Below, piece after piece: positions 1-64,000 of a DNA stretch of 64,000 bases. The notes beneath the pieces were generated by a model. That model saw nothing but the letters and a program-made list of their open reading frames with translations. It had not been told where the DNA came from and did not search any database. Source of the stretch: Pirellulales bacterium (GTDB lineage Bacteria; Planctomycetota; Planctomycetia; Pirellulales; PALSA-1355); NCBI GenBank assembly GCA_022844125.1, contig JALHMI010000010.1, positions 1 through 64,000 on the forward strand, written 5' to 3'. A program made the position numbers and the translations under genes. Within the stretch, counting starts at the first letter, position 1. Every line of letters starts with the position of its first letter.

Positions 1-169
1 AACGCTTGGCGCCGCACAGGTCGTCGGCTTCGGCCTGCAGCAAACTGTTGAGCGTCTCTTCGACGGTCTGCCGCACCACCTCGCCCACGTGCGAGCGAAT
101 CTTCTCCTCCTCGATCCGAATCACGCCCTCAAAGTTCCCGCCATTTGCCGATCCTGCTACACTGTCCAT
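1..169 (-). CDS. IS256-family transposase, N-terminal fragment cut by window edge
   Basis: The minus strand from an ATG at 169 reads continuously to the window edge. The 56 visible residues include VRQTVEETLNSLLQAEADDL followed by CGAKR, which is the hallmark N-terminal segment of IS256/Mutator-type DDE transposases, where mature proteins have about 400 residues. The catalytic domain lies outside the window, so whether the transposase is intact is unknown. The element's terminal region follows at 170-240. It marks the left of the window as mobile DNA next to the restriction operon. The family call rests on recognising the motif; it has not been aligned. Confidence 0.75.
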   Translation of the reverse strand, partial: MDSVAGSANGGNFEGVIRIEEEKIRSHVGEVVRQTVEETLNSLLQAEADDLCGAKR

Positions 170-240
170 CGGGCAGTCCTTTCGTGCTGATAGAGTTCGT
201 TGTGACTAACAAACTTCTACCAGCCCCAGGACTGCCCCTT
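170..240. repeat. Probable terminal region of the IS256-type element
   Basis: Between the transposase start and the next gene, the 10-mer GGGCAGTCCT (171-180) recurs as its exact reverse complement AGGACTGCCC (229-238). This pair could be the outer terminal repeat plus an internal copy near the transposase promoter. The element end is most likely near 238-240, with transposase reading leftwards. The opposite terminus and target duplication are not in the window, so the exact boundary is inferred. Confidence 0.45.
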
Positions 241-257
241 CAATTTGTGCGCAACAT

Positions 258-530
258 TCAGGACGTTATCTTTCGTCTTTGCCTGCGCGCTAAGTTCGCC
301 GCATAGCTATCGAGCAGCGCAGTCCAGTCGGCCATCGCTTGGGAAAAATCGGGCTGCTCGGCCGCCGGCTCGGGGCGGCGGTTGAACTCCGCCACGTAGG
401 CGGCTTTAAGTTGGGGATCCTCGGCCGCGACTTTTGCGACGGCCTTTGCTCGCGACATGCCGCGGGCCAAGTGCCTGACGATAGCCGCGTTCCAGCGGTC
501 CGCCACCTCCGTTGTTTGATCGATCGACAT
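258..530 (-). CDS. Small hypothetical protein (90 aa)
   Basis: A 90-residue protein with an AGGA ribosome site about 6 bases before the ATG at 530. It is helical and charged, and ends in a basic tail (RRQRRK). The central segment, around VAAEDPQLKAAYVAEFN, resembles short helical motifs that I associate with phage or mobile-element proteins, but I do not recognise a named family. A decayed copy of this central segment lies just upstream on the opposite strand (610-711), so the sequence has been duplicated and rearranged. It sits between an IS end and the restriction island, and function is unknown. Confidence 0.45.
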   Translation of the reverse strand: MSIDQTTEVADRWNAAIVRHLARGMSRAKAVAKVAAEDPQLKAAYVAEFNRRPEPAAEQPDFSQAMADWTALLDSYAANLARRQRRKITS

Positions 531-609
531 AAGGGATCCTTCCGTCCGTGCGTGAATCGCTGGGTATCGTGCCCACTCTTACCGTTTGTCAGCCTCATGC
601 AGCCGGCCC

Positions 610-711
610 GTGAAGACTAAGGCGGTGAATGTGGCGGCCGCTCAGAATCCGGAGCTGCACGCGGCCTATCTCCGGGCCTACAACGCGCAGGCGCAAGAGC
701 GGCGGCGCTAG
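610..711 (+). pseudogene. Decayed partial copy of the 90-aa protein's central motif
   Basis: Reading plus from 610 to the TAG at 709-711 gives a frame with TKAVNVAAAQNPELHAAYL. This matches AKAVAKVAAEDPQLKAAYV in the neighbouring 258-530 protein with one gap. The upstream part of the gene is missing and the frame ends shortly after the motif, so this is a fragment rather than a full gene. It is on the opposite strand to its relative, which implies an inversion or an independent insertion of a related mobile-element gene. Confidence 0.5.
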
Positions 712-936
712 CGCTGCAAGCGTGCTCGTTGCGGGCGGCGTCCCGGCGGCTGGCGGTCGCGGATGGCTCCGGCGGACCGCTGGCCGGCCGCCGCGGCGGT
801 GAGCTGTTAGTGCACAGCGTCGCGAGGTGAGTCATAGCATGGTCACCACGGCCAGCGGCAAATTAGCAGCCAAATGGCAGTTTTCCAAGTGAATGAAATT
901 GGCAAGTTTTTCGAAAGGCCGCACTCGAGATTCTCG
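712..936. other. Intergenic, no gene recognised
   Basis: Together with the fragment at 610-711, the whole stretch 531-936 carries no convincing intact gene. Short open frames here lack ribosome sites and recognisable motifs. It lies between two minus-strand genes and contains the end of the SHD1 lipoprotein transcription unit. I see no hairpin with a T-run. Confidence 0.4.
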
Positions 937-2028
937 TCATTTTCGATTGTCGATGAACTGACGATCCTCGTCGCAGAGTCGATCTAGTGGTACGTCGAAA
1001 GCCTTACCGTCTTCCTTCTCGAGCTTCGCAATACCTCCCGTCGCACTGAGGAACTTAGCCCGGACGGAGTACTTTCCGTTAGCGGCCGTCCAGAGTCGCC
1101 ATTTGTCGTTGTCCGCTGGCGTTGACGAATCCTTCTCCAATCGTTCCTTCAGAGCATCCAGGCTATCCTTCGCGCTGTTGATGTCTTCGTTGAACATCTT
1201 CAAAATGTCGCTCTCAGGCCGATCACCAACCCTCTCGCCTCCTTTTGCCCTTGCTACCCATAGAAGGTCTGTCGCAGCAAGGCCAAGAAAAGCCTGAGGG
1301 CGGTTCGGTCCTTCAAGCTCCCTGATCTGAGCTTGTAAGCCATAAATCCGCTGGTTGAAGCTGCGGACGAACCGCAGCCAATTCCTGTCATTGGGCGAGT
1401 TGGGAGAGTTCGCTTCCAGCTCAGTCCGCAGTTCGCCCAGTTGTTCATATAGAGCTTGGGCCTTAGCAAATCGTGCGGAATGTGTCCTCTGCTGTTCTGC
1501 GATGTCGGCGGCACTGCCAATTGTGAATAACGCATCGGCGGAAACGACTGGCTGGTCATTGCCAACTCTAGCCGGCGTGACCAACGGACCGTGCAGATAT
1601 TGCCCATCTTCGCCAATAATGGCGCGAATCTCAGGCGGTTGGACCAGTGGGACAGGCATCAGGACTTCAGCAACATACTCACCCCTCATCGAGGAACCGC
1701 TCGAACTGAAGGGCCCTGCTTCGAACTTGCCGCCTTCAGCTACGGTGCATTGAGCTTGCGCTGTGTAAAACTCTCCCGCACCAGCCACGTCCTTTACGGA
1801 AACCATGAGGTTCGTGCCCACAGGCAGATTGGTGGTGCCGCGAACAATTGGCTGCCCTTGGTTTGGGTCGACGATCACCTCGAGTGTCACATCGAACGCC
1901 TTCGGCGGCTGGGGATTGATCGGTTGCGACGGAGTAGACTTGCCCGCCGTAACAACATCTACAGTCTTCGGCTCTACCTCAGCGGTGCAGCCGGCAAGCA
2001 AAACTGCGAGTGAGAGCCATCGCTTCAT
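937..2028 (-). CDS. Lipoprotein with C-terminal SHD1 domain
   Basis: This 363-residue protein starts at the ATG giving MKRWLSLAVLLAGC, a short signal peptide with a LAGC lipobox (lipidated Cys14). An ATG six codons earlier is less likely because it weakens the signal. The middle is an unrecognised beta-rich then coiled region. The last 65 or so residues (WTAANGKYSVRAKF, then KEDGKAFDVPLDRL) match the SHD1 (SLA1 homology domain 1) fold, which is very common in planctomycete secreted proteins and is thought to mediate protein contacts. It follows hsdM by 24 bases in the same direction, so it may be co-transcribed, but a link to restriction is not evident. Confidence 0.75.
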   Translation of the reverse strand: MKRWLSLAVLLAGCTAEVEPKTVDVVTAGKSTPSQPINPQPPKAFDVTLEVIVDPNQGQPIVRGTTNLPVGTNLMVSVKDVAGAGEFYTAQAQCTVAEGGKFEAGPFSSSGSSMRGEYVAEVLMPVPLVQPPEIRAIIGEDGQYLHGPLVTPARVGNDQPVVSADALFTIGSAADIAEQQRTHSARFAKAQALYEQLGELRTELEANSPNSPNDRNWLRFVRSFNQRIYGLQAQIRELEGPNRPQAFLGLAATDLLWVARAKGGERVGDRPESDILKMFNEDINSAKDSLDALKERLEKDSSTPADNDKWRLWTAANGKYSVRAKFLSATGGIAKLEKEDGKAFDVPLDRLCDEDRQFIDNRK

Positions 2029-2052
2029 TGATGATGCTCCTACCACCTTGCT

Positions 2053-3543
2053 CTACTGCTTCAAATTCGCTGCGATCGCGGTGAACTGATCTAGCGCGGT
2101 TTGCAGGTCGTCGGCGATCTCTTGGGCCAGGATGTCCGGGGCGGGCAGGGCAGCACTGTCCTCGAGACTGGTGTCCTTGAGCCAGAAGATGTCGAGGTTT
2201 ACCTTGTCGCGCTTGATCAACTCGTCGTACTCGAAGACCCGCCAGCGTCCGTCCGGCTGCTTCTCGGAGTCCCAGGTAGCCTTGCGCAGGTGCCGCTTGC
2301 CCGGCCGGTAGCAGGCGACGAACTCGTCGAGGTCGGCTCGCTTCAGCGGGTTCGTCTTTTGCGTAAAGTGCATGTTGGTCCGCAGATCGTAAACCCAAAG
2401 CTTGCTCGTCCAGGGCTTCTCTTGGGCCGGCTTAGCGTCGAAGAACAGCACGTTGGCCTTCACCCCCTGGGCATAGAAGATGCCCGTCGGCAGCCGCAGC
2501 AGCGTGTGCACGTCGCATTGCTTGAGCAAGTTGCGGCGGACCGTCTCGCCGGCCCCGCCCTCGAAGAGCACGTTGTCCGGCACCACGATCGCACAGCGGC
2601 CGTGGATCTTGAGCAGCGTCTTCACATGCTGCACGAAGTTGAGCTGTTTATTCTTCGTGGCGGTCCAAAAGTCCTGCCGCTCGTAAACATTGTCTTCTTT
2701 CTCGAGGTCGCCGGCCTCGTTGACGACGGCAATGCTGCTTTTCTTGCCGAATGGCGGGTTGGTGATCACGACGCTGAACCGCTCGCCCGGGTCGCCGGCC
2801 AGGCTGTCGATTCCCGACTTGATCGGGCAGGGGTCGGCGTCGATGCCGCGCAGGTAAAGGTTCATGATGCACAGGCGGGCCGTGTTGGGTACGAGTTCCC
2901 AACCTTTGACGAAACCCTGGCGGAGATGCTTCTTCTGGTCTTTGTCGAGTTCCTTGCCGTGATGCCGCACGACGTAGTCATAGGCCGCCAGCAGGAACCC
3001 GCCCGTGCCGGCGGCGGGATCGCAGACGGTGTCGCCCGGACCAGGCTCGACACAATCGACGATCGCCTTGATCAGTTCGCGCGGCGTGAAGTATTGGCCG
3101 GCTCCCTTGGGCGACTCCTCGGCACTCTTGGCGAGCAGTCCTTCATAGATGTCCCCCTTCACGTCGGCGTCCATCGAGGACCATTTGACCGGCTCGATCA
3201 GGTCGACGATTAGTCGCCGCAGGGTCGAGGGGTTCTGGATGTCGGGGCGGGCCTTCTTGAAGATCTCGCCGAGCATGCCCGGCTGTTTGGCCAGTTCCTC
3301 GAGACAGTGGCGGTACTGCGTCTCGAGTTCGTCGCCGTCGAGTTTGAGCAGGGCGTCCCAACTGTACTTCTTGGGCACGATCGCCAGCCGATTGTACGGC
3401 GGCTTGGTGAGCTCGTCGGCCATTTTCAAGAAGAGCAGAAACGTGATCTGCTCGGTGTAGGCCATGTACGAAAGGCCGTCGTCGCGCAGGACGTGCGCAA
3501 AGTTCCAGGCTTTCGAGACGATCTGCTGGCTGTCGGTGCTCAT
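2053..3543 (-). CDS. hsdM: Type I restriction-modification methyltransferase subunit HsdM
   Basis: This is the N6-adenine DNA methyltransferase subunit of a type I RM system; with HsdS it methylates the recognition site in the cytoplasm. At 496 residues it has normal length. The N-terminal HsdM helical domain is followed by the SAM-binding motif DPAAGTGGF (residues 175-183) and the catalytic NPPF motif (262-265). Its start overlaps the stop of the preceding SMEK-like gene by four bases (ATGA), which is translational coupling. It is the last core gene of an operon whose order is hsdR, hsdS, HNH, SMEK-like, hsdM. Confidence 0.95.
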   Translation of the reverse strand: MSTDSQQIVSKAWNFAHVLRDDGLSYMAYTEQITFLLFLKMADELTKPPYNRLAIVPKKYSWDALLKLDGDELETQYRHCLEELAKQPGMLGEIFKKARPDIQNPSTLRRLIVDLIEPVKWSSMDADVKGDIYEGLLAKSAEESPKGAGQYFTPRELIKAIVDCVEPGPGDTVCDPAAGTGGFLLAAYDYVVRHHGKELDKDQKKHLRQGFVKGWELVPNTARLCIMNLYLRGIDADPCPIKSGIDSLAGDPGERFSVVITNPPFGKKSSIAVVNEAGDLEKEDNVYERQDFWTATKNKQLNFVQHVKTLLKIHGRCAIVVPDNVLFEGGAGETVRRNLLKQCDVHTLLRLPTGIFYAQGVKANVLFFDAKPAQEKPWTSKLWVYDLRTNMHFTQKTNPLKRADLDEFVACYRPGKRHLRKATWDSEKQPDGRWRVFEYDELIKRDKVNLDIFWLKDTSLEDSAALPAPDILAQEIADDLQTALDQFTAIAANLKQ

Positions 3544-4523
3544 GGCTGCTGGAATTTCAAGGGTGTCACTCCGCTAATCGCAGGCAACGCTGCCTGAGCC
3601 AATAGGACGTTCATCGCATCGACAACATCTTGCTTGAAAGCATCGAACACGGAGTCCATGCCGGGAGTGTGAAAAGTGCAACGATTTGTGGTCGGATCGA
3701 TCTCCCCACTGCGTACGTAGGTGGTATATAGCCTAGCAAGCGCCAAAACTTTCGAATGCACGATGCTCGTAGCGTCCTTCCATTGTTGATTTGCTATCTG
3801 CGAGCGTCGCTTCGTAACCGGCACACCATCGACCATTCCAGTATTCAGTAGGCTGATCAGATCCCCCAAGGCTTTTTCAAATCCAAAGTAATTTCCTTCA
3901 GCGGTCCAAGGATCCTGGAATGCCCTTCTTTCAAAATAGGCCCTGTATTCTGCTATCGCTTGCTTATCTGACTGCGACCGATTCTTGTACAGATGAGCGA
4001 ACGCTGGCATCTCTTCGTCAATTACCTTCTCTAGCTCGAGCAGTTTGGGCAGATCAGTTGTGCGCCTGATTGCAAGCTGCAGATCCCGGAGAGCAACGAG
4101 ACTGGTTTTTGGATCGAAGCCTACTGCTGCAGCGTTTGGAATGCCTTCGTATTTGCCCCGTCGCTCTCCAATCAACAGAATCCTCAGCGTTGGGAATGTG
4201 TTCTTGTGGTTATGGGCAATGTAGGTGGCTATTGTCTTCTCTACCTTGGATCTGTCTCTCTCAGCAGTGACTTGGTAGCAGATGCCGGACACCTTGTCAC
4301 CCAGATCGATGCCTGGAAAGTTGACTTTCTTTTTGTTGTTGAGGTTTTCCAATTTCAGATCGTATACGACATTCAGTAGCCGCGCAAAAAAATCTTCTAG
4401 AACAACGTTGTAGTCGTACAAGCCCACGATGTTCGATCCACGGACCTGGTAGCCCAGATACGACGTTGCTTCAATCGCTTTCTGAATCAAGGGAAGGCGC
4501 GAGAGGACAGGCGTCTTATTCAC
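3540..4523 (-). CDS. SMEK-domain-like protein inside the type I RM operon
   Basis: A 327-residue protein. The N-terminal third has a long helix followed by FPGIDLGDKVSGICYQVTA and then KVEKTI. This ID...QVT arrangement is typical of the SMEK domain and resembles the core of a restriction-endonuclease fold. The C-terminal 150 residues are mostly helical and unrecognised. SMEK domains are known from bacterial conflict-system proteins, so a role as adaptor or effector in this operon is plausible. The gene is translationally coupled to hsdM (four-base overlap) and follows the HNH gene after 41 bases. The family call is from memory of the motif; nuclease activity is inference. Confidence 0.6.
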   Translation of the reverse strand: MNKTPVLSRLPLIQKAIEATSYLGYQVRGSNIVGLYDYNVVLEDFFARLLNVVYDLKLENLNNKKKVNFPGIDLGDKVSGICYQVTAERDRSKVEKTIATYIAHNHKNTFPTLRILLIGERRGKYEGIPNAAAVGFDPKTSLVALRDLQLAIRRTTDLPKLLELEKVIDEEMPAFAHLYKNRSQSDKQAIAEYRAYFERRAFQDPWTAEGNYFGFEKALGDLISLLNTGMVDGVPVTKRRSQIANQQWKDATSIVHSKVLALARLYTTYVRSGEIDPTTNRCTFHTPGMDSVFDAFKQDVVDAMNVLLAQAALPAISGVTPLKFQQP

Positions 4524-4564
4524 TTCGAGAGTTCTCCTTTAGCGTGCAATGAGCTGAAGTTAGG

Positions 4565-5293
4565 CTATGCACGTGCCAAGTACTGCTCCCACCGAATCTG
4601 CAACGCGTCCCGACTCGGCCGCGTAGCGTCGCAGCGAAGGGTCTGGCCGTCGAGTTCGCGATACAACGGATCGGCGATCGACGGATGGACGCTAACTTCA
4701 AGTCTCTCCGGCTCGATCCCGATTTTGTCGAGGTCGAAGAGCGTGTGCAAATCTGCCCGCAAGAGGAGCCCATTCTCGACATGGTTGTCGGGCTGACCGC
4801 GGTATGGTTTGATGTGTGCCGCCTCGAGGACATCGAGCTCGCCGCAGCCCGATATCAGGCAGACGTCACCATATCGCCGCCGAAGTGCGTCTCGGAAGTC
4901 CCGCTGGCCACGGCGAACCTTGATTTCACGGTAGGCGGATTCGCGAGAGTCGCCATCAGTGGGAATGTACGAATCTTCTTGCCCACCGTCCGCGGCGGCC
5001 GCTTCCGCAGGTAATCGACTTGGCTTTACGGGCAGCCCCAGGGCCTCACGCCCCTTATCGGTGATGGTAACGACGATCGCAGGTGACGTACTCACCGCGG
5101 CAACTAGGCCAAGTTTGCCCAGGCTGTCATCGTTTTGAACTCCCAACCCGCCTTTGGTAAACGCGCCAACCAGTTTCGCGAAGTCGCGTTCCATACCGAG
5201 TCGATCCATGATCTCGGTACGACTCATCGGCCGGTTCGCATCGGCGAGTAGTGTCAGTATCGCTCGTTGTTTAGGGTTTAGATCTGCAGCCAT
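4565..5293 (-). CDS. Winged-helix / HNH endonuclease in RM operon
   Basis: A 242-residue protein. Residues 1-90 look like a winged-helix DNA-binding domain (PMSRTEIMDRLGM, ending in ITDKGREALGL). Residues 125-200 are an HNH nuclease domain of the HNH_2 type: EAAHIKPY gives His160, HVENGLLL gives Asn174, and DLHTLFD gives His183, so the metal-binding and catalytic residues are all present. It sits between hsdS (52-base gap) and the SMEK-like gene (41-base gap) on the same strand. It could be a second, modification-sensing nuclease or a regulator-nuclease fusion guarding the operon. The domain assignment is firm; the role is inferred. Confidence 0.8.
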   Translation of the reverse strand: MAADLNPKQRAILTLLADANRPMSRTEIMDRLGMERDFAKLVGAFTKGGLGVQNDDSLGKLGLVAAVSTSPAIVVTITDKGREALGLPVKPSRLPAEAAAADGGQEDSYIPTDGDSRESAYREIKVRRGQRDFRDALRRRYGDVCLISGCGELDVLEAAHIKPYRGQPDNHVENGLLLRADLHTLFDLDKIGIEPERLEVSVHPSIADPLYRELDGQTLRCDATRPSRDALQIRWEQYLARA

Positions 5294-5345
5294 CGGGTCG
5301 GTCGCTTGCGTTACTGATTGCGGTGTGCTTGCTTGATTGGTGAGT

Positions 5346-6962
5346 TCAGTCCGTTTGCTGTGCTTTTCGACGGCGGGGATCTTTTGTGATACCTGAGGTG
5401 CCGTTCGAAAGTTTCGCTAATGCGACTCTCGCCAGATTCAACACGCTTGCCGTCTCGTCATCTGAAACTTGGGGCACTAGCTTGCCCTCGAAGGCCTGTT
5501 TAAAAATGCTTTGGCGGAGTCGTGCGGCACGTTTTATGTCCCGTGAGATTGCACTTTCCGCAGCATCGATTAGCGACACCTTCTCAGCTACTTGCTGGAC
5601 GATTTCCCATTGTTCATTCACGGGTGGCAGCAGCACTGGAATTTGTCGGATGGTCCCCATGGATAGTGACGGCTGGGCGACAGCTTTTACAAATGACATT
5701 GAAAGAGAACGCCCTACGGCGGATTGAAAGAAAAGCTCACAGTACTCAGGAATCGCGACTCCGTGTTGGAGTCGTAACATTGCGATATTTGGACCAAGAA
5801 AATACGGTTCGTCGTCAGGAACGATGGCGACCTGTCCTACACCGGCCCCGACGAATACCATCAATAGTTCACCTCCATTTAATCGAGATCGCTCGAGGCT
5901 CTTAACCGTCTCAGAACGTACACGGGAAAATGCGGTACGACGAAAACCATTCTTACCCGCATTCTCAGCTTTGATGACCTTTAGATCACCTAGCGGATCG
6001 TACTTGACGAACTTCGAATACTCAAATCCCGCAAGCTTGGTGACAAATGCGATCGCATCGACGGTCGACCAGGTCCATCCGGGTGGGATTGAGTTGCTTG
6101 GAATGCGATTTTGGTCAGGAAGTTCAGGTTCGATATACTTGGTTTGCCAGTTCTTAGGCAGTTGTCTGCCAGAAGCTTTGGCCTTGGCTCGTTGGTCAGC
6201 TTCCCAATTGGTACGGCGCTGATGCAGAATTCGTTCGACAAACTGTGTGGCCGGTTCGACATCAGTTTGCTGGGCACGCCACTTGGCGGTAAGCGAGCCA
6301 TTGACGGCCGCCCTCAGCACACTTGCCCGATAACGCTTGAGGTTCTTGCGAGCCCGATTGAGCGCCGATATTCCCGCGTCGAGATCTGAAAAAAGTGCCT
6401 CGATCCTTGCGACGATACGATCTTGTTGCTTTCGAGGCGGCAAGCAGACATGAAATGCTTTCGCCTCCGGGAAGTAGATTGTCTTGTGAGCGGTACCTTC
6501 TCCAAAGGATAGCAGTGCGCGTCGCTCAGCCATAAAGAGATATAGCAAGAACCAGTTGTTTAGTTCTTTTGAGCATATCCAATTGACTAATCCCTGACTG
6601 GTAGCCATCGGTTTTCCGAGAATCACTGAATAACCGATAGACCCAGTCCTCGAAAGGCAGACAGTTCCCGCGGGAAGCAATACAGCGGCAGAGTTATCAA
6701 TGCCAAGTTGGTTTATCTTCTCGCAAGTATCCAAAATGACGCCGCCGTCTGCAGGATTGGCATCACCTGTTGTGACCCATGGAATGTTTCCATCGCACCA
6801 ATACTCCGGATGCTTACGACTCGGCGTGTGCCCAGTCGCCATTTCGGCTACCTCAGTCAACGCTACCCATCGCCATCCTGGCGCACTGGGTTTATCCGGA
6901 CAACCAACCGACAGTGCATAGTCCCCCATTCGTAGATTCTTTGCCGCCGCTCTTCCTGTCAT
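5346..6962 (-). CDS. hsdS: Type I restriction-modification specificity subunit HsdS
   Basis: A 538-residue specificity subunit that recognises the bipartite target for both HsdM and HsdR. It shows the expected two target-recognition domains (starting near PGWRWVALTEVAEMATGHTP and PPGWTWSTVDAIAFV), each followed by a long conserved helix (QQDRIVARIEALFSDL and NEQWEIVQQVAEKVSLID) and a region ending in KLVPQ. The start overlaps the hsdR stop by four bases. No frameshift is visible, so the subunit looks intact. The recognition sequence cannot be read from the protein. Confidence 0.93.
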   Translation of the reverse strand: MTGRAAAKNLRMGDYALSVGCPDKPSAPGWRWVALTEVAEMATGHTPSRKHPEYWCDGNIPWVTTGDANPADGGVILDTCEKINQLGIDNSAAVLLPAGTVCLSRTGSIGYSVILGKPMATSQGLVNWICSKELNNWFLLYLFMAERRALLSFGEGTAHKTIYFPEAKAFHVCLPPRKQQDRIVARIEALFSDLDAGISALNRARKNLKRYRASVLRAAVNGSLTAKWRAQQTDVEPATQFVERILHQRRTNWEADQRAKAKASGRQLPKNWQTKYIEPELPDQNRIPSNSIPPGWTWSTVDAIAFVTKLAGFEYSKFVKYDPLGDLKVIKAENAGKNGFRRTAFSRVRSETVKSLERSRLNGGELLMVFVGAGVGQVAIVPDDEPYFLGPNIAMLRLQHGVAIPEYCELFFQSAVGRSLSMSFVKAVAQPSLSMGTIRQIPVLLPPVNEQWEIVQQVAEKVSLIDAAESAISRDIKRAARLRQSIFKQAFEGKLVPQVSDDETASVLNLARVALAKLSNGTSGITKDPRRRKAQQTD

Positions 6963-9757
6963 GCCGCCAACCTCGCATTTAGCTCAGCGAGGATCGCGTA
7001 CAGCCGATCGCCGAACAGCTCGTAAGCCCGGCCCAGCCCGCCGATCTCGTTGAACGGCACTTCGTCGAGATCCTCGTTATCAACTTCCAAACTGCTCGCA
7101 ATGTGATCCTTGATCGCGTCGAGCCATTGCTGCTGCTCCGGCGTGAACTTGACGCCGGCCTTTGCCTGGTGGGCCAGCCACTCGCGGTACTTTTCCTCAA
7201 CCGTCAGCCCGACCGGCGTAAGTGGCGAACTGGGATCGATCACGTGCCGCACTAGGGCGATCACATCAACTAGCTTCTTGCCACCGCGGCCTCTCACTTT
7301 GTCTGGTTCGACGAGTTCGAACGCCTGCCAGATGCGGCCCAATGTCGCGGGATGGCTGGGATCCACAAAGAACGGAGCAGCCTGCAAGCGGGCAGCCAGG
7401 TCTTTGACGTGCCGGAACCGCAGGCCAGCCCGATAGGGGCGGCTGTACAGCACCTGCAAGGCTTCGATCTGGTCCTTGTTCTTCTCAATGAACTCGCGAA
7501 AGCTGGTAATGATCGACCTGGCTTTTTCTGTGGCAGCGTCGCTCAGCCCGGCCCTCAATAGCCGATCGACCGTGATCTCGTCGATTGTTTGCAGCAGCTC
7601 GAGCTTCGTCGAGAGGATCAGGTTGCGCAGAGCGGGACTCTGGAAAGGCTTGAGCGCCGCGCGAGTCCGCTCCTGCTCGAGCGTGCTGAGTTGCTCCTCG
7701 GTCGGCTCGTACTTGTCGACCGCGACGCCTCCCTTTTCCGCGAAACGCTCGGCGGCGGCCTGCTTCACTTCATCGGGATCGAAGCTCGCGAGCAGTTCGC
7801 TGGCGAGAGTGGCGAGTGATTTGCCGCCGGCCGCGACCTGCAGGGCCTTGGCCTGGGCCGGTGAAATCTCCTGTTCGAGGCGCGACAGCCGGCCGGCCAG
7901 CGTACTGGCGACATCTTCGCCAGCACCACCCGCCGCCACGTGGGCCAGCAGCTTGTCGAGCGGGATCGACGGCGTGCGGTCGAGCGGCTTCGTGGGGGAC
8001 TTTCCGCTTTCGCAAACGCCCACGGCATCGACGATCACAAAATGCGTCTTGTGCGAGGCGTCGGGCGTCACGCTTTGCAGTGCATCGGCGTCGACCACCC
8101 TACAGCCGCGACCCTTCATCTGCTCGAAATACGATTGCGAGCGAATGTCTCGCATGAAGAGCAGGCACTCGAGGGGCTTCACGTCGGTTCCGGTGGCGAT
8201 CATATCGACCGTGACCGCGATCCGCGGGTTGTACATGGTGCGGAACTCGGCCAGGAGCTCGTCGGGCTTCTTGCCCGTGCTCTTGGAAGTAATCTTCTGG
8301 CAGAACTCGTTTCCCTTGTGGAACTCCTCGCGCATAATCCGCACGATATCCTCGGCATGCAGATCGGTCTTGGCGAAGACCAGCGTCTTGGGGACCTCGG
8401 TGCGGCCGGGGAAGATCTCGGGCAGCTTGTCGCGGAAGGTCTGGATCACGAGGCGAATCTGATTCTCAGAGACAACGTCGCGATCGAGCTGCGTGCCTGT
8501 GTACGTGAGGTCGTCATCAAGTTCTTTGTATTTCTTCTGCTTCGTGCGGCGATCGCGGTGCGGGACGAAGATGCCGGGCTCTTTGGCAAGCCGAGCGCCA
8601 TTTCGTGTGATCTCGGTTTCGATGCGGTAGACATCGTAGCCGACGTTGACGCCGTCGGCGACTGCTTTCTCGTGCGTGTACTCCTGCACCAGGTTCTGAT
8701 TAAAGAAGCCGATCGTCTGGGCGGTGGGAGTGGCGGTGAGGCCGATCAGGAACGCATCGAAGTACTCGAGCACTTGCCGCCAAATGTTATAGATCGAGCG
8801 GTGACACTCATCGATCACGACAAAGTCGAACGTCTCGATGGGGATCTTCTCGTTGTAGACGACCGGGAGCGGCTCTTTGAACAGCGTTGACGCGTTCTCG
8901 AAGAGCGAGGACTCCTCGTTCTCCTCGAGATAGTCCTCTTCGCCCTTGAGCATCGAATACAGCCGCTGGATCGTCGTGATGCAGACCTTCGAGGCGGGGT
9001 CGATCGTGTTCTTCTTGAGGTGCTGGGCCGTGTACTCCTCGGTAAACTTGTAGCCGTTGTAGGGACTGACGAACTGCTGGAACTCGTTGAGCGTCTGCTT
9101 GCCCAGGTTGTTGCGGTCGACGAGGAACAGGATGCGGCGAGCCTTGGCGAATTTGATCAGGCGATAGCAGAAATTCACGGCTGTGAAGGTCTTGCCGCTT
9201 CCCGTGGCCATCTGGATCAGCGAGCGGGGGCGGTTCTCGGCGAGCGATCGCTCAAGGCTCTGAATGGCTTCGATCTGCACGCGCCAGAGCTTGCTGGTGT
9301 CGAGCTCGGGCATCTGCTGCAGCAGCGACCGAACCTGCTCGTCGAGGCCGGCCAGGCGGATCAGCTCTTCGGGCCGATGGAAGGTGAAGACGGGCCGGCT
9401 GCGGGCGTGCGGCTCGAGCTGGTTTGTGAAGCGAGTTTCGACGCCGGTCGACTCATAGGCGAACGGCAGCGGCAGGCTGTGATAGGGCAAGGTCTTTGGG
9501 AAACCCTTGAGGTACTTGGCGGACTGCGTCTCGACGCCGGTGAGCGAGTGCCCCTCGGGCTTGGCCTCGACAACGCCGATCGCCTTCCCGTCGGCATACA
9601 GCATGTAGTCGGCCGCGCCCGTGCCGGAGAGCGGGAACTCGCGAATCGCCACCCCCAGCCCGGCCGAGATGTTCATCTGCTTGTAGTCTTGGACCTGCCA
9701 GCCGCTCGCCTCGAGCAGCTCGTCGATACGCTGGCGGGCTAGCTCCTCAGGCTTCAC
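6959..9757 (-). CDS. hsdR: Type I restriction endonuclease subunit HsdR
   Basis: A 932-residue ATP-dependent translocase-nuclease of the EcoEI type. The N-terminal PD-(D/E)xK nuclease core has Asp50 and Glu64-Ala-Lys66 (GVVEAK). The SF2 motor follows, with Walker A ATGSGKT (184-190), DECH box (316-319) and TAT (341-343). The C-terminal part matches the EcoEI R-C region that contacts HsdM/HsdS. All key motifs are present, so it should be active. The start overlaps the GIY-YIG gene stop and its own stop overlaps hsdS, making a tightly coupled operon. Confidence 0.94.
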   Translation of the reverse strand: MKPEELARQRIDELLEASGWQVQDYKQMNISAGLGVAIREFPLSGTGAADYMLYADGKAIGVVEAKPEGHSLTGVETQSAKYLKGFPKTLPYHSLPLPFAYESTGVETRFTNQLEPHARSRPVFTFHRPEELIRLAGLDEQVRSLLQQMPELDTSKLWRVQIEAIQSLERSLAENRPRSLIQMATGSGKTFTAVNFCYRLIKFAKARRILFLVDRNNLGKQTLNEFQQFVSPYNGYKFTEEYTAQHLKKNTIDPASKVCITTIQRLYSMLKGEEDYLEENEESSLFENASTLFKEPLPVVYNEKIPIETFDFVVIDECHRSIYNIWRQVLEYFDAFLIGLTATPTAQTIGFFNQNLVQEYTHEKAVADGVNVGYDVYRIETEITRNGARLAKEPGIFVPHRDRRTKQKKYKELDDDLTYTGTQLDRDVVSENQIRLVIQTFRDKLPEIFPGRTEVPKTLVFAKTDLHAEDIVRIMREEFHKGNEFCQKITSKSTGKKPDELLAEFRTMYNPRIAVTVDMIATGTDVKPLECLLFMRDIRSQSYFEQMKGRGCRVVDADALQSVTPDASHKTHFVIVDAVGVCESGKSPTKPLDRTPSIPLDKLLAHVAAGGAGEDVASTLAGRLSRLEQEISPAQAKALQVAAGGKSLATLASELLASFDPDEVKQAAAERFAEKGGVAVDKYEPTEEQLSTLEQERTRAALKPFQSPALRNLILSTKLELLQTIDEITVDRLLRAGLSDAATEKARSIITSFREFIEKNKDQIEALQVLYSRPYRAGLRFRHVKDLAARLQAAPFFVDPSHPATLGRIWQAFELVEPDKVRGRGGKKLVDVIALVRHVIDPSSPLTPVGLTVEEKYREWLAHQAKAGVKFTPEQQQWLDAIKDHIASSLEVDNEDLDEVPFNEIGGLGRAYELFGDRLYAILAELNARLAA

Positions 9758-10635
9758 GGGGAGTCTCCCTGGGCGGCATTGGCGGCCTGGGTTTGGAGGT
9801 CCTTTAGAGATCGTCCGGCTTCATTTTTCCAATCTTCACGACCGTTCGATCGACGTCCAAGCACCACGCACGACGCTGTCGAGGGTGAGGTAAAGACGTG
9901 ATCTTGGGCAACTCGATAGTAGTCACCTGCGTCAGCAAGGACGTTACTGTCGACTAGATCTTTTCGCATCCTGGTCACGTACGTGGGGAGCGTTGGCATT
10001 TCGGTTTTGGATACCTGCGACCCCTGGCAGACCACGAAACCCTTGGCGTCTTCATACCCCGTTGCCTTCAGTCCCCTGGCGGCTGCATAGAGTAACTCAC
10101 GCGGGGACAATCGCGATTCAACCTTTTCGAAAACGCTCAGGCCGAGCAAAGGAAAAATGCTGAGCATGTCGAGCAGGAAACAGTCGACGTCTGCGGTATC
10201 CGGTTCCGAGAGAGTTGGCGGAGTAGGGCAGGTGCCGTTATCCAGCCGGCATTGCTTGGCTTCCCGGGCGAGTTCGAGAAGCCGGCACTCCATCCGTTGA
10301 ACGTGGGCCTTGTTCAGGCTGTTGTCCTTGGAGACGAAGAAGACAGCCCAGTCCCAAAAGTCCTTCTTGCCGTAGTGGCTGCTGAGTCGGTCTTTGACGG
10401 GATCGCCTTCCCCCACGTAGACCGTGGGCAGCGAGCTATCTTCGGAGCCGCCCACGAGAATATAGACGCCCGTCCGCTCGATCTCAGGGCGTTTGAGCGC
10501 CTCTTTGAAGTTCGTCCGATTGAACACCACGCCGACGCCAGTCCAGTTGGACTTCTCAACCAGGCGCAAGCCGTCGGGATCCCCGTCAGGCACAAAGATC
10601 CGGATCGAGAAGGGACGTTGGCTATTGCTAGTCAT
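9754..10635 (-). CDS. GIY-YIG nuclease-family protein with DUF4357-like C-terminus
   Basis: A 293-residue protein, start chosen at the ATG giving MTSNSQRPFS; an upstream in-frame ATG adds 25 residues of poor quality. Residues 50-120 hold a GIY-YIG-type core: GVYIL (56-60), VYVGEG (72-77), then an Arg and a catalytic-type Glu region (QRMECRLLELA). The C-terminal part (FVVCQGSQVSKTE onward, including SCVVLGR) resembles DUF4357, which often accompanies GIY-YIG domains. It is the first gene of the RM operon and overlaps hsdR by four bases, so it is co-translated with the restriction subunit. Whether it cuts DNA is not shown by sequence alone. Confidence 0.75.
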   Translation of the reverse strand: MTSNSQRPFSIRIFVPDGDPDGLRLVEKSNWTGVGVVFNRTNFKEALKRPEIERTGVYILVGGSEDSSLPTVYVGEGDPVKDRLSSHYGKKDFWDWAVFFVSKDNSLNKAHVQRMECRLLELAREAKQCRLDNGTCPTPPTLSEPDTADVDCFLLDMLSIFPLLGLSVFEKVESRLSPRELLYAAARGLKATGYEDAKGFVVCQGSQVSKTEMPTLPTYVTRMRKDLVDSNVLADAGDYYRVAQDHVFTSPSTASCVVLGRRSNGREDWKNEAGRSLKDLQTQAANAAQGDSP

Positions 10636-10885
10636 TGGCCTGGTTGTTTGGGTCCCGAAACAGAGTGGTGCGAGCCGCTCAAGCCTACTACTCTGGGGGA
10701 AAGCAAGCAAGCAGTATTAGCGCGTATCGTGCACACTGCGGATTGCGGTGACTGAGAGGGGGCTTCCAGGTTTGAAACCGTGGGGCGTCGCCGCCTTTCG
10801 TGAGAAGATGGCCTGCCGGCAAGGATTCGGCCAACTTGAAGATGATAGCGGAGGGACGGCCAAATTTAGGGCGTCACGAAGATCG

Positions 10886-11533
10886 ATGGCACGCGCAAAC
10901 AAGAGCCTGAAATCGCTGCTGCTTCCAGCATACGCTCCGTGCGAAGGGTTCCGCGGCGGATGCGCACGAATGGTCTGGAATCCCAAGAGCGGGCACGTGC
11001 CGCGCGGGTTCTGTGGTGCTACTGGCCCGATCCGAGACGTGCGGCTGATTCTGGTTTGCGCCGAGCCTGGTGATCCCTATCCTGGCGAAGGGCATTCGCC
11101 GAGATCAGCTGACAAGATATTTGAATCGACTTACGCGGACACGCTGAAGGCAATGCAGAGGGGGAGGGACCTCTTCCACCGGAATATCCGTCTCATTCTC
11201 GATTTGTGCTTCCCACGCCTGTCGTTCAACGAGCAGATGCGGTTGACGTGGATCACGGATTCGGTCTTGTGTTCGGCGTCTGTCGAATGCGGTGCTGTGC
11301 CGGCCTCCTCGATTCGTGAATGCGGCGCACGCTTTCTAAAAGCACAGCTAGAGGCAATGCCCCAAGCGACGGTCGCCGCATTGGGGAGCAAAGCTGCCCA
11401 TCGGCTGAGCAGACTCGGGCGGGAGTTCATCGCAGCGTCAGCGGCGGCACCGTCTGGCTGCAATCGTCCCAGTGCCTATGAGTCCTGGCAGCTAATTGCA
11501 AAGACCGTTCGGGGCAGATCACGCCGGCAGTAG
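10886..11533 (+). CDS. Uracil-DNA-glycosylase-superfamily-like protein
   Basis: A 215-residue protein (ATG at 10886; an earlier ATG at 10748 only adds unconserved sequence). It has the general layout of UDG-like proteins: ILVCAEPGDP near residue 60 in place of the GEAPG motif, then SSIRECGARFLKAQLEAMPQ and ATVAALGSKAAHRL, and a C-terminal SGCNRPSAYESW in place of the HPS motif. The canonical catalytic residues are not conserved, so a classical uracil glycosylase reaction is doubtful. It is divergent from the RM operon with a shared 250-base upstream region, in an accessory island. Family call moderate, activity unknown. Confidence 0.5.
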   Translation: MARANKSLKSLLLPAYAPCEGFRGGCARMVWNPKSGHVPRGFCGATGPIRDVRLILVCAEPGDPYPGEGHSPRSADKIFESTYADTLKAMQRGRDLFHRNIRLILDLCFPRLSFNEQMRLTWITDSVLCSASVECGAVPASSIRECGARFLKAQLEAMPQATVAALGSKAAHRLSRLGREFIAASAAAPSGCNRPSAYESWQLIAKTVRGRSRRQ

Positions 11534-11639
11534 TGCTATTCCGAATGCGACATGTAGTTTGCCCGACCGGATGTTTGGATCTTAGGCAAGGCGTCACGGG
11601 GCCCTTGAACACATCCGGAGCCGCCGTCGGCTGCTTGAA

Positions 11640-12527
11640 ATGGGAGGGAATAGAGTGTTCGTCGACGAGCAAGAGATTCGGGCGACAATCGCCGAAGAGC
11701 TGCAGCCGCAACTCGACATTGCCAGGAGGGTGTTTCGCTTTGGAGGTTCGATTCTCGAGCGGAAAGTGCGCGTGAAGCGGGTCGGCGTGAATACCTGAAA
11801 GCTGGCCGCCCTCTATCACGTGAAAGCGTGCAAGCTCTATCGTGGAATCGTGACTCTCGTTGAAGCCGGCTGCGCGGGGGAAGCGGAGATTCTGGCCCGT
11901 TCGCTGCTCGAGAATCTGCTCGCGATGCACTTCGCCTTGCGGCCGCGGTTTGCTCTTTTCAGTTGGGACGCAAGCAAGGGGAAACGCGTTCGCAGAAAGG
12001 CTACGGCTATGTCTCGAAACGTGCGAGCCCTGATGTGCATCGCTCACCAGGCGCTAAGGCTCAACGAAATCACCATCGCGATTCGTTCCACGCCCGGGCT
12101 CAAAAGATCGTCCCGGAAGGGGTTGAAGGATTACAAGCCAATCGACCTGGCCTTGTATGACGCAATTCTGGGAAGCGATGCCGTCAAGAAACTTCGCAAG
12201 TCGTCGACTCCGGCGGGGATCAGCATCTTCGAATTGGCTGTGAGCCTGGGTCCGAAGACCCAAGCCCTCTATGCGCTCTTCTATCGAGAGCAATCGCGGC
12301 GGGCCCATGGTGCGGACGGCGTCGAGCACTTTGAGCTGGACGATGACGGCCAGCCGGTAGCCCGATGGCACGCGACGACGGACGATTGCAGTTGGGCTCT
12401 GCGTGTCGGAACGCTGATGTTCATCGGGTGCTTAGAGTGCCTAACGGAGCATTTGGAGCTGGGGATCGCGGTCACCACCGCGATCGAGGGCTTTGGTGCC
12501 GAGCTGGCCAGGGGCGGGGTCGATTGA
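11640..12527 (+). pseudogene. DUF5677-like gene interrupted near its N-terminus
   Basis: An ATG at 11640 begins a frame (ELQPQLDIARRVFRFGGSIL) that meets an in-frame TGA at 11796-11798. Beyond it the same frame continues as KLAALYHVKACKLYRGIVTL and EAGCAGEAEILARSLLENLL to 12527. Both halves fit the DUF5677 pattern (helix, then family-typical LxLYH, then gene-wide EAxxLxRSLLE). Bases 11789-11797 read EYL in another frame, so two compensating small indels around 11785-11801 would restore a continuous protein. A GTG at 11820 could start a shortened 235-residue protein. The C-terminal two thirds is undamaged, so decay would be recent, or the base call is wrong. Confidence 0.55.
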
Positions 12528-12655
12528 CGTTGGAAAAAAATCGTTCTACCCCCTTGCGTGCGCCTAGCGCGGAATGCTTGATTTGAGTGGAATCGGGAAG
12601 GCCGCGCGGGGTTGCAAACCTGCTGGCCAAGTGAGCCTGCGGCGGTGGCTGCCAT

Positions 12656-12704
12656 GCCCTTTCAGCGGCTGCCGTCGCGGGCTCGACCCGGAAACTGAAA
12701 GGGC
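12656..12704 (+). promoter_or_regulatory. Hairpin that sequesters the ribosome-binding site of the next gene
   Basis: GCCCTTTCAG (12656-12665) pairs perfectly with CTGAAAGGGC (12695-12704). The Shine-Dalgarno-like AAAGGG (12698-12703), seven bases before the ATG at 12711, lies inside the 3' arm. The loop contains a nested CGGG/CCCG stem (12678-12690). Folding would block translation of the 12711 gene, so this looks like a post-transcriptional switch. The structure is read directly from the sequence; regulation is inferred. Confidence 0.5.
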
Positions 12705-12710
12705 AAGTCT

Positions 12711-13628
12711 ATGGCGTTGATACCATTCGACGCGGAGCATTACGCTACCGAGTTCGTCGATTTCCTCGGCACTTTCGATGCGGTTGCCGGCCTTACGGGC
12801 TTACCGCCGGATGCCGCGGAGTTTCTAGGTCAAATGAGGTGGGGAACCTACGTTTCAAGCGTGCGCCACCTGCGCGAGCTACTCGGTAACGGCGACATCG
12901 ATCGCCTAGCTTGTGGGAGTCAGCAAAGAATGGCCCTCGGGGTTCATTGGAAATGGCTCTGCCGCATGCCCCTCCAGCCCGACGAGTTCGCGGCTGAACT
13001 CGAGCGAGACCGCTATCGGGACAGGCATCGTGCCCTTCTTACCCAACTGAACGGTGACGACTCTCCCTATCCCGCTCATGAGCTGCTCGCGAAATTGCAC
13101 ACTGTCACGATCCAGGGCCCGCTGTTTACTTTCGCACTGGAGGGCCGAGCCTGGTACGCCCTGTTTGCCAACAAATTGCCTCCGATGCCGTCCCCAAAGC
13201 ACAGGTTTTACGATGCGATCGTGGAGACATTTTCGCTCATTGAAGATCAATTGCCAGCACTCGAGGCAGAGCAACTCCGGGCGGAGAGGGAAGCGACCCA
13301 GGAGGAGATTGCAGCCAAGCTCGTGATGCTAACGCCGCCGCTTACAGCCTTTAGCCATGCCCATAGCAGCGACTTTCGCAGCGTTCGCTGGAACGACGAG
13401 CTTTACTCGTTCAACGCAAGCCAAGCTCCTGCCGTGCGATTGCTTTGGGAAAATTGGACTCTGGGCACACCCGACGTGGGAGACGAATCGCTATGCCATG
13501 CGATCGATGACGCCGCGCCCCCTAAGCGACTGGACATGGTTTTCCGAGGAAATCCCGCCTGGAACAAGATGATTGTGCCCGGCCGTTCAAAAGGCACTCA
13601 TAGGATCGCGGGTTCTTGCGAGAAATAA
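12711..13628 (+). CDS. Hypothetical protein with C-terminal winged-helix-like domain
   Basis: A 305-residue protein. The N-terminal 190 residues are helical and unrecognised. After a linker, residues 220-300 (DFRSVRWNDELYSFNASQA, then ENWTLGTPDVGDESL and a MIVPGRSKGTHRI end) match a winged-helix-like segment I know from many planctomycete hypothetical proteins, often on mobile DNA. No catalytic motif is evident. Its ribosome site is buried in a strong hairpin. It lies between the DUF5677-like gene and the HTH/integrase module. Confidence 0.55.
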   Translation: MALIPFDAEHYATEFVDFLGTFDAVAGLTGLPPDAAEFLGQMRWGTYVSSVRHLRELLGNGDIDRLACGSQQRMALGVHWKWLCRMPLQPDEFAAELERDRYRDRHRALLTQLNGDDSPYPAHELLAKLHTVTIQGPLFTFALEGRAWYALFANKLPPMPSPKHRFYDAIVETFSLIEDQLPALEAEQLRAEREATQEEIAAKLVMLTPPLTAFSHAHSSDFRSVRWNDELYSFNASQAPAVRLLWENWTLGTPDVGDESLCHAIDDAAPPKRLDMVFRGNPAWNKMIVPGRSKGTHRIAGSCEK

Positions 13629-13649
13629 ATATCTGGGCGGCTCCAAAAA

Positions 13650-13675
13650 GCGCACGTAGCGCGCACGTAGCGCGC
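13650..13675. repeat. Tandem 11-mer upstream of the small HTH operon
   Basis: GCGCACGTAGC occurs twice head to tail (13650-13660 and 13661-13671) and is followed by GCGC, starting a third copy. It lies in the 84-base gap before the first HTH gene (13713), the usual position of an operator bound by an excisionase or repressor. No clear -35/-10 pair was assigned. Confidence 0.45.
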
Positions 13676-13712
13676 AATGCATTTCCTATGCTTCCGGCAG
13701 GAGAAACCTGCT

Positions 13713-13925
13713 GTGAATGCATCAGATCAACTTTTGAGTTTACGCCGTATGTCACGTCGTCTGGGCGTGACCGCTGCCTGGCTTCGAGACCAGGCTGATC
13801 AGGGTCTCGTCCCTCATCTTAAGGCTGGACGTGCCTATCTGTTCGATCGTGACGCCGTTGAGCGAGTTTTGTCTGAGCGAGCCTCCCAGCAACCGCAGTC
13901 GGGCAATAAGGGGGCGCAGGCATGA
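13713..13925 (+). CDS. Small helix-turn-helix protein, excisionase-like
   Basis: A 70-residue protein from the GTG at 13713, preceded by an AGGAG-type site; an ATG at 13677 would add a poor extension. It reads LSLRRMSRRLGVTAAWLRDQ then GLVPHLKAGRAYLFDRDAVE, the standard MerR/AlpA-like HTH layout of excisionases and small phage regulators. It opens a run of three small DNA-binding genes coupled by ATGA overlaps upstream of the integrase, so control of excision or replication of the element is likely. Confidence 0.7.
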   Translation: MNASDQLLSLRRMSRRLGVTAAWLRDQADQGLVPHLKAGRAYLFDRDAVERVLSERASQQPQSGNKGAQA

Positions 13926-14146
13926 TTGGCCCCTCTGAATCGTCGCCTGCCCCGATCGCCTGGTCCGCCGATGAACTCGGCCGGGCCCTCGGCTTGGCAC
14001 CGCGGACGATCCGCAAGTTACACGCCAGCGGCCGGCTGCCGCGGCCGATCCGGCTGGGGCGATCAGTTCGCTGGCGAGCTGATGAGATGCGGACTTGGAT
14101 CGCCGCTGGGGCACCGGCGCGCGACCAATGGGAGGCCCGGCAATGA
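13922..14146 (+). CDS. Small helix-turn-helix protein, AlpA/excisionase-like
   Basis: A 74-residue protein starting at an ATGA overlap with the previous gene. Its core, ADELGRALGLAPRTIRKLHA and then GRLPRPIRLGRSVRWRADEM, is a winged HTH of the AlpA/MerR group, which recognises att or operator DNA. It is the second of two different excisionase-like proteins encoded back to back; one may be the excisionase and the other a regulator. Confidence 0.75.
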   Translation: MIGPSESSPAPIAWSADELGRALGLAPRTIRKLHASGRLPRPIRLGRSVRWRADEMRTWIAAGAPARDQWEARQ

Positions 14147-14415
14147 GCACGAAGTTCAGGCGACCAAAGATCGCGGTCATCGTCGTTGAGGCGATTCGCC
14201 GGCACGGCCCGATCGACGACGACCGGCTGGCGGCGATTCTGCGCAACTCTCATGGGCTCAAGCCCTCCAGCGTGCGCGGCCGCCGCGCTGAGCTTGTCCG
14301 AGCTGGCGAACTCCAACGGGTCGCCGAGACGAAGGATCGCCGCGGCGTCTACGACATTCGGGGTATCGTTCGCACGCCCAAAACGCCGACCGCGCAAAAG
14401 ACTTTGTGGGGATGA
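14143..14415 (+). CDS. Small winged-helix protein
   Basis: A 90-residue protein whose ATG at 14143 overlaps the preceding stop (ATGA). It has VIVVEAIRRHGPIDDDRLAA, then SSVRGRRAELVRAGELQRV and a beta wing (DRRGVYDI), a winged-helix DNA-binding fold without a catalytic motif. Coupled to the two HTH genes before it and seven bases before the replication-type gene after it, it probably belongs to the same regulatory/replication operon. Confidence 0.65.
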   Translation: MSTKFRRPKIAVIVVEAIRRHGPIDDDRLAAILRNSHGLKPSSVRGRRAELVRAGELQRVAETKDRRGVYDIRGIVRTPKTPTAQKTLWG

Positions 14416-14421
14416 TCGTCG

Positions 14422-15165
14422 ATGGTTCACAAGCAAAAACAACCCGCACTGATGCTGTACACCGGGGAATGGAAGAAAGACCCAGGGCTAACCATGTGCT
14501 CGGCGGCCACGCGCGGAATCTGGATTGATTTGCTGTGCGCTATGCACGACGAGGACCGCTGCGGAAAGGTGGTCGGAACGGTCGCCCAACTGGCCCGCGT
14601 GGCGCGCTGTTCCGAGGCCGAGATGGCTGCGGCAGTGGACGAACTTTCGCGCACAAAAACTGCGGATGTCACGCTTTGTCACGAAAATGTCACGCTGATT
14701 AACCGGCGAATGTTCCGAGAATTTCGTGAGCGTAAGTCTAGTCACGAACGGCAGAAGCGACGAAGGGGCGGCGACCTGTCACGCGATTGTCACGCCGATG
14801 TCACGGATATGTTACGCCCTTATTCTTCATCTTCATCTTCATCTTCAATTTCATCTTCAGTAATACCCCCTAACCCCCTTTTGGATGACTTCAAAATCCC
14901 GTTCCTGATTCCGCTCCCGAAGGCTCTCGACACGCCGGATTTCGAAACCGCCTGGCAGCACTGGCTTCGCTACGTCATCAACCGGACCAGCGGCAAGGCA
15001 TCGCAGGACACGCTCACACGCCAGCTCACGAAGCTGGCGACCTACGGCCCCGAGAAGGCAGCCGCCCTACTGGACGAAGCGATCACGCAAGGGTGGAGAG
15101 GGCCAGTCTGGCCGGAAAGCAAACACGGCGCAAGCAAGCAACCGCAACCCATTCCCCAACTGTGA
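14422..15165 (+). CDS. Phage-type replication protein, DUF1376-like
   Basis: A 247-residue protein. The first 110 residues (LMLYTGEWKKDPGLTMCSAA, then TRGIWIDLLCAMHDE) resemble the DUF1376 domain of phage replication or primosome genes, here with a winged-helix feel. A basic segment (ERQKRRRGG) and a serine run encoded by a TCTTCA repeat (14824-14847) form a linker to a helical C-terminal domain. It overlaps the next gene by four bases if that gene starts at GTG 15162. A role in replication of the integrated element is inferred from family and position. Confidence 0.6.
   Translation: MVHKQKQPALMLYTGEWKKDPGLTMCSAATRGIWIDLLCAMHDEDRCGKVVGTVAQLARVARCSEAEMAAAVDELSRTKTADVTLCHENVTLINRRMFREFRERKSSHERQKRRRGGDLSRDCHADVTDMLRPYSSSSSSSSISSSVIPPNPLLDDFKIPFLIPLPKALDTPDFETAWQHWLRYVINRTSGKASQDTLTRQLTKLATYGPEKAAALLDEAITQGWRGPVWPESKHGASKQPQPIPQL
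14824..14859 (+). repeat. TCTTCA hexamer microsatellite inside a coding region
   Basis: Four perfect copies of TCTTCA (14824-14847) are followed, after ATT, by TCATCTTCA, encoding a run of serines in the linker of the DUF1376-like protein. Six-base units change length without shifting the frame, so this is a flexible linker prone to length variation. Confidence 0.75.
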
Positions 15166-15170
15166 ACGCT

Positions 15171-15683
15171 ATGACGCTCGAAGAATTCAACCAGTGGTTC
15201 AAGCACTTCGCCGCCGCGTTCCCAGCCGTGCAGGACTTCGTTCGCAAGTCCGACCCGACCGGCAAGGAGACGCTGAAGCTCTGGTACGGGGTGCTTGCCA
15301 AGCGCGACCTGGCCGACGCCTTGGCGATGACCAATGAGCTCTTCGAGGGTGAGCGCCCGATCCCCTGGCTCGACCGGGGATTTCACGACTGGTCGAGCGT
15401 CCCCCGCCACATCTCGCGCCTCTGCGCCGAGATGCACCCGGTTGAGCCGGAGTGGCGGCAGCACACGGTACGGAGCAAAGCCAAGATTGGCATCATCGAG
15501 GGCGATCCGAGCGTGGCGGATGCGCTCCGCGAGGCGATGCGGATCCTCGACCAAGGCGGGACGATGGAGGATGTTCGGGCGATGACGAGTGAGGTGTTTG
15601 GCCAGCGCGGCCGTGTGGCGGCAGCACACGGTACGGAGCAAACAAGGCGGGACGATGGAGGATGTTCGGGCGATGACGAGTGA
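15171..15683 (+). CDS. Hypothetical protein of the element, C-terminus altered by a duplication
   Basis: A 170-residue protein (ATG 15171; GTG 15162 coupled to the previous stop is an alternative start). The helical body (LEEFNQWFKHFAAAFPAVQD, then WYGVLAKRDLADALAMTNEL) is reminiscent of phage helicase-loader proteins, but I cannot assign a family. The C-terminus after QRGRVAAA is the result of a 91-base tandem duplication (15552-15717) that shifts the frame. Without it, the protein would end shortly after, in the sequence now at 15715-15732. It sits in the replication part of the integrated element. Confidence 0.55.
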   Translation: MTLEEFNQWFKHFAAAFPAVQDFVRKSDPTGKETLKLWYGVLAKRDLADALAMTNELFEGERPIPWLDRGFHDWSSVPRHISRLCAEMHPVEPEWRQHTVRSKAKIGIIEGDPSVADALREAMRILDQGGTMEDVRAMTSEVFGQRGRVAAAHGTEQTRRDDGGCSGDDE

Positions 15684-15717
15684 GGTGTTTGGCCAGCGCG
15701 GCCGTGTGGCGGCAGCA
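15552..15717 (+). repeat. Direct repeat: 75 bp copied with 91-bp period, patchwork insert
   Basis: Bases 15552-15626 recur exactly at 15643-15717. The 16-base spacer plus the end of copy 1 (15615-15642) is itself an exact 28-base copy of 15452-15479. The duplication is 91 bases, not a multiple of three, so it changes the reading frame of the host gene. This is a direct sequence observation. Confidence 0.9.
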
Positions 15718-15764
15718 TCCGCCGCAACGTAACCACGATTAGAGTATCACGGAGCCGACTTTTT

Positions 15765-16064
15765 ATGATCGAAAACGTACCCCTGCCACCTCGATTACTC
15801 GAGATCATTGAGCGACTGGAAAGACTGGCCCTACTGCATCCGCAGGCCCCTGAGAAAATCCTGCTCACCGCCGATGAAACCGCGGCCGCCATGGGCGTCA
15901 GCCGGAAGCACCTCTACAACCTCGCGCGCCGTGGCGTTGGCATCCCAGTCGTACACCTGGGCAGCCGCACACTGTACGATAAGCGCGACGTGTTACGGTG
16001 GATCGATGCCCAAAAGCGACCCGCCGGGCCGCAAGACGAATCGGCCCAGCCGAAATCAGCCTGA
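15765..16064 (+). CDS. Helix-turn-helix protein upstream of the integrase
   Basis: A 99-residue protein with ILLTADETAAAMGVSRKHLY then LGSRTLYDKRDVLRWIDAQ, the excisionase-type HTH_17 pattern seen next to many integrases. The N-terminal 30 residues are an extra helix. It ends 36 bases before the integrase start, on the same strand. Together with the HTH proteins at 13713 and 13922, it makes three excisionase-type proteins in one element; this one, beside the integrase, is the best candidate for the true excisionase. Confidence 0.75.
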   Translation: MIENVPLPPRLLEIIERLERLALLHPQAPEKILLTADETAAAMGVSRKHLYNLARRGVGIPVVHLGSRTLYDKRDVLRWIDAQKRPAGPQDESAQPKSA

Positions 16065-16100
16065 CCCACGATCAGTACACACTCAATCGAAGCCGGAGCC

Positions 16101-17387
16101 ATGGCAAGCATTTCAACCGACTCACGCGGCAACCGCAGAATTCTGTTCGGCCGGCCGCGCAAACAAGTCCGCCTGGGCAAGGCGCCCATGAAGGTGGCCC
16201 AAGAAATCAAAACACGCATCGAGCTGATCCTGGCGGCTCGAGACTCGCGAACAGCCATCGACGGCGACACCGCCAGGTGGCTGGGCAAAATCAGCGACGA
16301 GCTGCACTCCAAGCTCGTGGCCGTGGAGCTGGCGGAGCCGCGAGAGGGCGACTCGGGGCAGCATCTTGAGCCGTTTCTGAACGCCTACATCGGCGGCCGC
16401 ACGGATTTGAAGCCCGCCACCCGCGAGCTGCTAGGTTACGCCCGTGATCACCTCGTTGGATTCTTTGGTGCGCAGAAGCTCTTAAGCGCGATCACCGAAG
16501 GCGATGCCGAAGACTTTCGACGGCAACTTATGACCAAGATGGGCGAGAACACCGCCCGAAGAATGTGCGGCCGCGCAAGGCAATTCCTCACGTATGCCAA
16601 GCGAAAGCGAATTATCACCGAGAACCCATTTGAGGGAACCGGCTCGACATCCTGCCTGGAGAGGAGGGATCGCGCGGTTTTTGTCGGCCAGGATATGATC
16701 CAACGCGTGCTCGACGCGTGCCCTGATGCCCAGTGGCGATTGCTCGTGGCGCTGGCCAGGTATGGCGGCCTGCGAACCCCTTCGGAGCCGCTGCTGCTTA
16801 AATGGGGCGACGTCGATTGGGAACGCGGCAAACTTCGTGTGACGAGTCCCAAAACTGCGCACCACGCGGGGAAAGCCGCGCGCTGGATCCCGCTGTTTCC
16901 CGAGCTGCGCCCCTATCTGGCCGCGGTATTCGAGGCTGCGGAGCCCGGGACAGAGTTTGTCATCACCCGCTACCGGGATCCGAATGTAAACCTGCGCACC
17001 CACTTCGAACGGATTATCCGGAAAGCGGGTTTCGATCCTTGGCCAAAACCGTGGCAGAACCTGCGGGCCACCCGCGAAACGGAACTCGCCGAGAATTATC
17101 CCGCGCACGTGGTCACAAGCTGGATCGGCAATTCCCAAGCGGTGGCCACGAAGCACTACCTGATGGTCACCGATGAGCATTTCGCGCAGGCGGCCGGACC
17201 CATCGCGCTGCTTGAAAGCAAGCCAGTAGAAGCACGTAAGGCGGCGCAAATTCCGGCGCAGTACACGCCGGATTACGTCGGAAATAGCGGGTTCGCGGGT
17301 GAGGGGACTTGCTCAATTCCCCAGTACTTCCCGGCATTTCCTAGCATTACCGATTTTCAAGCTGCCCAGCAAGGATTCGAACCTTGA
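16101..17387 (+). CDS. Tyrosine site-specific integrase, ends inside tRNA-Gln
   Basis: A 428-residue tyrosine recombinase that integrates and excises the element. An SAM-like N-terminal core-binding domain (residues 100-180) is followed by the catalytic domain with Arg I in YGGLRTPSE, Box II read as NLRATRETE, and WIGNSQAVATKHYL with the nucleophile Tyr. The His residues of the classic HxLR and GH motifs appear as Asn. The last 9 or so codons overlap the tRNA-Gln gene, so the C-terminal residues (AAQQGFEP) come from the attachment site. No transposase or frameshift is visible; the gene looks intact. Confidence 0.85.
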   Translation: MASISTDSRGNRRILFGRPRKQVRLGKAPMKVAQEIKTRIELILAARDSRTAIDGDTARWLGKISDELHSKLVAVELAEPREGDSGQHLEPFLNAYIGGRTDLKPATRELLGYARDHLVGFFGAQKLLSAITEGDAEDFRRQLMTKMGENTARRMCGRARQFLTYAKRKRIITENPFEGTGSTSCLERRDRAVFVGQDMIQRVLDACPDAQWRLLVALARYGGLRTPSEPLLLKWGDVDWERGKLRVTSPKTAHHAGKAARWIPLFPELRPYLAAVFEAAEPGTEFVITRYRDPNVNLRTHFERIIRKAGFDPWPKPWQNLRATRETELAENYPAHVVTSWIGNSQAVATKHYLMVTDEHFAQAAGPIALLESKPVEARKAAQIPAQYTPDYVGNSGFAGEGTCSIPQYFPAFPSITDFQAAQQGFEP

Positions 17388-17432
17388 CTAAATGGTTCAG
17401 AGCCATTCGTGCTACCGTTACACCACCGGGCA
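17362..17432 (-). tRNA. tRNA-Gln (anticodon CTG), attachment site
   Basis: A 71-base cloverleaf on the minus strand: acceptor TGCCCGG with CTGGGCA, D-arm GTGTAACGGTAGCAC, anticodon stem AATGG/CCATT with loop CTCTGAA (anticodon CTG), and T-arm CAAGGTTCGAATCCTTG. CCA is not encoded. The 3' half overlaps the integrase end, so the gene is the attachment site and is reconstituted after integration. The element extends to lower coordinates. Confidence 0.93.
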
Positions 17433-17669
17433 AAATCTCGCCTGTGGCGAGCATGGCAAACGCACCTCGTGGCCGCCATCGCACAACCGAGCGTATTAAA
17501 GCGTAGAATTGACGTGCTGCGCCGTCAAGGCCGCACAACCGGTCATCTGCATTCCGATTCGACGTGTGGTGTCCTGGTGGCCGCCGTAAGACCATTGGCT
17601 ATACTGGTTTTTTCGCGGCATTCGAATCGTTCTTGCCAGACTGCCCACCGCGGGGAACGTTCGCGACAG

Positions 17670-17963
17670 ATGGCTGGTGCATCGAAAGAAGGTGTCGAGC
17701 GGCGCGAAGTTCACTTCGGCGGTCGGGTGCAAGGCGTGGGATTCCGCTACACGGCCCGCGGCCTGGCCCAACGTTACGGCCTGGTCGGATACGTTCAAAA
17801 CCTTTCCGACGGACGTGTTCGTCTGGTCGCTGAGGGAACCACGGCGAACTGGGATCGAATGCTGGCGACCTTGGCAGAGGAAATGGACCGTTTCATTCAA
17901 AATACGGACGTGCAAATCGGGCCGGTCACCGGCGAGTTTGCACAGTTTGAAATTCGTCGTTAG
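17670..17963 (+). CDS. acyP: Acylphosphatase
   Basis: A 97-residue protein that hydrolyses carboxyl-phosphate bonds of acylphosphates in the cytosol. It has the complete signature: HFGGRVQGVGFRYTAR contains the phosphate loop with the catalytic Arg, and GYVQNLSDGRVRLVAEG carries the catalytic Asn. The ATG at 17670 gives the family-standard length; longer upstream reading runs into the tRNA region. It is the first chromosomal gene after the attachment site and lies 65 bases before the ABC permease on the same strand. Confidence 0.93.
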   Translation: MAGASKEGVERREVHFGGRVQGVGFRYTARGLAQRYGLVGYVQNLSDGRVRLVAEGTTANWDRMLATLAEEMDRFIQNTDVQIGPVTGEFAQFEIRR

Positions 17964-18028
17964 CGCCGATCTTCTCTCGAACCATCCTGCTCCTCCACCC
18001 GTTTCAATCGCTCGACGGAAAATCTTCT

Positions 18029-19537
18029 ATGCTTGGATCGCCGGTCCTGCTGCTAGGGCTTCTTCACACCTGGCTTACCCCGTTCTGGCTGCTGAGTCTG
18101 GGCGTGGCGATAGCCACGGTACTGCTGATTGCGATCTGGACGGTCCTGCACTTCGTCCGGCCGGCCGCGGCAGACTTTCTGGTCGCCAGCGTCCGCGAAG
18201 GAATTCTGCTGCCGATTGCCTATTTGGCGTTTTTTCTCACCGGGTTTGCGTTGCTCGGTGTCCTGCTGATTCCTGGGTTGCCTTACCGCGCCATTATCGA
18301 TTCGGTTTCTCGGACGCCGGATGTGGGAACTGAAACCTGGCAGCTGAAGATTCCGGCCGAGACCACCAGCTATGAATTGAAGGACTTGCAGTTGCGGCTG
18401 CCCGAACTGCGTTCCTTTACGGCCGAGTCCGATCGGCCGATCACGCTCAACACCAACATTCCCGCAACTCTCTCGCAAGTCGTGGTTGTTCGAGTTGTTC
18501 CGGGCGAACCCGTCACTTGGAACCGACCGCCGATCGACGACAAGCAGCGTGCTGCCACGGAACGAGAGGCACGCTGGTTCGCTTCGAACACGGGTGCCGA
18601 GCCGGCCGTGCTGACGCTCGAGACCACCACCAATATTGAATATCCACAGGCTTTCGCGGTTCCGCTGACAGCGCTCGCCGTCTTGGGGCTGGTCGGCGGC
18701 TATGTGCTGGTGCGCTGGCTCTCTCCGCGGGTTTCAGCCATTGCACTGACGACCGCCCGCGAAGCCATGAATCAGCCGCTGTTTTACCTGGCGCTGGCAA
18801 TCGGCTCGGTCGGTCTGCTGGCCAGCATCTACGTGCCGTACAACACGTTCGGCGAAGACATCAAGATGCTTAAAGGCTCGGGCCTGATCTGGATCAAGGT
18901 CTGGGGGATTCTGGTTGCGGTTTGGGCGGCGAGCGTTTCTGTCTCCGAAGAGGTTGAGGGGCGAACGGCGCTCACCGTCCTCTCCAAGCCGGTTAAACGC
19001 CGGCAGTTCATCTTCGGCAAGTTCCTGGGCGTGCTCGGCCCGGTGCTGGTGGTGTTCGTCGTGCTGGGGGTGCTGTTTTTGCTCACGATCTCGTTCAAGG
19101 TGGTTTACGATGCTCGCGAGACGGCCAAGACCGAACCGATGTGGCAGCTCTGCTACTTGGAGATGATGCGGATCGTGCCGGGGCTCGTCCTGGCCTTTTT
19201 CGAGACCATCGTCTTCGCGGCGATCAGCGTGGCACTTTCCACACGCTTGCCGATGCTGGCGAATCTGATCATCTGTTCGACGATTTACGTATTGGGGCAC
19301 CTGGTCCCAATGCTCGTGAACTCTTCGGTCGGCAAGTTCGAGATCGTGCGGTTCGTGGGGCAGTTCATCGCTACGGTCCTGCCGGTGCTCGATCACTTTG
19401 ACATCGAGGGCGCGGTCGCCGCCAGTTCAGATGTTCCACTCGACTATCTGGGAGTGGCGCTCATCTATTGCGTGCTCTACTCGTCGATCGCCATTTTGAT
19501 CGGTCTGGCGATGTTCGAGGATCGCGACCTGGCGTAA
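18029..19537 (+). CDS. ABC-2-type transporter permease
   Basis: A 502-residue integral membrane protein. Two N-terminal membrane segments (residues 5-40 and 58-85) flank a 130-residue extracytoplasmic beta domain; at least five further segments follow residue 210 (VPLTALAVLGLVGGYVLV onward). The VSEEVEGRTALTVLSKPVKR stretch is the cytosolic signature of ABC-2 permeases. No ATPase gene is adjacent, so the partner must lie elsewhere. The gene converges with the lpx-linked oxidoreductase, 29 bases apart. Confidence 0.8.
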   Translation: MLGSPVLLLGLLHTWLTPFWLLSLGVAIATVLLIAIWTVLHFVRPAAADFLVASVREGILLPIAYLAFFLTGFALLGVLLIPGLPYRAIIDSVSRTPDVGTETWQLKIPAETTSYELKDLQLRLPELRSFTAESDRPITLNTNIPATLSQVVVVRVVPGEPVTWNRPPIDDKQRAATEREARWFASNTGAEPAVLTLETTTNIEYPQAFAVPLTALAVLGLVGGYVLVRWLSPRVSAIALTTAREAMNQPLFYLALAIGSVGLLASIYVPYNTFGEDIKMLKGSGLIWIKVWGILVAVWAASVSVSEEVEGRTALTVLSKPVKRRQFIFGKFLGVLGPVLVVFVVLGVLFLLTISFKVVYDARETAKTEPMWQLCYLEMMRIVPGLVLAFFETIVFAAISVALSTRLPMLANLIICSTIYVLGHLVPMLVNSSVGKFEIVRFVGQFIATVLPVLDHFDIEGAVAASSDVPLDYLGVALIYCVLYSSIAILIGLAMFEDRDLA

Positions 19538-19566
19538 CAAGGCGAGCAAGAGCTTTGCCGATGGGC

Positions 19567-20658
19567 TCAGCCGGCTTCGCGTCGCGCTCGGATCGGCTGC
19601 GATTGCAGCCAGTGAGGACCGCGTAGAATCGGCGGCATCTGCGGTTCGGCTCGCCAGCGATGGTTGCGGGCCGATTCCACCACCGCCTCGGCCACGGCCA
19701 GAGCCTCGCGACCCGCATGCCCGGTGACTCGCGGTTGCCGGTGTTCGCGGATCGAATCGACAAAGTCGCGCAGCTCGTCCGCCAGGGCGTTGCGGGCTTC
19801 GAACTCCACCGGTTCCAGCCGCAGAATGTCGGCGAAGACGCGGTCTTTAAAGCCCGGCTTTTCTTCGGCGGGCAGCGAGTTGAAATCAAACTGGCCGGTT
19901 CGCACGGCATCGCAGGGGGTGACAACCTTCACGCTCCGGCGGCCGAAGTCGATCTCGGCAAAACCTTCCGGCGACCAGAGGTGCATCCGGCGGTTAGGAG
20001 CCTCGCTGAAGCTCACGCGCGAGGCACTCAGATTCGCAACGCAGCCGTCGGCAAACTCGAGCCTGGCCTGCGCGGCGTCTTCGCGCTCGCCCAGGACCGG
20101 CACGCCAATGGCATCCACCCGCGCGAGTGGAGCATCGATCAGCGACAGCACCAGATCGATGTCGTGAATCATCAGGTCGTGAACCACGCCGATATCGGTT
20201 GAACGCCCGGTAAAGCCACTGGCGCGAACCGCCTCGATATAGCGCGGACGATGAATGCGGCTGGTGGCCGCCGTGAACGCCGGATTGAAGCGTTCGATGT
20301 GGCCGACTTGCAGCACCGCTCCGGAGCGACGGGCTGCGTCGACGAGTTCATCGGCTTCGGCGATCGTGGCTGTGATCGGTTTTTCGACCAGCAACGGCAG
20401 ACCCCGATTCAGAAAGTCGAGCGCCACGTCGCGATGAAACCGCGTGGGAGTCGCAATCACGGCCCCGTCAACCAGGTCGAGAAGCGGACGATGGTCCGCA
20501 AAGGAGAGGGCGCCATGCTCCGCGGCCACCTGTTCGCGAGCGGCCGCCACGGGGTCGCACACGCCGACGAGCTTAACGTCGGGCATCTGCGCAATCAGTC
20601 GCGCGTGAATGCGGCCCAGGTGCCCGGCACCAATGACCGCCAGTTTCATCGACGTCAC
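19567..20658 (-). CDS. Gfo/Idh/MocA oxidoreductase linked to lpxA (GnnA-like candidate)
   Basis: A 363-residue NAD(P)-dependent oxidoreductase. The Rossmann motif AVIGAGHLGRIHARL, catalytic EKP in LLVEKPI and a downstream MIHDIDLVLS with the active-site His are all present, so it should be active. The GTG start overlaps the lpxA stop by four bases; ATG at 20649 is an alternative. A Gfo/Idh enzyme coupled to lpxA recalls GnnA, which with the aminotransferase GnnB makes UDP-GlcNAc3N for amide-linked lipid A in some bacteria. No gnnB is in the window, so this substrate is only a hypothesis. Confidence 0.85.
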   Translation of the reverse strand: MTSMKLAVIGAGHLGRIHARLIAQMPDVKLVGVCDPVAAAREQVAAEHGALSFADHRPLLDLVDGAVIATPTRFHRDVALDFLNRGLPLLVEKPITATIAEADELVDAARRSGAVLQVGHIERFNPAFTAATSRIHRPRYIEAVRASGFTGRSTDIGVVHDLMIHDIDLVLSLIDAPLARVDAIGVPVLGEREDAAQARLEFADGCVANLSASRVSFSEAPNRRMHLWSPEGFAEIDFGRRSVKVVTPCDAVRTGQFDFNSLPAEEKPGFKDRVFADILRLEPVEFEARNALADELRDFVDSIREHRQPRVTGHAGREALAVAEAVVESARNHRWRAEPQMPPILRGPHWLQSQPIRARREAG

Positions 20659-21461
20659 GCGGCTCTCCTGCGTTCACGAGCCCGGCCGTGTTTGCCTTCC
20701 TGCTGAGCCTGTACGAAGCTGAGCAGCTCGTTCACCTGCGGAATCAACAGGTCGTTACCGCGCAGAATCTCGCGGGCATGATCCAGGCCGACTTTCGCCC
20801 GATAGAGCAGCCGGTGAGCTTCGGCCAGGGCGTTGATCACGTCGGGCACGAAATCGTTTCGCTTGAGAGCGACAACGTTGATGCAGCGGGGTCGGCCGGG
20901 ATGCCCTTCGACGAGCATGAACGGCGGCACGTCGTGCAACACGCGACTGCAGCCGCTGATAAAGCTATAGCTGCCGACCGAAGCATAGTGATGCACGGCC
21001 ACTGCGCCGGAAAGCGACGCGTGGTCGTGTACGTGAACGTGTCCGCCCAGCAACGTCCCGTTGGCGATCACGATGTGGTTGCCAAGCCGGCAGTCGTGGG
21101 CGATGTGCGAACAGGCCATCAGGAAGTTGTGGCTGCCGACCGAAGTCACGCCGTCTTCCTTTTCGGTGGCGCGATTGATGGTCACGCATTCGCGGACGAT
21201 GTTGTGATCGCCCAGTACCACCTGCGTATCGCTGCCGCGATAGCTGATGTCCTGCGGCTCGCCGCCGATGACAACGCCGGGGAACAGGTGATTGTGCTGA
21301 CCGAGCGTCACGCGCCCCATCAGCGTCACGTTGTTCTCCAGGCGAGTTCCACGGCCGATCCGCACATTCGGACCGATGACGCAGAACGGGCCGATCTCGA
21401 CGTCATCGTCGATCTCGGCCCCAGGATGAATCGAGACATTCTCCGCGATACAGGTAGCCAT
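20655..21461 (-). CDS. lpxA: Acyl-ACP--UDP-N-acetylglucosamine O-acyltransferase LpxA
   Basis: The 268-residue first enzyme of lipid A synthesis, which moves a hydroxyacyl chain from ACP to UDP-GlcNAc (or its 3-amino analogue). The left-handed beta-helix repeats fill residues 1-190, and catalytic His122 lies in CSHIAHDC. A C-terminal helical domain follows. Length matches the family. It stands 98 bases after lpxC and overlaps the Gfo/Idh gene, all in one minus-strand operon with ompH. Confidence 0.95.
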   Translation of the reverse strand: MATCIAENVSIHPGAEIDDDVEIGPFCVIGPNVRIGRGTRLENNVTLMGRVTLGQHNHLFPGVVIGGEPQDISYRGSDTQVVLGDHNIVRECVTINRATEKEDGVTSVGSHNFLMACSHIAHDCRLGNHIVIANGTLLGGHVHVHDHASLSGAVAVHHYASVGSYSFISGCSRVLHDVPPFMLVEGHPGRPRCINVVALKRNDFVPDVINALAEAHRLLYRAKVGLDHAREILRGNDLLIPQVNELLSFVQAQQEGKHGRARERRRAA

Positions 21462-21559
21462 GAGTTCGCACTCCGCATCCTTACGTCTTGCTCTGAGGGC
21501 GAGCTTCCGTGCCCGCTCAGCTCGGCAATCGGCTCAGGCCGATCCAGCGTGCAGTGCCA

Positions 21560-22435
21560 TCAGGCGCTGCGTCGCCGACCTTCCACAATTTCTTCTTCGA
21601 TCAACAATGCCCGCACAAGTTCGGCGTTCAAGCGATGACCACTCCGATGGGCGATAAAATGTCCGACCAGGTCGCAACCGGCCAGGGCCAGATCGCCAAC
21701 CAAATCGAGCGCCTTATGCCGCACACACTCATCGCGATAACGCAGTTCGTTCTCGAGCGGACCGTCTTTATCAAATACCAACACATTCTGATAGGTCGCT
21801 CGGCGGCCAAGCCCCTTCGAAACCAGCCATTCGGCCTCTTCCTGCAGGACGAATGTCCGGCTCGGCGCGAGTTCGCGCTCGAACGATTCGGGCGTCACGG
21901 CCAATTGCAGGGTCTGTCGACCGATGGCGTTGTTGGCGCCGTAGTCCAAACGGAACTTAACGGAGAGCGCACCATTCGTGCTGGGGCGTGCCTCGACCCA
22001 GGCGTCATCCGTACCCAGCCGCGTAATATTGCGCACGACCAGCCGCGCTTTGGGGACCGACTGTTCGCAGATGCCCCCCTCTTTCAGGGCTTCGACGAAC
22101 GGTTGGCTCGAGCCGTCGAAGCCCGGCATCTCAGCCTCGTCAACCCAGACCTCGCAATTATCGACCTGCAACCCGTACAGAGCCGCCATCACATGCTCGA
22201 CCATCTCGACGCTGGCCCGACCGCAGGTGAGCGTCGTACGGCGCGGCGTTTCAATCCGGTTGCTGACCGCGGCTTTGATTCGAGCGCCGTCCATGTCGCC
22301 ACGAACGAAAACGATGCCGGTGTCCGCCAGAGCCGGCCGAAACTCGAGCCGCACGTCTCGCCCGCTCCAGAACCCGAACCCGAAAACCGATACCGGACGT
22401 GCGATCGTGCGTTGGTTGCGTAGTGCGTGCATCAA
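21560..22435 (-). CDS. lpxC: UDP-3-O-acyl-N-acetylglucosamine deacetylase LpxC
   Basis: A 291-residue zinc amidase that performs the committed step of lipid A synthesis. Zinc ligands are visible: His81 in VEHVMAAL and His240/Asp244 in RHKALDLVGD. The general-acid His267 is in HRSGH. It is a stand-alone LpxC, without the FabZ fusion found in some planctomycetes and Bacteroidetes. The start could also be the second Met. It is preceded by ompH (77 bases) and followed by lpxA. Confidence 0.95.
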   Translation of the reverse strand: MMHALRNQRTIARPVSVFGFGFWSGRDVRLEFRPALADTGIVFVRGDMDGARIKAAVSNRIETPRRTTLTCGRASVEMVEHVMAALYGLQVDNCEVWVDEAEMPGFDGSSQPFVEALKEGGICEQSVPKARLVVRNITRLGTDDAWVEARPSTNGALSVKFRLDYGANNAIGRQTLQLAVTPESFERELAPSRTFVLQEEAEWLVSKGLGRRATYQNVLVFDKDGPLENELRYRDECVRHKALDLVGDLALAGCDLVGHFIAHRSGHRLNAELVRALLIEEEIVEGRRRSA

Positions 22436-22512
22436 AGTTGTTCGTGCGAAACTGACCAGGGTGACTATCCAGAACGACGAAAAGGCGGCCCGACAACTCG
22501 GGAGTGGGGGCG

Positions 22513-23202
22513 CTATTGAGGCCTTGCTGCAGGCCGCGTCGCCACACCACCCGCATTGCGATTGAGCTCTTGCAGGACAGCGCCGGTGATGTCGATCCGC
22601 TTGTCGTAGTACATGACCAGTTTGAAGACTTCCATCTGCACCATCTCACGATTGTTCGGATCGATGGGCGCTCCGTTGAACCGCAACACGAGCTGAATTC
22701 CGTTCCGCTCGCTGTACGCCTTCACGGCAAGTGAAAGTTCCTGATAGGCCTTCAGATAGTAGGAGCTTTCCTGCTCGGCAAAGTCGCGGCGTTTCGAGGC
22801 CACTTCCAGCTTCCAGTCGCTCTCGGCCTTGGTCAGCTCTTCTTCCAGCTTCTTGTAGTCGGGCGTGCCCGGCTGCAGGGCCTTGAGCCCTTCGGCCTTT
22901 TTCTGAATTGCCGATTGCTGCTTCTTCAGCGCGTCTTCAACCTGCTGGGCCTGGGACTTGTAGTACTCCATGGCCTTCTTCAGCTTGGTGTAGTTTTCGA
23001 GAATGTAGGTGACGTCGATCACAGCAATGCCATGAAGTGACGTGCCCGTCGCGGGAGCGCCAGCAACCGGGCCGCCGGCGGCGGGAGCCGCGGGACGGGC
23101 AGCAGGGGGCTGAGCGGGAGCTTGAGCGACAGCGAGGGTCGCGATTGAGCAGAGAGACGCGATAGCCACGACGAACGTGGCTACGAAATGAGTGATTCGC
23201 AC
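22513..23202 (-). CDS. OmpH/Skp-family periplasmic chaperone
   Basis: A 229-residue exported protein. A signal peptide (to about residue 26, ending AVA) and a Pro/Ala-rich linker precede the OmpH core: IAVIDVTYILENY, then a long coiled coil (KKAMEYYKSQAQQVEDALKK onward) and a C-terminal LVLRFNGAP segment. Skp-like proteins carry outer-membrane proteins through the periplasm as trimers. Lying just before lpxC-lpxA, it supports an outer-membrane operon. Confidence 0.88.
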   Translation of the reverse strand: MRITHFVATFVVAIASLCSIATLAVAQAPAQPPAARPAAPAAGGPVAGAPATGTSLHGIAVIDVTYILENYTKLKKAMEYYKSQAQQVEDALKKQQSAIQKKAEGLKALQPGTPDYKKLEEELTKAESDWKLEVASKRRDFAEQESSYYLKAYQELSLAVKAYSERNGIQLVLRFNGAPIDPNNREMVQMEVFKLVMYYDKRIDITGAVLQELNRNAGGVATRPAARPQ

Positions 23203-23397
23203 GTGTCAGCACTCCTTGCTGGAGACGGCTGGTCTTCCTTGACCTTGCGCTGTCCATCCGCAGGACAACCCCCAGGGTCTACCGTGAACTGGCCCTGGGG
23301 GGGTCGATTTCAGGGCGGTATTCTGCCGAGAAGCACCATTCTCGTAAAGGCCAATAATTGGCCGCGTTTTCCCGCGGTTTTGCGCATCGCGCATTCG

Positions 23398-25455
23398 CTA
23401 CTTGGGCGGGTCGAGCGTGACTTCCAGTTTTACTTCCTCGCCTTGGCGCTTCACGATGACGGGCACTTTATCGCCCGCCTTGTATTTGCGCAGCGCACTG
23501 TCGAAGTCTTCGAGATTGCCGATTTTGCTGTCACCAAACTGAATCAGGTTGTCCCCCGCCTTCAGTCCGCCCCGATCAGCCGGACTCCCCTTGGTAGCGC
23601 CGCTGATCGCATAACCGGGCTCGGTTTGGGCAAAATCGGGGATGCTGCCGAAGTACGGGCGATCGCCGCCGCCCCCCATGCGCTCAGTGTCGCCAGCCAC
23701 TTCCTGATACTCGGGCCGGGCGTCCGCCTTGGCGAGTACTTCGGCGGTCTGGGTGACGAGGTTCGCCACGCGGCGCATTCCCGGGACGTTCAGCTTCTCG
23801 AAGTCATCGCTCGGTCGGTGATAGTCGGTGTGCGTGCCAGTGAAATAGAACAGCACCGGCACCTTCGCTCCATAGAACGAGGCGTGATCGCTGGGCCCGA
23901 ATCCGCCGGGTTTCTTGGTGATTTCGAAGCCATGCTCCTTGCCGAACTCGTCGACCAGGGCATCGAACTCCTTGGCCGTGCCGGTGCCGTGCACGATCAG
24001 TTTTTCATCCGCCAGCCGGCCGACCATGTCGAGGTTCAACATCGCCACGGTCTTGTCGATCGGCACGAGCGGTTCGCGCACATAGCGGGCACTGCCGACC
24101 AAGCCGCGTTCTTCGCCGGTGAAGGCGATAAACACGATCCGCCGGGGCGGTTTGCCCTGGGCGACCAGTTGCCGGGCGACTTCCAGCAGCACCGTGGTTC
24201 CGGAACCATTATCGTCCGCGCCGTTATGAATCTCGCTTACTCCCGGAGCAGCGGAGTTGGCGCCACCCAGGCCGAGATGGTCGTAGTGGGCGCCAATCAC
24301 GATCGTTTCATCGGCGTGGGGGCCTTCGCCTTCGAGCACGCCGATCACGTTCTTCACTTCAACTTCCTGGCGCTGGACGGTCACTTCGCCCTTCACCTGC
24401 CAACCAGCGAGTTCTTTGCTCTGCGGCTTGAGATCCTGGTCGATCTCCTGCTCGATCGTGGCCAGCGACTTGCCGAGCACGCTCTCGATAATGGGATTCA
24501 GCACGCTGCGGCGCACCGCGATGACCGGGAACTGCCGCCCTTCAGAACCCTCGGGACCCGCCCCCTCAAACGGCAGCAGCGGATCGACGGCTGCGTCGAT
24601 CTCCTCCGCATATCGCTTTACGTCGTCCGCCAGGTTCTTGAGCTTCGTGACGTGCTTCTGCCATTCGTCGGCTGAGGGTTGCTTGATTTCCTTGAAGTCG
24701 GCATTGGCTTTCGCAATTTCGTCGACTGCGACTTGCCAGCGATCGCGTTTGGAAGCGAGGTTTTTCTTCAGGTCGAAGTCGTCCGTCACGATAATCACCG
24801 CCGCGGCTCCGTGTTCATAGGCATTCGAAACCTTGCGACGGAACGGGGCATACTGCGAGTGATCCGTACCGTTAAAGACGCTATGCGGATCGTTCTGCTG
24901 CGGCTCGTGACGCAGGATGACCACGGCCTTGTCCTTAACGTCGACGCCTGCGTAGTCGTCGTAGCCTTCTTTCTTGGCCGTGATACCGTAGCCGACGAAA
25001 ACCAGCGGCAGGTCGAATTTGCCCGATCCGCCGATCGCCAGCGGATTGAACCCTTTGCCCAGTTTGAGTTCGATCGGCTGCGATGTGCCGTCCGCACTCG
25101 CAGGCCCGATGAAAGCCAGCGAGTTTGGTTCACCGAGGTTCGAGCCGGTCGTCATCTTGAACTTTTGGAAAGGCCCGCCGTCGAAGAGATCCGTTTTCAG
25201 ACCGATCGCGGCAAACTCTTTGGCGATGTAGTCGGCGGCGACGTCCAGCCCCTTGGTGCCAATGCCACGACCTTCCAACTCATCGCTCGCCAGGAACTTG
25301 GCCGTGTCGGCCAGCCGCGATTCGACCGTGCTGGCATCTTCCGCTCGAGCCAGGGGCGCAATTGCTGCCGCAACCAGTATCCACCCCAGCGCGACCCGGC
25401 GACCAGGTGGAAGAATCTGCGAGCGCAAAGACTGGACCATTGAGAAGGTATTCAT
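23398..25455 (-). CDS. Exported M28-family aminopeptidase with PDZ domain
   Basis: A 685-residue exported metallopeptidase. The ATG at 25455 gives a signal peptide (VALGWILVAAAIAPLARA); upstream in-frame sequence looks non-coding. A protease-associated domain (near YGITAKKEGYDDYAGVDV) and a coiled insertion separate it from the M28 catalytic core, with zinc-site motifs GAHYDHLG, NGADDNGSG, TGEERGLVGS and a later His in THTDYHRPSDD. A C-terminal PDZ domain occupies the last 90 residues. It lies upstream of ompH by 195 bases in the same direction; co-transcription is uncertain. Confidence 0.88.
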   Translation of the reverse strand: MNTFSMVQSLRSQILPPGRRVALGWILVAAAIAPLARAEDASTVESRLADTAKFLASDELEGRGIGTKGLDVAADYIAKEFAAIGLKTDLFDGGPFQKFKMTTGSNLGEPNSLAFIGPASADGTSQPIELKLGKGFNPLAIGGSGKFDLPLVFVGYGITAKKEGYDDYAGVDVKDKAVVILRHEPQQNDPHSVFNGTDHSQYAPFRRKVSNAYEHGAAAVIIVTDDFDLKKNLASKRDRWQVAVDEIAKANADFKEIKQPSADEWQKHVTKLKNLADDVKRYAEEIDAAVDPLLPFEGAGPEGSEGRQFPVIAVRRSVLNPIIESVLGKSLATIEQEIDQDLKPQSKELAGWQVKGEVTVQRQEVEVKNVIGVLEGEGPHADETIVIGAHYDHLGLGGANSAAPGVSEIHNGADDNGSGTTVLLEVARQLVAQGKPPRRIVFIAFTGEERGLVGSARYVREPLVPIDKTVAMLNLDMVGRLADEKLIVHGTGTAKEFDALVDEFGKEHGFEITKKPGGFGPSDHASFYGAKVPVLFYFTGTHTDYHRPSDDFEKLNVPGMRRVANLVTQTAEVLAKADARPEYQEVAGDTERMGGGGDRPYFGSIPDFAQTEPGYAISGATKGSPADRGGLKAGDNLIQFGDSKIGNLEDFDSALRKYKAGDKVPVIVKRQGEEVKLEVTLDPPK

Positions 25456-25725
25456 GGCGTCAAACGAATTCCAGATTGGGATGCGGAGGGCGGAGGGCGT
25501 GCGCCACACGCGGGGCGCATGGTCGCCGGAAAGGCTGTCCAACATCATGATTCTTGACCCACCCCCGCCAACCGTCAAGCGACCGACCTGAGGTGCTTTT
25601 GCCGCCTGCGCGGGTTCTACGTGCTGGAGTGACGCGAAACCGGCTAAACGGCCGCTCATCGGCGTGGGCAATGACGCCAAACTCTATCATTGGCGAGCCA
25701 GGAACCCTAAAATCAAGGGAGTTTC

Positions 25726-27498
25726 GTGTCCACTTTGGCGCTGTTCCCAAGCAACGATTGCTGGAGTCGGTTCGTGCCCTCGCTCTACGTTATGAAGGGT
25801 CAGGATCAGGGGACGCTGTTTGACGTCGACGATGGGAGTATTGGCATCGGTCGCGACGCGGCCAATCAGATTCGCCTGCACGATACCGAAGTCTCTCGCC
25901 GCCACGCGGAAGTGCACTACGACGGCAGCACTTGCGTCATCAGTGATCTGGGCAGCTCGAACGGCACCTATGTGAACGGCCGCCGGATCGAGAAAGACCA
26001 CCAGCTTTCCAACAGCGATCGCGTGCAACTGGGCGGCACGGTGATGCTGTACACCGACCCGGCCGAGAAACTCCCGGAGGACATCTCGGACAAGGTCGAC
26101 ATCGTGCCGCGGGGCTTGCTGCCCGACAGCTCGCGGATTGTCCGCTCGATGAGCCAGCAGGAAGGCAGCCAACTGCTGAACCTCGACTTCGAGGGGGCCA
26201 GCAGCCCCTGGCTAGCCCGGGCCCGCAGCAACTTGCAGATCATGTATCGCACGGCGCTGGCTGTCAGCCATACGCTCGACATCGACCAACTGCTGAGCCG
26301 GATCATGCAGTTGATTTTCGAGTGGGTCGAAGCCGATCGCGGCTGCATCATGTTGCTCGACGAAGGGACCAAGCAACTCGTGCCCAAGGTGCGACGCAAC
26401 CGGCAGGGAGGCGACTCGTCCGATCGGCTGACGATCAGCAAGACGATTCTCGACTACGTGATGCAGCACAACGAAGGTGTGCTGACCAGCGACGCCAAGG
26501 AAGACGAACGCTGGGATCACGCCGCCAGCATTGTGCAAATGGGGATCCGCGAAGCGATCTGCGTGCCCATGCAAGGACGCTACGACGTGGTGGGGGTCAT
26601 CTACATTGACACCTCGCTCACGCCGCAGCAGATCATCAAACAGAAGGGACACCAGAACAAATTCACCGAAGAGCACCTGAAGCTGATGATCGCGATCGCC
26701 CATCAGGCAGCCCTCGCCGTCGAGGATACCCGGCATTACGGAGCGATGATGCAGGCCGAACGCCTGGCTGCAGTCGGCCAGACGATCGCCATGCTCTCGC
26801 ACCACATCAAGAACATCCTGCAGGGCATTCGCGGCGGCAGCTACGTGATGGAAACGGGGCTCGAAAAGCACGATGAAGCCACGATCCGCAAGGGTTGGTC
26901 GATGGTCGATCGAAATCTGAATAAGATCTCGGCCATGGTGCTCGACATGCTCACGTTCAGCAAAGAGCGCGAGCCGGAGCCGCTGCCCTGCGACATCAAC
27001 CAGGTGGTCGGCGAAGTCGTTGAACTGGCGCAGGCCAAAGCCGCCGAGCTTAACGTCGCCGTCGTCTGGCAGCCCGGCGAAGATATTCCCACACTGGCGT
27101 TTGATCCCGAAGGACTGCACCGCGCGGTGCTCAACATCGCATCCAATGCCGTCGACGCCTGCGACGGTCGCGAGGCGGGACAGGTAACCATCGCCACGCA
27201 CTTCTCTCCGGACGAAGCGCTGCTGCGGATCACGATCGACGACAACGGCGTGGGCATTCCGCCCGAGGACATCGAGCGGATCTTCACGATCTTCGTCTCG
27301 GGCAAAGGCAGCAAGGGCACCGGCCTGGGGCTACCCGTGAGCCGCAAGATTCTGCAAGAACACGGCGGCAACATTCGCGTTGAAAGCACGGTCGGCAGTG
27401 GCAGCCGCTTTACGCTCGAACTTCCAGCCGTGCTGGGAGGCACAAGCTGCGAGCCTTCGCCCATCGCCGGCAAGACCGGGCAGATGGCCCGGCCATAG
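25726..27498 (+). CDS. FHA-GAF sensor histidine kinase
   Basis: A 590-residue cytosolic sensor kinase (GTG start). An FHA domain (residues 20-110, with SRRHAEV and GSSNGTYVN) reads phosphothreonine; a GAF domain (185-335) senses a small ligand. The kinase part has phospho-acceptor His359 in MLSHHIKNIL, the N box around NIASNAVDAC, and ATP-binding DDNGVGI and GTGLGLPVS. No response regulator is adjacent. The combination of FHA with a histidine kinase suggests input from the Ser/Thr kinases nearby. Confidence 0.9.
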   Translation: MSTLALFPSNDCWSRFVPSLYVMKGQDQGTLFDVDDGSIGIGRDAANQIRLHDTEVSRRHAEVHYDGSTCVISDLGSSNGTYVNGRRIEKDHQLSNSDRVQLGGTVMLYTDPAEKLPEDISDKVDIVPRGLLPDSSRIVRSMSQQEGSQLLNLDFEGASSPWLARARSNLQIMYRTALAVSHTLDIDQLLSRIMQLIFEWVEADRGCIMLLDEGTKQLVPKVRRNRQGGDSSDRLTISKTILDYVMQHNEGVLTSDAKEDERWDHAASIVQMGIREAICVPMQGRYDVVGVIYIDTSLTPQQIIKQKGHQNKFTEEHLKLMIAIAHQAALAVEDTRHYGAMMQAERLAAVGQTIAMLSHHIKNILQGIRGGSYVMETGLEKHDEATIRKGWSMVDRNLNKISAMVLDMLTFSKEREPEPLPCDINQVVGEVVELAQAKAAELNVAVVWQPGEDIPTLAFDPEGLHRAVLNIASNAVDACDGREAGQVTIATHFSPDEALLRITIDDNGVGIPPEDIERIFTIFVSGKGSKGTGLGLPVSRKILQEHGGNIRVESTVGSGSRFTLELPAVLGGTSCEPSPIAGKTGQMARP

Positions 27499-27511
27499 AA
27501 GTGGCTCGGTG

Positions 27512-28183
27512 TTATTCTTTGAACCCCGCCGCCTGGCCGACGAACGGATTGTCGCGCTTCTCGCGACCCACGGTCGTCGCCGGCCCATGACCGGGCAGCA
27601 CGATCGTCTCGTCGTCGAGCGTGAAGAGTTTCTTCCAGATGCCGTCGGCCAACTGCTCGAAACTGCCGTCGGGAAAGTCGGTCCTTCCGATGCTGCCAGC
27701 AAACAGCACGTCGCCGCCGAACACGAGCGTGGGTTCCACGCCTTCGGCAATGAACACGACGTGTCCACTGGAGTGACCGGGAATTTCGCGGACCGACAGC
27801 TTGAACCCGGCGGCTTCGTACTCATCGCCTTCAGCTATCAGCTTGTCCGCCGGCGGACTCACCAGGTGCGCGCCAAATGCTGCAGAGAGATTGAGGGCCG
27901 GGTTTACGAGCTTTGCGGCGTCTTCCTCGCTAACCACAATCGGGCAGTCGGGATAACGTTCCTTCAGCGCTTCGTTGCCGGCGATGTGGTCGCTGTGGCC
28001 ATGCGTGATCAAGAAGGCCGCAGGCGTTAAAGCTTCGCTTTCCAGCAAATCCAGAATCTTCTCCGGCTCAAGTCCAGGATCGACGACCAGGCAGTCGCTG
28101 CGGCCGGGCAGTGCGGCGACGTAAGTGTTCTCTTCAAAAGGAGCTGAGACGATCGACCAGATGCGTACATCGCGCAAGTTCAT
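27512..28183 (-). CDS. Metallo-beta-lactamase-fold hydrolase, glyoxalase II-like
   Basis: A 223-residue MBL-fold enzyme. The metal motif THGHSDHIAG gives His61, His63, Asp65 and His66; EIPGHSSGHV, FGGDVLF and PGHGPAT supply the remaining ligands. The subgroup resembles the GloB/YcbL hydroxyacylglutathione-hydrolase relatives, where the substrate is often unknown. It converges with the sensor kinase 13 bases away. Confidence 0.9.
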   Translation of the reverse strand: MNLRDVRIWSIVSAPFEENTYVAALPGRSDCLVVDPGLEPEKILDLLESEALTPAAFLITHGHSDHIAGNEALKERYPDCPIVVSEEDAAKLVNPALNLSAAFGAHLVSPPADKLIAEGDEYEAAGFKLSVREIPGHSSGHVVFIAEGVEPTLVFGGDVLFAGSIGRTDFPDGSFEQLADGIWKKLFTLDDETIVLPGHGPATTVGREKRDNPFVGQAAGFKE

Positions 28184-28515
28184 AAATCGACCTTTCCCCG
28201 GCAGCGTGCGTTGGTGTAAAAGCAGGTAAATCTTGCGTTTCCCGCGTCGGCGCTAAGCTTGCCGCGGATTAGGCAAACCGGGCCGGTCGCACGAAGCAAA
28301 GTAATATACGGCCAACAGCTTGGGCGATAAACCACCCAGGACAACCTTTCGGCTGCTTGTGCAAGCAGAACCAGCGGAGCTGGCTAGCGCATGGTCGTGC
28401 TTTTCTTGCACAAGCGCGGGAGAACAATTGCTGCTGGACACGCATCGAGCTTGTAGGGGAGACCCGCAGAGCTCGTTGCCGAGGCGGTTCAGCAACTCTG
28501 AGGAGGAAGATTTTG
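28184..28515. other. Divergent intergenic region upstream of the DUF1571 gene
   Basis: 332 bases between divergent genes. It holds the palindrome CTGCTTGTGCAAGCAG (28353-28368) and, 49 bases on, CTTGCACAAG (28405-28414), the reverse complement of its core. They could be paired operator sites or one large stem. A strong AGGAGGA ribosome site (28501-28507) lies just before the ATG at 28516. No further gene is recognised. Confidence 0.5.
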
Positions 28516-29454
28516 ATGACCCACGCAAAATGGCTACTTGGATTGGCGGTTTCAGGCGGCACACTGGCACTGGCCACGAGCCTCCTGGCGCAAGCGCCCG
28601 GCAGCGGACTGCCCGGCCGCGAGCAACTGCCCCGACCCGTCTATCGCGTCGGCCAGGTGCCTGACAACCAGCCCCGCGTGGCCGCGAATACGAATCTTCC
28701 GGCCGAAACTCCGACCACTCCGCAGCCGGCCCCACAGCAAGCTACCCCGGCCCCGAATGAGCACCCGCTTGAGCCGGCCTTGCGGATGGCCTACGGCGCG
28801 ATCGAAAATATCAACACCAACATCAAAGATTACTCGGCGGTGATGGTCAAGCGCGAGCGAGTGAACGGAAGACTCAACGAACAAGAGTTCATGTTCATCA
28901 AGATTCGCCATCAGCCGTTCAGCGTCTATATGTACTTTCTCGGCCCCGAAAAGCTTAAGGGCCAGGAAGCCATCTACGTCGAAGGCCAGAACAATGGCAA
29001 TCTGCTCGGCCACGGCGTGGGCATCAAGAAGATCGCCGGCACCGTGCCGCTGCAGCCGACCGGGGCTCTGGCCATGGCCGGGCAGCGTTACCCGATCACC
29101 GAGATTGGCTTCTTAAACCTGACCAAGCGCCTGATCGAAGTCGCCGAGGCGGACAAGCAGTACGGCGAATGTGAAGTGAAGTTTTACAAGGGCGCGAAGA
29201 TCAACGGCCGCTCGTCGACCTGCATCCAGGTCGAACATCCGATTCCGCGTAAGAACTTCCGCTTCAACAAGGCCCTGGTGTTCGTCGACGACGAGCTGAA
29301 CATTCCGGTCCGCTACGAGGCCTACGAGTGGCCCGCCCAGCAAGGTGGCCAGCCGCAGCTCATCGAAGAATACACCTATACGGACATCAAGGTGAACAAC
29401 GGCTTCACCGACGCCGACTTCAGCGAGCACAATCCAAACTACAACTTCCACTAA
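28516..29454 (+). CDS. Exported DUF1571-family protein
   Basis: A 312-residue protein. The ATG at 28516 is fixed by a strong AGGAGGA site nine bases upstream and by a signal peptide (LLGLAVSGGTLALATSLLAQ). A proline-rich linker precedes the DUF1571 domain: DYSAVMVKRERVNG, FMFIKIRHQPFSVYMYFLGP and a C-terminal YTDIKVNNGFTDADF. DUF1571 proteins are secreted and common in planctomycetes, with fold related to LolA/LolB-type carriers; function is unestablished. It stands alone, followed by a strong terminator. Confidence 0.85.
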   Translation: MTHAKWLLGLAVSGGTLALATSLLAQAPGSGLPGREQLPRPVYRVGQVPDNQPRVAANTNLPAETPTTPQPAPQQATPAPNEHPLEPALRMAYGAIENINTNIKDYSAVMVKRERVNGRLNEQEFMFIKIRHQPFSVYMYFLGPEKLKGQEAIYVEGQNNGNLLGHGVGIKKIAGTVPLQPTGALAMAGQRYPITEIGFLNLTKRLIEVAEADKQYGECEVKFYKGAKINGRSSTCIQVEHPIPRKNFRFNKALVFVDDELNIPVRYEAYEWPAQQGGQPQLIEEYTYTDIKVNNGFTDADFSEHNPNYNFH

Positions 29455-29501
29455 GTCAACTTCATAGCACTCGACCTCGAGTCGAGTAACGTCAACAAAC
29501 A

Positions 29502-29537
29502 GGGCCGCCGTCACACCCAAGTGACGGCGGCCCTTTT
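29502..29537 (+). terminator. Rho-independent terminator after the DUF1571 gene
   Basis: GGGCCGCCGTCAC (29502-29514) pairs with GTGACGGCGGCCC (29521-29533) in a perfect 13-bp stem with a 6-base loop, followed by TTTT. It lies 48 bases after the DUF1571 stop and also ends readthrough toward the minus-strand LysM gene. Confidence 0.92.
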
Positions 29538-29624
29538 GTATTGCTCTCGCCCCGAGGACGGCAGCCGAATCCAAATACCTACCGCGGGAACTGATTTCCC
29601 GGGCTTTCTGCGCACGGCTCGCGA

Positions 29625-31007
29625 CTAATATCTCGACTCCGCCGGCTGGGCGGCAGCTTCCGCCCCGCGGACCGGCATGACCAGTTCCATGCCAGGACGC
29701 AGGTGGTCGTAGTCCTCGCCCAACGCATCGCGATTCAGGTCGTAAATCTCGGCCCAGCGAGTCGCTTTCCCAAGTTCGTAGCGGGCAATGGTGAACAACG
29801 TGTCCCCTTGGTTCACGATGTACACATCGCGGCCACTGCGCGGCTGAACCGCACTTGCGCGGGTCGCTCCGGCCTGCACCACCGCGCTCTTTCTGGGACG
29901 CGGGCAAAGGCTTGGATAGTCACGCTGCAAGTCTTCCAGCGGCGGCACGGAGAGTTGACTGCCGACGGTCAGCTTGTCCGATTTCGGTAGCACGGCCCTG
30001 TTGTGCGCGGCCAGGGCCTTGAAGTAACCGCCCGTGCCGTACACCGCTTCTGACACGGTCCACAGCGAGTCGCCCGGTTGCACGGTGTACATGCCATTCT
30101 CGATAGGCAAGGGTGCTGCTTCGCTCGCATCGGCAGCGAGCGGCGCCGCAACGGATGCGCTATTGCGCCAAGCATCCGGAGCAGGTGTTTCTGTCGCAGC
30201 ATCCCGAATGCTGGTCTCGGCTGCAGAGCTCTCGAACCGATCGAACGGAGCGGCAGGTTGTTGCGGTTCACCTTCTTGAGCCGGCGAAGTGGCGGGCTGC
30301 GGCTCGAACACGCTTTGTGGTGCGTCATCTTGAGGGTCTGCCGCGGGAAGTTCACTCTCTGTCCATTCCCGCTCCGGCCCGTTCTTTGCATTGTCGACTG
30401 CGGGCGCAGCCGCAACGGGCGGTGCTTGATCAAACGGGTTGCGCAGGGCCGCGCTTCGCGGTGCCGGCGCTTCGAGCGCGTTGTTGGCCGGCAAGGGTTG
30501 CTCAGGCGGATCGACCTCCGTCGTCTGCCCGGCATAGGGATCGCCGATCGCCGGTTCCGTAGCGTCAGGCACCGTCATCAAAGGATCTGCCACGACCTCC
30601 TCGCCACTGGCGTCAACCGGCTCCTCACTCGCTTCCACGGGAAACTCGGCGCTTGCCCGCCGCAGCGGATTACCCCCGTTTCGCGGCGTGTCCGCCGCAA
30701 CGATTTCCCTTCCTGTTTCCGCCGCTGGGGCTTCGTAGGGATCCACGGCTTCGCCTGCGGCGACTTCGATCGTGGCCGGCGCTACGCTCTTTGCCGGGGT
30801 GTCCCACAACTTCGAGCCCGTAATCCTCGATTCATCCGAGGCCACCGTCACATCGCCATGCGTCGGCAATGGCTTGACGGCAGTCTGGTCTCCCAAGCCG
30901 CGTGAGGGGAACTCGTGGCTGGCTTGCAAGTGGCGGAACAGCAGCACGCCGAACACCGTCATCAGGACCGCGATTACGCCCAGACCGATCTTGGTTTCCT
31001 TGCCCAT
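29625..31007 (-). CDS. Membrane-anchored protein with two LysM domains
   Basis: A 460-residue protein with one N-terminal membrane segment (IGLGVIAVLMTVFGVLLF), a 270-residue acidic, Pro/Ala-rich linker, and two LysM domains (about 303-355, starting YTVQPGDSLWTVSEAVYG, and about 396-448, starting YIVNQGDTLFTIARYELG). LysM binds peptidoglycan. It follows rsmH by 66 bases in the same direction, the slot where ftsL sits in classical dcw clusters, so a cell-wall role is suggested by domains and position. Confidence 0.85.
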   Translation of the reverse strand: MGKETKIGLGVIAVLMTVFGVLLFRHLQASHEFPSRGLGDQTAVKPLPTHGDVTVASDESRITGSKLWDTPAKSVAPATIEVAAGEAVDPYEAPAAETGREIVAADTPRNGGNPLRRASAEFPVEASEEPVDASGEEVVADPLMTVPDATEPAIGDPYAGQTTEVDPPEQPLPANNALEAPAPRSAALRNPFDQAPPVAAAPAVDNAKNGPEREWTESELPAADPQDDAPQSVFEPQPATSPAQEGEPQQPAAPFDRFESSAAETSIRDAATETPAPDAWRNSASVAAPLAADASEAAPLPIENGMYTVQPGDSLWTVSEAVYGTGGYFKALAAHNRAVLPKSDKLTVGSQLSVPPLEDLQRDYPSLCPRPRKSAVVQAGATRASAVQPRSGRDVYIVNQGDTLFTIARYELGKATRWAEIYDLNRDALGEDYDHLRPGMELVMPVRGAEAAAQPAESRY

Positions 31008-31073
31008 TTGATTAAGCCTCCTGCTTAAGTTGCCGCATTCGAGCTTCTTCGCTCGCGGCGAGTTGAGTGTCCC

Positions 31074-31961
31074 TTAGGCGCTGCGGGCGGCGACACGAAG
31101 CTTTGCGCTGCGCGAGCGTGGATTTTTGGCTACTTCCGCGTCTGAGGGCAGCAGCGGTTTGCGTGTGAGCACTTCGTAACGCGGATCGTCGCGAAACGCA
31201 TTCTTGACAAGCCGGTCTTCCAGCGAATGAAAGCTGATGATGGCCAGCCGGCCGCCGGGTTTCAGGTAGTTTGCAAAGTCGGCAAGCGCACTCTCGAGCG
31301 AACCGAGTTCATCGTTGACGGCGATCCGCAAGGCCTGAAACGTCCGCGTGGCAGGGTCGATGCGCCGCGAGTCCGGCGTGCGCGGCACCGCCCGCCGCAC
31401 GATTTCGGCCAGCTCAGCTGCGGTTCGAATCGGTCTTTCGGCCCGCCGCTCGACGATCGCTCGGGCGATCCGTCGGCTGTGCCGTTCTTCGCCATATTCG
31501 TAGATCACATTTGCGAGCTGGGTCGCATCCAGCCGGGCAATCAGCCGCCAGGCGGGTTCGCCACTTTCGGTGTCGAAGCGCAAGTCAAGCTCGCCTTCGG
31601 CGTCGAAGCTGAAGCCTCGCTCCTGATCGGCGAGTTGATCGCTTGATAGCCCCAGATCGAGGACGATGCCGTCGATGGCCGCGATCTCGAGTTCGTCCAG
31701 CACTGCACCCAGTTCCGTGTAGTTCGTCGCGGCAACCTTGACGGGCAATCCGGCCAGATTCCGCTCCGCGGCATCAATCGCCCGCTGGTCGCGGTCCAGA
31801 CCGATCACGACTCCCGTCGGTCCCACACGCTCGGCCAAGGCCCTGGTATGGCCGCCAGCGCCGAGCGTGCCATCAACTAGAGTATGCCCCGGCCGTGGAT
31901 CGAGCGCAGCGACGACCTCGTCCAGCATGACGGAAACGTGGATCGGGGCCGATGCGTGCAT
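31074..31961 (-). CDS. rsmH: 16S rRNA m4C1402 methyltransferase RsmH
   Basis: A 295-residue SAM-dependent methyltransferase for the N4 of C1402 in 16S rRNA. Motifs: HVSVMLDEV near the N-terminus, DGTLGAGGHTRALAE (SAM loop), LDLGLSSDQL, and SFHSLEDRLVK near the end. The start chosen gives the family-typical 8 residues before HVSVM; an ATG at 32000 is an alternative. It follows mraZ and precedes the LysM gene, a remnant of the dcw cluster order. Confidence 0.94.
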   Translation of the reverse strand: MHASAPIHVSVMLDEVVAALDPRPGHTLVDGTLGAGGHTRALAERVGPTGVVIGLDRDQRAIDAAERNLAGLPVKVAATNYTELGAVLDELEIAAIDGIVLDLGLSSDQLADQERGFSFDAEGELDLRFDTESGEPAWRLIARLDATQLANVIYEYGEERHSRRIARAIVERRAERPIRTAAELAEIVRRAVPRTPDSRRIDPATRTFQALRIAVNDELGSLESALADFANYLKPGGRLAIISFHSLEDRLVKNAFRDDPRYEVLTRKPLLPSDAEVAKNPRSRSAKLRVAARSA

Positions 31962-32306
31962 GCGGTGTCGTGGTTCGCCGGATAGAAATGCCGTCGCCAT
32001 GCGAGGCTGTATACAAGAATGGGCGAAACCAGCATAGAACAAAGCCCCGCGCCCGGTCACTTCCATGTGCCCGGGATTGTGGGGCTTGCGGGACGCGGCC
32101 TCTAGCACCGCGTTCCGCTGACGATCGCAAATCCCGAACGCGATCCATGCGTCGGGCCTGTCGCACTCTGGAAGGACGATCGGTGGCCTTGGACCGACCT
32201 TCCGGCTCGAACAGGCAAATTGCGGTCGCCGGACGGACAAACCTGCTTGCATCTCCTGGTGATTGAGCCGTATCCGCCCAGTCTGCGGCTCAAGCTGTGT
32301 TTACCC
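31962..32306. other. Gap between rsmH and mraZ, no gene recognised
   Basis: 345 bases between mraZ stop and the chosen rsmH start. An in-frame upward extension of rsmH is open to 32252 but lacks conservation. There is no ribosome site or hairpin with a T-run that I trust, so rsmH may be read through from the mraZ promoter or have its own start here. Confidence 0.35.
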
Positions 32307-32756
32307 TTACCCCACCGGTCGCTCGAAAGCGGCTTCGGCAAAGCGGTCGTATTCCATCTGTCGCTGGGCCACATAGGCTTCCCAGCGAGTTCGCTCCCAA
32401 AGTTCCAAGTGGTCGAGCACTCCGACCAGCACCGCCTCTTTGCCTAGCCCCGCAAGGGCAGCCAGTTCCGGCGGAATCCGCACCCGCCCCTGACTATCCA
32501 ACTCAACTGCCTGGGCCCGCGAATAGAACAAGCGACTGAAGGCTCGTACATCCGTGGCGTTAGGCGAGGCTTCCATCAGGCGGCGTGCCTGCTCGGCCAG
32601 CGTGTCCTCCGTGTACAGAGCCAATGAACCGTCGGTGCCTGGCGTGACGTACAGCACTCCCTTGGCCAGTTCCCCCAGGGCTTCTCTGAGGGGCTTGGGA
32701 ATCGCGACCCGAAGCTTTTCGTCGACCGCACGAGCAAACGTTCCGGTCAACAACAT
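32307..32756 (-). CDS. mraZ: Transcriptional regulator MraZ
   Basis: A 149-residue AbrB-like regulator with two SpoVT/AbrB-type repeats: LLTGTFARAVDEKLRVAIPK near the start and AVELDSQGRVRIPPELAALA in the second half. MraZ represses its own dcw promoter by binding TGGGN repeats. Exactly such repeats precede this gene. The first gene of the cluster, on the minus strand with rsmH downstream. Confidence 0.95.
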   Translation of the reverse strand: MLLTGTFARAVDEKLRVAIPKPLREALGELAKGVLYVTPGTDGSLALYTEDTLAEQARRLMEASPNATDVRAFSRLFYSRAQAVELDSQGRVRIPPELAALAGLGKEAVLVGVLDHLELWERTRWEAYVAQRQMEYDRFAEAAFERPVG

Positions 32757-32760
32757 GCTT

Positions 32761-32795
32761 CACCACAAATCCCCATTCATCACCAACGAGTCCCA
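32761..32795 (-). promoter_or_regulatory. MraZ operator: four 10-bp-spaced repeats
   Basis: On the minus strand, TGGGA, TGGTG, TGGGG and TGGTG are spaced exactly 10 bases apart (plus-strand starts 32791, 32781, 32771, 32761), ending 4 bases before the mraZ ATG. MraZ is known to bind arrays of TGGGN separated by 5 bases, one helical turn, so this is its operator. It overlaps the region between the -10 and the ATG. Confidence 0.85.
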
Positions 32796-32823
32796 AAGAT
32801 ATCCAGATTCGGCCATGCGTCAA
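32796..32823 (-). promoter_or_regulatory. Sigma-70-type promoter of mraZ
   Basis: Minus strand TTGACG (plus 32818-32823) and TATCTT (plus 32796-32801) are separated by 16 bases and lie directly upstream of the MraZ repeats. The match to -35/-10 consensus is good for -35, moderate for -10. Confidence 0.6.
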
Positions 32824-32922
32824 GCGGGCTTTTTTTGACCACCGGATTGTGAGCGCGGTACATCGCTGGAAAGCGTTACGCAGCCATACGCTACGCCGCA
32901 AAAAGTGGTCAAGAAAGTGTGC

Positions 32923-34077
32923 CTAAACTCGCCCGAGCAGCTCGTCGTAGAATCGCTCGTAGGCCGAAACCGTTGAGGCGAAGGAGAAGTGTTCGCGCAC
33001 CCGAGCCTGATTTGCAGCCCCGAGCGAATGTCGTAGCGTTTCGTCACCCAAGAACCGCACCATTTGCTCCGCAAAACGCTGCGCATCGCCGGGCGAAACG
33101 ACTTGTTCAAGGCCATCGGGGGCGAACAGTTCGCGAACTCCTTCCACGTCCGTGGCGACGACCGCACGCCCGGCGGCCATCGCCTCAAGCACCACGTTCG
33201 GCATGCCTTCCCAGCGGGAGGGAAGCACCACCAGGTCGCTTGCCGTCAGAATCTCGGGCACATCGCGGCGAAAGCCCAGGAAATGCACGCGAGCGAGACC
33301 GAGCCGACGAGCCTGTCGCTCAAGCGATTCCCGCTCCGGCCCATCGCCAACCAAAAGCAACTCGCAATTCGGCTCGCGACGTTCCACCTCGAGCATCACT
33401 TCCAGCAGCCAGTCGAGGCCCTTCTGATGATCCAGCCGGCCGATACAAGCGATGAGTTTTGAGTCTGGCGCAGTGCCGAGAAGCTTACGATCGGCTGGTC
33501 CAACCGACGCATATCGCGCGATATCCACCGCGTTTGGAATCACCAGCAGCTTCTCGGCCGGCAGTCTCACCACGTCGCGTGAGAAATCTCGCACGCTGCT
33601 GCTCACGCACACGTGGCGGTCGACATAGCGATCGGTCCATCTCGCGAACCACAGGTGCCATTTGGATCTCCGTTCGGCCACTCGGATGCCCGTGACCACA
33701 CGTGGTACGCCGGCCCGCCGTGCCGCCCAGGCTCCAATTACGTTCGCATGAAACAGGAACGTCTGGACCAGCGTGGGCCGATCCTTACGCATCTGCTCGA
33801 CGAGTCGCGACGCCAGCCAAGGCAGTTGGCGCAAACGCCGAGCACTAAAACAGTGGACCGCGACTCCCGCGGCCTCGAGCCGGTCGGCCAGCGAGGTGGG
33901 ATTGCTCGCCGGCCGCGGGCCGAGACAATACACCACGGGACTGAAGCGGCCGCGATCGAGCCTTGTCACGAGTTCGACGAGCGCGCGTTCCGCTCCGCCC
34001 GGATCAAGTTCGGTGATGCAGAACGCAATCCTCGCAGGCCTGCGTTGCAAATCAGTTGAAGCCGTGGTTTCCGCCAT
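32923..34077 (-). CDS. Glycosyltransferase family 4 protein
   Basis: A 384-residue GT-B enzyme, start at ATG 34077. The N-terminal acceptor domain begins ELDPGGAERALVELV; the C-terminal GT4 domain shows IPNAVDIARY, CIGRLDHQKGLDWLL, VGDGPERESLE and the sugar-nucleotide site in LPSRWEGMPNVVLEAMAAGR. It transfers a hexose onto a surface glycan or lipid; substrate cannot be read. It is divergent from queA. Confidence 0.9.
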   Translation of the reverse strand: MAETTASTDLQRRPARIAFCITELDPGGAERALVELVTRLDRGRFSPVVYCLGPRPASNPTSLADRLEAAGVAVHCFSARRLRQLPWLASRLVEQMRKDRPTLVQTFLFHANVIGAWAARRAGVPRVVTGIRVAERRSKWHLWFARWTDRYVDRHVCVSSSVRDFSRDVVRLPAEKLLVIPNAVDIARYASVGPADRKLLGTAPDSKLIACIGRLDHQKGLDWLLEVMLEVERREPNCELLLVGDGPERESLERQARRLGLARVHFLGFRRDVPEILTASDLVVLPSRWEGMPNVVLEAMAAGRAVVATDVEGVRELFAPDGLEQVVSPGDAQRFAEQMVRFLGDETLRHSLGAANQARVREHFSFASTVSAYERFYDELLGRV

Positions 34078-34183
34078 GCGTTGAATCGCACCGGTAGATA
34101 AGTACTGCGAGGGCCTGACCAATCACGTGAATCCTCAAGTTTAGCACCCAGACCAGCGGCAATCAGGACCGCGAGAAGCTCCT

Positions 34184-35233
34184 TTGTCCAACCAGCTCTC
34201 CGATTACGACTACGAACTGCCGAAGCAACTAATCGCACAGCACCCGCTGCAGAAGCGGACCGATGCGCGGCTGCTGGTCGTGGATCGGGCCAGCGGCAGC
34301 ATCGCCCATCATCACGTTCGCGACCTACCAGGCCTGCTCCGGCAAGGCGACGCGCTGGTGATCAACGATACGCGGGTCGTCCCCGCCCGGCTGGTGGGGT
34401 TTCGCGTCGCCACGGGTGGCCGCTGGGAGGGGCTGTTCCTCTCGTCCGACGAGAACGGCAATTGGCGGCTCCTGGCCAAGACGCGGGGCAAGCTGCAGCC
34501 CGGCGAGCGGATTGCCCTCACGAACGAGCGGCTGCAGGAAGTGTTCAACCTGCGGCTCGTACTCAAGGAGCCCGGCGGATCGTGGATCGCCCGGCCGGAA
34601 GTTGCCGGGGCGCCGTTCGAGCTCCTCGAGCTTGTGGGTCGCGTGCCGCTGCCGCCGTATATTCGCGATGGCGAGATGACCGACGCCGATCGCGAGCGCT
34701 ACCAGACCGTGTTTGGCGAGAAGCCTGGCGCGGTCGCGGCGCCCACCGCAGGCCTGCATTTCACTCCGGAGCTGCTCGCGCGGCTTGAGTCGGCCGGAAT
34801 TCCCGCCGTGCGCGTGACGCTGCACGTCGGCCAGGACACATTCCGCCCCGTCACCAGCGAAACGCTCGACGGCCACGAGATGCACAGCGAATGGTGCGAG
34901 ATCACCGCCGAGGCCGCCTGGCGTTTACGGGCTGCGCGTGCCTCGGGCGGCCGGATCGTGGCAGTCGGCACGACCAGCGTGCGAACCCTCGAATCCGCTG
35001 CTCAAGGTGGCGAGTTGCAGGCGTTCTCCGGCCCGACGCGACTTTTCATTCGCCCGCCGTACAAGTTCAAAGCCGTCGACGCGATGCTGACCAACTTTCA
35101 CCTCCCGCGCACGACGTTGCTCGTCCTGGTCCGCACATTCGGCGGTGACGAACTGCTGCGCCGGGCCTACGATGAGGCGATCCGCGAGGAGTACCGGTTC
35201 TACAGCTACGGCGACGCGATGCTGATTCTTTAG
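34184..35233 (+). CDS. queA: S-adenosylmethionine:tRNA ribosyltransferase-isomerase QueA
   Basis: A 349-residue enzyme that builds epoxyqueuosine on tRNA from SAM, in the queuosine pathway. It carries YDYELPKQLIAQHPL, ALVINDTRVVPARL, PYIRDGEMTDADRERYQTVF, APTAGLHFT and the NFHLPRTTLL motif, all family marks. A TTG start at 34184 gives the standard N-terminus (SDYDYELP), with GAGAAG as ribosome site. Full length. Confidence 0.94.
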   Translation: MSNQLSDYDYELPKQLIAQHPLQKRTDARLLVVDRASGSIAHHHVRDLPGLLRQGDALVINDTRVVPARLVGFRVATGGRWEGLFLSSDENGNWRLLAKTRGKLQPGERIALTNERLQEVFNLRLVLKEPGGSWIARPEVAGAPFELLELVGRVPLPPYIRDGEMTDADRERYQTVFGEKPGAVAAPTAGLHFTPELLARLESAGIPAVRVTLHVGQDTFRPVTSETLDGHEMHSEWCEITAEAAWRLRAARASGGRIVAVGTTSVRTLESAAQGGELQAFSGPTRLFIRPPYKFKAVDAMLTNFHLPRTTLLVLVRTFGGDELLRRAYDEAIREEYRFYSYGDAMLIL

Positions 35234-35324
35234 GTGGGTTTGCGCGACATGCCGGTTTGGTAGAATCACGGGCCAAGACCGTCTCGGTTCCAGGCCGATT
35301 TCACGTTTCGAAAGGATTCTCGCC

Positions 35325-35954
35325 GTGTCCCAAGTCCAAACCGAATGCGTGCTGGTCGTGCCGACGGAACTCTTCCATAAGTTGGGGCATTTCCAAGGCT
35401 TCTCGCGGGACATCGACAAGTACCTCGCCGGCCTGCTCGATCCGGCGCACACCAGCTACCGGCCGCGAAGCGAGATGGAAGAAGATCCGAGCTTCAAGCA
35501 GCTCATTCCGTACGTGATCTTCCGCTACACCAATGCCGAAGGCCGCGTGCACTTGTTCCAGTACACGCGCGGCAAGGGGCAGGGCGAGGGCCGGCTGCAC
35601 AGCAAGCGCAGCGTCGGCATCGGCGGGCACATTTCCTCAGACGATTCGGCCCTGGACGAATCTGGCCACGCATCAGCCGCCTACCAGGAAGGGATGCGCC
35701 GCGAGCTCGAGGAAGAAGTCGCGATCGACACCGAGTACGCCGCGACCTGCGTCGGTCTGATCAACGACGACGAATCGGCAGTCGGCCGCGTGCACCTGGG
35801 CGTCGTGCACATCTTTGACGTCGCCACACCTGACGTTCGCCCGCGCGAAGCGGACATCTGCGAAGCGGGTTTCCGGCCGCTCGAGGAGATCCTCGCCGAT
35901 ACCAGTCGCTTCGAAACCTGGTCGTCGATTTGTCTGCAGGCGCTGTTCGGGTAA
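35325..35954 (+). CDS. NUDIX-fold hydrolase-like protein
   Basis: A 209-residue protein, GTG start. The NUDIX box is split by an insertion: GIGGHI, a 22-residue loop, then EGMRRELEEEV with the metal-binding Glu residues in place. The N-terminal 60 residues (LVVPTELFHKLGHFQGFSRD) are an extra module. It probably hydrolyses a nucleoside diphosphate-linked compound; similar proteins are often annotated phosphoesterase in planctomycetes. It is 91 bases after queA in the same direction, possibly an operon. Confidence 0.8.
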   Translation: MSQVQTECVLVVPTELFHKLGHFQGFSRDIDKYLAGLLDPAHTSYRPRSEMEEDPSFKQLIPYVIFRYTNAEGRVHLFQYTRGKGQGEGRLHSKRSVGIGGHISSDDSALDESGHASAAYQEGMRRELEEEVAIDTEYAATCVGLINDDESAVGRVHLGVVHIFDVATPDVRPREADICEAGFRPLEEILADTSRFETWSSICLQALFG

Positions 35955-36429
35955 TCGCGAGTCTTCCGCGCGCCCCAACCGCTCACCCAAATAAACGTTG
36001 ACACCCCCCGCGCGTTGCCGTAAATTAGCCGCCAGAGAGGCAGTTTTCTTCCTTGGAACGGAGAAAAGGCAATGGCACCAAGTGCATCTGCGCGCGCCCG
36101 TCTGGGTGCGGTTATCAGGTTGGCTGATTCTTGCGCCGCCGGTACGTCGTACACTCCGCATGCCGACAGCAATGTCGCCGCGAGTCGGTATTGGTTTCCT
36201 GCGATCTCGCGCCACATCGTCGGGCAAAACTAGCCGAGCCAATTTCCCCCCAGGGAATCTCCTCGCCGCGGCCTCTCCAGGGAACGCGGCCTGAGACGCG
36301 TGCGTTGGCGGCGTGCCTTTGCTAGTCACTCAGTAAGGCCGCCGCCGCGCACGTGATTGAATTCACGACGAACGGATGAATGACGAAAAACAAGCGATCC
36401 GCCGCTCGCAGGTGGATCCAGAGAGACTT
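35955..36429. other. Intergenic region, no gene recognised
   Basis: 475 bases between the convergent NUDIX and kinase genes. Short open frames have no ribosome sites or motifs. I see no strong terminator hairpin with a T-run and no repeat. Confidence 0.4.
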
Positions 36430-37791
36430 CTACAGCAGCGCCTTGATCGCAATGCTCGTCAGCAGAGCGCCGGCGGCCAACAGCAGCGGCGTGACCACCG
36501 CAATCAGCACCGGCAGGCTGACCGTCGGTTCATCGGCCGGAATGAAACCCGGCGAACGGGTAAAGTCCGGCAGCGTTTCCTCAGCGGCAGAGGCCACCGG
36601 ATCGGTTCGCTGCGAAAACTGGCTCGGGCTTTCGTCTTGGCCGACTTGCAACTCGTCGAACAGCCCTGGCGCCGTATCGTCGAGCGACGGCGCCGCGGCA
36701 CTCGTGGCTTTCACCGACTGCGTGATGTCGTACTTCACGGAGTCGGACGCCCAGGGGGCGAGCCTGCGCACGACATCATCGCAAGAGCGCAGCCGCTTTT
36801 CCGGGTCCTTTTCCATCATCGCCGCAATGGCATCCACAAACTCGTCCGTCAGTTCCAGGTTGAACCGGCGCGGGTTGAGCGGAATGTCCTCGCAGTGCCG
36901 TTTCGCCTTGTCGCGATGCGTGCCGCCCGGAAAGGGCACCTTGCCCGTTACCGCGTAATACAGCGTGCAACCGAGTGAGTAGATATCGCTCGCCGCGTTG
37001 ATGTTCTTCGGCGAAGAGATGTGCTCGGGCGACAGGTAATCGGCCGTGCCCACGATGCGGCCGGCGCGAGGATCGTCGGGATCCTCGATGCCCAGATACG
37101 CTGCGAGTCCCAGGTCCGAAACCTTGGTGAGCCCATCGGGCGTGACCAGCAGGTTGCCGGGCTTCACGTCGCGGTGGACCATCCCGCGGGAATGCGCGTG
37201 GCCGAGACCACAGGCCGCTTGCGAAATGATCGTGGCGGCATCCTGCATCGTGAGCTTGCCGCGAGCGCGAACCAGCTTTCGCAAATCTGCGCCCGGCACA
37301 TACTCCGTTACCAGGAAATACACGTTGCCGTCGTGACCGGCGTCGAACGCGCGGACGAGGTTCGGGTGATCGAGTTGAGCCTGGGCGCGAATCTCGCGCG
37401 TGAAGCTGGCCACGGCATCGGGCGTGGAGCGATGACGCGGCAGCACCTTGACGGCCACGACGCGCCCCATCAACCGATGCTCGGCCTTGAACACCTGGCC
37501 CATCCCGCCCTGACCGATGGCGTCGATCACCTGGTAGGGACCGAGATTGAATTTCGCGCGGCCAACCTTGAGCTGTTCGGCCTGCCAGCGATTGATACGA
37601 CCGAGCTCGACGAGCTTGGAAGCCAGCGCGGCGTCGTCCACTACGGTCCAGGTGCCGATGGGGCCTGCGCCAGCGCGAATCGCGGCTTCAGCCTCCAGAA
37701 TCTGCTCGACCGTGAGCAAACCGCTGGCCAGCGCCGAACGACGAAAAACGGTTAGGGGTAGATGATCCACAGTTCTCGCGGCCAGGGACAC
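36430..37791 (-). CDS. Serine/threonine protein kinase with C-terminal membrane anchor
   Basis: A 453-residue Hanks-type kinase. The first 85 residues form a helical domain typical of planctomycete kinases. The kinase domain has glycine loop GQGGMGQV (93-100), Lys115, HRDVKPGN with Asp208, and DLG (226-228) in place of DFG. An acidic linker leads to a C-terminal membrane segment (LPVLIAVVTPLLLAAGALLTS), so the kinase faces the cytosol with little or no outside domain. No partner phosphatase is adjacent. Confidence 0.92.
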   Translation of the reverse strand: MSLAARTVDHLPLTVFRRSALASGLLTVEQILEAEAAIRAGAGPIGTWTVVDDAALASKLVELGRINRWQAEQLKVGRAKFNLGPYQVIDAIGQGGMGQVFKAEHRLMGRVVAVKVLPRHRSTPDAVASFTREIRAQAQLDHPNLVRAFDAGHDGNVYFLVTEYVPGADLRKLVRARGKLTMQDAATIISQAACGLGHAHSRGMVHRDVKPGNLLVTPDGLTKVSDLGLAAYLGIEDPDDPRAGRIVGTADYLSPEHISSPKNINAASDIYSLGCTLYYAVTGKVPFPGGTHRDKAKRHCEDIPLNPRRFNLELTDEFVDAIAAMMEKDPEKRLRSCDDVVRRLAPWASDSVKYDITQSVKATSAAAPSLDDTAPGLFDELQVGQDESPSQFSQRTDPVASAAEETLPDFTRSPGFIPADEPTVSLPVLIAVVTPLLLAAGALLTSIAIKALL

Positions 37792-37956
37792 CGCCGCACG
37801 AAAGAGTCAGGCCGAACTAAATAGGCCGCCTAAATCAACCGTATCACGAATGTGATGACTCTTAACTGTTCCCCTTACGGCAACTCAGAATACGTCAGCA
37901 ACCGGGCTTCTGTGTAGCTGCAAAACCCGTGGAATTCGCAAATGCGCAAATCGCGG

Positions 37957-38649
37957 TCAGGCTTTGTCCGGCTCCGTGATGCCCAAGTCGCGCCAGGCTG
38001 TGGGCAGCGGGGCCACCAGTTCCAGCGGCTCGCGCCGCACCGGATGCTCCAGCACCAGCCGCCGGGCGTGCAAAGCCAGCCCCTCGGCAAACGGCCGTGC
38101 CTGGGCATATTTCGATTCTCCCCAGATGGGAAAGCCCCGCTCGGACAGTTGCAGCCGGATCTGATGCTTGCGGCCTGTCTGCAGCTCCACTTCCAGCAAG
38201 CTTCCTCCGGAAATCCGCCGCATCACTCGATAGTGAAGTCGGGCTTCTTTCGCGCCGGACACTTCGGGGCGCGTGACGACCATCCGCTGCTGGCGCTCGT
38301 CCTTGATGACCCAATCGACGAGTTCCGCCTCGGCCGGTTCGACATTGCCGCTGGCGATCGCCCAATAGGTTTTCTCGACGTCCCGACTCTTGAACTGATC
38401 GGTTAGCCGCGCGGCCGCTTTCGACGTGCGAGCTAGCACCACGACCCCGGAAGTGCCGGTGTCGAGGCGGCTGACGACGCCCACGTAAACGTTGCCCGGC
38501 TTGCGATAGCGGCGTTTGATATACTGCTTGGCCAACGTGACGAGGCTCACGTCGCCGGCCGCGACGCCCATCGTCGGCAGGCCCGGCGGCTTGTTCACGG
38601 CCAGCAGGTGATTGTCCTCGTACAGGACGTAGAGTTCGGCTTTGGCCAT
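37957..38649 (-). CDS. RluA-family pseudouridine synthase
   Basis: A 230-residue enzyme converting uridine to pseudouridine in RNA. The catalytic Asp63 lies in VVSRLDTGTSGVVVLAR; YEDNHLLAVNKPPGLPT and LQTGRKHQIRLQL are further family motifs. There is no S4 domain, so it is a short RluA-type, as RluC/D lacking the N-terminal part. rRNA or tRNA target not predictable. Confidence 0.9.
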   Translation of the reverse strand: MAKAELYVLYEDNHLLAVNKPPGLPTMGVAAGDVSLVTLAKQYIKRRYRKPGNVYVGVVSRLDTGTSGVVVLARTSKAAARLTDQFKSRDVEKTYWAIASGNVEPAEAELVDWVIKDERQQRMVVTRPEVSGAKEARLHYRVMRRISGGSLLEVELQTGRKHQIRLQLSERGFPIWGESKYAQARPFAEGLALHARRLVLEHPVRREPLELVAPLPTAWRDLGITEPDKA

Positions 38650-38713
38650 GAACTTCGTACAAGCGTAAAACAGGAACCGGACACAGGTCGCATCGCGGCA
38701 TCCTAGCAGAAAT

Positions 38714-39307
38714 ATGGGCGAGCGGAATTTACAATTGATCCTGGCCAGCAGTTCGCCCCAGCGACGAATGTTGCTCGAGCAGGCCGGCTACCGCTTCCGC
38801 ATCGTCGAGCCGCACCCCGGAGCGGAGTGCGGCGTTTGCAGCCGGGAGTCGCCCGGTGAAATGGTCGCCCGGCTCGCCCGGCAAAAGGCGGCCAACGTCG
38901 CCGAGCAGTTGGGTACGCAGCTCAAGGAAGACGAACTGATCGTGGCCTGCGACACCGTCGCCGAATGCGCCGGTTCAATCCTCGGCAAACCGACCGATCG
39001 CGAGCATGCCCGGAAAATGCTACGGCTGCTCAGCGGACGCGAACATCGTGTGTACAGCGGGCTCTGCCTGTGGCCGCCGCTGGGCCGGACGCCACAAACA
39101 AGGGTCGCCCGCACCACGCTCCGGATGGACGATCTCGCCCACGAACAACTGGACGAATATCTGGATTCCGGCCTGTGGGAGGGGAAGGCCGGAGCGTTCG
39201 GCTTCCAGGACCGCGCGGGCTGGCTCCAGATCGTCGACGGGAGCGAATCGAATGTGATCGGCCTGCCACTGGAGCTGCTGGCCCAGATGCTTGCGGGAGA
39301 GGCCTGA
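38714..39307 (+). CDS. Maf-family nucleoside triphosphate pyrophosphatase
   Basis: A 197-residue housecleaning pyrophosphatase that removes non-canonical nucleotides. It starts LQLILASSSPQRRMLLEQAG, with catalytic-type Asp in VACDTVAE and the GKPTDREHARKMLRLLSG and GKAGAFGFQDR motifs. Length fits. It is divergent from the pseudouridine synthase. Confidence 0.92.
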   Translation: MGERNLQLILASSSPQRRMLLEQAGYRFRIVEPHPGAECGVCSRESPGEMVARLARQKAANVAEQLGTQLKEDELIVACDTVAECAGSILGKPTDREHARKMLRLLSGREHRVYSGLCLWPPLGRTPQTRVARTTLRMDDLAHEQLDEYLDSGLWEGKAGAFGFQDRAGWLQIVDGSESNVIGLPLELLAQMLAGEA

Positions 39308-39592
39308 GGGGCGTCACGCCGGGCTTCCCGGACGCCGTGCGGCCGCCCGGCAATGACTTCCTCTGGAACGGGTCGAGCGGATCGTAGCGAATTTGCGGCC
39401 GAAGCTGCCGACCCAGCCCACGTGGGGCCAACCGCCCGCTTGCTGCCCGATAGGGCGGGACGATAAGGTGGAGTTTGGCGGTTGCCGTACGTCACATCTT
39501 GCCGCCCAGCATCCAAGCGTTCCCCGTTCCCCTAGAATATGAGCACCGCGCGGGAATGCCCCCGCGCGATTCGTTCCTATCCAACTCCGCCT

Positions 39593-41623
39593 ATGCTCGC
39601 TTACCTCGTGATTCGCGAAGGCTCGAAATGGGCCGATGTGTTCCGCCTCGTCCCCGGACAGGCGGTGACGATCGGGCGCGCGCCAACGAATCAAGTGGTG
39701 ATCAAGGACGAGCGTTGCAGTCGCTGCCACGCGGAAATCTTCTTCTCGGACAACCAGTGGGTACTCCGCGATCTGGACAGCCGCAACGGCACCGCTGTCG
39801 GCAGCAACCGCGTGCGGGGCGATTACTTCCTGCAGCCGGGCGACATCGTGCGGATCGGCCATTCGCAGTTGCGATTCGTGAATGACCTGTCCAAGGCGTT
39901 CGCCGAAAGTAGCCTGATGCCGCTTGATGAACTGGCGACCGCGGACTCCTCGGACATTCGCGCGGCCGGCCTCACGCCACCCCCAGAAGATTCAAGCGTG
40001 CTCTCCATTCACGAGCCCTCGACGATCACGCATCGTCGCCTGCAAACGCGTTTCTTGCAGCCAAACGAGCCCGACGAACAGAATCTGCCGAAAATCGGCC
40101 GGGCCGCGGCGACGCTCTGCCGCCTGGCATTCGAACTCGCGCAGGCCCCGGATGTAACGACAATTGCCGACATCGCGTTGGCGGGCGTCTTCGGCGCCAC
40201 GCAAGTGGACGCCGGCGCCGTCTTCATACTGCCAAGACAACATCAGGGCGATCCGCACGAAAGCGAGCTGGAAATGCTCTCGGCTCGCACCGACTCGTCG
40301 GTCCCATACCACCGGATGTCGGGCATCTTGGCCTCGACCGTGCTGCGCGAGGGCGAAGCGGTGCTGGCCCGTAACGTGATGGGCGACAGCACACTTGGCA
40401 GCCGCGACAGCCGAGGCGTGGTCGACGCCACGAGTGTGATCTGCGCGCCGATTCGACGTGGCGAGACCATCCTGGGATTGATGCATCTGTATTCGACCAA
40501 TCCCGACCGGGTTCCCGATCCGGACGATCTGGAGTTCACACTGGCCGTGGCCAATACGGTGGCCGTGGCGATCGACAACCTCAGCCGCCGCGAGGAGTTG
40601 GCCGAGAATCTGAGCCAGATTCGCCATGAAAATTTGCAGCTTCGCGAGCGACTCGGCGTGCAAAGCGAAATCGTGGGCTCGAGCATCCTGATGGCCCGCG
40701 TCGCCCAGGAGATCGGCCGGGCGGCGCCGAGCCGCGCCACCGTGCTGATCCGCGGCGAAAGCGGCGTGGGCAAGGAACTCGTCGCCCGGGCGGTGCACTT
40801 CTCCAGCCCCCGACGCAAGGGGCCATTTGTGTGCGTGAACTGCGCGGCGCTGTCGAGAAGCCTGCTGGTCAGCGAACTGTTCGGCCACGAAGAGGGGGCC
40901 TTCACCGGCGCCACCCAGCGCAAGATGGGAAAGTTCGAGGCCTCGCACACGGGCACGCTGATGCTCGACGAAATCGGCGAGATGAGCCCCGCCACGCAAG
41001 CCAAGTTTCTCCGCGTGCTGGAGGGGCACCCCTTCGAGCGCGTCGGCGGGACCGAGACAATCAAGGTCGACGTTCGCGTGATCGCCGCCACGAATCGTGA
41101 TCTCGAGCGCGATGTGGCTGAAGGACGCTTCCGCCGCGACCTCTACTTCCGCCTGCGCGTCCTGGAGATCGTCGTCCCGCCGCTCCGCAAGCGGGCCGAA
41201 GACATCGCAGAACTCGCTTCCTACTTCCTGCAGAAGTTCAACGCCGAGACCGGACGCAAGCTCCGCGGGTTTACGCCTGAATCGATGGAACTGATGCGCG
41301 GCTATCGCTGGCCGGGCAATGTCCGCGAGCTGAAAAACGTCGTCGAGCGGGCGGTCGTGCTCGCCCGCGGCGAGTTCATCGAGCCGGACGACCTGACGCT
41401 CTCGAAGCTTGCAACCTCGGGCGACACCGGCGAGCACGCGGCGCGCAACGAGTTCAAACCGGCGTCGCTGGCCGACGTCGAACGCCAGCATATCCTCGCC
41501 ACGCTTACGGCTACCGGCTGGAACAAGAGCCAGACGGCTGCGTTGTTGGGTATCGAACGCACGACGCTCGACCGCAAAATTCGCCGCTACGAACTGCTCG
41601 ATGAGCGGCTGAAACGCAACTAG
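39593..41623 (+). CDS. FHA-GAF sigma-54-dependent transcriptional activator
   Basis: A 676-residue bacterial enhancer-binding protein, start at ATG 39593 giving [10 protein letters not shown]; an upstream ATG adds 18 residues. An FHA domain (1-95), a GAF domain (180-330) and an AAA+ domain with Walker A GESGVGKE (388-395), sigma-54 contact loop GAFTGA (435-440) and LMLDE Walker B. A Fis-type HTH ends it ([20 protein letters not shown]). It drives RpoN-dependent promoters in response to a phospho-threonine or ligand signal. Complete. Confidence 0.94.
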
Positions 41624-41721
41624 CTCGCGCGAGCGCATCAAGTTGGACTTCCGAGCCGGCGCGGCTTACACTGCGTGCAACCTTCATCCCGCCGCCCACC
41701 ATCCCACCAGGCGCCACTATC

Positions 41722-42825
41722 ATGGAAAAACTTCGCGCTGCAGTCATCGGCCGCACGGGTCATGGCGACTATGGCCACGGAATGGACCTGGTCTGGAACG
41801 ACCTGCCGGGCGTCGAACTGGTCGCGGTCGCCGACGACAACAAGATGGGACTCGCCGCCAAGGCCAAGCAGCTTAAGCTCAACAAGGCGTATGCCGACTA
41901 CCGGCAGATGCTCGACGAAGTCAAGCCCGACCTGGTGAGCATCGGCTGCCGCTGGCTGGATCAGCATCACGACATCGTGGTGGAAGCAGCCAATCGTGGC
42001 GTGCACATTTATCTTGAGAAGCCGCTCTGCCGCACGCTGGCCGAAGCCGACCAGATGGCCGACGCCCTGAATCGAACACACACCAAGCTGGTCATCGCTC
42101 ACACGACGCGGCACAGCCCCAAGACCACGGTCGTGCGGCAGATGATCGCCGACGGCAAGATCGGCCGGATCATGGAGCTGCGCGGCCGCGGCAAGGAAGA
42201 TCAGCGCGGCGGCGGTGAGGACATGTGGGTGCTCGGCTCGCACATCATGGACCTGATGCGGATCTTCGGCGGCAATCCCCAGTGGTGCTTTGCAATGGTA
42301 AATGCCGGCGATGAGCCAGTGACCAAGGCGGACGTCGTCGAAGGGAATGAGGGGATTGGCCTGCTGGCCGGCGACGCGATCGCCGCGATGTACGGCTTCC
42401 CCAAAAGCGTCACCGGCTACTTCGGCACGCAGCGGCAAGCGGCCAAGCGCACCCGCTTCGGACTGTCGATCTACGGTACCGAAGGCATCCTCGAAATGAC
42501 CACGGGCTACTTGCCGAGCGTGCGCTACCTGCCAGAACCAAGCTGGTCGGCGGGTCAAACAGGAGCGAAGTGGCTCAATGTTTCGAGCGCAGGGCTCAAT
42601 GAATCCGAACCCCTTTCGCGCGATGCCGATCCCAACGGCAACCGGCCCTGTATCCTGGAACTGCTCTCCGCGATTCGCGAGAATCGCACGCCCAGCGGCG
42701 GGATCGACGACGCCCGCGCGGCGATCGAAATGATTGTGGCCGTGTATGAATCGCATCGCGTGGGCGGACCGGCAACGATCCCGCTGGCGAATCGTGTCAA
42801 TCCGCTGGCCCAGCTCACGAAATGA
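41722..42825 (+). CDS. Gfo/Idh/MocA-family oxidoreductase
   Basis: A 367-residue NAD-dependent oxidoreductase with intact active site: AVIGRTGHGDYG, EKP in IYLEKPLCRT, and GSHIMDLMRIF with the catalytic His and Asp. It lacks a signal peptide, so is cytosolic. Substrate unknown, likely a sugar. A strong terminator separates it from the thioredoxin gene. Confidence 0.9.
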   Translation: MEKLRAAVIGRTGHGDYGHGMDLVWNDLPGVELVAVADDNKMGLAAKAKQLKLNKAYADYRQMLDEVKPDLVSIGCRWLDQHHDIVVEAANRGVHIYLEKPLCRTLAEADQMADALNRTHTKLVIAHTTRHSPKTTVVRQMIADGKIGRIMELRGRGKEDQRGGGEDMWVLGSHIMDLMRIFGGNPQWCFAMVNAGDEPVTKADVVEGNEGIGLLAGDAIAAMYGFPKSVTGYFGTQRQAAKRTRFGLSIYGTEGILEMTTGYLPSVRYLPEPSWSAGQTGAKWLNVSSAGLNESEPLSRDADPNGNRPCILELLSAIRENRTPSGGIDDARAAIEMIVAVYESHRVGGPATIPLANRVNPLAQLTK

Positions 42826-42856
42826 AGAAGGCCCCGCAAAAGCTGCGGGGCCTTCT
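42826..42856. terminator. Bidirectional terminator hairpin
   Basis: AGAAGGCCCCGCA (42826-42838) pairs with TGCGGGGCCTTCT (42844-42856) with a 5-base loop, sitting between the convergent Gfo/Idh and thioredoxin genes. The T-runs are short (A/T-rich flanks), but the stem is perfect. Confidence 0.8.
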
Positions 42857-42891
42857 AATCTCATTGGTTTGGGGAACGGCGAACGAGCGGC

Positions 42892-43308
42892 TTATTGCCG
42901 GACGCTGACGTTCGCGGCGGACGCCTCTTCGGCCGAACCGAGGAACTGCTCGACGGCGCTTGCACTTTGCGCGCCGGTCAATTGCTTGCGGGTCCAGGAG
43001 CCATCGGCCTTCTTCTGAAACATCACAAGCTGCGGAATCGAGCCCCCCTTCATGAGCTTCCCGGCGAGGGAGCTGTCGTTATCCGTATTCACGTAAGCGA
43101 ACGCCACTTTATTCAGCCCCCCCCGACGCTCCAAGGTCGGCAAGGTCGACTGCTTCATCGTGCGGCAGCCGGGGCACCAATCGGCGCCCAACAGAACGAC
43201 GAGCGGCTGGCCGGTTTGCTCAGTTTGCCTAAAGGCCGTGGCATAGTCTTGGCTGCCCGCCGCGAGGGCCGCGGCCGAGAGCAACAGGTTGCAGGTCAAG
43301 TGAATCAC
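42892..43308 (-). CDS. Exported thioredoxin-fold protein
   Basis: A 138-residue protein from the GTG at 43308, which has GGAG upstream and yields a signal peptide (MIHLTCNLLLSAAALAAG). The active site is WCPGC (Cys45, Cys48) in GADWCPGCRTMK, followed by SIPQLVMF with the cis-Pro. It probably reduces or isomerises disulfides outside the cytosol. The Pro-Gly between the cysteines is the thioredoxin-type variant. Confidence 0.88.
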   Translation of the reverse strand: MIHLTCNLLLSAAALAAGSQDYATAFRQTEQTGQPLVVLLGADWCPGCRTMKQSTLPTLERRGGLNKVAFAYVNTDNDSSLAGKLMKGGSIPQLVMFQKKADGSWTRKQLTGAQSASAVEQFLGSAEEASAANVSVRQ

Positions 43309-43748
43309 AGTAGAACGCTCCTTCGTGAAAAAAAGTACTAACACCCGGCGTGCACTTTGCCAGCACGCACCGATTTTACCGTGGAGGGAATTCGGCTTGG
43401 CTTCTTACTCGTGGGAGACCAAGGCGCGATGAACGCTGGACATGGGGGACAGGGGCGGGAAAGTCCGGAAGAGGCCGCAGAGGCGTTTGCGACGCTCGTC
43501 GTCCAACTGGCTTCCCTTCCTGTCTCTTGTGCAAACGGGCGATCGCTGGACCCTGAAATCGAGTTTCCAGTCTAGCCAGGAGAAATGCCCCTGCAACCAC
43601 AAAATAGGCAAATCCTATGGGTTCCACGGGTAGGGTAATTTATGCGCAAGTGGTGGAGAATCCCAGCCCGTGCTAAGAACGACCGCTCGGAAAGCGTAAC
43701 CCCTTGGCAGCTAAGACTCTCAATCCAAAGTTCCGGCTGCCAAAATGA
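43309..43748. other. Intergenic region, no gene recognised
   Basis: 440 bases upstream of both the thioredoxin gene and the promoter of the next oxidoreductase. Small open frames (up to 72 codons) show no motif or ribosome site. Nothing structured beyond short inverted matches. Confidence 0.4.
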
Positions 43749-43776
43749 TTGTGAATTCGCCCGCGACCGATATAAT
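43749..43776 (+). promoter_or_regulatory. Sigma-70 promoter of the oxidoreductase gene
   Basis: TTGTGA (43749-43754) and TATAAT (43771-43776) are separated by 16 bases, about 100 bases before the ATG at 43876. The -10 is perfect, the -35 fair. Confidence 0.65.
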
Positions 43777-43875
43777 CACCAGACGCCGAGGGAAGCGGGC
43801 AGCCCCTTCTCTCGGATCCCTTCCCAGGCTCCCTTCGATCGCTAGAGAGCGAACCTACGTTTCGCCTTCAAACCT

Positions 43876-44886
43876 ATGAAGTTACGACTCGGCCTCGTCG
43901 GTGTGGGTGGCGCCTGGGAGAACCGACATCGGCCCGCACTGAGGGCCTTGAGCGACCGATTCGAGGTCCGCGCCATTTGCGAACCCGTCGCCCGACGAGC
44001 CGAGATCGCGGCTCGCGACTTCTCATGCGACACGGTGGATGGGTTTCGGGCCTTGGCGGCACGCGAAGACGTCGACGCCGTGATCGTGCTCTCAGGGCAA
44101 TGGTTCGGCGCGCTCCCGATTCTGGCCGCCTGCGATGCTGGCAAGGCGGTGTACTGTGCCGCAGCGCTCGACTTCGATCCGGACCAGGCTCGCGAGATTC
44201 GCGATCGGATCGAAAAGTCCGGTGTGGCCTTTATGGCCGAATTCCCGCGCAGGCAAGCGCCCGCTACGCTGCGGCTGAAGGAACTGATTGCCACGCGCCT
44301 TGGCGCGCCACGCTTGATGTTCTGCCACCAGCGCGTGCCAGCCGAAGCCCGCAAGGGGCCGGCCACCGGCGATGCCGTCTCGCGCACGCACGACCTCGTC
44401 GAGCTCGTGGATTGGTGCCGGTACGTGGCCGGTTATGAGCCCACCTCGGTCCTCGGTCTCACGCACGTCAAAGAAGGCGAGCCGAAAGAGATCGACTACG
44501 AGATGATGAGTCTCGATTTTTCGGACGAGACGCCCGGCACGAAGATCACGGCGCAGATCAGCTCGGGGCGTTACATGCCGGCCTGTTGGCCCGAGGCCGT
44601 TTCATTCCGTCCGCCCGCTGCGTTGCAGGTGGCTTGCGAGGAGGGGGTCGCGTTCATCGATCTGCCCTCCACGCTGATCTGGTTTGACCACGCCGGACGA
44701 CATATGGAGTCGCTCGAGACGGAACGCCCCGTGGGCGAGCAGATGCTGTCGCATTTCTATCGCAGCGTCACGAGCCTGGTGCGCAGCACCGGGGGGCTGG
44801 AGGACGCCTACCGCGCGATGCGGATCGTGCAGCAGGCTCATCGCAGCCATGCCGAAGGTTGCCGCATCAAGCTCGACTACTCCTAG
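43876..44886 (+). CDS. Gfo/Idh/MocA-like protein lacking the EKP motif
   Basis: A 336-residue member of the Gfo/Idh fold. The N-terminal Rossmann start GLVGVGGAWENRHRPAL is weak, and the place of the conserved EKP reads AAA (residues 95-97 in VYCAAALDF), so the catalytic lysine is gone. A downstream RTHDLVELVDWC keeps a His. It may be a non-catalytic sugar-binding or regulatory relative. It follows its own promoter. Confidence 0.75.
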   Translation: MKLRLGLVGVGGAWENRHRPALRALSDRFEVRAICEPVARRAEIAARDFSCDTVDGFRALAAREDVDAVIVLSGQWFGALPILAACDAGKAVYCAAALDFDPDQAREIRDRIEKSGVAFMAEFPRRQAPATLRLKELIATRLGAPRLMFCHQRVPAEARKGPATGDAVSRTHDLVELVDWCRYVAGYEPTSVLGLTHVKEGEPKEIDYEMMSLDFSDETPGTKITAQISSGRYMPACWPEAVSFRPPAALQVACEEGVAFIDLPSTLIWFDHAGRHMESLETERPVGEQMLSHFYRSVTSLVRSTGGLEDAYRAMRIVQQAHRSHAEGCRIKLDYS

Positions 44887-44897
44887 CCGCTCTCGGA

Positions 44898-45293
44898 TCA
44901 GTGCTGCAGGCCGAGCAGCAGCACGATGGCGATGACGATGCCCATCAAGGCTAGTGCTACCGCAAGCAGCGTCACCAGCGAGAACGGCCCTGGCAATGTA
45001 ACGACGCCCGCACGCAAGCGCCTGACCCACAAGTAATGCTTGCGTGCAGCCCAGGCAGTGACCACGACACCGAGCAGCACCAGGGCAACGCCCACCCACA
45101 GCGAGTAGCCTGTTGGTGGGCTGGGCGCTTCGTGGTGAACTTCAGCCAGCTCACGCAAAAACAAGCCGAACCGGGCCACGATGAAGCCAAAGCCCATGAG
45201 CGCCAGTCCGGTGCGGATCCAGGCCAAGAGCGTGCGTTCAGCCGCGAAGTAAACGCGTGGGTCGCTCGATTCCGCGGGACGCTCATCCGGCAT
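44898..45293 (-). CDS. DUF202-family membrane protein
   Basis: A 131-residue protein. The second ATG (45293) is chosen because GGAGG lies 8 bases before it; the ATG at 45299 is only 2 bases from that site. DUF202 signature RVYFAAERTLLAWIRTGLAL starts the domain; three membrane segments follow. These are small inner-membrane proteins of unknown function, related to YidH. It follows the kinase gene by 25 bases in the same direction. Confidence 0.85.
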   Translation of the reverse strand: MPDERPAESSDPRVYFAAERTLLAWIRTGLALMGFGFIVARFGLFLRELAEVHHEAPSPPTGYSLWVGVALVLLGVVVTAWAARKHYLWVRRLRAGVVTLPGPFSLVTLLAVALALMGIVIAIVLLLGLQH

Positions 45294-45318
45294 CGGCATG
45301 TCCTCCGCGGTTAGCACC

Positions 45319-46419
45319 CTACTCCAGCTCTTCCAGCCACAAGCGGATTTCGTTCTCGTATTCGCTGGCCAGATCCCCCTTGATGAGCTGCCGGTGAAAA
45401 GCCGCCGCGCCTTCCTTGAGCAAGTCCGCCGCCTCGGCGTTCGGGAACCGCCGCATCGGGTCGGGCGCAATCAGCGTCCGGCAAAAGTTCATCAGCAGTT
45501 CGTTGCACACGACTTCTTGCGGCAAGAGCTGTGGCAACCGTTGCGGCAGCGCGCGCTTTGCTTCGAGCAAATCGCGCAGCGTGTTCAAACCGGCAAACGG
45601 TTGCTCCCCGGCAAGCATCTCGATCAGCACATAACCCAAGCTCGCCAGATCACTGCGCGGCGAGTAATCCTGGCCGTCGAGCACCTCCGGCGCGGCATAC
45701 GAGGGGGTGCAGGTGCGCTGGGCCGGGGCGTCCGTCAGGTCGAAGGCGGAGCCGATGTCGACGATCTTCGCATTGCCTGTGCGTTTGAGCATGATGTTCG
45801 AGGGTTTCACATCGCCGTGCACAATCTCTTCGCGATGCAGGGCGGCGAGCGCCGCGAGGCATTCACGCACGATCGAGACTGCGATGCCCGGCTTCAGCCG
45901 CGGCTGCACCGGCCCCTGAGTCACGATCACGTTGTTCAGGTATTCCCAGCGGCGATTGCTGACGTGCTCACGGGTGCGATCGAGCATCTCGAGCGTCAAC
46001 AACCGGCTAAGGTCGTAGCCGTCGATCCACTCCATCTCCATGATGCGGATCCGGTTCCGTTCGACGAAGTTCTGCACGTCCAGCAGATTGTCTTGCTGAA
46101 TCTGGGCCACGCGGGCGGCAATCCGAGCGATCCGGGCCATCGCCTCGTCATAGCCTCGGGCGTCTTCGTAGCGGGCAGGCGAAAACACTTTCACGGCCAC
46201 GGGCAGCGTAAAGGCATCGGTGCCACGCCGCTCGGAAAGATACACCACTCCCTGGCCACCGGCGCCCAGCCGGCGAGACATGTGCAAGTGCTCGGTCCAG
46301 CTCATCCGCTGGTTGCCGATCACTTCGTCGTAGCGGGCCAGAAGCTCGTCGGGACAACGTGTGGCCGGTTGACCTTCGAAGTCAATCGTCGGCACGCCGA
46401 GGTGAAACGTGGTCGTCAT
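45319..46419 (-). CDS. Serine/threonine protein kinase, atypical active-site motifs
   Basis: A 366-residue soluble kinase (ATG 46419). The glycine loop GAGGQGVV (52-59) and Lys77 are present. The catalytic loop is HGDVKPSN (201-208), with Gly replacing the Arg of HRD, and DIG (221-223) replaces DFG; both catalytic Asp residues remain, so activity is likely but not RD-regulated. A 40-residue insertion follows the N-lobe helix. It is probably co-transcribed with the DUF202 gene. Confidence 0.88.
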   Translation of the reverse strand: MTTTFHLGVPTIDFEGQPATRCPDELLARYDEVIGNQRMSWTEHLHMSRRLGAGGQGVVYLSERRGTDAFTLPVAVKVFSPARYEDARGYDEAMARIARIAARVAQIQQDNLLDVQNFVERNRIRIMEMEWIDGYDLSRLLTLEMLDRTREHVSNRRWEYLNNVIVTQGPVQPRLKPGIAVSIVRECLAALAALHREEIVHGDVKPSNIMLKRTGNAKIVDIGSAFDLTDAPAQRTCTPSYAAPEVLDGQDYSPRSDLASLGYVLIEMLAGEQPFAGLNTLRDLLEAKRALPQRLPQLLPQEVVCNELLMNFCRTLIAPDPMRRFPNAEAADLLKEGAAAFHRQLIKGDLASEYENEIRLWLEELE

Positions 46420-46572
46420 GGCGCCGTGCCTTGGGAACCGGTGGAAGCGTGGTGGTGAGGCATGGTTCTGGTAAGGCACATCATAGGCGCTAACCAGAAT
46501 TCGCGTCCAGTCGATGGCGCGGAATCACGAGACTGCCAGCAGCGAAGTCGGTTTGACGACAATTACGTTCGC

Positions 46573-47547
46573 TTAACTCGACATGCCCGGCGTGCGAATG
46601 GGAAATCCAAGCTTCTTGTCGACGAGATTTCGCAGCGGGCGGCCGTCCAGATAGCGCTGCAAATTGTCACAGAAGAAATCGGTCATCTGATCGATGCGAA
46701 CCTTACTCTGCCCGGCCACGTGCGGCGTGATGACTACGTTGGGCAGATTCCAGAGGGCACTAGCGACTGAAAGCGGCTCGACCTCGGTCACATCAACGGC
46801 CGCGCCGGCCAAATGTCCGCTTTCGAGCGCCGTAACCAGATCGCGTTCGATCACGAGCGGACCTCGCGCCACGTTCACCAGCAACGAGCCCTTTTTCATC
46901 TGCGCCAGCTCGGCCGCGCCGATCATGCCGCGCGTCGCCGGTGTCAGAGGTGCACAGAGCACCAGGACGTCGACCTTTCGCACCAGGTCGATCAGCCTGT
47001 CGGCCGGCCACAGCTCGTCGACGTAGTCGGGCTTGTCGATGGGGAACATGTCCGTGGCCAGGATCCGCGTTTTGAACGAGCTGAGCACCTGCGCCAGCCT
47101 TCGCCCCACGCCGCCGAAGCCCACGATTCCCACGGTGCTATGGTGCAGATCGCGCGTCGGCCTCCGGATGAACTCTTTCGCTTGCTGCGCGCGGAAGAAC
47201 GCCGGAAAGCTGCGCGTCAGGGCGATGATCAGCCCCGTGGCATGTTCGGTCACCTGGTCGGCCAGCACGCCCGAGGCACTGGTCACCGTGATGTCGGACT
47301 CGACCACGGCGGGCACGAGGCAGTGGTCCATGCCCGCGGCCGATGACTGGATCCACTTGAGCCGCCGCTCGCGAACGACGGCCGGCCAGTCGAGAGGCAC
47401 TTTCGCGTGGCCGCAATAGATGTCGGCTCGGTGAATCTCGGCGGCGATGTGCTGTTGGCCTGCGTCGATCAGTTCGGCCGAGGGAACCACGGCGGCAATC
47501 TGGTCAAAGTGACGCCGCTCGACGGGATAGCAAAGAACAATGCGCAT
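46573..47547 (-). CDS. D-isomer-specific 2-hydroxyacid dehydrogenase
   Basis: A 324-residue NAD(P)-dependent dehydrogenase. ATG 47547 is used; the upstream one adds 14 residues. GIVGFGGVGRRLAQVL is the nucleotide loop; catalytic Arg lies in NVARGPLV, Glu in DVTEVEPL and His in PHVAGQS. The target acid (e.g. phosphoglycerate, glycerate or glyoxylate) cannot be read. Divergent from the DoxX gene. Confidence 0.9.
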   Translation of the reverse strand: MRIVLCYPVERRHFDQIAAVVPSAELIDAGQQHIAAEIHRADIYCGHAKVPLDWPAVVRERRLKWIQSSAAGMDHCLVPAVVESDITVTSASGVLADQVTEHATGLIIALTRSFPAFFRAQQAKEFIRRPTRDLHHSTVGIVGFGGVGRRLAQVLSSFKTRILATDMFPIDKPDYVDELWPADRLIDLVRKVDVLVLCAPLTPATRGMIGAAELAQMKKGSLLVNVARGPLVIERDLVTALESGHLAGAAVDVTEVEPLSVASALWNLPNVVITPHVAGQSKVRIDQMTDFFCDNLQRYLDGRPLRNLVDKKLGFPIRTPGMSS

Positions 47548-47866
47548 GGATGGATGGAGCCCTGGAAGCTGCAATGGGTTCGGCGTCAATCTTATCGCGC
47601 GGGCCGCGTGGCCGGGAATTGCAACTGCGCGGCCAGGAGTTCAAGGCATGGTTGCCTGTTAAAACGGCTGATTCTCCGCGGTTTGGCGACTGGCGGAAAC
47701 GGGGGCTCGCCAGTTACAATAAGTGAATGGCCTGATGCCGTTTCGCCCCCCGCCTGGCGAACCATGATCCGCACGTCGCAGACGCGGATCAGCTCGGCCA
47801 GCAGTGACATCCCGGCCATCTCGACATTCCTGAATTGCCCGCCGACTGGCAGGAGATTTCCCGATC
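47548..47866. other. Divergent intergenic region, no gene recognised
   Basis: 319 bases between the divergent dehydrogenase and DoxX genes. It must hold both promoters but I see no convincing -35/-10 pair; a TACAAT-like element (near 47716) lacks a -35 partner. Confidence 0.4.
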
Positions 47867-48814
47867 GTGTCCAAGCGATATGCCATCAGCACCGCGACAG
47901 TGATCCTGCTCGTCGTGTTGCGTCTGAACATCGGCTGGCACTTCTTCAACGAAGGGGTGAAGCACTACACTGATCCGAACTGGACCAGCGAGGGGACGCT
48001 CCGCAACGCCACCGGTCCTCTGGCGCCGCTCTATAAGTCGTACCTGCCGGATTATCACGGCATGGACGAATGGCTGCACAGCGCGCGCCGCGAAAAGCCA
48101 TCGGACGCTGCCAAAGGCTGGGTCAACCAGCTCGAAGCGGACATGGAAGCCCGCCGCGAGGCTTTCGCCGTTCACTACGGCCTGGACGAGAAGCAGCAGA
48201 TCCAGTCGGTTGCCGTGACCAAGGAGTTCCAGGACCTGGTTCGTTCCTGGGCGAGCGCCCGCCGCGATGAGCTGGCAAACCATGCCCACCAGTGGCGACG
48301 GCAGCAGGAAATGGGCAAAACGCCCGATGCCGGCAAAGTGCCCTTCCGCAAACAGCGGATCGCGACCGGCGAAGCGACGCTGAACGCGGAATCGGCTGGT
48401 TGGCGCACGGAACTGACCGCGCTGGAGCTCGAATTTGAAGCAAATTTGAGCGAACTTTTGACCGAGGAACAGCGTAATCAAGGACCACTGGCCAGACCGC
48501 GCACCTCGATCGATGGCGTCGATAGCGTAATGACTTACGTTATCATGGCCGTCGGCGCCTGCTTGCTCTTAGGACTGTTCAGCCGCACGGCTTCGCTGGT
48601 GGGAGCGTTGTTCCTGGCGTCGGTTGTTTCGATGCAGCCATTCTGGGTTTCCGAAGCACTCCCCACATACAATCAGTTGGTCGAAATGTTTGCACTCCTG
48701 GTGCTGGCAACCACCCACTCAGGTCGCTGGGCCGGACTCGACTTTTTTGTCCACCATTTGATCACGGGGCGCGCAGCCGCCACGAAAGGCACGAGCGATG
48801 TATCTCAGTCCTGA
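47867..48814 (+). CDS. DoxX-like membrane protein with large helical insertion
   Basis: A 315-residue protein, GTG start. DoxX proteins are normally about 130-150 residues with four membrane helices. Here TM1 (residues 6-30) is followed by a 180-residue charged helical insertion (for example WVNQLEADMEARREAF) and then TM2 to TM4 (from VMTYVIMAVGACLLLGLF). The insertion would lie outside the cytoplasm. It overlaps the next gene by 17 bases, so the two are co-translated. Confidence 0.8.
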   Translation: MSKRYAISTATVILLVVLRLNIGWHFFNEGVKHYTDPNWTSEGTLRNATGPLAPLYKSYLPDYHGMDEWLHSARREKPSDAAKGWVNQLEADMEARREAFAVHYGLDEKQQIQSVAVTKEFQDLVRSWASARRDELANHAHQWRRQQEMGKTPDAGKVPFRKQRIATGEATLNAESAGWRTELTALELEFEANLSELLTEEQRNQGPLARPRTSIDGVDSVMTYVIMAVGACLLLGLFSRTASLVGALFLASVVSMQPFWVSEALPTYNQLVEMFALLVLATTHSGRWAGLDFFVHHLITGRAAATKGTSDVSQS

Positions 48815-50513
48815 AGAAAAATCCGTCGGCCAGGAAAACTTCCACAACATCCTGGGGGTCACCCGCCGCGACTTCCTCAAGGCAGGTGTCGCCGCCGGCG
48901 CCGTCTCGGGCGCCGGGCTGGGAGCCATGTACTTCGGCTACGGCTCGTCGATCGCCAATCCACTTCGCGTCGGCGTCATCGGCACCGGCGACGAAGGCAA
49001 CGTCCTGATGGGCGCGATCACGCCCAGCTACATCCAAGTCGTGGCAATCTCGGACATCCGCCCGTACAACGTGCACCGGGCATTTCACGGCGACCACTCG
49101 AGCGATAACGCGCTCAAGGTTCGCTGCGGCCTGATGACCAAGTATGGCTGGAGCACCGAAGACGAAGCCCGCAAACACGTGAAGGTTTACGACCAGGACT
49201 ATCACGATCTGCTGGCCGACAAGGACATCGAGGCCGTGATCATCGCGTTGCCGCTGCATTTGCATGCTCCGGTGGCGATCGAGGCGATGAAGGCCGGCAA
49301 GCACGTGCTCACCGAAAAACTCATGGGCCACAGCGTCCACGAGTGCAAGGAAATGGGCCGCGTCTCGCATGAGCTCAATAAGATCCTGGCCACCGGCCAC
49401 CAGCGTCACTACAGCGTGCTGTACGACAACGCCGTGGATACGATCCGCCGCGGCCTGATCGGCGATATTCACATGATCCGCGCCCAGTGGCACCGGGGCA
49501 ATCTGCCGGGCACGGACAGCTGGTCGATGCCGCTGCCGGACGCCGAGATGGAAAAGCGAATCGCTCGGCTCAAGAAGGACATCGAGATGGCTCGCGGCGT
49601 CTCGATTGACAGTAAGCTCAAGAGCCTGGAAAAAGAACTGACCTCGGCTCGCGAAAAGCTGATCGACAAGCTCAGCGGCCAGCTTGCCGAACTCGAAATG
49701 CAGTACCTGGACGGAAAGGTTAAAGCCGAGGATTACGGCTACCAGGAAATCACACTCCCCAACGGGAATCGCCGCAGTGCCTTGGAAGAGCTCATCCGCT
49801 GGCGTCTCTGGAATCGCACCGGTGGCGGCCTGATGGCCGAGCTCGGCAGTCACCAGCTCGACGCGGCGGGCATCTTCATCAGCGGCCTGCGCGAAGACGG
49901 TAAGAAAGCCCTCCCGCTGACCGTCAGCGCATCCGGCATGCGTTCGCTATTCCCGCTCGATCGCGATTGCGAAGATCACGTGTACTGCGTGTACGAGTTC
50001 CCCGGTCCCGAGTACGAGCAGAACCCCGATAAGAAGATCGGCGTGATGTACTCGTCGATCAACGGCAACGGTTTCGGCGGCTATGGCGAAACCGTGCTGG
50101 GAACCGAAGGCACGCTGATCCTCGAGCGCGAAGCCGAAGTGATGCTGTTCAGCAACAAGGCTCCCACGACCACGAGCCTCACCGTCTCCAAGGGCGGCGC
50201 CGGTGGTCCCACGCTCGACACGACGCAAAGCGGCGGCGGCGAAGCGGCTGTGGCCCAGCAGGCCTTGGGCGGACCTGTCAGCCGCGGTTACACCGAGGAG
50301 CTCGAGCACTTCGCCTGGTGTATTCGCAATCCCGACCCCGTTAACCAGCCGCGCTGCAAGCCGGAAGTCGCGCTCGGCGACGCGGTGATTGCGCTCGTGA
50401 CGAACATCGCGATGCGTGAAAACCGCCGCATCGAGTTCAAGAAGGAGTGGTTTGAAATCGACAAGGACGATACGCCCGAAGGTATCGCGCCGGACGTCAA
50501 GCGTTACGCCTGA
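48798..50513 (+). CDS. Tat-exported Gfo/Idh/MocA-family oxidoreductase
   Basis: A 571-residue oxidoreductase with a twin-arginine signal (TRRDFLKAGVAAGAVSG) that exports it folded. The Rossmann domain begins RVGVIGTGDEGNVL; EKP appears as EKL (TEKLMGH), keeping the Lys. A coiled-coil insertion (EMEKRIARLKKDIEMARG onward, about 75 residues) interrupts the family domain, which resumes with GGGLMAELGSHQLD. It overlaps doxX-like by 17 bases. Substrate, probably a sugar or polyol outside the cytosol, is unknown. Confidence 0.88.
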   Translation: MYLSPEEKSVGQENFHNILGVTRRDFLKAGVAAGAVSGAGLGAMYFGYGSSIANPLRVGVIGTGDEGNVLMGAITPSYIQVVAISDIRPYNVHRAFHGDHSSDNALKVRCGLMTKYGWSTEDEARKHVKVYDQDYHDLLADKDIEAVIIALPLHLHAPVAIEAMKAGKHVLTEKLMGHSVHECKEMGRVSHELNKILATGHQRHYSVLYDNAVDTIRRGLIGDIHMIRAQWHRGNLPGTDSWSMPLPDAEMEKRIARLKKDIEMARGVSIDSKLKSLEKELTSAREKLIDKLSGQLAELEMQYLDGKVKAEDYGYQEITLPNGNRRSALEELIRWRLWNRTGGGLMAELGSHQLDAAGIFISGLREDGKKALPLTVSASGMRSLFPLDRDCEDHVYCVYEFPGPEYEQNPDKKIGVMYSSINGNGFGGYGETVLGTEGTLILEREAEVMLFSNKAPTTTSLTVSKGGAGGPTLDTTQSGGGEAAVAQQALGGPVSRGYTEELEHFAWCIRNPDPVNQPRCKPEVALGDAVIALVTNIAMRENRRIEFKKEWFEIDKDDTPEGIAPDVKRYA

Positions 50514-50544
50514 CGTCCTCTCGATCCGCAATCGATCACCTAAG

Positions 50545-50575
50545 CCCAGGGAATGCCTTCCCTGGGTTTTTCTTT
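50545..50575 (+). terminator. Rho-independent terminator
   Basis: CCCAGGGAA (50545-50553) pairs with TTCCCTGGG (50558-50566), loop TGCC, then TTTTTCTTT. It closes the DoxX/oxidoreductase transcript 30 bases after the stop. Confidence 0.92.
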
Positions 50576-50686
50576 GCGCATGCGAACGCATTGTGTCATG
50601 CGGCGGGTTGAAGCCGCCCCGCGCCGCCCACTATGATGGCCGCTGATCGCAACCTTCTTTCGATCCACCAGCGAGGAGCAACCACT

Positions 50687-51529
50687 GTGGAAAAATGGCC
50701 CCTGGGCGTGTTTGCCAGCATCGATGCCGGGCTGGGCGTGAAGCTCGAAGTGGCCCATGAGCTCGGCGTGCCGACCATTCAACTGCACGCCCCCGCGAAG
50801 TCCACGCGCACGGCCGACAACGCCCAGCGGTTTCTCGATCGGCTGGCCGGTTACGGCATTCGCATCACCTGCGTTTTCGGCGGGTTCGAAGGCGAAAGCT
50901 ATGCCGACATTCCCACGGTAACAGAAACGGTTGGCCTGGTGCCGCCCAAGACCCGCGCGGCGCGCACCAAGGAAATGAAAGAGATCGCGGACTTCGCGCG
51001 GCTGCTGGGCGTCGATGCCGTCGGCCTGCACCTGGGCTTCATTCCGCACGACGCCAGCGATCCACTCTATAAGGAAGTGCTCGCCGTCACGCGCGACCTC
51101 TGCGATCACTGCCAGAGCCAGAATCAGAACGTGCACCTGGAGACAGGCCAGGAGCCGGCCGATCCCCTCGTGCAATTCATCCAGGATACGCAGCGCAACA
51201 ACCTGTTTATCAACTTCGATCCAGCCAACATGATCCTCTACGGGTCGGGCGAGCCGATCGAAGCTCTGGAAAAGGTGGGCAAGTACGTTCGCAGCGTGCA
51301 CTGCAAGGACGGCACCTGGGCCGCCAACCCGGGTCAGGAATGGGGCCGCGAAGTGGCCCTCGGCCAAGGCGATGTCGACATGGAGCGTTATCTGCGCACG
51401 CTCGACAAAATCGGCTATCACGGGCCGCTCACCATCGAACGGGAAATTCCGCAGGAACCCGAGCGGCAAAAGGCCGAAATCGGCAAGGCGCTGGCGCTGC
51501 TCACCGAGCTGAAGCGAAAAATTGGCTAA
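50687..51529 (+). CDS. Sugar phosphate isomerase/epimerase-like TIM-barrel protein
   Basis: A 280-residue xylose-isomerase-like TIM barrel (GTG 50687 with GAGGAG before it). Metal-site style residues appear in VGLHLGFIPHD, NVHLETGQE, INFDPANMI, SVHCKDG and PLTIERE. Typical members isomerise or epimerise sugars and inositol derivatives. It comes after a terminator, so is a separate unit but fits beside the oxidoreductase. Confidence 0.85.
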   Translation: MEKWPLGVFASIDAGLGVKLEVAHELGVPTIQLHAPAKSTRTADNAQRFLDRLAGYGIRITCVFGGFEGESYADIPTVTETVGLVPPKTRAARTKEMKEIADFARLLGVDAVGLHLGFIPHDASDPLYKEVLAVTRDLCDHCQSQNQNVHLETGQEPADPLVQFIQDTQRNNLFINFDPANMILYGSGEPIEALEKVGKYVRSVHCKDGTWAANPGQEWGREVALGQGDVDMERYLRTLDKIGYHGPLTIEREIPQEPERQKAEIGKALALLTELKRKIG

Positions 51530-51601
51530 AGCCGTCGCCGCTGGTCTGTTTCCGGAAGTCCCTGGGTATCGTCCGAACAATTCTGCACGAGTCAGGGACA
51601 C

Positions 51602-52108
51602 ATGCCGACTGAGCATCGAGTGATTCCGGCCACACCGGCAGACGTGCCCGTAATTTTGCAGATGGCTCGGGGCCTCGCTGAATACGAGCGCATGCCACAG
51701 GCGGTAACCGCGACGGAAGACGATATTCGCCGCACGCTGTTCGAAGAACCGCGACGAGCCGAAGCGGCCATCGGCTATTCTGCCGGTGTTCCGGCCGGAA
51801 TCGTCGTATTCTTTCACACGTTCTCGACGTTTCTCGGCCGACCCGGCATTTATCTCGAAGACATCTATGTCGAGGAAAGTCACCGCGGCCGGGGCCTCGG
51901 TCGCGTGCTGATGCAGTACGTCGCCCGGATTGCTGTCGAGCGTGGCTGCGCCCGGTTCGAATGGGCGGTGCTGGATTGGAATCAGCCAGCGATCGGGTTC
52001 TACGAAAAGCTGGGAGCCAGGCCGCAATCTGACTGGACGGTTTATCGCCTCGCCGGCGAGGCACTTGAGCAACTGGCATCCCAAGCGCCGGCGGAGCGTG
52101 CCCCGTGA
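51602..52108 (+). CDS. GNAT-family N-acetyltransferase
   Basis: A 168-residue acetyltransferase. The acetyl-CoA loop is ESHRGRGLGRVLMQYV, with IYLEDIYV before it and WNQPAIGFYEKLGA after. It resembles the diamine/thialysine acetyltransferase subgroup. Its stop overlaps the GTG of the transporter gene. Confidence 0.88.
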   Translation: MPTEHRVIPATPADVPVILQMARGLAEYERMPQAVTATEDDIRRTLFEEPRRAEAAIGYSAGVPAGIVVFFHTFSTFLGRPGIYLEDIYVEESHRGRGLGRVLMQYVARIAVERGCARFEWAVLDWNQPAIGFYEKLGARPQSDWTVYRLAGEALEQLASQAPAERAP

Positions 52109-53403
52109 TTCGTCGCGACAGTAGCGCCGCCATCTCGTTCATCTTCATCACGATCCTGATCGACGCGGTCGGCCTGGGCATCGTGCTCCCCGTCACGCCC
52201 GACCTGATCATGGAGCTGACGGGCACCTCGGTGAGTGAGGCATCCATCTATGGCGGCTGGATGGCGTTCGCCTATGCCGTCATGCAATTCATCTTCGGGC
52301 CGGTGGTGGGCAATCTCAGCGATCGCTTCGGCCGGCGTCCGGTACTCTTGCTCTCGCTGTTGACCTTCGGCATCGACTATGCCCTGATGGCTTTTGCGCC
52401 GACGGTCACGTGGCTGTTCGTCGGCCGCGCGATTGCCGGCATGGCGGGCGCGGCGCACTCGGCGGCGAATGCTTACATCGCCGATGTCAGTCCGCCCGAG
52501 AAGCGCGCCCAGAACTTTGGCTTGATGGGCGCCGCGTTCGGCCTAGGGTTCATCGTGGGGCCGGCGCTCGGTGGGTTCATGGGGTACTTCGGCACACGGG
52601 CACCATTTTACGCCGCGGCGGTGCTTGCGCTGATCAACATGTTGTATGGAATGTTCGTCCTGCCCGAGAGCCTGCCGAAAGAGGCTCGTCGACCGTTCCA
52701 TTGGCGGCGGGCCAACACGCTGGGTACCGTGCTTGAGCTACGCAAGTATCCGGCCGTGACTCTGCTGGCCACGGTCTTGTTTCTGTGGACGCTGGCCCAT
52801 CAGGTACTGCCGGCCACCTGGGCGTTTTATGCGCAGGCCAAGTTTCATTGGTCGACTTTGGAGATCGGCTTCTCGCTGGCCTTTGCCGGCGTGATGATGG
52901 CCGTCGTGCAGGCAGGTCTCACGCGCGTGATGGTCCCCAGGCTTGGCGAGCACGCGGCCGTTCTGCTGGGACTCGTCACCGGTGGAATCGGCTACGTGCT
53001 ATATGCTTTCGTCTGGCAAGGCTGGATGGTCTATCCGGCGATGGTCGTCGGCATGTTCGGCGGGCTCACGTTTCCATCGCTCAATGCGCTGATGTCGCAA
53101 CGTATTCCGCCGAGCAGCCAGGGTGAGTTGCAAGGCGCCGTGGCCAGCCTGTTCAGCCTGACCGCAATCGTCGGTCCGGTGTTGATGACGCAGCTCTTCG
53201 GCTACTTCACCAGTGCAGCGGCGCCGGTTCAATTCCCGGGCGCGGCCTTCCTGTGCGCGGCGGTATTGGTGCTGCTGAGCATCGCGCTCTTCTTGCAGGC
53301 CGACCGGCCCCGACGCGACAACGCGAACTCAGAACTCCAGGTCGATCGACCGAAAGCGGAAACCAGCGACGTGCCCGCCATTTCCCCCAAAGCAAATGCC
53401 TAG
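52105..53403 (+). CDS. MFS transporter, TetA-like
   Basis: A 432-residue, 12-helix efflux transporter (GTG start, four-base overlap with GNAT). Motif A appears as [14 protein letters not shown] and the loop IGPALGGF-like sequence as [20 protein letters not shown]. TetA-like DHA1 drug exporters are the nearest group, but the substrate is unknown. Its 3' end overlaps the convergent membrane gene by 4 bases. Confidence 0.88.
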
Positions 53404-53699
53404 TCGGCAGGTGCTCTTCGCCTTCCCGGCGTGCGCGGCCTGAGGAACCACAGCACGATCAAGATCGGGATCGCATAGAACACCAGCTTCGGCCGCAGCG
53501 CCACGACCAGAATCGTGATCCCGCCCGTCACGGCCAGCCACCTGGGCACGTGCTGCACCTGCGGGTAGGCGAACCACCAGATGCCGAGCATCACGCCCAT
53601 CCGGATGCAGCCACCCCAGAAGGCTTCGTCGGCCTGTCCTTTCGTGGCAATGCCGATGACGAGCAAGATTAAGGCGATGATCCCCAGCAGTGTGCGCAT
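53400..53699 (-). CDS. Small membrane protein, unknown
   Basis: A 99-residue protein (ATG 53699 preferred; upstream sequence has no membrane features). Three membrane segments: LLGIIALILLVIGIAT, GVMLGIWWFAYPQ and WLAVTGGITILVVALRPKLV, then a basic tail (RPRTPGRRRAP). No family recognised. It overlaps the MFS gene end tail to tail. Confidence 0.55.
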   Translation of the reverse strand: MRTLLGIIALILLVIGIATKGQADEAFWGGCIRMGVMLGIWWFAYPQVQHVPRWLAVTGGITILVVALRPKLVFYAIPILIVLWFLRPRTPGRRRAPAD

Positions 53700-53769
53700 C
53701 GAGACATTATCGAGAGACAGCCGCTCGACCGCCAGGGCAGACGCCGGACCGGCAGAAAGACACGCGTCC

Positions 53770-55770
53770 TTAGATGCGGTCCAGGCTATCCAGCCACCGC
53801 ATGAGCCCGTCGAGTTCTTCGGCCGTGAGATATCGGGCCTGCTCGCCAACACCTTGCACGACAACGGGGTATTTGAGCGCTCGCAGGCGCTCGATTCCGG
53901 CCTCGACTGCAGCTGACTGCTCGCTCTTTGTGGCCAGCGTGGTGTAGAACGCCTGGCGGTTGACCGGATCGGGCTGTGGCAGTTGCGACAAGCGGGGCAG
54001 GGGGGAATCGACCGCGGCGACCGCCCGAACCAGATCGATGTTCGTCACGCCAAACAGGTAGGCCATCGTCGCCCCGGCCTGGTGACCATGCACGGCGATG
54101 CGTGTCGGATCAATCGAGTAGGTCTTGGCCACGGCATCGGCCGCGCGGCGCACGAAGCCGAGCTCCGTCGGCTGCCAGCGGGTGGCATCGGCCGACTTCG
54201 GCGCAAGCAGAATGAAATCGTACTTCTCGCACAGCGGCTTCCACAGCGCAACCAGCTCTTCATCTTTCGAGCCCCCCGGAGCATGCAGCCAGATCACCAG
54301 TCCATGCGGCACGTCGGCGCGAAAATCGTCCGGTACCAGGGCCTGGCATGCGTTCTCGAACTCGGGCAGCTTGATCGGCACAAGCCCCGTGGCGGGCTTC
54401 GCGACGTCGGCCGCGGCCAGTGCCGCCGAGTCGTGAGCCGGCGGTAGTTCACCGGGCACGCTTTCCGGCAACGTTGCTAACGTGGCATTCACAAGCAGCG
54501 TTTGGTCTCCGCGCAGCGCTTCGAGGGCGACCGATTCGTCCGGGGTGAGCGGCTGAAGCTGCTCGCGCAGATCGGCAGCGGTAGTAACTTTCGCTCCCGC
54601 AATCGATTGCACCCGATCACCCGCTTGCAGCCCCGCCTTGGCCGCGGGACTGTCCGGATAGACATAGCGAATCGCAATGCCCTTGGCGTCGGCATCCTCA
54701 GCTTTGCCCACCGGACGCATCGGCAAGATGCCCAGGAATGGCGTCACGTACGGATCGATCTTCTCGGCCAGCGTCACTTCGCGATCGATGCGTTCATCGC
54801 CGCGCAGCGCGACAACCCGCACATTCTCGCCGGCGTAGAGCGGCCCCATCGCGTGCTTGAGCTGTGCGTGGCGCTCAACCGCTTGCCCTGCCACTTCGAC
54901 GATCCTGTCCCCTTTGCGGAACCCCGCCTTGAATGCCGGACCCGTCGGCGCGGCCACTGCGATCTCCGCGACCTTGGCGTTCAGGTCGCTCGCCTTGAAC
55001 GACACGCCCAGGAGGCCGGTATGCAGATCCTTTCCCTCTTTCATCCGCGGCAGGTTGCGCAGCACGGTCTCGAGCGGCACGGCGAAACCGATGCCCGAGT
55101 CGTACCATTCCACGCCGGCGACTTCCTCGGTCTCTTGCGGGGACATGGGGACCAGCACACCGAGCACGCGGCCGCGGATATCCACCAGCGGACCGCCGTA
55201 GTTATTGGGCGAGATCTTGGCGTCCGTCTGCAGCGACTTGCTCCAGATGCGATCCTTCGCGCTGATGATGCCGACCGAGGCATTCGGACGCTCGGCCTCG
55301 AAAGTTCGGCCGACCGCGATTGCCCATTGGCCGACGCGCACTTCACTCTGGGGCGCTGCTTCGGCGGGTGTGAGTGGTTCGTCCGCCTCGACCTTCAGCA
55401 GCACTAGCAGCCGGCTACGATCGGTGGACACGAGCTGCGCCGCCTGGCGTTTGCCGCTAGGAAGCGTCACCAGGATCGAATCCGGCTTCTGCGCAAAGTT
55501 GAACGCGCTTGAAATGATGTAGCCTTCGCTGTCGACCACCAGACCGGTCGTGGGCCCGGTGCCGACAAGCAGTTCGCCGACGCGCTCCAAACCGCCGACG
55601 GTCTCGATCCGCACGACCGACGGCGCCACGCGTTCGACCGCGGCCTTGATCGCCTGTTCTTCGAGCTCGGCGAGTGGCTCATCCGCGGCCCCGACCTGCG
55701 TCGTCAGCAAACACAGCGCCCAGACGAACAGCAGCGGAGCGATCCATGACTTGTAATACGGCCGGCTCAT
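53770..55770 (-). CDS. Exported pseudo-protease: inactive trypsin-like, two PDZ, esterase-like domain
   Basis: A 666-residue exported protein with the HtrA-like layout. All triad positions are replaced: His becomes Phe90 (YIISSAFNF), Asp becomes Leu121 and Ser becomes Tyr191 (SPNNYGGPL for PGNSGGPL). Two PDZ domains follow (about 250-330 and 345-440). The last 190 residues resemble an alpha/beta hydrolase (VIWLHAPGGSKDEE), but the nucleophile motif reads GHQAG, with Gln564 for Ser. So both enzyme domains look inactive and binding or scaffolding is likely. It overlaps the preceding gene by four bases. Confidence 0.85.
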   Translation of the reverse strand: MSRPYYKSWIAPLLFVWALCLLTTQVGAADEPLAELEEQAIKAAVERVAPSVVRIETVGGLERVGELLVGTGPTTGLVVDSEGYIISSAFNFAQKPDSILVTLPSGKRQAAQLVSTDRSRLLVLLKVEADEPLTPAEAAPQSEVRVGQWAIAVGRTFEAERPNASVGIISAKDRIWSKSLQTDAKISPNNYGGPLVDIRGRVLGVLVPMSPQETEEVAGVEWYDSGIGFAVPLETVLRNLPRMKEGKDLHTGLLGVSFKASDLNAKVAEIAVAAPTGPAFKAGFRKGDRIVEVAGQAVERHAQLKHAMGPLYAGENVRVVALRGDERIDREVTLAEKIDPYVTPFLGILPMRPVGKAEDADAKGIAIRYVYPDSPAAKAGLQAGDRVQSIAGAKVTTAADLREQLQPLTPDESVALEALRGDQTLLVNATLATLPESVPGELPPAHDSAALAAADVAKPATGLVPIKLPEFENACQALVPDDFRADVPHGLVIWLHAPGGSKDEELVALWKPLCEKYDFILLAPKSADATRWQPTELGFVRRAADAVAKTYSIDPTRIAVHGHQAGATMAYLFGVTNIDLVRAVAAVDSPLPRLSQLPQPDPVNRQAFYTTLATKSEQSAAVEAGIERLRALKYPVVVQGVGEQARYLTAEELDGLMRWLDSLDRI

Positions 55771-56789
55771 GGTCGGTCTCCCTCGGCGGCCGGCACTTCG
55801 ACCTCGACAAGTTCCTGCCCCCGCATCAGCACGAGCTTCAAGGTCGAGTTGCGTTCGATGTGCGCTAGCTCATCGCGAAATCCCTGGCACGAATGCACCA
55901 GGTTCTCGCCCACAAACACGATCAAATCGTCGGGCCGCAAGCCGGCCATCGCCGCTGCCGAGCCTCCGCGCACCAGGTCCACGTAAGGCGGCGTCCGCTC
56001 CAGAACGTCAGGTACGAGCACCAGCCCCAGCGCCGCCAGGTCGATCGCCTCGTCCGGCTTGAGCTTCGGCTCCTCGTCCGTCGGGCGAAACTTGCCTTCC
56101 AGAATCTGTGAAACCGAACCTCGCAGCTCCTCAATCGGCAACGCGTAATTGAGCCAGATGTTGTTCTGCGCGCTGCGCAGTTCTTTGCCGAGCATTGCCA
56201 CAAGCTCTCCGCGCTGATTGATCAGTGCTCCGCCGGCCGCGCCGGGATTGTTCGTCATCGCATCCAGTACGTAGACCGAGCCGCGGTAGGGCGTTTCGAA
56301 CACACCGCGGCGAGCGTCAAGCTGCGTCTTCACCGCAACCACGCCATGCTGCACGCTGGCCGGCTCATCGCCAGTTGCCACGCCGAACAGATTGCTGAAC
56401 GCCAGTACGCGGGTGCCACTTTCGGCCGTGGCCGCGGCGTTCAAATCAAAGAAGGGGAGCTCGGTCGCTTCGATCTTCAGCACTGCCAATTCCAACCGCG
56501 GATCGGCGCCGAGCAGCTTCGCCTCGAAGCGCCGGCCGTCGTTGAGCGTCACGGTGATGTAATCGGTATCGAGCACGTAGCTCCAGGCAGTCGCAATGTG
56601 CCCTTCGGCAGAAATCAGAAAACCACTCTGATAGGCCTCCAGCCGGTTGAATCCGCCGGCGCCGTAGATCTTGACCATCTTGGGCTGCGTCGTGTCGATC
56701 ACCTCGGCAACCGACGCAGCGCGCACGTCGACCGCGGCGAAAGCGAGCAGCGATAGGGCCAGCAGCCGTTGAATAGCAGCGAGGTTCAT
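55767..56789 (-). CDS. Exported trypsin-like/PDZ protein lacking the catalytic triad
   Basis: A 340-residue exported protein (signal peptide LLALSLLAFAAVDVRA). The trypsin-like core has Ser70 for His (IATAWSYVLD), Glu100 for Asp (RLELAVLKI) and Ala185 for Ser (NPGAAGGAL), so it cannot work as a serine protease. A C-terminal PDZ domain (residues 250-330) is intact. Its ATG directly follows the upstream gene's stop, and its own end overlaps the next gene. Confidence 0.85.
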   Translation of the reverse strand: MNLAAIQRLLALSLLAFAAVDVRAASVAEVIDTTQPKMVKIYGAGGFNRLEAYQSGFLISAEGHIATAWSYVLDTDYITVTLNDGRRFEAKLLGADPRLELAVLKIEATELPFFDLNAAATAESGTRVLAFSNLFGVATGDEPASVQHGVVAVKTQLDARRGVFETPYRGSVYVLDAMTNNPGAAGGALINQRGELVAMLGKELRSAQNNIWLNYALPIEELRGSVSQILEGKFRPTDEEPKLKPDEAIDLAALGLVLVPDVLERTPPYVDLVRGGSAAAMAGLRPDDLIVFVGENLVHSCQGFRDELAHIERNSTLKLVLMRGQELVEVEVPAAEGDRP

Positions 56790-58616
56790 CTATTCACCCT
56801 CCGGCTGCGGAGCATCGGCCGCTGCATAGCTTTCGCAATTGAATTCGTAGCTATACCCATCGCCAAAGCGGACTTCGATCTTCCCCGGCAGCCATTGCCC
56901 GGCGAACTCGCGGTAGTCGGTGAAGTACAACTCGCAAGGATCAACGTCCGTCTCAGGAAACATCTCCAGGGCCGCGAGACTGCCCTGCGGATCGATGTAG
57001 AACAGGCACTCGACGTCCTCATGCGTAGCTTCGAGAATGTCGAACATTCCCTCGCGATCCGCGAGCGGCATCGTTCCCAGGTACTGCACGCGACTGAAGC
57101 TCTGCGGGCCGTCGACAAGCATCCGCCGCCAGAGTGCCAGCGCCGCGAGTAAGCCACCGCTGCCGGGCGGCTCCAGGTGATTCGACATGCCGCCGGTCCA
57201 CTCCACCCGAAGCTCGCCGCTAGGAAGCCTGATTGCGGCCCCGGCGTCCGAGAACTCCAGGCGGAACTCCTCGGCTCCGCCGGTCTTGCCGGTGACGGCC
57301 CAAGCCTTGCCCAGGTTGGCAAAGTTGCCACGGCTGGTCAGTGCCGCGGCTACGCGCTTTCGCTCGAGCTCATTGAAGAAGTAGTTCACATAGCCGGCCT
57401 TCTTTTCGTAGTGCTGCTTGACGATCTCCGGCATCGGGGCCTTCTTCTTCGGCATCCGCACCGGCACCGGATCCTTGCCCGGCCCACCATCATCAGGTTT
57501 TTGATCCTCGGGCTGCTCTTCCTTGGGCTCCGAGCCGGGCTCGTCTTTCGGCTTCTCCCCCTTGGGGATCGGCATCTTCTCATGCGGATCCTGCTGCTCG
57601 GCCGCGATCATCTCTTCCAGTTCAATCTCGGCATGCACGCCGCGCAGCCGCACGAGCACGTCGTAACGCTGCCCCTGCCGGCGGAACGACAGCGGTACGC
57701 GCCACCCGCGCGGGAAAATGCCCAGTGCGTTCTTGAAGGCGTTCACCGTCGTGATCGGCCGGCCCGCAAAGGCGATGATCTCGTCTCCATAGCGAAGCCC
57801 ACGGCGATAGGCATCGGACTCTTCCAGAATGTCGTCGACCACCACGCGGCGATCGGCGTCGCTGCGGACCACGGCGCCCAGCGTCGCATGATCCGCGATC
57901 CGCCCACTCTTCAGGTGGCCCAGGAAGTTCTTGATCTGATTGATCGAAATCGCATAGCCCACACCGACGTTCACGCGGCCGCGCTTCTCGAATGACCCGC
58001 GCCCGTTGATGCCAATCAGCTTCCCCTGGGCGTTGAACATCGGACCGCCTGAGTTACCCGGATTGATCGCGGCATCCGATTGCAGGCAGTCGGCATATTC
58101 CAGGATCGTGCCGGCCGGATACTGGTAGCGATGCACGCCTGAGATCACGCCGAAGGCCACGCTGGGTTGATAGTCGGTCGCCAGCAGAAACGGGTTACCG
58201 ACCGTAAAGCACCAGTCGCCCACGCGCACCTGGTCGCTGTCGCCCAACTCCGCGGCCGGAAAATCGTTCCGCCCCAGCAGCTTGATCAAGGCCACATCGC
58301 CCGTGGGATCGAGCCCCACGATCACGGCGTCGTACAGCTTGCCGTCGGCCATGCCGCACTGCATGGCATCACCGCAGGCGCTGGTGACATGGAAGTTCGA
58401 CAGGGCATAGCCATCCGGCGAAATCACCACGCCGCTGCCGCCGCCCTGTCCACCGGGCGAGAACACCGCCACTGTCGACGCCACGCACTTCTCGACCACC
58501 GCCACGCGGGCTTCTTCCGCCGCGAGCACGGCCGGATCGACCTGCGCGCGGGCCTGCCGCGCCCCGATCATGGCGATCAGCAGAAGGAGCCCCAGCCTGA
58601 CCATTGGTGCCTGCAT
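56790..58616 (-). CDS. Active-looking trypsin-like serine protease with PDZ and linker domain
   Basis: A 608-residue exported HtrA-like protease, start at ATG 58616 with the signal peptide LGLLLLIAMIGARQARA. The triad is complete: His76 in LSNFHV, Asp107 in PTGDVALIKL and Ser189 in INPGNSGGP. A PDZ domain follows (AVVRSDADRRVVVDDI), then a charged linker (EKPKDEPGSEPKEEQ) and an unknown C-terminal domain. It is the only catalytically competent member of the three-protease set and may act with the two pseudo-proteases. Confidence 0.9.
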   Translation of the reverse strand: MQAPMVRLGLLLLIAMIGARQARAQVDPAVLAAEEARVAVVEKCVASTVAVFSPGGQGGGSGVVISPDGYALSNFHVTSACGDAMQCGMADGKLYDAVIVGLDPTGDVALIKLLGRNDFPAAELGDSDQVRVGDWCFTVGNPFLLATDYQPSVAFGVISGVHRYQYPAGTILEYADCLQSDAAINPGNSGGPMFNAQGKLIGINGRGSFEKRGRVNVGVGYAISINQIKNFLGHLKSGRIADHATLGAVVRSDADRRVVVDDILEESDAYRRGLRYGDEIIAFAGRPITTVNAFKNALGIFPRGWRVPLSFRRQGQRYDVLVRLRGVHAEIELEEMIAAEQQDPHEKMPIPKGEKPKDEPGSEPKEEQPEDQKPDDGGPGKDPVPVRMPKKKAPMPEIVKQHYEKKAGYVNYFFNELERKRVAAALTSRGNFANLGKAWAVTGKTGGAEEFRLEFSDAGAAIRLPSGELRVEWTGGMSNHLEPPGSGGLLAALALWRRMLVDGPQSFSRVQYLGTMPLADREGMFDILEATHEDVECLFYIDPQGSLAALEMFPETDVDPCELYFTDYREFAGQWLPGKIEVRFGDGYSYEFNCESYAAADAPQPEGE

Positions 58617-58659
58617 AGTGAATTCTCTTTCCGCGCCGCGTGCCACTCGATCGTATCTG

Positions 58660-59850
58660 CTACTTCGTTACGTGTGCGTCACCTAGATTCAGCCTATCTC
58701 CGACGTCGAGCCCTTCGCCGTAATCAGCTAATATCTCGATGCGACGAATGCCGCCGGCGTCCAGTTCCAACTGTTGAGCGGGTTCCGTGCCGCGCACTTC
58801 GCCCTCCCACAGCAATTTGCCGTCTCCCTTGATTGAGAGCCAAACACTGCCGCTCTCGCGCATCGTGTCGTCGATCCCGACCGTCGTGCGAAACAAGCGG
58901 AACGTATCCGGCAGCCGATAGATCAGCTCGGTGCGACTGGCAAGCGACAAGCCCTTGCGAAACACCTTTCCATCGAGCTTGAGCGGCGAGTCGTCGAAGC
59001 CCCGATCGCGGCGATATTCGAAATAGCCCAACAGCGCTTGCGGCGGCTCGGAAAAAGCCACCAGCGGCGTGAACTGCGCGCTCTCGGGCTCCAGGTCGCT
59101 GAGATAGGCAATCTTGCCGCCGGAAAAGTCGAAGCGCAGCGTGTCCGCGACCGGGATACTCAGCTTCACTCCGGCAGGTGTTTCGATCGCGAGCTTTTCG
59201 CCCTCCAGCGTGAGTGCTCGCAGCGGCAGGCGGCTACCACCTCTCAGGTTCAGCGTGCCGATCGATTCCGGCAGTTGGCTGACTTTGGCCGCCGCGTACA
59301 CGATCCCCGTGATCTTTTCGCGCTTCACCGGAATCGTCTCGCCGTCAAGCTCGAATTGGCAAGTCGAGGCGTCGAGACTCCGCACGATCCCTTCGAGGTA
59401 GTCGAGCGCATCGTTCTTCCGCACCACGAGCAGATCGCCCGCGGGCTTCGACTCAGTAATCTCGGCCCATTGTTTCTGCAGCTTGGGCTCGGCGATGGGA
59501 GTCAGCTTCACCGCGCGCACGGAGCGCGTCGGCACCTCTAATAACGTCTCCGCGTTCAGCTTTAACGAGGCATTGCCATCTTTGGTCAGGTACTCCGCCG
59601 CTGTGAGCTGAGCCCCATCGATAAGACTGATTTCAACGGCGCCGGCTGCTAGGGTCGGCTTGGCGCCTTCCAGCGCCAGCGTCGCGAGCTTTTCCAGCGG
59701 CAGCGAGACGTCGCCCGAGTCCGTCGTCAGCACAATCTCCGTGGCGGTGGCCGACTTGAGCTCGCCGCGCGCAGTCTGGCCGTCGAGCGTCTGGGCCTCG
59801 AAGGGCACCGCGGCCGAAAGCAGTACGGAGAGCAGCAGACTGACTGTCAT
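58660..59850 (-). CDS. Exported NPCBM/NEW2-domain protein
   Basis: A 396-residue exported protein. A short signal peptide is followed by beta-rich repeats (GTIxLTTxxGxVxLPLEKL-like). The C-terminal 130 residues (YRRDRGFDDSPLKLDGKVFR, then ELIYRLPDTFRLFRTTVGID) match the NPCBM/NEW2 galactose-binding-like module seen in planctomycete and glycosidase proteins; it should bind sugars. Position in the protease operon suggests the module helps target a glycan. Confidence 0.8.
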   Translation of the reverse strand: MTVSLLLSVLLSAAVPFEAQTLDGQTARGELKSATATEIVLTTDSGDVSLPLEKLATLALEGAKPTLAAGAVEISLIDGAQLTAAEYLTKDGNASLKLNAETLLEVPTRSVRAVKLTPIAEPKLQKQWAEITESKPAGDLLVVRKNDALDYLEGIVRSLDASTCQFELDGETIPVKREKITGIVYAAAKVSQLPESIGTLNLRGGSRLPLRALTLEGEKLAIETPAGVKLSIPVADTLRFDFSGGKIAYLSDLEPESAQFTPLVAFSEPPQALLGYFEYRRDRGFDDSPLKLDGKVFRKGLSLASRTELIYRLPDTFRLFRTTVGIDDTMRESGSVWLSIKGDGKLLWEGEVRGTEPAQQLELDAGGIRRIEILADYGEGLDVGDRLNLGDAHVTK

Positions 59851-59861
59851 GGCGTGGTTCC

Positions 59862-60926
59862 CTATTTACCTTCCGAACCTTCCGTGGCGAGCTTGCGGAA
59901 GTATTGCTCGATCATGTCTCGGTAGTGGGCCGGATACTCCTGACCGATCTGTTGCAAGGCTTCCTCGCGCTCCTTGGGCGGCAGGTTGCCCCAGCCGCTG
60001 CCGTCGCCGATTGGCTTCTTGTCCACGTTGCCGGGGCCCTTGCCGCCGAGCGGCATGCTGTCGGGCAGGGGAGCGATGGGCATCGGCCCCCCGCCACCCG
60101 CTCCGCCCGCCGCCGCGGCTGCCGCGGCTTGCTGCTGCTTTTCCATCTCTTCAATGAGCTTATCGAGCGATGCGATCACGCCGTCTTCGACTTCGCGTGT
60201 CTTCTTGCCCGCGCGACCCAGATCGAGCCGGCGCTCGATATCCTCCATCCGCCGCGCGATGTGATCGAGCGAGTCGTCCTTCAGCCCTTCGAGATCCGCC
60301 TGCATCAACTTCGCCAGCGAGGCATAACGCCTGGGAAGTTGCGATTCGTTCTCGAGCAGCCGTGTGATGGCGGCAAGGCCCTCGTCGCGGGCCAGCATTC
60401 GATGATGGACAACCGCCCGGTGGAAGAGCAGGGCCGCCGGATCGGCGACCTCATCCAACTTGATGGAGGCCATCTGCTCGGCCGCTTCGTCATAAAGCTG
60501 CTCGTGAACCAACCAGCGCACGTAGTACAACCGCAGGTTGCTCCGGACGAACTCCGGCAGTGCCGGATCGTCGAGCCAGGTCACATCCGGCAAAACAACA
60601 TTCTTCCGCGGCTGCGACGCCACGTCGACAAGCTCCTTCGCTCGCGGTTCGCCCAGCACGATCGTGCGGCAGGCCAGATCCAGCAGCGGCGTGTCGCTGG
60701 CCTCGGCTGCGCCTTCCTGCCAGAGCGCTTCGGCCGCCGCCAGCGAAGACTTGTCCGCTTGGTCCTTGGATACCCAGGCGAGCACCTGTTCGCGCACGGC
60801 CTGCGCGTCGGGCGTTTTCCAGCTCGCACGCTGCGTGAGGCTGGGCCGATCATCGGCAGTGCTAATTGCGGCGTTGAGCAGTACGGCAACGGCCGCCAGC
60901 AGCGGTAAAATGCGTCGCGCGGTCAT
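59862..60926 (-). CDS. Exported helical protein with Ala/Gly-rich linker, unknown
   Basis: A 354-residue exported protein (signal peptide LLAAVAVLLNAAISTADD). The middle is helical and TPR-like in spacing (AALLFHRAVVHHRMLARDEG). The tail has QQQAAAAAAAGG and a Gly/Pro linker, then a helical end. No family is recognised. It overlaps the following (upstream-read) acidic gene by four bases and precedes the NPCBM gene by 11. Confidence 0.6.
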   Translation of the reverse strand: MTARRILPLLAAVAVLLNAAISTADDRPSLTQRASWKTPDAQAVREQVLAWVSKDQADKSSLAAAEALWQEGAAEASDTPLLDLACRTIVLGEPRAKELVDVASQPRKNVVLPDVTWLDDPALPEFVRSNLRLYYVRWLVHEQLYDEAAEQMASIKLDEVADPAALLFHRAVVHHRMLARDEGLAAITRLLENESQLPRRYASLAKLMQADLEGLKDDSLDHIARRMEDIERRLDLGRAGKKTREVEDGVIASLDKLIEEMEKQQQAAAAAAAGGAGGGGPMPIAPLPDSMPLGGKGPGNVDKKPIGDGSGWGNLPPKEREEALQQIGQEYPAHYRDMIEQYFRKLATEGSEGK

Positions 60927-62758
60927 CGATTTCTCCCTACCACGATGTCGCGGGTAATCTTGTGAATGCGAGATTCTCGCTCCGCCAGCTCCTCGAGCGC
61001 TTGAAGTATCTGCGGCTCACTTGCCTGTTCGGTCTTGGTGAGCTCGGTGTACCGCTGTGTGCGGTTGTTCACGCGCATCTGCATCGCGCGGATCATCTTC
61101 AGCTCGGCGATCGTATCCACGAGTGGCATCTCCTGCTCGCCTCCGGCCTGACCGGGCTGGCCAGGTTTCTGCTCCTGCATGTCTTTCTGAGCCTTCTCGA
61201 GCGCAGTGATCATCTCTTCCAGAGCAGCGATGACATCTTCTTCGACACCTTGCGTGAGGATGCCGGTGTCGGCCTCGTTCAGGCGATCGCGAATCGTAAT
61301 CATGTCGTCGCGAATCTCGATGACCGCTTCAGGGAACGCCACGGCCGAACCTTCTTCCTGCAGCATGGCCAGCGCCTTGTCCGCCTCGACCGCGATCTCG
61401 GCCTCTTTCCGGCTTAGCCGACCGGCCTCGATCACATCGTCGCGGTCGCGATCCGCTGCGGGAACCTTATCCAGCCGCTGCGTGCCTTCGTATACCTGCA
61501 CCTGGGCTTCGAGCATTTTGCGAAAGCGGGCCTCAAGCATCGCGAGCGTGCGGGCCATCTCCTCTTCGCGCAGTTGCCGCAGAATCTCTTCGAGCTCGGC
61601 CTTGGCCTGTTCCAGTTCCCGCAGGGCTTGCTCCTGCTTCTCAACGGCGTCCGATTTCTTGGCCTCTTCGAGCTTCTTTTGGGCTTCCTGCATCCGTTGC
61701 TGCGCCTTCTGCAACCGCTGCTCGGCTGGATTCTGCTCGCTCTCTTCACTCTCGCCGCTCTGGCCGCTCTCGCCCGGCTGCGGGGGATCGACCGGCGGAG
61801 GACCGTCTTGCGGCTTCGATTCGGACTTCTCGCCTTCGGACTTCTGGCCCTCGGACTTCTTGCCCTCAGCGTCTTCGCCATCCGACTTTTCGCCGTCAGA
61901 CTTCTCGGATTCGCTCTTCTCGCTTTCAGGCTTCTCTTCGGACGGCTTATCCGATTTCTCGCCTTCAGGCTTCTCAGCGTCTGACTTCTCGGTGTCGGGT
62001 TTTTCGCCCTCGGATTCTTTACCCTCGGCAGATTCCCCCTCGGGCGTCCCATCGCTCTCTTTGCCAGGCTCGCCGTCAGCGGGCTCGCTCTCGCTGGGCT
62101 CTTTTGTCGGTGCGCGCGCTTCCTCGTCCTTGCGCACATCCTCGGCCAGCTCGCCGGTCTTGTCCTTGATCTCACCCTGACGCTCGGCGAGCTCCTTGGC
62201 GTCGTCGTCGCGCTGGGTTGCGCCCTGAACTTGCCGCTGCTCCTTGATGATCTTGTTGACCCGCTCCAGATACTTACGGATCCGTTCCTTCTCGGACTCG
62301 ATGTGCTTCGAACGGTCTTCGCTGAGCATCAGCTCCAGCAGCCGCATCAGGTCGTCACGAACGTTCTCCTGGCCCTTGACGGCCGGGCTGAATCGCTCGT
62401 TCTTGAGCAGCTCAATCAACGCACCGAACTGATCTTCGATCGCCCGGTCTTTGCTTTGTGCAACAGCCTGACGCAGCAGCGCGGCCCGCCGGGGATCGGT
62501 CGACTCCGTGAGTTCCGCCATTCGCAGCAGCAGCCGCTCGAGATCGCGAAACCGTTCGGCCACTTGCTCTTGCCGCGTGAGCAGGGGGTTTTTGGCCGCC
62601 TCATCCGCACTCGCGGGCTCTTCAGCCGGGGTATCGGCCGGTTCCGGGTTGTCGACCGTCTTCCCGGGCGGCTCGGCAGCTTCCTGCGCGGACGCATGGC
62701 GCACGAGCGTGAAGCTCAGCACGAGCAGTCCCAACAGCAGCAGCCAGCGTGTGTTCAT
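60923..62758 (-). CDS. Exported acidic coiled-coil protein with Lys-Ser-Glu repeats
   Basis: A 611-residue exported protein (signal peptide LLLLGLLVLSFTLVRHASA). Residues about 215-310 are a low-complexity, acidic repeat of GEKSDGEKSE type; long coiled coils surround it (QQRMQEAQKKLEEAKK and ELEQAKAELEEILRQLREEE). It looks like a filament or scaffold in the envelope. It overlaps its downstream neighbour by four bases. Function unknown. Confidence 0.65.
   Translation of the reverse strand: MNTRWLLLLGLLVLSFTLVRHASAQEAAEPPGKTVDNPEPADTPAEEPASADEAAKNPLLTRQEQVAERFRDLERLLLRMAELTESTDPRRAALLRQAVAQSKDRAIEDQFGALIELLKNERFSPAVKGQENVRDDLMRLLELMLSEDRSKHIESEKERIRKYLERVNKIIKEQRQVQGATQRDDDAKELAERQGEIKDKTGELAEDVRKDEEARAPTKEPSESEPADGEPGKESDGTPEGESAEGKESEGEKPDTEKSDAEKPEGEKSDKPSEEKPESEKSESEKSDGEKSDGEDAEGKKSEGQKSEGEKSESKPQDGPPPVDPPQPGESGQSGESEESEQNPAEQRLQKAQQRMQEAQKKLEEAKKSDAVEKQEQALRELEQAKAELEEILRQLREEEMARTLAMLEARFRKMLEAQVQVYEGTQRLDKVPAADRDRDDVIEAGRLSRKEAEIAVEADKALAMLQEEGSAVAFPEAVIEIRDDMITIRDRLNEADTGILTQGVEEDVIAALEEMITALEKAQKDMQEQKPGQPGQAGGEQEMPLVDTIAELKMIRAMQMRVNNRTQRYTELTKTEQASEPQILQALEELAERESRIHKITRDIVVGRNR
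61815..62090. repeat. Degenerate coding minisatellite (acidic repeat)
   Basis: Imperfect repeats of a GACTTCTCGCCTTC-like unit, read on the minus strand as lysine/serine/glutamate/aspartate motifs. The unit is about 12-18 bases and keeps the frame, so length variation between strains is expected. Confidence 0.6.
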
Positions 62759-62785
62759 GGTCCGTCCCTCGGCCCGCCTGCGTCC

Positions 62786-64000
62786 TTACTCGATCAAGCT
62801 CCGCAGCGACTTCTTCTGCTGCTGCTTGGTTTCCTCATTCACTTGCTCTTGCGTCTCGATGATCTTGCGCAGCATCTCGAGCGCCTCGTTGAACGTCTCT
62901 AATTCTAACATCCGGTCCAGGATTCCCTGCATTTCCACCAGAATCCCGTCGATCTGGGCCACCGCCTCGGCCTGCGACTTCACGGCCGCGTCCGGCGCTG
63001 CCAGTTGCCCGCCAAGCTGCTTGAGCCTCTCCAGCAGCGGCGGATAGCGAGTCTCGCCGATCGTTCGCAGCGGTCGGGCAATCCCCTCGTCCAGCCGCTG
63101 CGTCAGCTCGGGCGTGTCGATCCGATTGTTGGCCAGCTCTTCGCGAATGTCGTCAAATGCCGTGGCCAGGTTCACGACTTCGTCCATGCTCCGCTCGCTG
63201 TTCTGCACGACGCGTTCGACCTGCACCGCGGGGCTCAGCCGGCCGGTGGCCGCCTCGCGCGACGGAGCCGCATCCTCTGGCTTTGGCTCAGGCTCCGCAT
63301 TCGGCCGCAGTTCCACTCCGGCCAGCAGATCGCGAGTGTCGGTCAATTCCTGAATGATCGTTTCGAACTGTCGCCGCAGAATCAGTTCGCGGGCTTCGAG
63401 CATCGACCGCAGCTGGTCGGGCGTCACCACGTCCAGGGCATATTTTTGACTCACGCCCACGTTCGGATTTGCTTCCAGCGCGCAGTTGTCCGCGGCCTGC
63501 ACGGTCCAGTGCAGGCGTTGCTTGGGCTTCAGCTGAAGATCAGCCACTTCCATCACGCCGGCCAGCTCCACCGCTTCGGCGCCTGGATTGCCAAACTCCA
63601 GCGGCCGTTGCTGCGCCGGTTGCTCGTCGACATTGAAGTCGAACCAGGCTCGGGCCACGCCGTAGTCATCTTCCACCTGGCCGACGGCCGGCAGCCGGGC
63701 CTCGGGCGTGATCGCGGTGCCGATTCCCTTGAGAACGACGTTCACCCGCGGGGCTTCATCGGGCACTGCCGCGAGTGTAAGCCTGACCGCTTCGCGGCTG
63801 GCGATGCCATCCGTATCGCGCAGCGTGAAGAGCAGCGTCTTGTCGGCGTCGAGCCGGCCGAGGTCGAACTCGAACTTTTCCTGTGGCTTGCCGGCTTCGG
63901 CCGCGACGTCGATGCGATGTGTCTCGGCCGTACCGTCGCTGGCCACGTCGTCGATTTGCACGGAGACGAGCGGCTTGTTCGACGTGGCCAGAATCGTGAC
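62786..64000 (-). CDS. Large exported or membrane helical protein, C-terminal part
   Basis: At least 405 residues of a longer protein are visible; the reading frame stays open to the window edge. The N-terminal part seen is beta-rich (FTLRDTDGIASREAVRLTLA, PDEAPRVNVVLKGIG), then long helices (MLEARELILRRQFETIIQEL, and QTEVEQ-type coiled coil at the end). The pattern resembles the large DUF4175-like planctomycete proteins found in MoxR/BatA-type clusters, but I cannot confirm that. It is the first visible gene of the operon. Confidence 0.6.
   Translation of the reverse strand, partial: VTILATSNKPLVSVQIDDVASDGTAETHRIDVAAEAGKPQEKFEFDLGRLDADKTLLFTLRDTDGIASREAVRLTLAAVPDEAPRVNVVLKGIGTAITPEARLPAVGQVEDDYGVARAWFDFNVDEQPAQQRPLEFGNPGAEAVELAGVMEVADLQLKPKQRLHWTVQAADNCALEANPNVGVSQKYALDVVTPDQLRSMLEARELILRRQFETIIQELTDTRDLLAGVELRPNAEPEPKPEDAAPSREAATGRLSPAVQVERVVQNSERSMDEVVNLATAFDDIREELANNRIDTPELTQRLDEGIARPLRTIGETRYPPLLERLKQLGGQLAAPDAAVKSQAEAVAQIDGILVEMQGILDRMLELETFNEALEMLRKIIETQEQVNEETKQQQKKSLRSLIE

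Follow-up and report, generated by a model that had tools for sequence, protein, structure and literature searches.

HtrA proteases are textbook homo-oligomers, and the HtrA paralogues Deg5 and Deg8 form a joint complex. The closest precedent for the locus described here is the MamE/MamO pair of magnetotactic bacteria, in which an active HtrA and a dead homologue take part in one process. According to the MamO study, MamO has no usable triad, yet is required for MamE-dependent proteolysis, trypsin-like pseudoproteases are stated to have arisen in three magnetotactic groups, and the MamO family, which has a TauE part and a di-histidine that binds metal, is placed in magnetotactic alphaproteobacteria (PMC4794232). 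The subunits of the HtrA1 trimer pass activation on to each other (PMC5666011), and Deg5 and Deg8 are two distinct HtrA paralogues in one compartment of plants, the thylakoids, both with a named catalytic triad (PMC3640471). RseB/MucB, for which a resemblance to LolA and LolB has been noted, are lipid-binding and control whether an HtrA protease cleaves (PMC7400510).

The locus analyzed here comprises three genes, P1, P2, and P3. In comparison to MamO, it has two dead homologues, a phylum-wide spread, PDZ domains, and repeated fusion, and none of the three proteins reached the NCBIfam MamO cut-off of 800 bits (P1 47.8, P2 45.6, P3 37.3). DegP, DegQ, DegS, and other Do-type HtrA proteins have the same protease and PDZ layout and are strong matches of P1, P2, and P3, whereas P2 and P3 lack the triad and P1 adds a part that is predicted to be LolA-like; the NCBIfam degP_htrA_DO cut-off of 416.2 bits was far from being reached (P1 204.1, P2 108.6, P3 188.5). 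As in Deg5/Deg8, different HtrA paralogues occur together, but Deg5 and Deg8 both keep the triad and P2 and P3 do not. Compared to RseB/MucB with DegS/AlgW, the LolA-like part would here be located within the protease chain itself. A literature search, in which most subscription journals were outside the scope, yielded no report of an inactive HtrA set in planctomycetes in titles or abstract openings.

Gene and Domain Organization of the P1–P2–P3 Locus

Within the window, i.e., the whole stretch of 64,000 nucleotides that was analyzed, P1, P2, and P3 are three consecutive minus-strand genes at 58616–56790, 56789–55767, and 55770–53770, respectively; all further features given below are located on the same strand. 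The first-pass annotation had described the genes as adjacent, overlapping, and exported. They are adjacent, but an overlap is present only between P2 and P3, where the P3 start overlaps the P2 stop (ATGA, 55767–55770), whereas the P1 stop directly adjoins the P2 start (TAGATG, 56787–56792). A hydrophobic signal-like N-terminal segment can be read from the translations of all three genes, which would be in line with an exported location.

The HtrA-like layout that had been suggested for the trio was recovered by Pfam matches to Trypsin_2 and PDZ_2 in all three proteins and by profile matches to Do-type HtrA proteases. In P1, Trypsin_2 (residues 60–203, 7.2e-31) is followed by one PDZ domain (246–322; PDZ_2 3.5e-05, 24.5 bits, just below the curated cut-off of 27), and residues 60–325 match DegP with 4e-39, a profile match which also spans the PDZ part. 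P2 consists of Trypsin_2 (55–199, 5.7e-21) and one PDZ domain (268–332, 6e-07) and matches Do-type HtrA proteases strongly in the profile comparison, whereas P3 contains Trypsin_2 (75–205, 6.7e-20) and two PDZ domains (252–334 and approximately 359–418; PDZ_2 1.3e-24 in two stretches) with a DegP profile match of 1.2e-53 that covers the protease and both PDZ parts. With a trypsin-like domain, a subsequent PDZ domain, and the His-Asp-Ser triad, P1 shows both features of the HtrA/Deg (Do) family. The alignment bore out that only P1 has the triad, composed of His76, Asp107, and Ser189 (NPGNSGG), for which codon positions 58389–58391, 58296–58298, and 58050–58052 were computed from the residue numbering, as were the codon positions below. 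P2 and P3 have the protease-like fold and PDZ but lack the triad. In P2, the corresponding residues are Ser70, Glu100, and Ala185, as had been annotated, with Ala185 (56235–56237, NPGAAGG) in place of the catalytic Ser. In P3, Leu121 and Tyr191 (55198–55200, SPNNYGG, replacing the catalytic Ser) were found as annotated, but the His column is occupied by Asn91 instead of the neighboring Phe90; this column is uncertain by a residue or so, and there is no His in that region of the window sequence.

Both P1 and P3 carry additional C-terminal parts. The one of P1 (56793–57434, residues 395–608) was modeled with AlphaFold2 using the version of the alignment without distant rows, which resulted in a pLDDT of 88.9 and a pTM of 0.84. 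Foldseek assigned this model to 3buu with 8e-06 at a TM-score of only 0.50, and the VIA comparison gave the best Z score of 12.1 to 3bk5 (rmsd 4.1, 177 aligned), followed by 10.9 to 3buu, 9.5 to LolB 8cm1, and only 6.1 to RseB. Searches in Pfam (E up to 0.1) and NCBIfam (E up to 0.001) gave no Lol family match. The model thus predicts, at the fold level only, a LolA/LolB-type fold, which was absent from the earlier annotation. The C-terminal part of P3 (53773–54339, residues 478–666) is similar to short-chain PHA depolymerases/esterases (NCBIfam PHA depolymerase, 3.9e-11, under the family cut-off). These enzymes carry a GxSxG nucleophile motif, at the place of which P3 has GHQAG (residues 562–566). 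The Ser is replaced by another residue in 54 of 60 aligned rows, with a gap in five and a Ser in one (SVSPA), whereby the stretch around this position is divergent and single rows are possibly misaligned. As a second new feature, P3 ends in an esterase-like domain, from which the nucleophile appears to be missing as well.

Upstream of P1, there are genes for an NPCBM/NEW2-domain protein (58660–59850), which adjoins P1 in most relatives, for the syntenic proteins U354 (59862–60926, without Pfam family) and U611 (60923–62758, charged and of low complexity, with no Pfam family above cut-off), and for U743, of which the C-terminal part is inside the window (62786–64000) and whose 743-aa gene extends upstream in the contig. 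Further upstream follow VWA/MG2, BatA-like, and DUF58 genes, then MoxR, and beyond it a PQQ/propeller-type gene. Downstream of P3, a small hydrophobic ORF with an uncertain start codon (TM154, 53400–53864) occupies the same position in some relatives. A proximity of MoxR and vWA genes to genes for peptidases is also described for the MoxR-vWA conflict systems (Kaur et al., 2020; PMC7159879); in contrast to those, the vWA genes here belong to the DUF58/BatA type, and a fusion of vWA with a propeller is absent. The MoxR protein near the locus scores 40.5 bits against Pfam bpMoxR (cut-off 27) and far better, 214.5 bits, against AAA_3. Neither a VMAP, iSTAND, or FtsH family nor a sigma/anti-sigma family was detected among the scanned neighbor proteins of the locus.

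Active and Inactive Sites in Related Genomes

Sixty loci of the same order were aligned together with the window (61 rows). In P1, Ser is present in 61/61 rows and His and Asp in 60/61, with one row gapped. The His column of P2 contains Ser in 61/61 rows, its Asp column E in 56, D in four, and G in one, and its Ser column A in 51, P in four, Q in three, T in two, and G in one, whereas the Ser column of P3 is Tyr in 59/60 rows and Val in the remaining one. A second set comprised regions from 31 of the 40 P2-positive genomes of the phylum sample (see below) and covered 16 other families. There, P1 has His-Asp-Ser in 26/28 loci, the other two being without a readable His position, and P3 has Tyr in 29/29 loci, which had been found without use of the Tyr residue. 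As a control, the weaker-matching regions L143–L146 each show one HtrA with His-Asp-Ser. In a fifth such region (L147), a fusion of two dead domains lies beside a gene with the full triad, and the same arrangement beside an active HtrA occurs in a distant genome (L247).

A pattern scan, by which alone phyla outside Planctomycetota were covered, yielded a third set, in which 80 loci of named genomes were kept among at least 548 confirmed matches. Among the matches listed, the kept records bear planctomycete or “bacterium” titles, with one labelled Proteobacteria (L189); P1 has the triad in 58/63 cases, the other five being without a readable triad, and P3 has Tyr in 79/80, a value that is partly circular because one of the two search patterns contained NYGG. 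The second and third set are not independent, since at least 11 records are common to both. Aligned across the phylum, P2 varied too much for a residue pattern to be scanned for, and the residue at its Ser position can be A, Q, P, Y, G, S, H, or F across loci.

Orthologues with full triads, which would have pointed to decay or sequence error in the window according to the first-pass annotation, were looked for but not found: the full triad was present in 0/61, 0/31, and 0/70 P2 sequences of the three sets, the last number referring to the matches listed and including two cut sequences, of which only the Ser position, with Ala, can be read. The combination of an active P1 with inactive P2 and P3 recurred in the aligned loci of the order and in further planctomycete families. 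The simplest assumption would be a single ancient loss of catalysis in P2 and P3 that predates the divergence of the families sampled in the phylum. The lineage-varying dead residues of P2 would fit drift after one loss but also several separate losses.

Selection, Co-occurrence, and Phylogeny

For the protease-PDZ part, dN/dS values in nine partly overlapping pairs were 0.02–0.06 for P1, 0.03–0.09 for P2, and 0.04–0.11 for P3, and in a tenth pair (L184/L235) 0.15–0.19 for all three alike. Purifying selection acts on P2 and P3 nearly as strongly as on P1.

The three genes are also kept or lost jointly. Of 246 genomes sampled from the order, 213 have all three genes, 25 have none, and eight are mixed; the mixed ones are drafts of 310–880 contigs, and some of the 25 are incomplete. 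P1 was scored here by its C-terminal part, and seven P1-negative genomes were assigned by elimination from the P1-positive list. Among 246 genomes sampled from the phylum, 40 have P2 and P3, one has P3 alone (at a contig end), none has P2 alone, and 205 have neither, so that the trio has a patchy distribution across the phylum, occurring in about 40/246 sampled genomes. Absence was called at E > 1e-30 for P2 and E > 1e-25 for P3 in the order and at 1e-45 and 1e-93, respectively, in the phylum; these thresholds were placed visually where the E-values showed a gap, which for P3 is a narrow one in the order (3.8e-22 to 8.3e-28). There are exceptions to the gene order: in G332 and G350, P2 lies by itself with P3 far off and P1 not located, and in G004 P3 lies on a different contig.

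P1 and P2 form a single open frame in eight of 63 trios among the matches listed and separate frames in 55. The fused frames are from metagenome assemblies, and the fusion state changes five times on the tree, of which at least four changes are forced by starred branches. An AlphaFold2 model of the natural fusion L176, built on an alignment of only eight rows, was weak, with a pLDDT of 66.5 and a pTM of 0.42, also with regard to how its two protease domains are placed relative to each other; in a model of a fused chain, one protease domain aligned to the solved HtrA chain 2z9i (Z 24.7, rmsd 2.3, 195 aligned) and the P2 part to DegS 2qf0 (Z 23.9, rmsd 3.3, 193 aligned).

In a quick, midpoint-rooted HtrA tree, which included as the genome's own paralogues eight proteins with a recognizable Ser motif, the sequences of P1, P2, and P3 are recovered as one clade each (SH-aLRT 99, 100, and 100). 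P3 is placed among the other HtrAs of the genome and not beside P1 (SH-aLRT 91). Therefore, the trio is not simply one tripled gene, and a simple triplication of P1 is unsupported. The window genome encodes in addition a single chain (G000:C5:42300-44222) with three tandem protease-like domains, which are dead, active-looking, and dead.

Possible Roles of the Inactive Homologues

Because of the lasting dead sites, the purifying selection, the joint loss, and the P1–P2 fusion, P2 and P3 appear to be ancient partners of P1 that do not cut and have been retained by selection. This agrees with what the first-pass annotation had suggested, namely selected partners that may regulate or feed the active protease, since no triad was regained, dN/dS is low, presence and absence are shared, and fusion has occurred repeatedly; either role, regulating or feeding, would be compatible with these data. 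We consider it probable that the three proteins belong as subunits to a single HtrA system of the envelope, with P1 as the cutting subunit and P2 and P3 kept as non-catalytic partners. In such a physical complex, P1 would assemble with P2 and P3 via the faces used by ordinary HtrA homotrimers, and the dead subunits would supply PDZ domains as well as the contacts between subunits by which HtrA sites are activated. The LolA-like part of P1 may bind lipid or lipoprotein, and it or the PDZ domains might sense a signal by which the activity of the single P1 site is set. Since P2 and P3 would add no second or third cutting site, it would be the activity of one site that is set by the sensed signal. 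More tentatively, and with clearly less than even chances, the system might be an obligate 1:1:1 heterotrimer with two permanently dead subunits, in which the P3 Tyr plugs the pocket and the LolA-like part reads a lipid or lipoprotein signal. If this were true, the chain with three tandem domains would be a one-chain version of the same design.

It could also be that P2 and P3 are independent pseudo-HtrA chaperones, which form their own homotrimers, bind unfolded peptides or signal peptides via PDZ and dead pocket, and hold clients or pass them to P1. HtrA homologues classically self-assemble, P3 retains the two-PDZ layout of DegP, P1 and P2 mostly are separate frames, and the genes are sometimes dispersed. 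However, the repeated P1–P2 fusion and the near-absolute co-occurrence favor tight coupling, even though a fused chain could still feed a neighboring site, and we regard this explanation as rather unlikely. Less likely still is a new ligand function, by which the dead pockets would bind metal, lipid, or another compound and the only link to P1 would be the same envelope process, together with the MoxR/VWA genes. Such a repurposing for metal binding is described for MamO (PMC4794232), and the nearly invariant P3 Tyr, as expected of a site with a new role, as well as the further, apparently dead enzyme-like domain of P3 would suit it, but the residue at the P2 Ser position varies widely, unlike in one conserved ligand site.

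Hitch-hiking, i.e., a shared inheritance solely from a common operon with the MoxR/VWA genes, would be suggested by the operon-like order from MoxR to P3, which is also present in L148 and L149. It is very improbable, given that the trio is kept where U354/U611 were not found upstream (L055, L057, L058, L059, L088, L089, L150, and L151), that P2 and P3 persist scattered in G332 and G350, and that each gene is under separate purifying selection. Decay, recent pseudogenization, or sequencing error in the window genome, for which the missing catalytic residues and nothing else would speak, is ruled out by the absence of any regained triad in the order set or in the 31 genomes of 16 other families, by the joint loss of the genes, by the open frames, and by dN/dS values of about 0.03–0.11 in nine pairs.

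For an envelope HtrA system with P1 as the only cutting subunit, the comparison would extend beyond the HtrA family. ClpP/ClpR and proteasome rings contain non-catalytic subunits, and if the proposed reading is true, bacterial quality-control proteases can evolve in a similar manner, with dead subunits that set the extent of cutting. The trio would then offer a natural separation of sensing from cutting that can be tested, and would be a functional module of the planctomycete envelope, which is little understood.

Catalytic residues of the trio and their conservation

Three HtrA-like genes lie head-to-tail on the minus strand of the window: P1 (56790-58616), P2 in the middle (55767-56789), and P3 as the last (53770-55770). 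The P2 start directly adjoins the P1 stop (TAGATG), and the end of P2 shares ATGA with the start of P3. All three products matched the Pfam family Trypsin_2, while PDZ domains scored above the Pfam cut-off in P2 and P3 and slightly below it in P1. Among solved structures, P1 matched DegP across protease and PDZ (4e-39), the P2 profile DegQ and DegP (3e-39 to 1e-36), and the P3 profile DegP over the protease and two PDZ domains (1.2e-53). The triad is retained in P1 (H76, D107, S189); the corresponding residues are S70, E100, and A185 in P2 and N91, L121, and Y191 in P3. Eight of the nine residues named in the first-pass annotation agree with the alignment, whereas its Phe90 of P3 lies one residue from the His column (N91).

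A P2 search of 246 genomes of the order Pirellulales led to 60 fetched regions, 59 of which carry P1, P2, and P3 consecutively on the same strand; in L044, P3 is located on a different contig. With the window row counted in, P1 has His and Asp in 60 of 61 rows (the remaining row is gapped) and Ser in all 61. The P2 His column is Ser in 61/61 rows, and Ser occurs in the P2 Ser column of none of the 61. In P3, 59 of 60 rows carry Tyr in the Ser column and the remaining row carries Val. At the P3 His column, His itself occurs in two rows, whereas Ser occurs in no row at the Ser column.

A set of 246 genomes spread across the phylum Planctomycetota was searched with the P2 profile. The matches fell into a first tier (≤2e-109) and a second tier (1e-45 to 3e-72), below which a weaker group began at 3e-36. 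Regions were fetched for 31 of the 40 genomes of the first two tiers. The trio genes recur in these, with a complete His-Asp-Ser triad in 26 of 28 P1 (the other two are not resolvable at His), a full triad in none of 31 P2, and Tyr in 29/29 P3. Of five weaker-match regions, four have one HtrA with a complete triad and serve as a control, and the fifth (L147) has a dead-dead fusion adjoining a gene with the triad. A scan of named genomes with the P3 alignment yielded 80 kept loci among the matches listed, at least 11 of which are the same records as fetched phylum-region loci; their titles include Pirellulaceae, Planctomycetaceae, Gimesia, Thalassoglobus neptunius, Gemmatales, and Phycisphaerae. 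Among the matches listed, 63 of the 80 loci have all three genes, each set on one strand. The P1 triad is complete in 58 of these 63 (5 not resolvable), and a full P2 triad is found in none of 70, 2 of which are cut; five of the 70 retain Ser, but Gly and Gln replace His and Asp. P3 has Tyr in 79/80 of the loci listed, a count that is partly circular because NYGG was in one of the two search patterns; the order and phylum-region counts are not circular, since those loci were found via P2. The sole P3 with Phe among the 80 matches listed belongs to L186 (Phycisphaerae) and reads SPANFGG. Another listed P3, in L189, lies on a contig titled Proteobacteria, a label that may stem from misbinning or misnaming.

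Joint inheritance, descent, and fusion

Within the order, the trio is complete in 213 of 246 genomes, wholly absent from 25, and mixed in 8, with P1 scored via its C-terminal part. The mixed genomes are drafts of 310-880 contigs; the trio-less ones include several incomplete drafts, but also G017 (one contig, 99% complete). Fisher values for joint presence (1e-27 to 1e-31) are descriptive only, as they ignore shared ancestry. In the phylum sample, P2 and P3 occur together in 40 genomes from 18 families, P3 without P2 in one genome, at a contig end, and P2 without P3 in none. Two genomes, both from a single genus, have an isolated P2, a P3 at a distant place, and a P1 that was not located; P2 and P3 are thus retained despite being scattered.

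A tree of 83 protease domains places P1, P2, and P3 in one clade each (SH-aLRT 99, 100, and 100), and several sub-groups are common to the three clades. The simplest reading of these sequences is that three old lines were co-inherited and that catalysis was lost before the sampled families diverged. It may also be that catalysis was lost several times separately in P2; if there was a single early loss, the variety of residues at the dead site of P2 would represent later drift. The trio of Mariniblastus and some other Pirellulaceae groups with Phycisphaerae trios (L173, L181, L194, L215, L217, L227, L231, L242), which suggests acquisition by transfer as a whole unit.

For the protease-PDZ part, nine pairs, some with a member in common, gave dN/dS values of 0.03-0.09 for P2 and 0.04-0.11 for P3, slightly higher than the 0.02-0.06 of P1; individual values are rough because dS is about 1 or above in most pairs. 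One more divergent pair gave 0.15-0.19 for all three genes alike. The pair L197/L203 yielded 0.039 for P2 and 0.036 for P3 at dS 2-3, with no P1 value, and L227/L231 was saturated.

Fusion of two genes is a classical indicator that their products are physical partners. Among the matches listed, P1 and P2 share one open frame, 861-1290 codons long between stops, in 8 of the 63 trios, and the two matches lie 208-332 residues apart. A single fused frame could be an error, since the frames come from metagenome-assembled contigs; the fusion label changes 5 times on the tree, at least 4 of these forced by starred branches, and it is unlikely that the repeated fusions are all assembly errors. In the AlphaFold2 model of the L176 fusion, both the first domain (Z 24.7, rmsd 2.3, 195 aligned) and the P2 part (Z 23.9, rmsd 3.3, 193 aligned) adopt the HtrA fold; at a pTM of 0.42, the model does not fix their mutual placement.

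Genomic setting and C-terminal parts

On the window's contig, the trio ends a run of genes in the order MoxR, DUF58, BatA-like, VWA/MG2, U743, U611, U354, NPCBM, P1, P2, P3. The MoxR, DUF58, BatA-like, and VWA/MG2 genes and that of an unmatched 743-aa protein (L092 4787-13746) lie upstream of the window end and run into the trio. This MoxR exceeds the Pfam bpMoxR cut-off too, and a gene of PQQ type is located on its far side. The upstream gene U354 precedes the trio in 53 of the 60 order regions; it is missing from L055, L057, L058, L059, L088, and L089, and L062 stops short of that point. The MoxR-to-trio run is also present upstream in G005 and G149 (L148, L149) and was not seen upstream in G215 and G163 (L150, L151), two genomes picked for being without U354. 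In L130, MoxR and DUF58 immediately precede P1. Given this gene run beside the trio, the trio probably has an envelope role tied to a MoxR/vWA system.

The C-terminal parts of P1 and P3 are additions to the first-pass annotation. The final 214 residues of P1 have no Pfam family match. Their AlphaFold2 model (20-row alignment; pLDDT 88.9, pTM 0.84) matched 3buu in Foldseek at E 8e-06 with a TM-score of just 0.50, and in VIA 3bk5 at Z 12.1 (rmsd 4.1, 177 aligned), a LolB at Z 9.5, and RseB weakly at Z 6.1. As modeled, the P1 C-terminus resembles LolA/LolB-type proteins. The C-terminal part of P3 is similar to short-chain PHA depolymerases (NCBIfam 3.9e-11, below cut-off). Enzymes of this type carry a GxSxG motif, at the position of which P3 has GHQAG. 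Across 60 aligned rows, the Ser column holds another residue in 54, a gap in 5, and Ser in one, which reads SVSPA and not the motif. Judged by this column, the domain is probably a dead esterase, which P3 would carry in addition to its dead protease.

A proposed heteromeric protease and related arrangements

Precedents come from several systems. HtrA1 trimer subunits are described as relaying activation to one another (PMC5666011). MamO is a trypsin-like pseudoprotease on which its active partner MamE depends for proteolysis, an effect ascribed there to the transporter part of MamO and not to the protease-like domain (PMC4794232). RseB/MucB, likened to LolA and LolB, combine lipid binding with control of HtrA protease cleavage (PMC7400510). 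Based on these precedents, we propose a heteromeric HtrA with one working site, in P1. P2 and P3 would supply contacts for assembly, sensing through their PDZ domains, and closed pockets; the LolA-like part of P1 would sense a lipid or lipoprotein. We consider it somewhat probable that P2 and P3 are obligate non-catalytic partner subunits of P1; a strict 1:1:1 heterotrimer is a tentative suggestion that we rather doubt. MamE/MamO already provides a known case of an active HtrA paired with a dead one. The trio has two dead partners that are kept in several families of the phylum, P1-P2 fusions that recur, and a protease with a LolA-like part. Literature searches for inactive HtrA sets in planctomycetes, weighted to open-access sources, did not meet this combination.

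The genome of the window also encodes a single chain, about 641 residues long, in which three trypsin-like domains stand in tandem (G000:C5:42300-44222; L108:801-2723, minus strand; L152). Its domain 1 lacks a triad, domain 2 is His/Asp/Ser-like and active-looking, and domain 3 is dead, without His and with Cys replacing Ser. G042 and G023 have homologues with this layout, and in seven genomes of family f17 a single chain combines an active-looking domain with a dead one; in all, 11 of 117 order genomes gave matches at 1e-20. The 6.4 Mb genome as a whole has 24 Trypsin_2 matches, a large HtrA-like set. In a distant genome, L247 (G257:C8, 6220-9302) has a 597-codon ORF encoding a pair of dead protease-like domains, directly followed by a 443-codon HtrA that is intact; this may be a remote variant of the trio idea. 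Thus, together with the tandem chains, this dead-dead fusion indicates that the mixing of dead and working HtrA domains recurs in these bacteria.
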